Both the position numbers and the translations under genes were made by a program. Positions 1-35,478 of a DNA stretch of 35,478 nucleotides are shown here, piece by piece (the first letter of the stretch is position 1; every line of letters starts with the position of its first letter). The notes beneath the pieces were generated by a model. The model saw only the letters and a list, made by a program, of their open reading frames with translations, did not search any database and was not told where the DNA came from. The stretch is taken from assembly GCA_001788925.1 (NCBI GenBank), contig MFXS01000022.1, positions 5,654 through 41,131 on the forward strand, given 5' to 3'. The stretch comes from Candidatus Peribacteria bacterium RIFCSPHIGHO2_01_FULL_55_13. Its GTDB lineage: Bacteria > Patescibacteriota > Gracilibacteria > Peribacterales > Peribacteraceae.

Positions 1-1748
1 CTTTCCAGATGCTCTGCGGCATTCTGGTACTCCGGATCTTCATCGAGAATGATCCGAAGATTTTTTGCCGCATCGGGCAACATTCCCGTTTCCGCCTGCA
101 CCGCGGCCAACCGATACCGCGCTTCCAGGTCACGTGGTTTCCATGCCAGATACAGCGCGAGGTGATCGCGCGCTTCGAGCAGGAGCCCGTACTTCTGCGC
201 CGTTACGCCCAAGTTATAGTGCGCATCCGCCGACTCCGGCGCGCGTTCCACCGCTTTGCGGTATGCGGTCAGCGCTTCTTCACGCATGCCGCGCTCGTCA
301 TAGAGAAGTCCGAGGATGTTCCACGCTGTTACTTCTTCATCAAACGCAGGCCGCCCTTCGGGGATCGCCTGGAGTCCCGCCTGAATCGTCTCCATCGCCT
401 TTTGCGGATCACCTTCTTTGCGCCAGTAGAGAGCGATATTTACAGAGGCAGAGGTCAGCGTGGGATCCGTCGCCCTTGCTCGTTCGTAGGTTGCCAGCGC
501 TTCTTCTTTTTCGCCGTCCTGATACTGTGCGGCCCCGAGGTTATTGAGCGCGACGGCAAAGTCCGGATGGATGTGGAGTGAACGCGTATAGAGAGCGGCA
601 CTATCGGTCCAGGTCATCGCTTGGGCAAAGGATGTTCCCGTCATAAGAAGAAGGATGAGTGCGCCGATCGCTGTGCGCATTCGGGCATTTATCCTGTCCA
701 GCATCGGCATCAGAATTGTTACCGTAGCGAGCGCGATACCGATGATGCCGATATAGACGTACCGGTCCGAAGCGAAGTAGAGCGTTCCTTTTTTCCAGAA
801 GTTCATGAAGCTCGGTGCGACTGCAAGCGCGTAGAGCGCGAGCCCGAAGGTGAAGTGAGGTGCTCGTTTCCGAAGCATAATCGCAGCAGCGATCAGTATG
901 ACGACGATCACCGTTGCACCCAGAAATTCAGGTGATTCAAAGGTCACAGGCGTAAACTGCGGCTGATACACTGTCAGGCCGTTCGGCAAAAAGAGCTTTG
1001 CGATGTAGAAGACGAGTTCCTTCATCGAAAGCAGGAACTGTTCCACTATGGTGAGCTGCCGCAGCTGCAACGTTTTTCCAAACATAGCGATGATGCCGAA
1101 GAAAATGGCTGCTATGCCAAAAGGAGCAAATTCGACCGAGCCCTTCCTGAAGCGGAAATCCCGTCGTAGAAGATCCAAAAGAAGAATCGAGAATGGGATC
1201 AGGATTACCGATACTTTTGCCATCAACGCGAGGACGTAGAGGGCAATGCTCCAGCCGTAGGATCGCTTCGATTGGGTGTCGCGGTACTGCAGGAAGAGCA
1301 GGATCGAAAGAAGAACCAGAAATCCCGAGAGAAGATCTTTCCGGGCGGCCGCCCAGGAGACGGCTTCGGTTTGCAGTGGGTGCAATGCAAAGAGTGCGGC
1401 GATCACCAGCGCCGATTTTTCTGAGCGGGTCATCGTCTTCATCACGAAGAACACAAGCGTGATGCTCCCAAGATGCAGCAGCAGATTATCCAAGTGATAC
1501 AGGTACGGATGAAGCCCACTGATCGTGTATTCCATCTGGTAGGTCATCAAGGTCAGCGGCACGTAGAGCTCCGGGTCGTAGCTCCGCAATACTTGGAAGA
1601 TATTGCCGGGATGGAGTCCGTGGACTTTGTCGTTCTGGACGATCAGGAGGAGATCATCGAGCGTCACGAAGTCATGCAGAAACACTCCAGGAAGATAGAT
1701 CGCAGCCGTCAGCGCGAGGATCCCGATCAGAATGCGGCGAGATGTCAT
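1..1748 (-). CDS. TMTC-like polytopic membrane protein with C-terminal TPRs (putative O-mannosyltransferase family), 3' end truncated by window edge
   Basis: Manual reverse-strand translation from ATG at 1748 is open to base 1: MTSRRILIGILALTAAIYLPGVFLHDFVTLDDLLLIVQNDKVHGLHPGNIF...LFALHPLQTEAVSWAAARKDLLSGFLVLLSI..., then TPRs (ALNNLGAAQYQDGEKEEALATYERARATDP). Absent from ORF track because no stop in window. Starts 3 nt after ligA stop. Confidence 0.85.
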   Translation of the reverse strand, partial: MTSRRILIGILALTAAIYLPGVFLHDFVTLDDLLLIVQNDKVHGLHPGNIFQVLRSYDPELYVPLTLMTYQMEYTISGLHPYLYHLDNLLLHLGSITLVFFVMKTMTRSEKSALVIAALFALHPLQTEAVSWAAARKDLLSGFLVLLSILLFLQYRDTQSKRSYGWSIALYVLALMAKVSVILIPFSILLLDLLRRDFRFRKGSVEFAPFGIAAIFFGIIAMFGKTLQLRQLTIVEQFLLSMKELVFYIAKLFLPNGLTVYQPQFTPVTFESPEFLGATVIVVILIAAAIMLRKRAPHFTFGLALYALAVAPSFMNFWKKGTLYFASDRYVYIGIIGIALATVTILMPMLDRINARMRTAIGALILLLMTGTSFAQAMTWTDSAALYTRSLHIHPDFAVALNNLGAAQYQDGEKEEALATYERARATDPTLTSASVNIALYWRKEGDPQKAMETIQAGLQAIPEGRPAFDEEVTAWNILGLLYDERGMREEALTAYRKAVERAPESADAHYNLGVTAQKYGLLLEARDHLALYLAWKPRDLEARYRLAAVQAETGMLPDAAKNLRIILDEDPEYQNAAEHLE

Positions 1749-1751
1749 GGT

Positions 1752-3917
<2,166 letters not shown>

Positions 3918-3981
3918 TTAGCATTCCGAAGAACCGATGGAAATTTGACGCATCTGAAAATTAATCTCAGAATGCTCCACT

Positions 3982-5334
3982 ATGTCTGAATCGGGCACTG
4001 AATCGCTTTCACCACAAACTGCGCCCAAACGCAGAGGCCCATTGCGATACATTCCGCGACAAATATCTCTTCGAACGGCTGCTCTCATCGGAACGCTTCT
4101 CTGTTCCTATTTTGCCTACGAAAGCATTCATATTCGCAGAAGCCAGGTACACAAAAGGGCAATCGACCTCCTCCATTCCACAAAAGACACCATGGTAGCA
4201 ACGAAAGATTCTGTGCCTTGGACCCCATGGAATTACCGTACGTATCACCGATACCAACAAAAGCTCGGTCGCACCGATGTCCCATTTTTTATGGAATTGC
4301 CACGAGTGAGTGATATTGGTGTCTTTAAGGAGAAGCTCGGAATGGGTGATGAACGATTGGAGTGCATTTATGACCTGCCGCAGAGCGCCGATGATGCATT
4401 TTTAGACAACATGCATATTGAGGAATTAACAACGCTCCTTTTAGTGGACCTCCGTGGGACGAAGGTCACTACAGCATCCATGGAAAAGTTACGCAGCTTA
4501 CATCGTCTTCGTTACCTGTATCTGGATGATACTGTCATTGGAGACGGGGCGATTCCTGTACTTCAGAGTTGTACGAATTTGGAAGTCGTGAGTGCGCAGA
4601 GAGCGGGAATCACGGACAAATCACTGGCCGCTTTTTCGGAGTTGCGCCAACTGCGCGATCTGGTCATCAGTGGAAATTCGGGCATTACGCCGTCCGGTCT
4701 GAAAACATGCCTTTCACAATTGCAAGATCTTTATTCCCTGCAAGTTTCCGGCATACCGCTTGGCGATGATGCCTTTTCTGCGCTTCCGGATCTTCAGGAT
4801 CTTTCCTTCCTGGATGCAAGTGATACAGGCGTGAGCGATGGAGTGTTGCCCTCTATCGGAGCGGCAGGAGAAGATCTGGCTTTACTCTACCTGCGGAATA
4901 ATCATATCACAGGAGAGGGACTCGATTCCCTTCAGGGTAATACGCAGTTATGGGGCGTTGATCTGAGCGGGAATCCGATCAATGAAGCTGGGGTAAAACA
5001 CCTTGCTCACATGCCCAACCTCAAAAACCTGTCTCTCAATCATGTACCCGTCACCCCGGAAATGCTGCAGGCGTTGGAACAGTGCGAGATGTTGGATTCT
5101 CTTGAGCTGAGACACTCTCCTGGCGTTACGGATGCAACAGTCCGTATTGTCGTTCAATATCCGTCATTACAACGTTTGGATATCACCGGTACCCAAGTAA
5201 CAGCAGAAGGCATTCGCTATCTTTGCGAGCATGCAGATCATTTAGAATGCATCATACTTGAGCGTAGTAGAATTACCGATGAACAAGAGGACGAACTCCT
5301 CGAGAAAACTAAAGTACATTTTTCAAGACGATAG
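3982..5334 (+). CDS. Leucine-rich-repeat protein with N-terminal TM segment
   Basis: Repeated ~24-aa LRRs (LRYLYLDDTVIGDGAIPVLQSCTNLEVVSAQRAGITDKSLAAFSELRQLRDLVIS...), hydrophobic segment near N-terminus (TAALIGTLLCSYFAY). Confidence 0.85.
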   Translation: MSESGTESLSPQTAPKRRGPLRYIPRQISLRTAALIGTLLCSYFAYESIHIRRSQVHKRAIDLLHSTKDTMVATKDSVPWTPWNYRTYHRYQQKLGRTDVPFFMELPRVSDIGVFKEKLGMGDERLECIYDLPQSADDAFLDNMHIEELTTLLLVDLRGTKVTTASMEKLRSLHRLRYLYLDDTVIGDGAIPVLQSCTNLEVVSAQRAGITDKSLAAFSELRQLRDLVISGNSGITPSGLKTCLSQLQDLYSLQVSGIPLGDDAFSALPDLQDLSFLDASDTGVSDGVLPSIGAAGEDLALLYLRNNHITGEGLDSLQGNTQLWGVDLSGNPINEAGVKHLAHMPNLKNLSLNHVPVTPEMLQALEQCEMLDSLELRHSPGVTDATVRIVVQYPSLQRLDITGTQVTAEGIRYLCEHADHLECIILERSRITDEQEDELLEKTKVHFSRR

Positions 5335-5336
5335 AA

Positions 5337-6773
5337 CTATTCCGCTTTAGTCTCTTCTTCGGGGAATTCTGCTACTCCAAAGATCTTTCCCATTTCTTCT
5401 TCAAACCATGAAGGCGAAGGCTCCCGACCATTGATCGGTTTGGGATTGTTGATAACCGTGCTGCCACGCTCTATCCCAAGTTTACCGAACTGGAAGGTTA
5501 CAGAGACTTGATGCGGCACTCCTAGAAGAATAGTAACGGTCACAGTTTTTTGGTCAGGAGACAAGGACAGGCGAGGATACTCTTTATCCACCTGTACCCG
5601 GTCTTCTTCCCCTAGGAGTGTGGCTTTAGAGGCCCATGTCGTCGTTGAGATAAAGGTAGATTTTGCATTGATCAGGAACGCTCTTAACTTCTCCAACTCC
5701 TCTTCAGAGTATTCCGGAGGGCTCATGCTGCCGAGCTCGCGCAAATTCTGTACTGCCTCTGTTACATTGCCGCTTGCTCCCACATGTGCCCAGTGAGTTC
5801 GCTGTTCTTCTGCCAGTAAATCCAGTATTGCATCGTATTGTGCGATCAATAATTGGCCGGCTGTATCCGGTGAAGCATTCGCGGCTTTCAATTCTTCAGC
5901 GGAAGGTTTCATTATTTCCCCAAAATATTTTGCTACCGCACTTTCAAAGTATTCTGGATGAAAAGAACCTTCCCCGACCGGAAAATCATTGCGGATTTTA
6001 ACGCTCCCTGGAGGAACTCCCTCTTTGGTAATGACAACCTCCACAGTGACTTGATGTGGAATCGAGGGCTCTCCTTCGTTCGAGTGCAACACTACCGTAA
6101 ATGTCAGCGACCTTTTATCGGGAGAGAGGGATAATTGAGGATAGCCAGTATCCACGTTGGATTCCTTAGCCCAATGTTTAAATGCCCGAGAGGCATTGTC
6201 AGCACTGTAAACAAAATGCATTTTCCTCTCCTCTAGGATTGCTTTGATTTGTTCAATTTCAGCTTCGGAAAACTCCGGGGTACTGATCCTTGCTAATTCA
6301 TGCATGCGTTCTTTGGTTTTGCGAACAGCGGCATTGGCGCCGGCAAAATTCAAATCAACACTCACCTGCTCGTCCAGTTGCTTTGCCAAAGAGGCATAGA
6401 GCTTGAAAAGCTCTGCGCTTGCAACATCTCCATACTCATTCGCTCGATCCTTCTCTTGCAGAAGATCAAAATTTTCCGCAGGTGTGTCTGCTTGCACCTC
6501 GGGATCATCTTTTTTCTCTGCTACTTGGTTCCCCCGGTTACCCTGTTCTGCAATAGCTGGCTGCTCTGCCTGAGGAACAGAGGGGCCCGACGATAGAGCG
6601 CTGTGAAGAGCATCCGCCGTATCCGCCTTCACCCGTGGAACATCTCCCCCCGGCACGCTCGCTACGGGGCGATCGGGCTTATCGAACTTCTCCGCATCTT
6701 TGCAACCGGCTTGCATCAATGCTGCTGATGCCAGTGTTGCTGCTGTGCCCCAGTTCCGTAGTGTGTTTCCCAT
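5337..6773 (-). CDS. Hypothetical exported protein with two copies of an unnamed domain; start likely ATG at 6773 (MGNTLRNWG) rather than the 6827 ORF start
   Basis: Hydrophobic N-terminus ending in AGC; internal duplication STPEFSEAEIEQIKAILEERK.../SPPEYSEEELEKLRAFLINAK...; TTGACT-16-GATAAT promoter-like sequence lies just upstream of 6773. Confidence 0.7.
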   Translation of the reverse strand: MGNTLRNWGTAATLASAALMQAGCKDAEKFDKPDRPVASVPGGDVPRVKADTADALHSALSSGPSVPQAEQPAIAEQGNRGNQVAEKKDDPEVQADTPAENFDLLQEKDRANEYGDVASAELFKLYASLAKQLDEQVSVDLNFAGANAAVRKTKERMHELARISTPEFSEAEIEQIKAILEERKMHFVYSADNASRAFKHWAKESNVDTGYPQLSLSPDKRSLTFTVVLHSNEGEPSIPHQVTVEVVITKEGVPPGSVKIRNDFPVGEGSFHPEYFESAVAKYFGEIMKPSAEELKAANASPDTAGQLLIAQYDAILDLLAEEQRTHWAHVGASGNVTEAVQNLRELGSMSPPEYSEEELEKLRAFLINAKSTFISTTTWASKATLLGEEDRVQVDKEYPRLSLSPDQKTVTVTILLGVPHQVSVTFQFGKLGIERGSTVINNPKPINGREPSPSWFEEEMGKIFGVAEFPEEETKAE

Positions 6774-6795
6774 AAAGTTGAAGGTAAGGGGGGTC

Positions 6796-6823
6796 ATTAT
6801 CCCGCTTGATGCAACCCAGTCAA
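6796..6823 (-). promoter_or_regulatory. Sigma70-like promoter for the 5337-6773 gene
   Basis: Reverse strand TTGACT-16-GATAAT. Confidence 0.55.
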
Positions 6824-6848
6824 GCAAAGTTGATGCAAGCGCGCGAGC

Positions 6849-7901
6849 CTAGCGCTTTCCATATTTTCTCATCAGTTCTTGCTCTGTTTTCCCGGGAAAC
6901 ATCGCCCGCAATTCCCGCAGAGCAATTGCTTGCTGCTCAGGATCTGCGCGTTGGAGGAAAATAGACCATATTTCCGGATCTTCAAAGAGCCAGAGGAGAG
7001 CTCGGTCAACGCTGTCTTTCTTGGAAGCGGTGTCACCATTTTTCGTATACTTTTCCTTCATGCGATGTGTTGTATCTCGTACACGGCTTGATTGCTCTGG
7101 TGCAAGAGTAAACATTTCCATGCTTTCCAAGAAAGGGAGAGCTTGGATTCCCATAGCATCTAATTGAGCAGTTGCATGTTGTCGAACTTCAGACTTTCCG
7201 TTGCCCATCTGAGATACTAGCTGCGTCATTTCTGCTCTGGAAATGTGCGGTTGTCCGGTTTTCTGCAGCAAGCCTTTTTCAATCTGATCCGCGTCTTCCA
7301 TCAGATGATGACTTGCGATCAACATATCCAAAAGAGGTATGAGATGTTGTCGGCAGATCTCCGGCTCGCGTAGCAGCAGGTGCCAGATGCTTTTCGCAGA
7401 ATATTTTTGCAGAGCATCTCCCTGACCAATGTGTACTTGTATTTTCCCGAGCGGGTGCTGACGGAATGATACTGGCAGTATTTGTGGATCCTTGGATGCT
7501 TGTGTCATCGTAACGTTATTGCCATTAATGACATCAATACCTATATCTTGGGTCTCATCCGTGGTGTGATAACGCACCGAAGGGGTGACGGTATCCCCTG
7601 AAATGGATAATGTTTCATACAACCCTTTTCCTTCTATTCCTGAGGTAGCCGTACGCGTTTGTGAGCTCGATATACACGTCGTCTGTATTCGTCCAAGGCA
7701 AACATCGATATCCGCCCAACACGACCGAATCAACAAACTCCATTCCTTGGGATTTTCCGTGTCCAATCCTCTCGAAATGCTGCTCTCTTGCGCGCATGCC
7801 GTCCGTGATTGATCGCCAAAACCACACGCGAGCGCAGCCAATACGGCGGATGCGTTGCCAACTTTTCTCCAAGGCGGTTCGTGATCTGGAGATGTAAGCA
7901 T
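6849..7901 (-). CDS. Hypothetical protein with HEAT-like repeat segment
   Basis: Long ORF; LVSQMGNGKSEVRQHATAQLDAMGIQALPFLESM resembles the HEAT-like motif (VREKATEELEKLG...ALP.L) common in planctomycete proteins. Confidence 0.65.
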   Translation of the reverse strand: MLTSPDHEPPWRKVGNASAVLAALACGFGDQSRTACAQESSISRGLDTENPKEWSLLIRSCWADIDVCLGRIQTTCISSSQTRTATSGIEGKGLYETLSISGDTVTPSVRYHTTDETQDIGIDVINGNNVTMTQASKDPQILPVSFRQHPLGKIQVHIGQGDALQKYSAKSIWHLLLREPEICRQHLIPLLDMLIASHHLMEDADQIEKGLLQKTGQPHISRAEMTQLVSQMGNGKSEVRQHATAQLDAMGIQALPFLESMEMFTLAPEQSSRVRDTTHRMKEKYTKNGDTASKKDSVDRALLWLFEDPEIWSIFLQRADPEQQAIALRELRAMFPGKTEQELMRKYGKR

Positions 7902-7989
7902 AGTATCCCATTCAAACAGCTTTCCATTTTTGCGTCAAAGTATTCTTGGGAATCATTGAATGATATTTACCACTGCAAGCGATTCTGAT

Positions 7990-8018
7990 TTGCCAAATGA
8001 ATTCAGCAGTTCTATACC
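7990..8018 (+). promoter_or_regulatory. Sigma70-like promoter for the 8025 ORF
   Basis: TTGCCA-17-TATACC, then 6 nt to ATG. Confidence 0.55.
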
Positions 8019-8024
8019 TTCCGT

Positions 8025-8609
8025 ATGAGCTTGATGAAGATGGCAATGCAAGCACATCAGGACACCTCAAGCGATAGACAAGTGTCTATCCCCAAATCGA
8101 GAGCGAGTGGGCAAATTTCCGGCATGTGCTACGGCGCCACACTTGCATTAGCATCACTGTTGACGGGTCCAACAGCTACGCAAGCATCCGATGGATTGTC
8201 GCAGGAAAGAGTGGCAGAGGAGGAGGTGGATCTCATAGAAGTAAACCATTTTTATGATGACCAGGGACGATTGGTGTTCGATCAAGTGATCTATTACGAC
8301 TGGTGTCATCACACGAATCGTTTCCAGGTCCGTGACTGGCGATTGCTGAAAAATAACAACCAAATTCCACTACGGAACTGGCGCGATGGCGGCTACAGCT
8401 CTGAATGGGAAGACTTTAAGCAACGAGATGGACTACGCAGAGTGAAGAGTACATCTGTGCGAGAAACCTGGACGCAGCACGACCCGGAACTCAATGAAAG
8501 AGCATTCCTGGCGCAGGAAAAAAGAGCTGAATTACAAAAAATATTAGCACCAATATGCCATTCTATTTTCCCTAAAAAGCCGCAAATTCCAGAGCATCCT
8601 ATGCCGTGA
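8025..8609 (+). CDS. Hypothetical protein resembling the planctomycete 'DQGRLVFDQVI(F)YDW' family
   Basis: EVDLIEVNHFYDDQGRLVFDQVIYYDW...VRDWRLLKNNNQIPLRNWRDGGY...RETWTQHDPELNERAFL; family resemblance from memory, unverified. Confidence 0.65.
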   Translation: MSLMKMAMQAHQDTSSDRQVSIPKSRASGQISGMCYGATLALASLLTGPTATQASDGLSQERVAEEEVDLIEVNHFYDDQGRLVFDQVIYYDWCHHTNRFQVRDWRLLKNNNQIPLRNWRDGGYSSEWEDFKQRDGLRRVKSTSVRETWTQHDPELNERAFLAQEKRAELQKILAPICHSIFPKKPQIPEHPMP

Positions 8610-8664
8610 GTCCTGTCTCCTTTTTATGATTGCTATTGCGAGACGCTGAGTCATTACGGGGGAT

Positions 8665-8693
8665 TTGAATTATAGCTTAAATTATTGTATAAT
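8665..8693 (+). promoter_or_regulatory. Sigma70-like promoter for pilT
   Basis: TTGAAT-17-TATAAT. Confidence 0.7.
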
Positions 8694-8722
8694 ACTCATA
8701 ACATCCCATTCCCACACCGCGT

Positions 8723-9745
8723 ATGGCATCCGGACTCGAGCAACTCTTTTCCGCCGCAGCAAAGCTGGGCGCATCGGATATTCACCTGGCTGTCGGCAGC
8801 CCCGTCGTCTTCCGTATCGACGGTGTACTTGCAGAGCAGGGCAAGAAGGCGCTCACCGCGGCTGATGTGGAGCGCGCGATCAAAGGAATCCTCGGCGCGG
8901 AGCGTTTTAAGGAATTCGAGCGCGCCCGCGAGATGGACGCGGCGTTTGCCGTCGGCGCAATGCGCTTCCGTGTGAACTGTCACTTTGAAAAAGAAGTTCC
9001 GGGCCTTGCCGCCCGTATCATTCCCCAGGAAATCCCCTCGGTGGAGGACATCGGCCTCACGGCGGTTGCCACCACGCTTTGCAATCTCAGTGACGGTCTC
9101 GTGCTCTTCACCGGCCCCACGGGCTCGGGAAAATCCACGTCACTCGCTGCCCTCCTCAACCGCATCAACCAGGAACGTTCTGAGCACATCGTCACGCTGG
9201 AAGATCCCGTCGAATTCCTCTTCCCCCAGGGCAAAGGTATCGTCCGCCAGCGTCAGTATGGTTCCGACTTTCTCTCCTTCCCGGATGCGCTCAAGCACGT
9301 CTTGCGCCAGGATCCGGACATCGTCATGGTCGGTGAAATGCGCGACCTGGAAACCATCGCCGCAGCCCTCACGATCGCCGAAACCGGCCACCTCGTCTTC
9401 GCCACACTCCACACGCCCAATGCTATCCAGACGGTGGACCGCATCGTCGATGTCTTCCCTCCGCACCAGCAGCAGCAAGTCCGCATCCAGCTCTCGCTCT
9501 CGCTCAAGGCCATTGTGGCCCAGCGGCTGCTCCCCAAAGTAGAAGGCGGCAGAGTCGCCCAGCGCGAAGTCCTCGTGATGAACCCGGCCGTGGGCCACAT
9601 CATCCGCGACAACCGCTCGCAGGAACTGAAGTCTGTCCTCCAGACCGGGCGCGACACGGGGATGACCACCTTCGAAGTAGATGCGAAGAAGCTGTATAAA
9701 GAAGGGGTGATTAGTAAGGAGACGTTTGAGTGGGCGAGGCTGTAG
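8723..9745 (+). CDS. pilT: PilT-like type IV pilus retraction ATPase
   Basis: Walker A GPTGSGKSTS, Asp box HIVTLEDPVEFLF, Walker B IVMVGEMRDLETI, His box HLVFATLHTPNAIQTVDRIVDVFP. Confidence 0.93.
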   Translation: MASGLEQLFSAAAKLGASDIHLAVGSPVVFRIDGVLAEQGKKALTAADVERAIKGILGAERFKEFERAREMDAAFAVGAMRFRVNCHFEKEVPGLAARIIPQEIPSVEDIGLTAVATTLCNLSDGLVLFTGPTGSGKSTSLAALLNRINQERSEHIVTLEDPVEFLFPQGKGIVRQRQYGSDFLSFPDALKHVLRQDPDIVMVGEMRDLETIAAALTIAETGHLVFATLHTPNAIQTVDRIVDVFPPHQQQQVRIQLSLSLKAIVAQRLLPKVEGGRVAQREVLVMNPAVGHIIRDNRSQELKSVLQTGRDTGMTTFEVDAKKLYKEGVISKETFEWARL

Positions 9746-9746
9746 T

Positions 9747-9789
9747 GTTCCATGACCCCATGGAACGTCCAAAATGGCTCAATGAAGCC
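9747..9789 (+). repeat. Two-hairpin 43-nt dispersed element, copy 1
   Basis: GTTCCATGACCCCATGGAAC-GTCCAAAA-TGGCTCAATGAAGCC. Confidence 0.75.
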
Positions 9790-9881
9790 CCAATTTCCAG
9801 CGCAATGTCAAATAGACCTTACTACTACTCCATCATGTCCTTGCACTCTGTAAAGAGCCCGGTAGCATACGAAATTGCCCG

Positions 9882-12143
9882 ATGACCCAGCTCCCCGCCG
9901 CCATCGAACAATATCTGTTGGAGTGCGGATTTACCTCAACAGAGATCCTCATTCTCAAGCACCTGCTTGCGGGGGGCTCCATGACGCTCCGGGAACTGGC
10001 CGCCAAAACAGGAAAGAGCACGGGGGTGCTCGATAGCGCGAGCAAGAAGCTTCTGAAGAAGGGGATTCTCGGAAAGGAACTCGTCAATGACTCTCCCAAA
10101 CTCACACTTTCCTCGCTCGAGGCCGTGGTGGCATGGGTGCATGAAGACAGCGAGCGGACACGCAATTTTATGGAGCGGCGGGAAAAGGACCTGCAATCCT
10201 TCGTGGATTCTCTTTCCCCCAACATGAGCCGGGCCGATATTGAGCACTTCGAAAAAATGGATGGCCTGGAACAGGCCTATGAAAAATTGCTGGAGGGATG
10301 TAACGGCGTCATGCTCCACTTCCTCCCCGTTCGCCATACCGAGGTGGAGGACCCGCTCCGGGATTTCCTCGTCCAGTTCTTCCGCGTTCGCCGGCGTCAG
10401 GGAATCATCACACGCGTCATCGCACACGACACCCCCCTCGGCCGCCGCTATCAGTCCAGAGATCCCTTCGAGTACCGCCAGACGCTTCTCGTTCCCGAAT
10501 CCGTCTACGCCTTTAATACGGAAAAAGTCATCGCGGGGGATTGGGTCGGCACCATCAATCATGCAGATGCTAAAGCCCTGATCATCCGCAGTCCCGAAAT
10601 GGCGCATACCGAACGCGCGATGTTCGAGGCCATCTGGAAACAGGAGATGGCGAAGCAGAAGGAGAAGGGGGCGTCTGTACCGGCGGCAGTACCAAAAGAA
10701 GAAGAGATGAAGACGAGGGTGGTGTCAGCGGCGAGGGAGTTTTTCTTGAGTAAGCGTAGTCTTGCGGCTTTTGGAATGTTTCTGGTCATTGCTCTAGGGT
10801 CGACATTTGCTATGTATAAGTATAATGAGAATTTGAATCTTAAACGCGTACAAGAAAAATTGCTCTCGATAGCTGCAACCGGTGCCCTGCAGTTCTCGCC
10901 CAAGGATATAGAGGTAATCAGAGATTCAGATGATGCTCAAAAACCTCAGTATGGAAAAATAATTCTTCAAATGAATCAAATACGGAATCAAAATGAAGGA
11001 GTCCAGTACATGTATATTTTGAGACCGACAGCCGAGCAAGATGTGTGGGAATTTGTCGCTGATGCTGATTCGTTAGATCTGAATGCTAAAAAAGATTTGA
11101 ATAAGGACGGAGTTGTTGACGAAGCAGATCACCTTTCTCCGCCGGGAGAAAAATACGAGGCCAAAGATTTTCCTGCGCAATACCGTCGTTCATTACTTGA
11201 ACCGGTCATTATTAGCGCATCTCAGGATCAATGGGGTTATCTTATTGCGGCTTGGGCTCCGATACGAAATGAACAAGGTGAAACAATAGCAATTCTGGGA
11301 GTCGACAAGTTTGCGAGTGATGTAACGAAGCTGGCAGCCGACACTTTTAAGCCCTTTGCATTTTTCTTAGGAATTTTTCTTTGTTTGATAATTGCTAGAT
11401 TTGCAGCACATAACAGATCCTTGATAAAAGAATTCTTTAGGCTTACACAAACAAAGGCGGCCATTGTTACTATAATTTTTATTTTAATTATAAGCGCCGC
11501 AGCCACGTCTTGTATGTATTGGTACACGCTGAGTTTGCTAAGGGAGCAATTAGGTCAGCGTTTAAGATCAATTGCATCAGCTACTGCCGCACAAATTAAT
11601 GCACAAGATCTTGAACCTTTACGGTTTGCTCGAGACATGAAGCGAGATGAATACCAGCGCGTGTTCCGTATCTTGAATAAAATGCGTGAAGAAAATCCAG
11701 ATATACTTTGGGCATATGTCATGAGACCTATTGAAGGCAATATCTGGGAATTTGTTGTTGATGCTGATTCTAATTTTGATTTGCCTCCATCCCAAGATTT
11801 GAATCTTGACGGTTTAATCACGGAAGACGAGGAAAATGTTGCACCAGGCGTTCGATACAATGTTGATGTGGCACCAGAGATAGTCAGCGCGCTTTCTGAA
11901 GCTGTTGCGACCGACGATTTTTATTCTGATCAATGGGGGACTTATATTTCTGGTTATGCACCAATTTTGAATGAAAAAAATGAGCCTGTAGCTATTGTAG
12001 GCTTTGATATGTCTGTAGATACTGTTCTATCTGTCACAAACAAAAAATTTATTGCGATAGGGGGGATATTACTTCTTGCTTTTGCAATACTTTTGCTTTT
12101 TCTCTTTTCTCGACAGAAGCTGGTATTAATATCCAAATTTTGA
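9882..12143 (+). CDS. Membrane-tethered TrmB-type transcriptional regulator fused to two tandem TM/extracytoplasmic EF-hand sensor modules
   Basis: N-terminal winged-helix (LRELAAKTGKSTGVLDSASKKLLKKGIL) and TrmB-like middle domain; then two modules TM-[..YMYILRPTAEQDVWEFVADADSLDLNAKKDLNKDGVVDEAD..]-TM and TM-[..WAYVMRPIEGNIWEFVVDADSNFDLPPSQDLNLDGLITEDE..]-TM. Confidence 0.85.
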   Translation: MTQLPAAIEQYLLECGFTSTEILILKHLLAGGSMTLRELAAKTGKSTGVLDSASKKLLKKGILGKELVNDSPKLTLSSLEAVVAWVHEDSERTRNFMERREKDLQSFVDSLSPNMSRADIEHFEKMDGLEQAYEKLLEGCNGVMLHFLPVRHTEVEDPLRDFLVQFFRVRRRQGIITRVIAHDTPLGRRYQSRDPFEYRQTLLVPESVYAFNTEKVIAGDWVGTINHADAKALIIRSPEMAHTERAMFEAIWKQEMAKQKEKGASVPAAVPKEEEMKTRVVSAAREFFLSKRSLAAFGMFLVIALGSTFAMYKYNENLNLKRVQEKLLSIAATGALQFSPKDIEVIRDSDDAQKPQYGKIILQMNQIRNQNEGVQYMYILRPTAEQDVWEFVADADSLDLNAKKDLNKDGVVDEADHLSPPGEKYEAKDFPAQYRRSLLEPVIISASQDQWGYLIAAWAPIRNEQGETIAILGVDKFASDVTKLAADTFKPFAFFLGIFLCLIIARFAAHNRSLIKEFFRLTQTKAAIVTIIFILIISAAATSCMYWYTLSLLREQLGQRLRSIASATAAQINAQDLEPLRFARDMKRDEYQRVFRILNKMREENPDILWAYVMRPIEGNIWEFVVDADSNFDLPPSQDLNLDGLITEDEENVAPGVRYNVDVAPEIVSALSEAVATDDFYSDQWGTYISGYAPILNEKNEPVAIVGFDMSVDTVLSVTNKKFIAIGGILLLAFAILLLFLFSRQKLVLISKF

Positions 12144-12186
12144 GGGGGAGGGAGTGGTAGCAATAAATCCATATTTCCTCTATAAT

Positions 12187-13626
12187 ATGTGGATGCATGT
12201 TAAAAATTACTTCAAGCGAATATCAGGCCACGGAAGAGTTCTTGTGGCCCTAATGTTATGTGCAGCATTGGCAGCTGCTATTACTTATATTTTGTTCGTT
12301 CAAACACAACAAATTTTAAAACAAAGACTCCAAGAAAGAATTGTTGCAATTGTTTCCACAATTGCAAATGAGATTGATGCTGCTGATGTCGACAGAACCA
12401 CGCAAGAATCAGATTCGAATTCAGTTAGCTTAAAAAAATTGGTACATCAACTTGAGAATCTCAGAGCTGCCAATGAAAATATTCAATATGCATACATAAT
12501 GAGGAGGACATCTGAACCCAATACTTTTGAGTTTGTTGCAGATGCCGACTCTTTAGACTCTTTTGAAGAATTAGATGCGAACCAAGATGGGGAGGTTTCA
12601 GATGATGAAGTGGCTCCATTGCCAGGAGATCCTTTTGATGTTTCTGACTATCCAGCATTAAGAGATGAGGCATTTTACTATCCTGTAGCTGCTGATGAAT
12701 TGGAAAAAGATCAATGGTCAGTTCAGCTTTCTGCTTATGCTCCAATTTTGGATAGCAGGAATGACGCCATAGCAATTATAGGCATCGACGTTGTTCTTGA
12801 TGATTTTAATGAGAGGACCCAAGCAATGCTACGGCCTTTTCTACTCCTTATTCTTTTCTTGATCTTTTTGCTTTCCCTTTTAACCACAACGCTTGTTCGA
12901 ATTTATAATGAACGAGTTGAAGCAGTTAAAGAGTTGGACCGTCAAAAAGATGAATTACTTGGAATAGTTAGCCATCAATTGGCTACACCTATTTCTGCTC
13001 TTAAATGGGACTTTGAAATGCTTCTTGATGGGGACATTGGCGAGGTAAATAAAGAACAGAAGGATTTCTTCCAAAAACTCCAAGGAGTTACGGCACACCT
13101 TTCCGACCTTGTTTCCATGATCTTGGATGTGTCACGTATTCAACTTGGTCGCATAAAGGTGGACCGCACGGAATTGGATCTAAATGTTTTCTTTGGGGAA
13201 GTATTGAATATCATGCAATCAAAAGCTAAAGAGCATAAGGTGAAGCTTACACAAGCTGTGCAAGAAAAAATGAGCACAGGCAATCTCGATAAGCGTTTGA
13301 TGTTAATGATTACAGAAAACCTCTTGAGCAACGCTATCAAGTACACTCCAGAAGGAGGTAAGGTGAAGCTCGAGGTAAAAGTGGAAAGTGGCGCTCTGAA
13401 GTTCTCTGTCAGTGATACCGGTTGTGGTATTCCAAAACAGGATCAGGACAAAATTTTCGGAAAGCTCTTCCGTGCCAGCAACGTACGCAACGTGGATGGT
13501 AATGGATTTGGTTTGTATGTTGTAAAAGGAGCTGTTGAGGCACAAGGTGGAACTATTTCATTTAGGAGCCAAGAAAATAAAGGAACCACCTTTAGTGTTG
13601 AGTTGCCCTTGCCCCAAAAGAGTTAA
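12187..13626 (+). CDS. Sensor histidine kinase with N-terminal EF-hand-bearing extracytoplasmic sensor module
   Basis: TM-sensor-TM (YAYIMRRTSEPNTFEFVADADSL...DANQDGEVSDDE), H box IVSHQLATPISALKWD, N box ENLLSNAIKYTP, G1 DTGCGIP, G2 GNGFGLYVVK. ORF track start is GTG 12154; ATGs at 12187 and 12193 look better. Confidence 0.92.
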   Translation: MWMHVKNYFKRISGHGRVLVALMLCAALAAAITYILFVQTQQILKQRLQERIVAIVSTIANEIDAADVDRTTQESDSNSVSLKKLVHQLENLRAANENIQYAYIMRRTSEPNTFEFVADADSLDSFEELDANQDGEVSDDEVAPLPGDPFDVSDYPALRDEAFYYPVAADELEKDQWSVQLSAYAPILDSRNDAIAIIGIDVVLDDFNERTQAMLRPFLLLILFLIFLLSLLTTTLVRIYNERVEAVKELDRQKDELLGIVSHQLATPISALKWDFEMLLDGDIGEVNKEQKDFFQKLQGVTAHLSDLVSMILDVSRIQLGRIKVDRTELDLNVFFGEVLNIMQSKAKEHKVKLTQAVQEKMSTGNLDKRLMLMITENLLSNAIKYTPEGGKVKLEVKVESGALKFSVSDTGCGIPKQDQDKIFGKLFRASNVRNVDGNGFGLYVVKGAVEAQGGTISFRSQENKGTTFSVELPLPQKS

Positions 13627-13631
13627 CAAAT

Positions 13632-14522
13632 TTACGACACTAAATAGACACCAATAATCATAACAATAAGTGCCATATATTTTTTCCATATATTCATAAA
13701 GATTTTTGTGTCGTATTTAATCTTAAAGATTGAAAAAACAATCAGTGCAATTAAAAATGTGAAGCCTGGCATTGTTGTTTCGACAGCGGCTACTAAGGAT
13801 GGTGATCCTTCTTTAATTGATTTTTGGGCAAAAGCCAAAGCAATTAAGTTGGTTATTTCTATTAAAACAAATAACTTAATGGAAGAACTTAAGAGCCCTC
13901 CTCTTGTACCCAAAGTAGATCTCACCCTTTTAAAGACAAGCGGAAATACCCCGATCATAATTATGCCACTTGTCATCAGTGTGAAACCGACAATAAAGGA
14001 ACATTGATCGTAGACTGAGTCTTGGATTAAATATGAAATTGCTTGCAATACAGAGGCGCCAATCATGCATAAAAAAGCTGAAACTCTTGTTTCAAGATTA
14101 TGATCTGAAAGTAACATTAAGTTTGAAGCAAAAATAAGAATAACAATTCCAATATATTGATTGGGGGTGAAGATTCTTCCAAAAATAAAATAACTAAGAA
14201 TAGGAAGAATAGCTGGAATAATGTTCCAATAGGCTGCAACAATTCCTGCATTAGTATTTGCCAATGCATTGAAATAGAGCAGCTGACTCACCTGTATTAA
14301 GGCACCAGCACTAATAGCCAATAATAAAATAGAATATGTAGGCCATTGCCAGCCCACAAAGGGCAAAATAAAGGGCAGTGGTATTAATACGACGAGAGAG
14401 GCGAGCGCACTTGTAATTACGCCAATCCAAGGTTTTTCAAAGATTTCATCAATACAATACTCATCAAGCAGGTGCACTACGGCAAAGAACACAGCTGCCG
14501 TTAGAGCATACAAAACCCACAT
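13632..14522 (-). CDS. EamA/DMT-superfamily transporter
   Basis: About 10 hydrophobic helices; NALANTNAGIVAAYWNIIPAILPILSYFIFGRIFTPNQYIGIVILIFASNLML typical of EamA repeats. Confidence 0.82.
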   Translation of the reverse strand: MWVLYALTAAVFFAVVHLLDEYCIDEIFEKPWIGVITSALASLVVLIPLPFILPFVGWQWPTYSILLLAISAGALIQVSQLLYFNALANTNAGIVAAYWNIIPAILPILSYFIFGRIFTPNQYIGIVILIFASNLMLLSDHNLETRVSAFLCMIGASVLQAISYLIQDSVYDQCSFIVGFTLMTSGIIMIGVFPLVFKRVRSTLGTRGGLLSSSIKLFVLIEITNLIALAFAQKSIKEGSPSLVAAVETTMPGFTFLIALIVFSIFKIKYDTKIFMNIWKKYMALIVMIIGVYLVS

Positions 14523-14597
14523 AATAAAAATATAACATTTTTATGAAAAAAAACAAATATTAAAAAATGATTCAAAATGCCAATGCAAACCATTATT

Positions 14598-15644
14598 TCA
14601 AAAACTGTGTTGAGTTCCGCAATGCACCGACCCATACCCCCAGATCAACTCACTACAATCGATGCCAATCACTTTCCTGTCTGGGAAGCAGTTACCCAAT
14701 ACTCTCAAAGCTTCAGCATCCGAATCCTGTTTATAGGTAGGCACCAGCACCACCCCATTTGCGATGTAGAAGTTCGCGTAGCTTGCGGCCATTCGACGCC
14801 CCTCGACGGTGAACTCCTTCGGCATGGGAAGAGTGAGGACGGAAAGAGGCGTACCCTCTTCATCTTTCATCATCTTTAGGCGTTCGAGGTTCTCCTGCAG
14901 CGGCGCATAGTTTGCGTCTTTCTTGTTCTCTTCCACCACCGTTACCACGGTATTTTTCCCCACGAAGCGCGTGATGTCATCCACATGCCCCGTAGTGTCA
15001 TCCCCCTCAATACCAGCAGAGAGCCAGAGGATATTTGTAACGCCCAGGAAATCGCGGAGCTTCTGCTCAATCTGCTCTTTATTCATGTTCGGGTTGCGGT
15101 CGGGGCTGAGGAGGCAGCTTTCCGTGGTAATCAGCGTGCCGGTACCATTCACGTCAATAGAACCGCCTTCGAGCACAATACCGGCATCAAACCGGGGGTA
15201 TTTTTGCAGCGGCATCTTGTCCGGCACTTCATTTCCCGGGAGCAGATCATCGTACTTGTTACCGTACGCGTTGTAGATCCACTTGGAATATGCCACTTCA
15301 CGGTTTTTCCCCTCTCCTTTCACGAGAAAAATCGGACCATAGTCGCGGATCCAGACGTCGCCGGATTCGATGTGGTGGATCTCCAGATTCCCGGTTCCCG
15401 CTTTTCCGATCTTCTTAACCGCACGGGCTTCCACATCCTTGCTGGGTACGAGAAGATGGACCTTCTCATGGGGCGTCAGCGCCGCGATCATCTGTGTGAA
15501 TGCTTCTTCCGCTCCCTCCAGGTGTCCTGCCCATGTTTCTAGATTGTAGGGCCAGGAGATCCATGTTCCCTCATGCGGCTCCCATTCGGCAGGCATGCGG
15601 TAGCCGAGGGCGGCGGGAGAGGAGGGGGTGAAGGGGGATTTCAT
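14598..15644 (-). CDS. aguA: Agmatine deiminase
   Basis: PAEWEPHEGTWISWP, VWIRDYGPIFLV, EGGSIDVNGTGTLITTESCLL, GDDTTGHVDDITRFV, and catalytic-Cys C-terminus GYGSVHCGTQ. Confidence 0.95.
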   Translation of the reverse strand: MKSPFTPSSPAALGYRMPAEWEPHEGTWISWPYNLETWAGHLEGAEEAFTQMIAALTPHEKVHLLVPSKDVEARAVKKIGKAGTGNLEIHHIESGDVWIRDYGPIFLVKGEGKNREVAYSKWIYNAYGNKYDDLLPGNEVPDKMPLQKYPRFDAGIVLEGGSIDVNGTGTLITTESCLLSPDRNPNMNKEQIEQKLRDFLGVTNILWLSAGIEGDDTTGHVDDITRFVGKNTVVTVVEENKKDANYAPLQENLERLKMMKDEEGTPLSVLTLPMPKEFTVEGRRMAASYANFYIANGVVLVPTYKQDSDAEALRVLGNCFPDRKVIGIDCSELIWGYGSVHCGTQHSF

Positions 15645-15709
15645 GGGGTGAGAAGGCGGACAAGATGATGCCTATGTACGATGCTGGATGCCAGTGTTAT
15701 GCAAAACTT

Positions 15710-16447
15710 CTATTGCGACTCTGTTTTGTTTTTTGCCGACCGTCTTCCTTTCCCAGGAGTTGCAGCTCTGGATTTTGTTACTTTCTTTTTAGGCAATGTG
15801 AGGGAGTTTTTGAATGTTTCGAATCGTTCCCTTCCTTTTTCAAAGATGCTTTCGGGTGCCTGGTAAAAAAGCACGACCAATGTGTTGCCGTTTGGAATCC
15901 GAATGTCCGTTTCCAACCAATGCACGCTTGCCCAAATATAAGAATACGTATGGGCTCGTGCCTGCTTCCCGGCTACCACAATGGTTTCCTCTGACACTAA
16001 TTTGTAGTCATGCAGGAAGCCTTTGTTCAAGAATTCAAAATCTGTTCTCGGTTGCGCCGAGAGTTCAGAATGAATCTTGTCCGCATCCTCCAGTGTAGCC
16101 GCATGGTCCAGAGCCTTCAGCCCAAACCCAAGCATTTCCATGCCTTCTTTGTGACCCACATAATAGGCCGCTAAATCCGATCCGAAATATTTATCAAGAT
16201 CAGAGGGTACAAAGAGATATTGCTCCCAGTCTTCAGGAACAAGAACGGACATTCCGTTTCCGCGAGGATGCATGCGCAATTCATATTTCTGCTTGAATCC
16301 TTCTTGCATACTTTTCAAGCGTGCCTCCATGCCACTCTTTTCTTGTTCAGCCCCCTTGGTTTGTATGGCACGAACAGAAGGACGGGCCTCGGCACTGAGA
16401 GGCAGAGCCATGCAAAGTATAAGAATAACTGCTGACAGGATGCGCAT
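15710..16447 (-). CDS. Hypothetical secreted protein
   Basis: Good signal peptide MRILSAVILILCMALPLSAEA; remainder unrecognised. Confidence 0.65.
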   Translation of the reverse strand: MRILSAVILILCMALPLSAEARPSVRAIQTKGAEQEKSGMEARLKSMQEGFKQKYELRMHPRGNGMSVLVPEDWEQYLFVPSDLDKYFGSDLAAYYVGHKEGMEMLGFGLKALDHAATLEDADKIHSELSAQPRTDFEFLNKGFLHDYKLVSEETIVVAGKQARAHTYSYIWASVHWLETDIRIPNGNTLVVLFYQAPESIFEKGRERFETFKNSLTLPKKKVTKSRAATPGKGRRSAKNKTESQ

Positions 16448-16539
16448 GTACTAGGGGGAAAAGTGCTTTCATTACAAAGGATGATATGAGAATTTGAAAT
16501 CCACCTCTGAGTGCATAGAAAGCCAGCTATCTGATTTTT

Positions 16540-16582
16540 GGCTCTATGGAGCCAAAATTATGGTTCCATGGGTGCGTGGAAC
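16540..16582 (-). repeat. Two-hairpin 43-nt dispersed element, copy 2
   Basis: Reverse strand: GTTCCACGCACCCATGGAAC-CATAATTT-TGGCTCCATAGAGCC. Confidence 0.75.
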
Positions 16583-16639
16583 AGACAGCTTATTGCATAT
16601 TTTTTGCTTCTTCGAGGCTCACCGGAGCCACACACCCCG

Positions 16640-17317
16640 TTATTCCAGATCCTCGATGCTCTCTATGGGCTGAATGCAGCTTTGGCAGATACTCGGGTTT
16701 TTCCGCAGAGCGGATGCTTCCACGGTACACGCGCTTTTTACAAGCGGAGATTCGATTCCGCTGCAGTGAGACGGATCGGCGTTTTTAAAAGCCAGATCAC
16801 GCAAACATTGGTCGTGTATATCCGGCGTGTTGATGGATTCGCATGAATGAAAGTTTATTATAAAACGTGCTTGTGCGGCTATGCAGCATTCATGATCATT
16901 ACCTTCTATGCATTGCTGCAGTGTCGCCTTTCCACCATTTGCCCATGTCACAGATCTGTCACGTCCAAGAGCGCAAGGACGATGATACGTACTTATCGCC
17001 CCCCCCACACAGTCCAATCCATAGCTGCTCGGCATTAGGAGTTCACACACGAGAGGATCCTTTTTGAGTTTGGCATATTCATAAATGCAGCTTGCTCTCT
17101 GCTGAGCTGGTTGCGGGCCCATAGGATCAAAGACAATGAGGTCCCAACATTCACTCGCTTCTCGATCATGTTCCACCAGATAGGCGGCAAGCTCATCATA
17201 ATCCCAGTTCACATATGGGCGGTGCCATCCCAATGTTTTGTCATACCATGCGACGCCGGCTATCCCTACCAGGATGGCGATTGTGAGGCCAATGAGGAGA
17301 ATTGCATTGTGACGCAT
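16640..17317 (-). CDS. Membrane-anchored cysteine-repeat extracellular protein
   Basis: N-terminal TM (LIGLTIAILVGIAGVAWY) then C-x3-5-A-x3-[KR]-[DN]-P-x2-C units: RASCIYEYAKLKKDPLVCELL, DQCLRDLAFKNADPSHCSGI, SACTVEASALRKNPSICQSC. Confidence 0.7.
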   Translation of the reverse strand: MRHNAILLIGLTIAILVGIAGVAWYDKTLGWHRPYVNWDYDELAAYLVEHDREASECWDLIVFDPMGPQPAQQRASCIYEYAKLKKDPLVCELLMPSSYGLDCVGGAISTYHRPCALGRDRSVTWANGGKATLQQCIEGNDHECCIAAQARFIINFHSCESINTPDIHDQCLRDLAFKNADPSHCSGIESPLVKSACTVEASALRKNPSICQSCIQPIESIEDLE

Positions 17318-17337
17318 ACGAATGGATCAGGAGGATG

Positions 17338-20300
17338 TTATCCCTGAATCGGATTTCCCGCTGAGGTGCGTCCGTCAAAGTAATATTGCTCCGCTTTCCA
17401 CCAATCTTGGCCTGCGCTCTCTCCTTCCGTGTACTTGGACTTCGTCGGATTGACGTAAAAAATCCCCTCAAACTCTTCGTTGCACTCGGCAAGTGGGGAC
17501 GTGCCGGAGTTTATTTTCTGTGGTGTGAAGAGAGATGCAATCGGATGACTGGGATTATCTTTTGCATTTTGCAACAGCTCTGAAAATAGAGTGACGGCGA
17601 ATCCGTGCTCCCTCCAGGCATCAAGTAGCTCATCTTTTACTTCGTTTGTCATAGACACGAAGTATTTTTGCTCCAGTAGCGCGCGCAATGATTCAATATC
17701 GTTCCCTTCATAGTTTTCCGGCACTTGGATACTGAATGTTTTTTGTGCCGTGAGCGCATTCCTGGCATCCCCAAACATGCTGCTGTGGAAGGCATAGGAA
17801 GAATCCGCCACACTGGCGAAATTGACTTTTGAATTGTCATATTTGTCTGCGAGCACAATGTTGTCTTCTGCCGGATCAAGCGCAACTATTGTCCGTAGTC
17901 CGCCCGGCAAATGTGCACCGATTTCATATACCACGTAGGAACCCCAGCTGTGACCTACGCCACTGATATTTGCACTGGGTATTTCCATTGATTGCAGCTG
18001 ATTTGCTGCCCACGCTCCAACAGACTCAATCCATTTGGATCCATCCAGGCTTATTTTGGTCATATTATCCTTTGCAGACGCTGCCCAGTTCAGAGTTACT
18101 AACTGTACGTTATTTGAAAGCAGGCTCTGTTCCAGCTCAGACATTTGGTCAGAATTTTCATTGTCGTTTCTTCCATGGACTCCCACCCAGACGGGAAGAG
18201 AAGGGTTGAGTGCGGAAATGGCATCATTGCCTTCGGTGGCCTTATAGTCAGTTTTCCTTTGACCCGATGGATCAAACTCCGCCACTCTCAAACTCACTTC
18301 CTTCACCTCACTCTCGCCGGGAAGACTTACTCTCCCCACAATCTCCCGCATATTCCACGGCCGCACGTCCATATGGAGCGGAAATTCCAGTGGGCGCGAA
18401 CGCAGGTCATTGCCATGAGGCATCACTCCATAGTTCGTTTTATCGGAAACAGTCACTTCATATGTTCCCGGCGTGAGCTTCAGACTAGTGGAGCCTGCTG
18501 AGGAGTTGCCGTGATCGGAGGAATAGCCGCCTGCAGGAAGGTCGCCCCCAGAAATCGTGAGCGATACGGCTCTCCCTGGGACGCTATTCACCCAGAAGTT
18601 CGCCATCACCTCACGATCCAGGGCGAAGCGCATCGTCTGGCTGCTTTCCGCAGGCACGCGTATGGATTCCGATCCGATAAGTTCGCCGTTTTTGATTACG
18701 ACAGTCGCACCGGGCGCCGCCTCATGACTAAAGCTCGATTTCCCCAAGACCTCCGAATCCGGAGTCCCCGCTTCCGCATGATTCTCCCGTGACACCACCT
18801 GGAGATACGGCACCCTTGCCTCCGCATAAATCTCCTGCAGACTGAACGGTGATTTTGCCACGGCAGCTTCAAATTCCCGCCGCACTTCGGCGCCAAGATT
18901 TTGGATTTTTGGAGCCGTCTTCACCATAGCTTCTTTCAGCCGATCTTTATTGACCTCGACTTGCCTGCTTTCCTTCGGGTCCTTTTCTTTCCGCGGCGTA
19001 TCCCCCAGATGCGTATCTTCCCAGTTCTGCCTCTCCACAGCCTTCTGGTTCTCAATGAGCCGGTCGATATTTCCATTCAGAAGCCTCTGACTCTCTGCCA
19101 GCACCGCTTGCTTGTTGGGGACGTATACCTGGAAATCACGGGCGAGTTCACCGATGTACCGGCCGCGCGTGCGGGTGCCAAGAACGAAATCGAGCATTTC
19201 CATGGCGTGCTGCGTCGGCTCACCTTTGAGGTCGGCGATGTGGTATTCCATGCCCCTTTGCAGGGCATCCCCCACGACGTCCTGGTATACGCCGAGCAGA
19301 CGGCCGAGTTCCGTGCGGATGTCGCTATCCACCCGATGGTTTCCACCGCCGTAAGCGGGATTGCGGAGCGGGAGGGCATTTTGCATTTCCGTCGAAATGA
19401 AGAATCGAGACTCGAGAAAGAGGCGGCTGCGTTCGAAGCTTGCAAGCGGAGCCCCATACTGTACGTTTTTGATGAGCGCGAGCCGTGGATCATCCTTCTC
19501 TATCCCCGCTTTTTTCTGCGTGGTGGAGGCCTCCACAGGGTTTGCGTGGCGGATCTCCATGGAGCCGATATCGACCTGGTAGACACTGGATGCATCCACC
19601 CTCCGCGCCACGTATTTCTTTTCCTGTGCCGCGACGGGAAGCGCCCCCTGAATTTCCCCGATCACTGTGCCGTTCTGGGAAATCACAAAGCGTGCTTGCG
19701 ATCCACGGTCTTCCACGGTCACGTCATAGGTGACGCCGAGCGCGAGATGTTCTGTGAAGTTGAGAGGTTCGCCGATGTACCCCTGATGGGCGCCGGATGA
19801 ATACCAGAGGCTGGCGCTGTTGTAGGAAAGGTGGAACGACAGGCCTTCCTCATACTCGTTATCGAATCTGCCGCTCGAGACGCCGTCCGTGCGGGTAACA
19901 AACATGATGCCGCCCTTTTTGCCGTTCATGGTGAACTGCGTGTGCACCACCAAAGGATTTTGCTCCGTCGGCTCCATATCCATGCGGCTCACAAGTTGCT
20001 TGCGGTCGTTGATGGACAACGGCTCATCGGGGTTCGCGTCCTGCCAGAAGTCGCCGAATGTCCCGCCGCTTGCATCGGTGGAATACACCGTGTCATCCGC
20101 CTCTTCTTGCAGCGCGTCCTCTCTGTCGAGCAGCGACTGCAGAAAGGCCAGATCCGCAAACACCGCATCGACATGTTCCTCCGGCAAGGCCTCCTGCGGA
20201 CTTTGCGCCGTCGGTTTTTGAGCAGGTTCCATGCCATGACTGAGCGACGTGCCGCTGATATGGACCTGGTAGGCATCAGTTGTTTCCGTGCGCCGGAGCA

Positions 20301-20982
20301 CCGTTCTCGGCTCGCTCGCCGCACGCGGAATCGCTCCGCGGATATCGGCAAGCACCTTGTCCCCCTGAGAAAGGACCAGATGCGCTTCCGTGCCGCGGTC
20401 CTCCACCAAAAAGTCATAGGGCACTCCCAGCTGGAGGCGTTCGGGAAATTCCACCGGAATGCCGATCAACGCCCCGCCGACGGGATCGGAAAAATAGATA
20501 CATGCCACGTTGTATTCCGCCCGGAACGAGAGCCCATTTCTGAATTCATTATTGAAGCGCCCGCTCGTCACCCCATCCGTGCGGGTGATGAGGGTGATGC
20601 CGCTTTTCTTTCCTCCAAGCGTAAATTGCGTCTTAAAGATCACCGGTGACTCGGGAGTCGGCAGCACTTCGCCCCGGGAGATGGCTTGGACGCGATCATT
20701 GATCACGAGGTCCTTTCCTTCCGGGATGTCCTCCCAAAATTCCTGCTTTTGATCGGAGCTGAACACCTCGTGCGGTTGCATCTCTGCCTCTACCCGGCTG
20801 CCCTCGCCTTCCCCCTTCGCCCATTGGGCTTCGGGGGACAAGTCGGCGGACGGGTGGAGAAGATTCCGGACTTCTGCGGATGTATCATTCGTAGGGATAG
20901 TAGTAATCGCGGACATCAGATTGCGCGGTTCAAGTGATTCGAAGGAGCTGATTCTGGACAGGGAGGAGCGGCGGTGTGCCAT
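17338..20982 (-). CDS. Large secreted multidomain protein with LEPR-x-L-like N-terminus, duplicated beta-rich domain and C-terminal alpha/beta-hydrolase (lipase-like) domain
   Basis: Likely ATG at 20982 (MAHRRSSLSRISSFESLEPRNLMSA; ORF-track start at 21114 is TTG). Duplicated modules FWEDIPEGKDLVINDR..ITLITRTDGVTSGRFNNE.. and FWQDANPDEPLSINDR..IMFVTRTDGVSSGRFDNE... C-terminal VWVGVHGRND...GVGHSWGSYVVYEIG...VALDPAEDN with GHSWG nucleophile elbow. Confidence 0.8.
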   Translation of the reverse strand: MAHRRSSLSRISSFESLEPRNLMSAITTIPTNDTSAEVRNLLHPSADLSPEAQWAKGEGEGSRVEAEMQPHEVFSSDQKQEFWEDIPEGKDLVINDRVQAISRGEVLPTPESPVIFKTQFTLGGKKSGITLITRTDGVTSGRFNNEFRNGLSFRAEYNVACIYFSDPVGGALIGIPVEFPERLQLGVPYDFLVEDRGTEAHLVLSQGDKVLADIRGAIPRAASEPRTVLRRTETTDAYQVHISGTSLSHGMEPAQKPTAQSPQEALPEEHVDAVFADLAFLQSLLDREDALQEEADDTVYSTDASGGTFGDFWQDANPDEPLSINDRKQLVSRMDMEPTEQNPLVVHTQFTMNGKKGGIMFVTRTDGVSSGRFDNEYEEGLSFHLSYNSASLWYSSGAHQGYIGEPLNFTEHLALGVTYDVTVEDRGSQARFVISQNGTVIGEIQGALPVAAQEKKYVARRVDASSVYQVDIGSMEIRHANPVEASTTQKKAGIEKDDPRLALIKNVQYGAPLASFERSRLFLESRFFISTEMQNALPLRNPAYGGGNHRVDSDIRTELGRLLGVYQDVVGDALQRGMEYHIADLKGEPTQHAMEMLDFVLGTRTRGRYIGELARDFQVYVPNKQAVLAESQRLLNGNIDRLIENQKAVERQNWEDTHLGDTPRKEKDPKESRQVEVNKDRLKEAMVKTAPKIQNLGAEVRREFEAAVAKSPFSLQEIYAEARVPYLQVVSRENHAEAGTPDSEVLGKSSFSHEAAPGATVVIKNGELIGSESIRVPAESSQTMRFALDREVMANFWVNSVPGRAVSLTISGGDLPAGGYSSDHGNSSAGSTSLKLTPGTYEVTVSDKTNYGVMPHGNDLRSRPLEFPLHMDVRPWNMREIVGRVSLPGESEVKEVSLRVAEFDPSGQRKTDYKATEGNDAISALNPSLPVWVGVHGRNDNENSDQMSELEQSLLSNNVQLVTLNWAASAKDNMTKISLDGSKWIESVGAWAANQLQSMEIPSANISGVGHSWGSYVVYEIGAHLPGGLRTIVALDPAEDNIVLADKYDNSKVNFASVADSSYAFHSSMFGDARNALTAQKTFSIQVPENYEGNDIESLRALLEQKYFVSMTNEVKDELLDAWREHGFAVTLFSELLQNAKDNPSHPIASLFTPQKINSGTSPLAECNEEFEGIFYVNPTKSKYTEGESAGQDWWKAEQYYFDGRTSAGNPIQG

Positions 20983-21381
20983 GGCGAAGGGGGGAGGAAG
21001 TTCGCTCCCATTCCACGCGTGTCCAAGAGGGGTTGGCAGATGCTGGATGACACTTCTTTCTCTTAATGATGGATTTTTGTTTTCGTGTTGCGAAGGATCA
21101 GGTTCTCTTGGCAAAACGAACGCTGAACAATCTTTCTATGCAGAGAACCGAACGGATGGCGGGGGGATGCGTGAAAGAGGGGAAAGCTTTTTGGAGCTGT
21201 GGATGTGTGCTTGTCTTTGTATGGATATGGGTGTCTCCTGACGGTTTCCATTTCTATCTTCATCCCCAACTCATTTTACAAAGGAAGAGGCTCAAAATAC
21301 GGTGAGGATTGTAGAGGAAATTGAGCAGCGTTCGGATGATTCTGTTGCTTCAAAGCAGTACATTAATGGGTGGAGTGGTAC

Positions 21382-21409
21382 TTGAAATGTGTTAAATAAA
21401 TGTTATAAT
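21382..21409 (+). promoter_or_regulatory. Sigma70-like promoter for the 21430 ORF
   Basis: TTGAAA-16-TATAAT; a second TATAAT lies at 21413-21418. Confidence 0.7.
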
Positions 21410-21429
21410 AAATATAATCACCAATCCGT

Positions 21430-23034
21430 ATGAAACTCCCGGATATTGAATTGCGATCCAACGTGCAGCGTGAAATTGATCCCCTTGTACCTGAGAAGGG
21501 GGTCTTTTGGATCGATGCAGGACATCAACAGTATCGGAGAGTACTCATACCCGCTCAGAATCCCGCAATCGCCATCGGCAACATGCAATGCTGGAATGGA
21601 AGTGTCACTACATTCCAGCAATACAAGAAAAGAATGTGGCACGTACTCACAGGGGCACCGGACAATGTCACAGCTGGTCCCGGCAACGTCGATGTCGTGG
21701 AAGTTCCAGACACGAGAAAAAACATAGCCGTGCTCCTACAAAATGAAGAAGGAGAATGGCGCCAAAAACTGCATGAAGCCTCGGGGCAGTCCGTGGAACA
21801 CGCAGAAGAGATTGGAACAGGACTTTACTTGATACAGAATATCCAATGGGTAAGCCAGACGACAGCGAAAAAAATCAAAGCAGTGAGAATCTCTTTTCAT
21901 GAGCCAGATGAGACAAGATTTCCTACGCAGAACATTGATCAGCATCCTCTTCCCACAAGGATGCCCGAACCTGAAAAGGCAATTCTGCCTTATCCAGACG
22001 CTTTCTCCTTGGAGAGCAACGAGAGAGTACAAGAGATTTCAACGAATCCTCCAAGTCGCATCGTCCTTTCACCCAATCAGCAAGTGCTGCCACATCCCGA
22101 GAGAACGATTGAAGAAGAATGGACATTGATTAAGAATGTTATCGAACGAGCTCAAAGGGAACAATTGATTACAGAGAGAGTTGAAAATCCCGATGGGGCA
22201 AGAGCGGCAGTGATGCTGTTCTCTGAACATCCGCCTGAGGGGAGAGTCTTTGTGCCGAAGAGGGAAATGTTAGTTGAGCAAAGCCAACTCTTTCAATTTG
22301 TACACTTGCTTCATATTTCAGGCGCACAAAGCCCGCTATCTGTCGAGGGAATTGCGGACGGCGACGCAATCGTTGCTGAACGCAGAGTAGTTGCGGGGCA
22401 CGCTTCGGCTTATGGGAAGGATTGTCAGGCATTTCTTTATGAACACCCCGAGATACTTCAAAACCTGTTCATAGAGCTATGTCGAGAAGGTCATCCCGAA
22501 CGTGCATTCTTTTCGCGCTGGACGGCATATCCTCATCTCAGTTGCGGGTACACTCCGCAAGTCGAAAAAAAACTGCGGGAACTGCTCGAGCACACAATGA
22601 GACAAGAGCGTGAACTTGCGAGAAAATACAATCTTCCGACCGAATCATTTCAAATGACGGTATTTCCCATGAAGGAAGGAAAAGACTTCTATCTAAAAAT
22701 CAATGGCAGAAAATTTCTCGTTGATGACATTGAGCGTGATTGTCGCGCCTTCATCTCTCGATTTTTGCCGACAGCACAGGAGTTGCTAAAAGAGCGCGAA
22801 GAAGAGCAGGTGGAGTATATGTGCGGAGCACACGCCAACGTAGTCCCTATTGCATGGGCAGGTGCTGCCCATGAGCTAAGTATTACAGAATGGTGCCGTG
22901 GAAAAAATATGCGCTTGCATATTATCAAAGCAGTGGGCGGAAGTGATTTTTCAGAACGTCAGGTAGATGACCTCTTCACTCTCGCAAAGGCCACGCTGGA
23001 TCTCACACGAAGAGCACGGGAATCCTGCCGATAG
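21430..23034 (+). CDS. Hypothetical protein, 534 aa, no recognised domain
   Basis: Long ORF with TTGAAA-16-TATAAT immediately upstream; no signal peptide or TM obvious. Confidence 0.7.
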   Translation: MKLPDIELRSNVQREIDPLVPEKGVFWIDAGHQQYRRVLIPAQNPAIAIGNMQCWNGSVTTFQQYKKRMWHVLTGAPDNVTAGPGNVDVVEVPDTRKNIAVLLQNEEGEWRQKLHEASGQSVEHAEEIGTGLYLIQNIQWVSQTTAKKIKAVRISFHEPDETRFPTQNIDQHPLPTRMPEPEKAILPYPDAFSLESNERVQEISTNPPSRIVLSPNQQVLPHPERTIEEEWTLIKNVIERAQREQLITERVENPDGARAAVMLFSEHPPEGRVFVPKREMLVEQSQLFQFVHLLHISGAQSPLSVEGIADGDAIVAERRVVAGHASAYGKDCQAFLYEHPEILQNLFIELCREGHPERAFFSRWTAYPHLSCGYTPQVEKKLRELLEHTMRQERELARKYNLPTESFQMTVFPMKEGKDFYLKINGRKFLVDDIERDCRAFISRFLPTAQELLKEREEEQVEYMCGAHANVVPIAWAGAAHELSITEWCRGKNMRLHIIKAVGGSDFSERQVDDLFTLAKATLDLTRRARESCR

Positions 23035-23186
23035 CAATAGGCCAGCTATACCGCCCTCTTCCTCACTTCTTCATCCGCTTCGCTCTGCTCCTTTTCCTCA
23101 TGATACGTCCTTCCCACACATTGCTATTTTCCGTCCGTCCTGCAGCGATATTATCCATCGTCGTGAACATGCTGTGATCCTGGTTG

Positions 23187-24065
23187 TTATAGCGGTTGGG
23201 TGAGGGGGGAGTACATCTCCGGTCTCCTCTCCTGCAAAAATCTCCACGACTCCTGCATCTTCTTCGGATAACTCAGATCGCATTCCGCAATCAACACTTT
23301 TTCCGTATCGTCTCCTTTAACCAGCATGTTCGCTCCCGGATCAGCGATGAACGAACCCCCCCAGAAGTGCATCTCCCCTTCGTCCCCGACGCGGTTGATG
23401 GCGGCGATGTAGACGGAGTTGGCGGCAGCGTGACCCACTTGGGCGGCGGTCCACATGTTGTCCCAGTTCTCCGGAATAGCGCTGTCCACCGGCGCGATCG
23501 TTGGTGAGGTGGCGATGGCCGTGGGGTAGAAGATGATTTCGGCTCCGGCCAGGGCTGCAAGGCGTGCGGCTTCGGGGAACCACTGGTCGTAGCAGATGAG
23601 GACTGCGATCGCGCCGTAGGGTGTTGCAAAGACGCGGACGCCCGTGTCGCCGGGAGTGAAGTAATCCTGCTCGTAGAAGGCGGGATCGTGCGGGATGTGG
23701 GTCTTGCGGTAGGTGCCCAAGGTCTTGCCATCCGGCCCGAAGACGCAGGCGGTGTTGTAGTGTTTGCCATCAGAGGCCTTTTCGAAGATCGATCCGCCAA
23801 CGAGGACGATCTGGTACTTTTTCGCGAGCTCCGAGAGGCGCTTGGTTGTCGGGCCGGGGATGGCTTCCGCGAAACTGGCGAAGGCCCGGGGGTCACTCGG
23901 AATTTGGCAGAAGTAGGGGGAGCCAAAGAGCTCCGGGAGCGCGACGATCTTCGCGCCTTTTTTCACGGCCTCTGCGGTCATCGTCTCGGCTTTCTTGAGA
24001 TTTGCTTCCAGCGTGTCTTCCATGGACATCTGGACGAGGCCGACGTGTACAACGCGTTTTTCCAT
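23187..24065 (-). CDS. aguB: Carbon-nitrogen hydrolase, probable N-carbamoylputrescine amidase
   Basis: Nitrilase-family Glu-Lys-Cys triad: LPELFGSPYFC, YRKTHIP, VLICYDQWFPEAAR; C-terminal FLQERRPEMYSPL typical of AguB. Confidence 0.92.
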   Translation of the reverse strand: MEKRVVHVGLVQMSMEDTLEANLKKAETMTAEAVKKGAKIVALPELFGSPYFCQIPSDPRAFASFAEAIPGPTTKRLSELAKKYQIVLVGGSIFEKASDGKHYNTACVFGPDGKTLGTYRKTHIPHDPAFYEQDYFTPGDTGVRVFATPYGAIAVLICYDQWFPEAARLAALAGAEIIFYPTAIATSPTIAPVDSAIPENWDNMWTAAQVGHAAANSVYIAAINRVGDEGEMHFWGGSFIADPGANMLVKGDDTEKVLIAECDLSYPKKMQESWRFLQERRPEMYSPLTQPL

Positions 24066-24131
24066 GCGCTAATTGTGAGGCGTCCTGTTGTAGCGCACAA
24101 GAAATATCATCGGCGACCCCCTCCTCCTAGT

Positions 24132-24150
24132 CTCCTCCCACCGGGAGGAG
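24132..24150. other. Perfect hairpin in the aguB / DHS-like divergent intergenic region
   Basis: CTCCTCCC ACC GGGAGGAG, 8-bp arms, 3-nt loop. Confidence 0.6.
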
Positions 24151-24204
24151 GAACCCGCAGGGCATTTTCTGGAAATGTGCGCTGCATCTCGATAGCATGA
24201 GGGC

Positions 24205-25308
24205 ATGCAGAAAAAATTCACCAAGCTCTCGCCGAGTCTGAAAAAGTACATCGTGGAGGAAGAAGGCCGCGCGCACGGCACGGGGCCCATCACGGAGCTC
24301 GTGAAGGGCAGCAAGACTCCCATCTCCACATTCGGGGAACTCACTCTCAAGCACTGTAACGGTGGCTCCACCATGCAGGCTGCCCTGTGGCTGAAAGATC
24401 ATCTGAAGAACGGCGGCAAGCTGGTCGTGACGATCGCGGGAGCCCTGAGCTCCTTCCAGGTCGGCGTGACGCTCGCCGAGCTTATTCGCAAAGGAAAAGT
24501 TCACCTGGTCTCGGCAACAGCCGCGAACCACGAGGAGTCCTACTACCGCTACGTCGCCCATTCGCACTACGCCTATATCCCCCGCTACACCGAGCTCACT
24601 CCTGAGCAGGAGGCGGAACTGCGCGATGCGGGCTTGCGTCGTATCACCGATACGTTCCTTCCCGAGGATGAAAGTGTACGCATCATGGAGCCGCATCTTC
24701 TGCAGATGTGGAAGGAGGCTCAGAAGCAGGGGGAGCGATACTTCCCGCACGAGTATTTCCGTCGTCTCTTTGCCGAGGGTCTCATCAAGCCCGATCCCAA
24801 AGCCAACCCGGCCGACTGCTGGGCATACGCGGCCTATGAAAAGAACATCCCGATCGTGATTCCGGGCTTTGAGGATTCCACGATGGGCAATATCTTCGCG
24901 AGCTACACCTACAGCGGGAAACACCGGAAAGATCAGAGCGTCGTCCTTGATCCCACCATCATGAAAGGGGGACTCGAGTACTTCACATGGCTTTATGACT
25001 GGTACATGGAGGAATCCAAGGACAGTCCCATCGCCTTCCTTCAGCTCGGCGGCGGCATCGCGGCGGATTTCCCGATCTGCGTCGTCCCGTCTCTGAAGCA
25101 CGATCTCCAGCTCCATGGAAAGATCCGCGACTGGGCGGGGTTCATCGAAATCGGTTCCTCGCCGATGTCCTACGGTTCGTACTCCGGTGCGGGCGGCAAA
25201 GAGAAGATCACGTGGGACAAGCTTGCGACCACGAGCTACTATCAGATCATCCAGAGCGACGTGACTGTTGCATTTCCTTGGATAGCGGCGGTGCTGCTCG
25301 ATCTCTAA
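24205..25308 (+). CDS. Deoxyhypusine synthase family protein (probable bacterial homospermidine/spermidine-forming homologue)
   Basis: FGELTLKHCNGGSTMQAALWL, VTIAGALSSFQVG, SATAANHEES, VIPGFEDSTMG, LGGGIAADFPI, FIEIGSSPMSYGSYSGAGGKEKITWDKL. Confidence 0.88.
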   Translation: MQKKFTKLSPSLKKYIVEEEGRAHGTGPITELVKGSKTPISTFGELTLKHCNGGSTMQAALWLKDHLKNGGKLVVTIAGALSSFQVGVTLAELIRKGKVHLVSATAANHEESYYRYVAHSHYAYIPRYTELTPEQEAELRDAGLRRITDTFLPEDESVRIMEPHLLQMWKEAQKQGERYFPHEYFRRLFAEGLIKPDPKANPADCWAYAAYEKNIPIVIPGFEDSTMGNIFASYTYSGKHRKDQSVVLDPTIMKGGLEYFTWLYDWYMEESKDSPIAFLQLGGGIAADFPICVVPSLKHDLQLHGKIRDWAGFIEIGSSPMSYGSYSGAGGKEKITWDKLATTSYYQIIQSDVTVAFPWIAAVLLDL

Positions 25309-25428
25309 GGACCGCACACGGCGGGCGACTCGGGTGGAGGCTGTAGAATCTCTATGTATGGCTTCAGAGAGGGCTACAATGGAATCGCGTATTCCTGTAT
25401 ACTGGCAGTGTATCTACACAAACATACG

Positions 25429-26238
25429 ATGTTAGAAGGCCAATCAGAGGGCACCGACGATCATGCGAGTATTCATGATTCCCTCTCGAAATTAGGTATG
25501 CCCGTCCATGATCTCGAGCAGTTAGGATGGCGGCCGGGTACGCCCTTGTGCATTCTTAATGATACGACCAAACAAGCTGCTTCCGGCTACCTTGTGGGTA
25601 ATCTCACATTCGGAGGCTCTGTTGCGCTGAAAGGGGAATCGGCTGCTTCCGATCCCGTGACGATCATTCCCTCACTTGATCTTACATGGCGTCATCGGGA
25701 AAACATAAATGAGGTTGTCGCCTTTGATGACGATGGTAACTACTACATCTGTGTGCGTATTGATGCGGCAGATGTTGATCCCAAAACACTGGAGACCTAT
25801 GTTCCATCCGTACCATCGCACGAACCGAAAATGCTGGAAGCACAAGATCCTTTCGACATGAAGACTATGCAGTTCTTCACAGAAAATGAGACGATCTTCC
25901 TGCGATTAATGCATCAGGCAGCCACCGAAGCATTAGCTTTTCGTGAGCAATATTCAGGAAAAGACTTACCTACACCTATTGCCGATTTCCTCCCGCCAAC
26001 TCTCGAATGGGCGACACGGCCGCGAGAAGAAAGATTGGAACAAGGTAATCCAATGCCTACGGCGATTACGAATCAGTTCAGACCAGATGCACTTGCCCAA
26101 CAGGAAACAGGTGCGATTGTCTTTGTTGCCTTTGCGCGCATTCCGCAGCGTGCGGGGGATGTCCAGCAGGCACTTCTCGAACAAGGGAAAACGACGCATA
26201 CGCTCGTCGGGAGATTAATGAATTTGTGGAAGAGATGA
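25429..26238 (+). CDS. Hypothetical protein (start 25429 or 25354 uncertain)
   Basis: Long ORF on the same strand as flanking genes; MLEGQSEGTDDHASIHDSLSKLGMPV...; no domain recognised. Confidence 0.55.
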   Translation: MLEGQSEGTDDHASIHDSLSKLGMPVHDLEQLGWRPGTPLCILNDTTKQAASGYLVGNLTFGGSVALKGESAASDPVTIIPSLDLTWRHRENINEVVAFDDDGNYYICVRIDAADVDPKTLETYVPSVPSHEPKMLEAQDPFDMKTMQFFTENETIFLRLMHQAATEALAFREQYSGKDLPTPIADFLPPTLEWATRPREERLEQGNPMPTAITNQFRPDALAQQETGAIVFVAFARIPQRAGDVQQALLEQGKTTHTLVGRLMNLWKR

Positions 26239-26253
26239 GGTGCCAGAAAATTC

Positions 26254-26281
26254 TTGCAATCGTAGACAGCTGTCGTACACT
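26254..26281 (+). promoter_or_regulatory. Sigma70-like promoter for the decarboxylase
   Basis: TTGCAA-16-TACACT. Confidence 0.4.
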
Positions 26282-26313
26282 TTCGGCCTGTTACTTATGC
26301 GAAAGCTCGCGAA

Positions 26314-27780
26314 ATGACACCATCTGGGGAGCAATCCCATTTCCCTCATTTCTCTCGGCGACGCAGGCTGGCGGAACAACGGTACATCCGGGACCGCTGG
26401 CGCGATTTTCTTTCCGTGGACCACCGCGGGATGATGACCATCGAAGGGGTGCCTGTGGACCGGATCGCAAAGCGCTTCGGAACGCCCGTGTATGTGATGG
26501 TGGAAAGCGAGATCCGCAGGCGCCTGAGGCGCTACAAACGGGCGGTGGGGGACAAGGTCAGCCTCGAGTACTGCGTGAAAGCCAACAGCAACCTCCAGAT
26601 CCTCCGTATCGCTCGCGAAGAAGGCTTCGATCTCGATTGCTCAAGCGTGGGTGAAGTGATCCTCGGCCTTCTCGCCGATTTCAAGCCGCGCCAGCTTACC
26701 TACACGAACCTGAACAAATCCGAGCAGGATTTGCACTTCGCCGTGAAAATGGGCGTCCAGAGCATCACGGCGGACAGCATCGAGGACCTGCAGCATATCG
26801 CTGCGACGGCCAAAAAACTTCGCACCCAGGTGCGTACGGTGATCCGCGTGAATCCGATGATCGAGATCCGCGGCTACAGCACCAAAGGCAACAAGTACGG
26901 CATTCCCTTGAAGCAGGTGATGGAGGCGGTGGACATCGCGGCGAAGAGCCCTTTTGTGGATTTCCGCGGCTTCCACTTCATGGGCGGGTACATCCACAGC
27001 ACCTGGACGCTTCGCACTGCGGCGCGCGTGCTTGTGAAGATCATCCGTGCCTGCCAGGACCGCAGAGTCCCGATCAAAACACTCTCCATGGGCGGAGGGT
27101 TTCCTGCGGCCATCGGTGATGAAATCGCATTTCCCATCGAAGACCTGAAATCTTTCCCGAAGTACTTCCAGCAGCTGATGGATCGCGAAGGCGTAACGAT
27201 GCCGGTACAGCTCATCTTCGAGCCGGGGAAGTCCGTCGTGCTCAACGCCGGTATCGGCCTCATGTACGTTGTCTCCAATAAAGAGATCCACCACCGCAAC
27301 CGCATGATCGTCGCCGACGGGTCTACCTATAACTTCATCCCGGATGCGCTGGTGCAGACCGATGTCCGCTATGACATCCTTCCGGCTTCCAAGATGTTCT
27401 CGCCGCGCGTGCACAAGGTGACCATCGGTGGCAATACCTGCGACGCGTGGGACCTTATCACCAAGGGCATCGAAATGCCGAAGCTCGAGGCGGGAGACAT
27501 CCTCGCGGCTATGGACGTGGGCGCCTACGCGCAGGTACTTGCCAACAACTTCAACACGATCCGGCGCGCTCCCGTCGTCCTGATCCATGAAAACGGCACC
27601 CTGAAGCAGATCCGGCGCCGTGACCGTTTCAGCGAGATGTTTGCTCCGGAGCTCGACGTGCTCAAAATGGCCGGACCCAACGAGATGGAGTACTACAACA
27701 ACCTCTACCGCGTGAACATCGACAAGATCTGGAAGGGGGGCAAAGGGAAGAAGAACGGGGCGGCGAAAAAAGGGAAATAA
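26314..27780 (+). CDS. PLP-dependent alanine-racemase-fold decarboxylase (ornithine/arginine/diaminopimelate decarboxylase family)
   Basis: FGTPVYVMVESEIRRRLRRYKRAV, PLP-Lys motif EYCVKANSN, EPGKSVVLNAG, GGNTCDAWDLI (Cys-Asp as in ODC GPTCD rather than DAPDC CES), AMDVGAYAQVLANNFN. Confidence 0.9.
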   Translation: MTPSGEQSHFPHFSRRRRLAEQRYIRDRWRDFLSVDHRGMMTIEGVPVDRIAKRFGTPVYVMVESEIRRRLRRYKRAVGDKVSLEYCVKANSNLQILRIAREEGFDLDCSSVGEVILGLLADFKPRQLTYTNLNKSEQDLHFAVKMGVQSITADSIEDLQHIAATAKKLRTQVRTVIRVNPMIEIRGYSTKGNKYGIPLKQVMEAVDIAAKSPFVDFRGFHFMGGYIHSTWTLRTAARVLVKIIRACQDRRVPIKTLSMGGGFPAAIGDEIAFPIEDLKSFPKYFQQLMDREGVTMPVQLIFEPGKSVVLNAGIGLMYVVSNKEIHHRNRMIVADGSTYNFIPDALVQTDVRYDILPASKMFSPRVHKVTIGGNTCDAWDLITKGIEMPKLEAGDILAAMDVGAYAQVLANNFNTIRRAPVVLIHENGTLKQIRRRDRFSEMFAPELDVLKMAGPNEMEYYNNLYRVNIDKIWKGGKGKKNGAAKKGK

Positions 27781-27803
27781 GGGAATGAAGAGATTGAATC
27801 GAT

Positions 27804-28379
27804 TTATACAGTTGTCAGAATCCCGGAGGGGATGGGTTGCCGGCAGAGCCGCTCCAGATGCGCCAGCAGGTTCTCGTAGGCATACATCAGCGTGGGCGGT
27901 TGGTCCTCTTTGATCTCGCGGAAGAAGGGAAGATAGAGATCGCGGGTGATCTGAAAGAGCTGCTCGCGTTTTTCCCGACTCAGCGCCCGCGTGGTTTCCA
28001 TATTGTGGATCCGGTCGGCCATTTTAATGAGGAGGATGCCGGGCTCCACGCTCTGCACCAGGCACATCTGCTTCAGATACCGCTTTTCCTGGTCCAGCTC
28101 GGATTCGCCGAAAAATTTCTCCGGCCGCGAAAGCCCCAGCACCGTGGTCGCAATCGGCCGCCCGACGCTTTTCACCAGATCCATATACGTCAGCTCCGTA
28201 TCTTCAATCACATCGTGGAGCACGGCTGCCGCGTAGATATTGCACGGCAGATGCGTGCTTGCGGCCATGAGGATCTCAATCACCGCGAGCGGATGCTCAA
28301 TGTAGGGGTTCCCGTCGGCCCTGTGCTGGTCGCGGTGGGCGCGCTCGGCGATGGCGGTAGCAAGAGACAATGGGACCAT
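27804..28379 (-). CDS. HD-domain hydrolase, SpoT/Mesh1-like; likely ATG start 28379
   Basis: AERAHRDQHRADGNPYIEHPLAV, AAAVLHDVIEDT, IKMADRIHNMET; no synthetase or TGS domain. ORF-track start at 28436 is TTG inside a 7-nt repeat. Confidence 0.85.
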   Translation of the reverse strand: MVPLSLATAIAERAHRDQHRADGNPYIEHPLAVIEILMAASTHLPCNIYAAAVLHDVIEDTELTYMDLVKSVGRPIATTVLGLSRPEKFFGESELDQEKRYLKQMCLVQSVEPGILLIKMADRIHNMETTRALSREKREQLFQITRDLYLPFFREIKEDQPPTLMYAYENLLAHLERLCRQPIPSGILTTV

Positions 28380-28390
28380 GCGGAGAATTC

Positions 28391-28439
28391 GGAATGCGGA
28401 ATGAGAAATGAGCAATAAGAAATTAGGAATGGACAATGT
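28391..28439 (+). repeat. Degenerate 7-nt tandem repeat (7 units)
   Basis: GGAATGC GGAATGA GAAATGA GCAATAA GAAATTA GGAATGG ACAATGT, immediately upstream of the HD hydrolase. Confidence 0.75.
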
Positions 28440-28580
28440 TCGGGGCGGAAGGGTGCAGGGGAGTGCGAATGGGAGCGCTATGGCTCACAAGGGAAAGGAC
28501 CGCCGCAATGTGGGCGACAAGCAGGAGGGTAAAGAGGGTGCCGGCGAGGAGGGGGGAACGCATGGCATCATCAAATCGGG

Positions 28581-28612
28581 AATAGGGAGTGGGGAGTAGG
28601 GAGTCGGGAGAG
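28581..28612 (+). repeat. G-rich low-complexity intergenic repeat
   Basis: atagggagtggggagtagggagtcgggagagg. Confidence 0.7.
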
Positions 28613-28638
28613 GTTAAAAATCGATAACGTATAATTAT

Positions 28639-28681
28639 GGCTTATGTAAGCCAAAAAAGACGTTCTTTGGGGTCGTGGAAC
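28639..28681 (-). repeat. Two-hairpin 43-nt dispersed element, copy 3
   Basis: Reverse strand: GTTCCACGACCCCAAAGAAC-GTCTTTTT-TGGCTTACATAAGCC. Confidence 0.75.
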
Positions 28682-28693
28682 GGAGGGGGTACC

Positions 28694-28722
28694 TTGGCGT
28701 TTTTGGTCAAATAATCTATACT
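28694..28722 (+). promoter_or_regulatory. Sigma70-like promoter for the 28729 ORF
   Basis: TTGGCG-17-TATACT, then 6 nt to ATG. Confidence 0.65.
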
Positions 28723-28728
28723 GAATCG

Positions 28729-29232
28729 ATGGCAAAGTGTTCGCGTTCCAGCACAGAAGGGCCGGGCGAGCCCGATGAAAGCAAAAATGAAGAAGGTGTT
28801 CTCCCGGACATTATTCCGGTGCATCCAACTATTTGGAGGGTTCGCAATGCGCAACGTGAGATGAAGAGGGGATGGAACCGTTCCCTTCTTGGGTATTATA
28901 AGGAGCAGCTCGATCAGACGATCGAACGGGCGGTATTCGGCGGAGACATGAGCGCCATCGCGCATCTGCAGACGGAGTTTCAAGAATTTCGTGTCTTGCA
29001 AAATGCCATGCAGGGAGATCAACAGGCGCTAGCGACCGTCGCGGATGCGTTTGCGGAACTCGGCCGTTACGATTACGCCAGCGCATTCAACATCCTCGCA
29101 GGTCGCGGAGCGTGGTGTTGGGAGAGCATATACCGGAAAAAGATTGATACCCAAAATCGTGCACAGCTTCTGCGGCGTTTGCGAGGTATCATTCCTCAAT
29201 CTGACAAAGGGACAAGAAAAAAGAACGACTGA
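28729..29232 (+). CDS. Hypothetical protein
   Basis: MAKCSRSSTEGPGEPDESKNEEG...; TTGGCG-17-TATACT promoter-like sequence with 6 nt before the ATG supports 28729 over the tracked start 28675. Confidence 0.6.
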   Translation: MAKCSRSSTEGPGEPDESKNEEGVLPDIIPVHPTIWRVRNAQREMKRGWNRSLLGYYKEQLDQTIERAVFGGDMSAIAHLQTEFQEFRVLQNAMQGDQQALATVADAFAELGRYDYASAFNILAGRGAWCWESIYRKKIDTQNRAQLLRRLRGIIPQSDKGTRKKND

Positions 29233-29250
29233 GGATATCGACAATGCCGC

Positions 29251-29745
29251 ATGTTTCCGGGGAAAATGGTTGCCATGATTACTCCGCTTTCCACGGCCTA
29301 CCTGAAGACCGCCATGGGCCCCCTCAAGATCGTCGCTTCGGAGAGGGGGATTCTCACGGTGAACTTTGCCGTAAGCCTGGAGGAGTCCGATGAAGCGCTT
29401 CCGAAATTCCTCGAGCAGTGCGTCTCTGAAATAGAAGAATACTTCAGTGCCCGCCGCCGGGCGTTCTCCGTACCCCTTGTGGTGCGCGGGACCGATTTTC
29501 AGCAGCGGGTGTGGGACGCGCTTCTGGAAGTCCCCTTCGGGCAGACTCTGACCTACGGGCAGCTTGCTAAAGAGATCGGCAATCCCGGGGCTGTGAGAGC
29601 GGTGGGGACTGCGGTTGGCGATAATCCTTTGGCGATCATCATCCCTTGCCACCGGGTGCTTCCGGCGAGTGGCGGCATCGGGAACTACGCCTCGGGCAGC
29701 GATAAAAAGGAATGGCTACTAAAACATGAAGGGGTGGAGGTGTGA
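29251..29745 (+). CDS. ogt: Methylated-DNA--protein-cysteine methyltransferase
   Basis: FQQRVWDALLEVPFGQTLTYGQLAKEIGNPGAVRAVGTAVGDNPLAIIIPCHRVLPASGGIGNYASGSDKKEWLLKHE with PCHRV active site. Start may be 29251 or a later in-frame ATG. Confidence 0.95.
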   Translation: MFPGKMVAMITPLSTAYLKTAMGPLKIVASERGILTVNFAVSLEESDEALPKFLEQCVSEIEEYFSARRRAFSVPLVVRGTDFQQRVWDALLEVPFGQTLTYGQLAKEIGNPGAVRAVGTAVGDNPLAIIIPCHRVLPASGGIGNYASGSDKKEWLLKHEGVEV

Positions 29746-30267
29746 TCAGCGCCACGTGAATTCTTCATCACCATCATCTGACGGTCCTTTCCAAGACTCT
29801 CCTTCATCATCGTCCTCTTCGTCATCCATCAGATCGTCATCATCAATAACTTCGAATAGTTCGGAAGCGCTCAAGATGGCGCGTACGGTTTCGTGTTCTT
29901 GTATATGCGCGCCGATGATGCGGATATTGAATCCGATTGAATCGTCTGCTAAATACCAGTGCAGATCGTGGTCTTCGTTTTCATACTCGTCTTCATCTGC
30001 ATTTTCGATCATTTTCACATCGATACGCATCGTTGCAGTAGCCAGCACATCTTTAAGGAGCACGCGAACCCAGTCGGTGATCAATTCTTCCCAGTCGCTT
30101 GCGTCCTCGTCATCTTCATCATCTTCATCCTCGACATCCCAATCATCATCATGACCCACCTCCCATTGCTGGAGGCACTTCTCAAGCTCTTCCTCCAACA
30201 GATCTTCCGCAAGCAGCAGACTTTCTTTCACTTGCACCGTACATGTGAATCGGTCAAAGGCTTCCAT
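29746..30267 (-). CDS. Hypothetical highly acidic protein
   Basis: Asp/Glu tracts (HDDDWDVEDEDDEDDEDASDWEE; DDDDLMDDEEDDDEGE) in a long ORF ending immediately next to the ogt stop. Confidence 0.6.
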   Translation of the reverse strand: MEAFDRFTCTVQVKESLLLAEDLLEEELEKCLQQWEVGHDDDWDVEDEDDEDDEDASDWEELITDWVRVLLKDVLATATMRIDVKMIENADEDEYENEDHDLHWYLADDSIGFNIRIIGAHIQEHETVRAILSASELFEVIDDDDLMDDEEDDDEGESWKGPSDDGDEEFTWR

Positions 30268-30368
30268 GGAGGATCATTGTTGTAGAGCGCGAGCGGTATC
30301 TCAAGCATTTTGTGCGGAATCGCAGCACGGTGCGCAAAGTTGGCCGCCGGGATCAGTATTCCCAAAGA

Positions 30369-30393
30369 CAGCGGAAGATCGTATCTTCCGCTG
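30369..30393 (-). terminator. Hairpin downstream of hppA, candidate terminator
   Basis: CAGCGGAAGAT CGT ATCTTCCGCTG, 11-bp perfect stem 17 nt beyond hppA stop; only a weak T-run follows. Confidence 0.5.
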
Positions 30394-30409
30394 CTTCAGA
30401 ATTTCAACG

Positions 30410-32512
30410 TTAGATAAACAGTGTCGCCAGCGCCAGCGTCAACGTCGAGAAGAGCTTGATCAAGACGTGGAGCGAAGGTCCTGCCGTGTCCTTGAATGGA
30501 TCGCCGACGGTATCGCCGGTCACGGCTGCCTGGTGCGCCGGGCTTTTCTTGCCGCCGTGCGCTCCCGTCTCAATATACTTCTTGGCGTTGTCCCACGCAC
30601 CTCCGGCGTTGTTGAGGTAAGCGGCGAGGATGATGCCGACGATTGTGCCGACCATCAGGAGACCCGCGACTGCTTCCGCGCGGAAGACGACGCCGACGAT
30701 CACCGGAGCAAGCACCGCGACGACGCCCGGGATCACCATTTCCCGGAGCGCTGCCTTCGTGGCGATATCCACACAGGCGGCGTAGTCGGGTTCCTGGGAT
30801 CCGTCCATCAATCCTTTCTTCTCGCGGAACTGGCGGCGGACTTCTTCCACAATCACGCCGGCGGCGCGGCCGACAGCGCGGATCGTGAGTGACGTAAAGA
30901 AGAAGACGACCATCGCGCCGAGGAAGGCGCCGATGAAGACGTTCACTTTGGCGAGGTCCACCACGGTCAGGTTCGTCTCTTCCAGGAATGCCGAGAAGAG
31001 CAGGAAGGCGGCGAGTGCAGCGGAGCCCACAGCGTAGCCTTTCGTCAGGGCCTTGGTCGTGTTGCCGCAGGCGTCGAGTTCGTCGGTGACTTTCCGGGTC
31101 TCCTCCGAGCCCTTACTCATTTCCACGATGCCCCCGGCGTTATCCGTGATCGGTCCGAACATGTCCATGGCCAGGATGTAACCGACCACAGAAAGCATTC
31201 CGATCGTGGCGACAGCCGTGCCGTAGAGGCCTCCGTGCTCCAGCTCGGTTTGCATGCCGAGCCAGTGTGAGACGAAGAGAGAGGCACACACCGCGAGTAC
31301 AGTCAGCCCTGTGGATTCCATGCCGATCGCTGTCCCTGCGATAATGTTGGTGGCGTGCCCCGTGGTGCTGGCCTGAGCGATAGAGCGCACCGGGCGATAG
31401 TCTTTGCCGGTGTAATAGTCCGTGAGGTAGACGAAGGCGACGCTGGTGAGAAGTCCGGTCACGCCCGAGAGGAAGAACCAGAGCGCGGCGTTATCCGTCG
31501 TCAGGTTCATCAAAGAAGCGAACACCGAGGCGCTCGGAACCGTCGAGAGCATCGTGGCGCAGCAGACGTAGAGGATCACGGTTGTCAGAAGTGCCGTCAC
31601 CCAGAAGCCGCGCGTCATCGCGCCCATTGGCGAATCCCCTTTCTTCACGCGTACCGAGTACACGCCGATCACCGAGGCCACGAGTCCCAACGCGCAGATC
31701 ACGAGCGGGAAAAGAACTCCCTTGATGCCGAAGACCGGGAAGAGTGTGACGCCCAGGATCATCGCGCCGATGTTTTCGGCGGAGATGGATTCAAACAAAT
31801 CCGCTCCGCGACCGGCGCAATCTCCGACGTTGTCTCCCACAAGATCCGCGACGACAGCCGGGTTTCTGGGGTCATCCTCCGGAATGCCTGCCTCAATCTT
31901 TCCCACAAGGTCCGCTCCCACGTCCGCTGCTTTCGTGTAGATGCCTCCGCCGAGCTGTGCGAAGAGGGCGACAAAGCTTGCGCCGAATCCGTAGCCGATA
32001 ATGAGCGAAGGAATCCGCTCCGCGGGCGTCGAAAGGCCGTAGCGGTAGAGGAGGTAGAGGGCAGAAATGCCGAGCGGCGATAGGGCTGTGATGACGATGG
32101 CCGGCACGGTGCCTGCACGCAGAGACATCTTCAGGGCCGCGCCGAGTCCATGCTCCGCCGCTCCCGCTGTTTTCAAGTTTGCCTTCGTTGCGACGATCAT
32201 CGAAATGATTCCGGAGAGTCCCGAGAGGACTGCGCCAAGGAGAAACGCTCCTCCCACCTGCCACCCCTTGGTCAAGCCCTCGCCGCCTGCAAAGCCGTGC
32301 ACGAGGACGATACCTGCGGCAACAATCACCGAGAGCCAGGCAATCGTGCGGTACTGACGGCGGACGAAAGCACGGGAACCAGCCGAAATCGCCGCAGCGA
32401 CTTTCTGCATGGCGGCGGTGCCGTCGCCGGCTGCCTTCACTTGCTTCCAGAGAACGAGGCTCCAGAGGAGGGCTAATACGGCGATGATGGGTGCGATCAG
32501 TTCGATGGACAT
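30410..32512 (-). CDS. hppA: Membrane-bound proton-translocating pyrophosphatase (K+-independent type by motif)
   Basis: [115 protein letters not shown] at 32512 ([17 protein letters not shown]). Confidence 0.96.
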
Positions 32513-32518
32513 AATAAG

Positions 32519-32540
32519 GAGGGGGTAGGGCGTAGGGGAT
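32519..32540 (+). repeat. G-rich low-complexity repeat in hppA 5' region
   Basis: gagggggtagggcgtagggga, sharing GTAGGGCGTAGGG with the ligA repeat. Confidence 0.65.
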
Positions 32541-32629
32541 TTCGCGTCATTATTGCATGCGATAGCCATCCCTGCGCGGAATTTGCGCAAGAAGGGTACG
32601 ACAGGGAGAGGGAATGTCAAGATAGAGCG

Positions 32630-33328
32630 TTATCTCTGCAAGACCGTAAAACACCCGATTATTGCCGCCGTTTCGGCACGCAGCGTCAGCGCTCCGAGTG
32701 AAGCGATTGCAAAGCCTGCATCCTTTGCCTTCATCACTTCCTCCTCCGTCCATCCTCCTTCGGGGCCCACCCAGATGCCAAGAGGAGTTTGCTCGTTTGC
32801 TGGTTTGCTCGTTTGCTGGTTTGTGAGCGTATGGAAAAAGAGGTTTCTCGTATTTTTGCCTTCCTCTAGTGCTCGGTCGAATTCCATGGGTTCCGATATC
32901 ACCGGGACAATACCCCGGCCGGACTGCTCGGCGGCTTCGCGGGCAATCATCCGAAGCCGCTCCATCTTGAGACCGGTCTTCACGGTACGCGTAGTGACAA
33001 TCGGGATGATCGCTTTGATCCCAAGCTCGGTGCATTTCTGGACGACCCACTCGAAATTCTCGCGTTTGAGGACTGCGCAGTAGAGCGTGACTGATCGATC
33101 TGGTTCAGCACCCACGGGATGCTGCGATTCCAGCTGCACTGTCGCATGCTTGCGATCCAGAGACCGCAGTGTGCCTTTCACTTCCATACCTTTGCCGTCG
33201 CAAAGCACGACAGTATCTCCCGTATGGAGCCTCAGGACTTTTGTCCATTGGTGAAGTAGATCAGGATCGCTGATGATGCCATTGCTCTGCGACAGGTCTA
33301 GAGCGGTGATAAAGCGGTGCAGACGCAT
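32630..33328 (-). CDS. rsmE: 16S rRNA m3U1498 methyltransferase RsmE
   Basis: MRLHRFI..., HQWTKVLRLHTGDTVVLCDGKG, QKCTELGIKAIIPIVTTRT, AAEQSGRGIVPVI, GIWVGPEGGWTEEEV, SLGALTLRAETAAI. Confidence 0.93.
   Translation of the reverse strand: MRLHRFITALDLSQSNGIISDPDLLHQWTKVLRLHTGDTVVLCDGKGMEVKGTLRSLDRKHATVQLESQHPVGAEPDRSVTLYCAVLKRENFEWVVQKCTELGIKAIIPIVTTRTVKTGLKMERLRMIAREAAEQSGRGIVPVISEPMEFDRALEEGKNTRNLFFHTLTNQQTSKPANEQTPLGIWVGPEGGWTEEEVMKAKDAGFAIASLGALTLRAETAAIIGCFTVLQR
32787..32826 (+). repeat. 8-nt/16-nt tandem repeat inside rsmE
   Basis: GTTTGCTC GTTTGCTG GTTTGCTC GTTTGCTG GTTTGTGA; encodes NQQTSKPANEQT. Confidence 0.85.
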
Positions 33329-33435
33329 GGAACGATTGTACAGTGCGGAGTAAGGAGTCTCGATATTTGTGGGGAATGCCTTGCCAGCGTGGATGATTTC
33401 TTTTACATTTCACACCTTCTTTCCTCTCTAATATT

Positions 33436-33894
33436 ATGAGCAATGAAAATGGAGTTGATGTCGGTATTCTCTCTCGACATATAGAAGGGCGTGCTCTCGC
33501 TTCTGATACAGCTCAAGAATTATTTGATTCCGTAGGTGCATTAACCGATGAAGGTACAATTCGAGAAATATTCTTACCCCATCTAGATGCTTTCATTCGC
33601 GCAATTGATAGCTTGAAATACGGAAAAAAGGAAAAATTGTCACACAACGTAGAGGATGGATGGTCTCTTGAGACACTCAAATCTGAGCTACAGAATCAAA
33701 ACGCTGATGCACAATTAGTTGCTGCTCGTCTGCTACGAGATATCGTTAGAAATGGTAAGACGATTGGCCTGTTCATACAAAGCATTGGTGCTCCGAAGGC
33801 AGTTGCTCAAGTGCCAGTAGAACCACCTGCGGTTGCGTCTTCCGATGCTGCGACAGATGCCAGTAGTGCAGGCTCAGCAATAGGTACACCATAG
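33436..33894 (+). CDS. Hypothetical protein
   Basis: 152-aa ORF, MSNENGVDVGILSRHIEGRALASDTAQELFDSVG...; no domain recognised. Confidence 0.55.
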   Translation: MSNENGVDVGILSRHIEGRALASDTAQELFDSVGALTDEGTIREIFLPHLDAFIRAIDSLKYGKKEKLSHNVEDGWSLETLKSELQNQNADAQLVAARLLRDIVRNGKTIGLFIQSIGAPKAVAQVPVEPPAVASSDAATDASSAGSAIGTP

Positions 33895-33904
33895 CCTCCG
33901 CCGT

Positions 33905-34198
33905 TTAGTGGTTTCCCCGAAGATACCGCAATATCGCATACGCACTCACAGTATGCACAAACTTGGTCTGAAGCACGTTTTCCAGTGCCTCTTCGAGCGG
34001 CAGTTCATGTACCTCGATCCATTCGTCTTCATCCTGCGACAGTGGATCTTTCACGAGGTCTTTCGCAATGAGGACATCATTTTGCATGATTGTGGATGAA
34101 GGCATCGTCATCACCAACAAGCACGTCATCGAAGGCGTCGAGCATGTCGAATGCAATACACGGACGAAGGCTGGATAAAAAAAGATGTCACAATGCAT
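33905..34198 (-). pseudogene. Probable C-terminal remnant of a Nudix hydrolase (ADP-ribose pyrophosphatase type)
   Basis: C-terminal DVLIAKDLVKDPLSQDEDEWIEVHELPLEEALENVLQTKFVHTVSAYAILRYLRG resembles the Nudix C-terminus; no Nudix box GX5EX7REUXEEXGU upstream on that strand, N-terminal part does not look natural. Confidence 0.5.
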
Positions 34199-34232
34199 CT
34201 CCGGGATTTCGTAAAGAGAATTTTTCTCTGCA

Positions 34233-35478
34233 ATGCGAATCGCAGATGCTATAACAGGAGCTATTACGCCGTTTCATCCCATATCACTGAGGGGAATATT
34301 CTCCGTACTCCGCGCGAGCACGCTCGTCTTCGGCGTCGGATGCGGGTTGATGTGGAGCGGGGAAGTATACGCCTTTGGCGTGACTGCCGTGGGAGGGCCG
34401 CCGGATCTTCAGCAGAATGTTCCGGTGGAGGCGTATATCGATCGTGAATTCACGCGCGCCCTCAGCGGCGCTCACGTTACGACAACAACCGTCCATCTCA
34501 AAACCAATACCGGAAATGCCCAGGATGGAGCGCCAACGGGAAGCAATCTTTGCACGCAGCTCAAAATCTTTGCGACCAGTGACAGTAAAGAGAAAATCGT
34601 GTGTGAGCATGACAATCTCAGCGCGAGCACCTGGTACACCATCACCTATACGACGGGGATCAAGACGGGGACGGGATTGGCGCTTCCCGCCAATATCTCC
34701 TATCAGTTCAAGACCAGCAGCTTCGCCGGAGGCGGTAATTTCATCCGACCGCCGGTTGTCATTGGCTCGGTGCCCCGCCCAGGCTCTGTGCTCCCGCTCA
34801 ATGCGCGTATCCGCGTCTACTTCAGTCCCGGCGGCAGCGGCACCGGTTCCACCATGCGCACGGGGACATCGTCGGGCTCTGTACAGTTGGGGACCAACGT
34901 CCAGGTCTTTGCGACCAGCAACGGCCAACCGACAGGCAGCAATCTTCTCGCCTGCAGCGCGGTAGGAGCTAACCCGGCTTCTCCCAGCGATTGCAACATG
35001 GCGTGGCACCAGACCGGAGCGACCCTGACGATTACCCCGGGCAAGAAGGCGCCGACAGCATCTACAGGCTCTACAGGGGGGACCGCGCTCGTTGCCGGGA
35101 ATTCCTACGTCCTCATCGTCAGAGGACCCCAAGGCGGTTTCGGAGGGACGGGAGGTGCGCGCAACACCGACAACATGCCGCTCATGGGCTCCGATTACTT
35201 CGTACCCTTTACCGCGACGGGCAGCGATGCGTTCGGTCCTACGGTGAAGGCCTCTTTCCCGGAAAATAACGCGACGAGCGTCGATCGCGCCATGTACAAC
35301 ATCGGTGTCGCATTCACCGAAGCGGTGGATGAGTCTCTGATTACGGAAACATCGCTCCTCCTCTACGAGGCTGGCGTGAACGGGGCATGCAACGGTGGCG
35401 GTGGCGATGATGTCCAGATCACAGGCACTATCGTGGATTACTCCGAGTCGGAGAATATCGCGTACGTCTCGCCGAGCG
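34233..35478 (+). CDS. Large secreted protein with Big_5 (SbsA-like) Ig-type domains, 3' end beyond window
   Basis: Manual translation open to the window edge: MRIADAITGAITPFHPISLRGIFSVLRASTLVFGVGCGLMWSGEVYAFG...; Big_5-like segment GPTVKASFPENNATSVDRAMYNIGVAFTEAVDESLITETSLLLYEAG. Not in ORF track (no stop). Confidence 0.75.
   Translation, partial: MRIADAITGAITPFHPISLRGIFSVLRASTLVFGVGCGLMWSGEVYAFGVTAVGGPPDLQQNVPVEAYIDREFTRALSGAHVTTTTVHLKTNTGNAQDGAPTGSNLCTQLKIFATSDSKEKIVCEHDNLSASTWYTITYTTGIKTGTGLALPANISYQFKTSSFAGGGNFIRPPVVIGSVPRPGSVLPLNARIRVYFSPGGSGTGSTMRTGTSSGSVQLGTNVQVFATSNGQPTGSNLLACSAVGANPASPSDCNMAWHQTGATLTITPGKKAPTASTGSTGGTALVAGNSYVLIVRGPQGGFGGTGGARNTDNMPLMGSDYFVPFTATGSDAFGPTVKASFPENNATSVDRAMYNIGVAFTEAVDESLITETSLLLYEAGVNGACNGGGGDDVQITGTIVDYSESENIAYVSPS

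Follow-up and report, generated by a model that had tools for sequence, protein, structure and literature searches.

The window, the whole stretch of 35,478 nucleotides analyzed here, encodes at 9882–12143 a protein that is probably a transmembrane one-component transcription regulator, in which a TrmB-type DNA-binding half is joined to two serial sensor modules predicted to be anchored in the membrane. Through it, outside signals apparently reach genes without a separate messenger protein. The host lineage, Candidatus Peribacteria, consists of tiny uncultured bacteria. The features referred to below are as follows.

8723..9745, + strand: pilT, encoding the type IV pilus retraction ATPase, immediately before the regulator here and in many relatives
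9747..9766, no strand assigned: candidate cis element ahead of the regulator, inverted repeat GTTCCATGACCCCATGGAAC
9841..9881, + strand: promoter-like TTGCAC-N16-TAGCAT, ending at the start codon
9882..12143, + strand: membrane-tethered TrmB-type regulator with two sensor modules, 753 aa
9921..10079, + strand: winged helix of TrmB type, residues 14–66 (Pfam, AlphaFold2 model, fold match)
10116..10214, + strand: long helix, residues 79–111 (AlphaFold2 model), probable dimerization helix
10236..10673, + strand: TrmBL2-like second domain with PLD-like fold, residues 119–264 (model and fold match)
10674..10757, + strand: cytoplasmic linker to TM1, residues 265–292, weakly conserved (alignment)
10758..10814, + strand: TM1, residues 293–311 (hydropathy; helix in model)
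10815..11351, + strand: extracytoplasmic Cache module 1, residues 312–490 (model, fold match)
11094..11129, + strand: EF-hand-type 12-residue loop 1, DLNKDGVVDEAD, residues 405–416 (motif match)
11352..11492, + strand: TM2 (491–509), short positive cytoplasmic loop and TM3 (519–537) (hydropathy, charge)
11493..12047, + strand: extracytoplasmic Cache module 2, residues 538–722 (model, fold match, module tree)
11796..11831, + strand: EF-hand-type 12-residue loop 2, DLNLDGLITEDE, residues 639–650 (motif match)
12048..12104, + strand: TM4, residues 723–741 (hydropathy)
12154..13626, + strand: histidine kinase, 490 aa, with a TM-Cache/EF-TM module followed by HisKA and HATPase (Pfam, hydropathy, tree)

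Positions 9882–12143 form one uninterrupted reading frame of 753 codons. A preliminary description, which had named an assembly join or frameshift between the two halves as one finding that would speak against it, had also proposed looking for the fusion across related genomes. In a search of 59 such genomes, the two halves were again joined in one continuous frame, both within the genus (64% and 61% identity) and in numerous further genera of the window's family. A single-protein query for close relatives found nothing in collections of genome contigs or viral contigs; an alignment query succeeded, and in named genomes it identified 48 loci from unrelated sequencing projects, almost all under the name Ca. 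Peribacteria, Peribacteraceae or Peregrinibacteria. As dozens of genes from Ca. Peribacteria/Peregrinibacteria assemblies show this fusion, and these assemblies are independent, cover many genera and yield proteins about 33–64% identical, the fusion is not the product of an assembly join or frameshift. In within-genus comparisons, moreover, the excess of substitutions at the third codon position continues through the junction, with values of 0.30, 0.19, and 0.68 at codon positions 1, 2, and 3 for residues 263–300 of the window protein compared with L034. In a few genomes, regulator and sensor do lie in different frames or are interrupted by stops (L041:6204–7550 and L059:5938–7772), possibly through decay, fission, or sequencing error; against continuous frames in dozens of genomes and a coding signature throughout the junction, however, an artefact that joined two genes is vanishingly improbable, and we rejected it. 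Within the genus, the DNA-binding part is 81–95% identical, whereas the extracytoplasmic sensor parts are 49–65% identical, a conserved output combined with a fast-changing input.

In the N-terminal half of the window protein, Pfam HTH_24 matches residues 20–62 above its cut-off, and the TrmB model PF01978 matches residues 14–66 of the full protein with an E value of 0.005, which is below the cut-off. PF01978 is matched by 24 of the 31 aligned relatives (E value of 0.01 or less, best 2e-8), and its cut-off is exceeded by the relatives L042 and L052 as well as by two soluble paralogues in the window's own genome. The TrmB-like effector domain PF11495 gave no Pfam match in the window protein, and neither did the receiver domain PF00072 in the regulator; searching PDB sequences with profiles of the N-terminus and of the modules produced no decisive match. 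An AlphaFold2 model built with 31 family sequences has a mean pLDDT of 90 over residues 1–279, and its best PDB folds are archaeal TrmBL2 (E value 2e-11), followed by the TrmB effector domain (3e-5) and PLD folds. Global TM-scores against these matches are low, about 0.35, and the arrangement of the domains may therefore differ from that in the crystals. The family alignment revealed invariant or nearly invariant residues in the winged helix, namely R37, E38, T43, G44, K45, S46, and G48.

Hydropathy predicts four TM segments, near residues 293–311, 491–509, 519–537, and 723–741, and the charge distribution follows the positive-inside pattern, with positive cytoplasmic loops and two acidic extracytoplasmic parts. 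The module pair was modelled with a pLDDT of 82, and Foldseek matched the modules to the Cache domains of KinD, the single-Cache formate chemoreceptor 8py0, and DcuS. The sCache_3_3 model passes its cut-off in the relative L105 and stays below it in the window protein. On the strength of the fold matches, we take the sensor modules to be Cache domains with an inserted EF loop. A strict EF motif of 12 residues, D-x-[DN]-x-[DN]-G-x-[ILV]-x3-[DE], is found in 52 of 74 family modules as against 0.08 per set in shuffles, and is present in both window modules and in the adjacent histidine kinase. The EF-loop region is a lower-confidence part of the model, and all Pfam EF-hand matches are below cut-off. 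That calcium is the signal is unproven: the loop may serve a structural role, and about 30% of the modules are without the strict motif. Of the preliminary description, the TrmB-type N-terminus is borne out by TrmBL2 as best fold and by the Pfam matches among relatives, membrane tethering by the predicted segments and charge, and the tandem receptor modules by two TM-extracytoplasmic-TM units with Cache folds; its designation of the modules as EF-hand sensors has to be replaced, because the fold matches show Cache domains into which the EF loop is inserted.

Complete genes of the family encode one (17 genes), two (24), three (6), or four (1) sensor modules, the four-module gene L105 having eight TM segments and 1,223 aa, so that the number two, correct for the window protein, is not fixed among sensor-bearing members. 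A further seven complete genes are without a sensor module; these include L053 and, with one TM segment each, L052 and L114. Because some members are without any sensor module, tethering is not indispensable. L042:8730–10376 combines the same TrmB N-terminus with a different six-TM tail that is another input type and has no sensor module; this gene sits directly after a two-module gene. Two or three regulator genes in a row occur in some genomes (L037, L046, L080), with three in L046:8346–13323 and L080:3527–8984.

Most last modules (26 of 30) cluster in the module tree within one clade of 32 rows (support 100/99), and 39 of 43 kinase modules are grouped separately from the regulator modules. 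Modules 1 and 2 of the window protein derive from different old lineages in this tree and are thus not the result of a recent duplication. The first module position has been exchanged more often. A scan with the N-terminal profile covered 194 genomes at the level of the class and 389 at that of the phylum, and E values below 1e-107 were confined to the window's family; outside it, the best E value was about 1e-31, in open frames of 206–401 aa, and these best matches mostly have the size of soluble TrmB proteins. Two loci titled Micrarchaeota and Kiritimatiellales (L112, L120) group with Peribacteria sequences, and their odd titles probably reflect binning contamination.

In the window and in about a dozen further loci, pilT precedes the regulator on the same strand. 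In 15 of the 28 regulator loci checked, a kinase with the same sensor is encoded a few genes away at most; contig edges cut several of the 28 short. In L040:7941–8453 and six other loci, regulator and kinase are separated by an oppositely oriented gene for a SET-domain protein. Elsewhere in the window, 3982–5334 encodes a leucine-rich-repeat protein and 17338–21114 a 1,258-aa protein with a weak lipase match. Six response regulators were found in the genome, every one a stand-alone receiver of 123–134 aa with no output domain; they are located on contigs C36, C15, C41, and C25 (L228–L231), none near the window. As the assembly is 97.7% complete, the missing DNA-binding response regulators are an absence there and not proof. 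Because the six are receiver-only, a direct route from membrane to DNA would fill this gap.

Upstream of the regulator genes of relatives, we found a promoter-like TTTACA-N17-GTAGAGT whose end is near the start codon; since the TTTACA and GTAGAGT letters served as anchors of the alignment, their conservation is partly by construction. Few sites in the family's genomes match the more stringent 17-base form GTAGNRTRCNNNTTTGC, and several of those are regulator promoters. The regulator mRNA is possibly leaderless. The inverted repeat GTTC-N12-GAAC precedes 33 of 62 regulator genes; only genomes of this family are enriched in it (276 sites versus 49 for the reversed control; 15 versus 20 in other families). 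The form GTTCYR-N8-YRGAAC, enriched in the same family alone, occurs in the window at 9747–9766 and 16563–16582, in G000, G003, G017, G027, and G031, and also near rny and nusA/lspA. In other genomes, the repeat is often found some 118 bp ahead of small, unrelated genes, which by eye are RAYT-like, GIY-YIG-like, four-helix-bundle-like, or DUF559-like. G010, G022, and G034 have the repeat without the gene and G030 has the gene without the repeat; given this mismatch and the sites at unrelated genes, we rejected the repeat as a proven operator of this regulator and treat it as a lead. The inner positions vary independently, which weakens a reading as an RNA hairpin, although some sites directly follow stop codons.

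If the protein is a one-component regulator, its cytoplasmic N-terminal half, made up of winged helix, long helix, and TrmBL2-like domain, would bind DNA, probably as a dimer, and a short linker would connect it to serial TM-Cache-TM units with the Cache domains facing outward. These domains would bind a small extracellular ligand, and the EF loop may bind Ca2+ as a structural cofactor or co-signal. The ligand state would alter packing or dimerization of the TM bundle and, through it, the DNA affinity of the dimer, which, still in the membrane, would reach its sites through diffusion and capture, a mechanism shown for CadC (PMC7888679). The direction of regulation and the target genes are inferred. 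The homologous sensor in the adjacent kinase, an ordinary input domain there, supports the reading as a regulator. Speaking against it are the matches of the window protein to the TrmB and Cache models of Pfam, which are below cut-off, the members without a sensor module, and the failure of the candidate operator GTTC-N12-GAAC to track the gene.

Two other readings start from the same architecture. The sensor might control cleavage near TM1, releasing a soluble TrmB half that acts in the cytoplasm: the weakly conserved linker of about 28 residues between the domains offers a place for this, and the sensor-less members L053, L052, and L114 suggest that the N-terminal half may work alone. We consider such regulated proteolysis unlikely, however, as the linker alignment contains no conserved cleavage motif and each signal would cost up to four expensive sensor modules. 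The frequent proximity of a kinase with the same module would also be compatible with mixed receptor complexes in which the kinase gates the regulator; the separate grouping of kinase modules in the tree and the retention of the kinase without the regulator in some genomes make such pairing quite improbable. Within the preferred reading as a one-component regulator, it is possible rather than probable that these proteins are a lineage-specific receptor type in which TM-Cache-TM units are gained and lost serially, integrating one to four signals and replacing the missing DNA-binding response regulators. The protein points to a way in which signals from outside might control transcription in a reduced Patescibacteria lineage that has no such regulators, and the series of one, two, three, and four modules on one DNA-binding protein is a natural one for testing signal integration.

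The preliminary description knew of no named family with this architecture, which was too strong, as transmembrane transcription regulators are a described and widespread class (PMC10269533) and Cache fusions to transcription factors have been counted (14 with sCache_3_3 and 300 with dCache_1; PMC4822843, Table 1). The window protein has a DNA-binding domain and TM segments (by hydropathy) in one protein, as this class does; its helix matches are of the HTH_24/TrmB/MarR type only and its TM segments are four, which places it outside the ToxR/CadC definition of an OmpR-type winged helix with a single TM helix and one periplasmic domain. The main text of the survey of transmembrane regulators (PMC10269533) does not mention TrmB, and the review of the TrmB family (PMC4158304) describes soluble regulators, with no membrane member and without the word membrane. 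Our literature search found no TrmB member of the transmembrane class and no paper that joins TrmB with Patescibacteria; most subscription papers were outside its reach, and the novelty of a TrmB output with serial TM-Cache-TM repetition, which holds within the literature searched, is therefore provisional. ToxR, CadC, TcpP, and archaeal ArnR likewise unite a DNA-binding domain and a membrane-spanning sensor, but in ToxR-like proteins a single TM helix leads to one periplasmic domain, whereas here each module has two TM helices and modules are serial. Known Cache sensors share the extracytoplasmic Cache fold between two TM helices; the serial repetition of whole units, the inserted EF loop, and the TrmB output set the present family apart from them. 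With EF-hand proteins, the modules have the canonical 12-residue Ca2+ loop signature in common; those proteins have a paired helix-loop-helix domain, whereas the modules here appear to carry a single loop inserted in a Cache domain. Winged helix, long helix, and TrmBL2-like domain are shared with TrmB, TrmBL1, and TrmBL2 (PF01978/PF11495), and by adding one to four transmembrane sensor units the Peribacteria proteins extend to membrane receptors a family that has been described as soluble.

Follow-up and report, generated by a model that had tools for sequence, protein, structure and literature searches.

The analysed stretch of DNA (hereafter the window; 35,478 nucleotides from Candidatus Peribacteria bacterium RIFCSPHIGHO2_01_FULL_55_13) encodes two adjacent membrane receptors, a TrmB-type regulator and a histidine kinase, built on the same sensor module (Table 1). 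On balance we favour the view that both belong to a single, ancestral sensory locus of Peribacteria and act as functionally linked branches, with signals that may overlap without having to be the same. Most likely, the locus combines an orphan kinase with a membrane regulator of the one-component type, and coupling between regulator and kinase is plausible. The TrmB fusion would be a membrane-anchored one-component regulator, with a cytoplasmic DNA-binding part followed by two tandem extracytoplasmic single-Cache modules, and the kinase, with a single Cache module from the same family, would be the second receptor. All three modules are predicted to form a Cache pocket, each with an EF-hand-like loop as a putative Ca2+ site. 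Ligand binding would change the TrmB dimer and so alter DNA binding at its targets, and the kinase would pass phosphate to one stand-alone receiver encoded elsewhere.

Gene calls are mechanical ORFs throughout. Both reading frames reported by the first-pass annotation were found where it had placed them; its 40-nt intergenic gap, on the other hand, depends on the start codon chosen for the kinase, with 10 nt to the GTG at 12154 and 43 nt to the ATG at 12187. No terminator-like site was found on the + strand between the TrmB and kinase genes. The window also encodes a 450-aa leucine-rich-repeat protein (3982-5334, +) and a peptidyl-arginine/agmatine deiminase family protein (14598-15644, −; PF04371, 2e-116), the latter belonging to the syntenic block in some relatives. 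The presence of this deiminase and of an EamA transporter beside the pair might hint at amine signals.

Table 1. Features of the receptor locus and its conserved neighbours (positions in the window).
Feature	Position	Strand	Remarks
PilT-type ATPase (T2SSE), conserved neighbour upstream, same direction	8723..9745	+	PF00437 3.7e-48
TrmB-type regulator with two transmembrane Cache modules (fusion)	9882..12143	+	753 aa ORF
Cytoplasmic TrmB-like part: winged helix, coiled coil, alpha/beta (PLD-like) domain	9882..10736	+	Pfam, Foldseek
Module T1: TM helix, Cache domain, TM helix	10749..11417	+	aa 290-512
EF-hand-like loop of T1, DLNKDGVVDEAD	11094..11129	+	
Module T2: TM helix, Cache domain, TM helix	11442..12113	+	aa 521-744
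EF-hand-like loop of T2, DLNLDGLITEDE	11796..11831	+	
Membrane sensor histidine kinase	12154..13626	+	490 aa; start GTG 12154, or ATG 12187 or 12193
Module K: TM helix, Cache domain, TM helix	12220..12891	+	aa 23-246; AlphaFold, Foldseek
EF-hand-like loop of K, DANQDGEVSDDE	12574..12609	+	Pfam EF-hand_5 weak
Kinase core: HisKA (SHQLATP H-box), HATPase_c (N, G1, G2 boxes), no HAMP	12892..13623	+	
EamA-family transporter, conserved convergent neighbour	13632..14522	−	PF00892

The three modules are homologous, as had been proposed from their shared motifs. T1, T2 and K align end to end at 31-34% identity (BLASTP E about 1e-27 to 1e-38) with 38 invariant columns, and their local alignment scores lie 38-55 SD over shuffled controls, which rules out chance similarity. 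A profile built from the three recovered these copies and no others in the 1.17-Mb genome. Two hydrophobic helices bracket each module, giving four transmembrane helices in the fusion and two in the kinase. Structural comparison agreed with the Cache/PAS-like fold that the first-pass annotation expected. Module K was modelled by AlphaFold2 on its own from an alignment of 68 modules (mean pLDDT 92.7), and its best Foldseek matches in the PDB were Cache sensors, among them those of KinD (E 7e-6), DctB and CitA and of the chemoreceptors McpU, TlpQ and Tlp3. The Cache fold of T1 and T2 was seen within the model of the full fusion. These models identify the module as an extracytoplasmic Cache domain, alpha/beta after a long N-terminal helix, with a DxNxDG loop inserted. 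No Pfam Cache model scored above its cut-off: sCache_3_2 (1.6e-4) and dCache_1 (9.8e-4) were matched in a few members, and sCache_3_3 reached 14.3 bits against a cut-off of 28.8 in the window protein. Residues D108, W166, P175, D190 and Y92 are conserved across all module classes, and R95 is also strongly conserved.

The inserted loop, DxNxDGx[VI]xxx[DE], is present in all three window modules. Its strict form (D-x-[DN]-x-[DN]-G-x-[ILV]-x3-[DE]) occurs in 119 of 172 family modules, against 0.05 expected from shuffles, and in 30 of 39 paired kinases. Among the module-bearing kinases of a second clade (see below), 39/43 have the strict loop and 43/43 a relaxed pattern. Judged from sequence, the loop probably binds Ca2+, which could have a structural role or act as a co-signal.

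The N-terminal part of the fusion is assigned the TrmB/TrmBL2 fold from its predicted structure. The full model (pLDDT 83.3) combines a winged helix with a long helix and an alpha/beta domain; Foldseek matched this part to TrmBL2 (5bqt, E 1.4e-10) and TrmB (3qph, E 6e-8) over ~250 columns. Pfam HTH_24 is over its cut-off in the window fusion, and Pfam TrmB (PF01978) gives 17.0-18.7 bits against a cut-off of 25.6; 11 of 15 homologues match PF01978 at E <= 0.01, the best at 9.6e-7. Neither the window protein nor its homologues gave a Pfam match to the sugar/effector-binding domain PF11495. TrmB proteins of the family carry one to four modules and the kinases carry one. Several variants were seen. 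Two loci have three TrmB-Cache genes in tandem arrays (L102:1558-7012 and L110:8349-13323), and G045 encodes a second TrmB-clade protein (L196:8730-10373) in which a C-terminal 7-TM region replaces the Cache modules. This region has no similarity to the 8-9 TM sensors of some kinases described below, and a replacement sensor common to TrmB and kinase was therefore rejected. Broken versions also occur, with TrmB and module on two separate ORFs (L078, L096), a kinase fragment (L192) and a truncated fusion (L194).

The kinase has recognisable catalytic domains (Pfam HATPase_c 8e-29, HisKA 5.6e-9). In a FastTree phylogeny, in which support is moderate, it falls in a 48-member clade (support 0.83) apart from other kinases. 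The key H, N, G1 and G2 residues are invariant in all 48 members; in the H-box of the kinase, Gln follows His, departing from the usual acidic residue. About 43 kinases outside this clade also bear the module. These include a second clade of ~475-aa proteins (L081, L089, L093, L160 and others) that never have TrmB upstream and that in some genomes lie beside pilT.

Pairing of the two genes was counted in ~110 loci with classified ORFs. A TrmB-clade gene lies upstream on the same strand in 38 of the 48 clade kinases, the window included. The remainder comprise one kinase with TrmB in opposite orientation, four at contig ends and five that lack TrmB (G003, G017, G066, G074 and a second copy in G049). 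Thus 38/44 testable clade members have TrmB upstream, compared with 0/46 other kinases, and the gene pair is conserved. Orthologous kinases are accordingly not found routinely without the TrmB fusion, whereas in the second module-bearing clade TrmB is never upstream. The gap is <100 nt in ten pairs and 0.5-4.4 kb in the rest, and because most relatives have their genes this far apart, co-transcription is not general. At the level of whole genomes, 43 have both genes, 7 the kinase only, 14 TrmB only and 11 neither (Fisher test, P = 0.008, uncorrected for phylogeny), a co-occurrence of only moderate significance. Contig ends lie just downstream in nine of the 14 TrmB-only genomes, and a fragment of the kinase survives in a tenth (G056); in four (G024, G038, G045, G065) the kinase is missing although the contig does not break nearby.

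The order ligA, pilT, trmB, kinase, eamA is kept across much of the locus. Adjacency is weaker as evidence because part of it reflects this conserved syntenic block. Two receptors that merely happen to lie in a slowly rearranging block would give a similar picture: ligA, pilT and eamA are likewise conserved neighbours, 0.5-4.4 kb gaps are common and the presence/absence association is moderate. However, the pair is kept without PilT in 13 loci and with neither PilT nor EamA nearby in seven, and TrmB is never upstream of the other kinases that bear the module. We therefore regard incidental adjacency as very improbable, and return to two linked receptors.

The first-pass annotation further suggested that one extracellular signal is read by both proteins, or that they assemble as heteromers through the shared modules. 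Neither idea was borne out. In the module tree, the modules of paired kinases, other kinases, first TrmB positions and last TrmB positions fall largely in separate groups, and from this phylogeny T1, T2 and the kinase module are taken to be separate ancient lineages. TrmB and kinase modules of one genome are never nearest neighbours in the tree; their nearest neighbours are the orthologous modules of other genomes, and recent duplication or homogenisation between partners within a genome was rejected on these grounds. Five kinase modules do group with TrmB modules, which points to one old exchange. Furthermore, the module is not common to both partners in 10 of the 38 pairs. Seven have a kinase with an 8-9 TM sensor instead of the module (five changes by parsimony), and in three (G021, G041 and G058) TrmB is soluble and lacks a sensor. 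Pairing therefore outlasts sensor sharing. Mixed TrmB-kinase receptor assemblies reading one extracellular signal would fit the homology of the modules, their common core residues and topology, and the neighbouring position of the genes. Set against this are the separate ancient clades, the lack of homogenisation, the ten pairs that do not share the module and the unequal module numbers (one to four in TrmB, one in the kinase), and we consider such assemblies improbable. These results leave an identical signal or obligatory heteromers unsupported, and the two partners probably need not read the same signal.

As the first-pass annotation had stated, the window contains no response regulator; six are encoded on other contigs of the genome, all of them single receivers of 123-134 aa. 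No OmpR output domain was found in this genome, which thus has no DNA-binding response regulator. A cognate response regulator beside the kinase was ruled out, since no receiver gene adjoins the pair, and the few receivers in related loci lie kilobases away. By a count of long receivers, an OmpR-type regulator is missing in 29 of 50 paired-kinase genomes, and a search for the OmpR output domain returned nearly the same set. An association of the kinase clade with OmpR regulators was rejected (21/29 vs 10/15, P = 1.0). The kinase therefore acts via a stand-alone receiver, via TrmB or via an unrecognised target.

The second of these routes would make a single pathway of what we treat as two branches, with the kinase working through TrmB by phosphorylation, direct contact or a stand-alone receiver. 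The missing DNA-binding response regulators speak for it, as do the three soluble, sensorless TrmB proteins. Each is followed directly by a kinase that bears the module (gap of 90 nt in G021 and 17 nt in G041, overlap in G058) and so supplies the sole transmembrane sensor at its locus. These three belong to one clade, however, and therefore represent one event. Moreover, TrmB has neither a receiver domain nor a known phospho-acceptor motif, most TrmB proteins have sensors of their own, and the kinase persists in four genomes from which the TrmB gene is absent (G003, G017, G066 and G074). We judge this single pathway rather unlikely. It is a little more doubtful still that, in genomes without DNA-binding response regulators, the histidine kinase uses the neighbouring membrane-bound TrmB as its transcriptional output. 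If true, the pair would resemble a two-component system, but with an output protein that is a receptor in its own right and with sensors that can be lost from, or swapped on, either partner. Two linked receptors remain our preferred reading.

The arrangement of the module in TrmB and kinase is a trait of the Peribacteria lineage. The module is present in 62-63 of 75 genomes of the family and in 65 of 360 of the class, all but three of the latter in the same family; in a sample of the phylum it was found in 20 of 389 genomes, 14 of them in the same family. The named relatives are Peribacteria/Peregrinibacteria MAGs, with contig breaks. A distant relative of the module was seen in a Thermincola (Firmicutes) MAG (L072:7896-9287).

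Patescibacteria have few regulators, and genetics is lacking in most lineages. The locus, which bears on how they sense hosts or surroundings, adds a receptor pair conserved in one order, and its natural series (one to four modules, no module, swapped sensors) is suited to testing the coupling of regulator and kinase. In the open-licence papers searched, we found neither a TrmB-Cache fusion nor its partnership with a kinase, no report of TrmB together with Peribacteria and no EF-hand combined with Cache kinase sensors.

Among known systems, the TrmB family (Pyrococcus TrmB and TrmBL2) shares the winged helix, coiled coil and alpha/beta domain with the fusion (Foldseek 5bqt, 3qph). The window protein differs in its tandem transmembrane Cache modules, in scoring below the Pfam TrmB cut-off and in leaving PF11495 unmatched; in a review of the family the word 'membrane' is absent (PMC4158304). 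ToxR and CadC work like the fusion in that an N-terminal cytoplasmic DNA-binding part and a C-terminal extracytoplasmic sensor form one polypeptide, whereas the fusion belongs to another DNA-binding family, is polytopic, has two Cache modules and comes from a genome without Trans_reg_C. ArnR/ArnR1 of Sulfolobus is a membrane-bound N-terminal HTH regulator that is phosphorylated by a kinase and controls type IV pilus-type structures (PMC6396743). By description, ArnR differs in being archaeal, with HAMP, a different sensor and a Ser/Thr kinase. Known partners of Cache domains are kinases, chemoreceptors and HTH/LytTR factors (PMC4822843). The kinases CitA and DcuS (single-Cache), KinD and DctB have, as here, a Cache fold between two TM helices followed by HisKA/HATPase_c; the window kinase is set apart from them by its EF-hand-like insert, the lack of HAMP and of an adjacent response regulator, and its TrmB gene partner.
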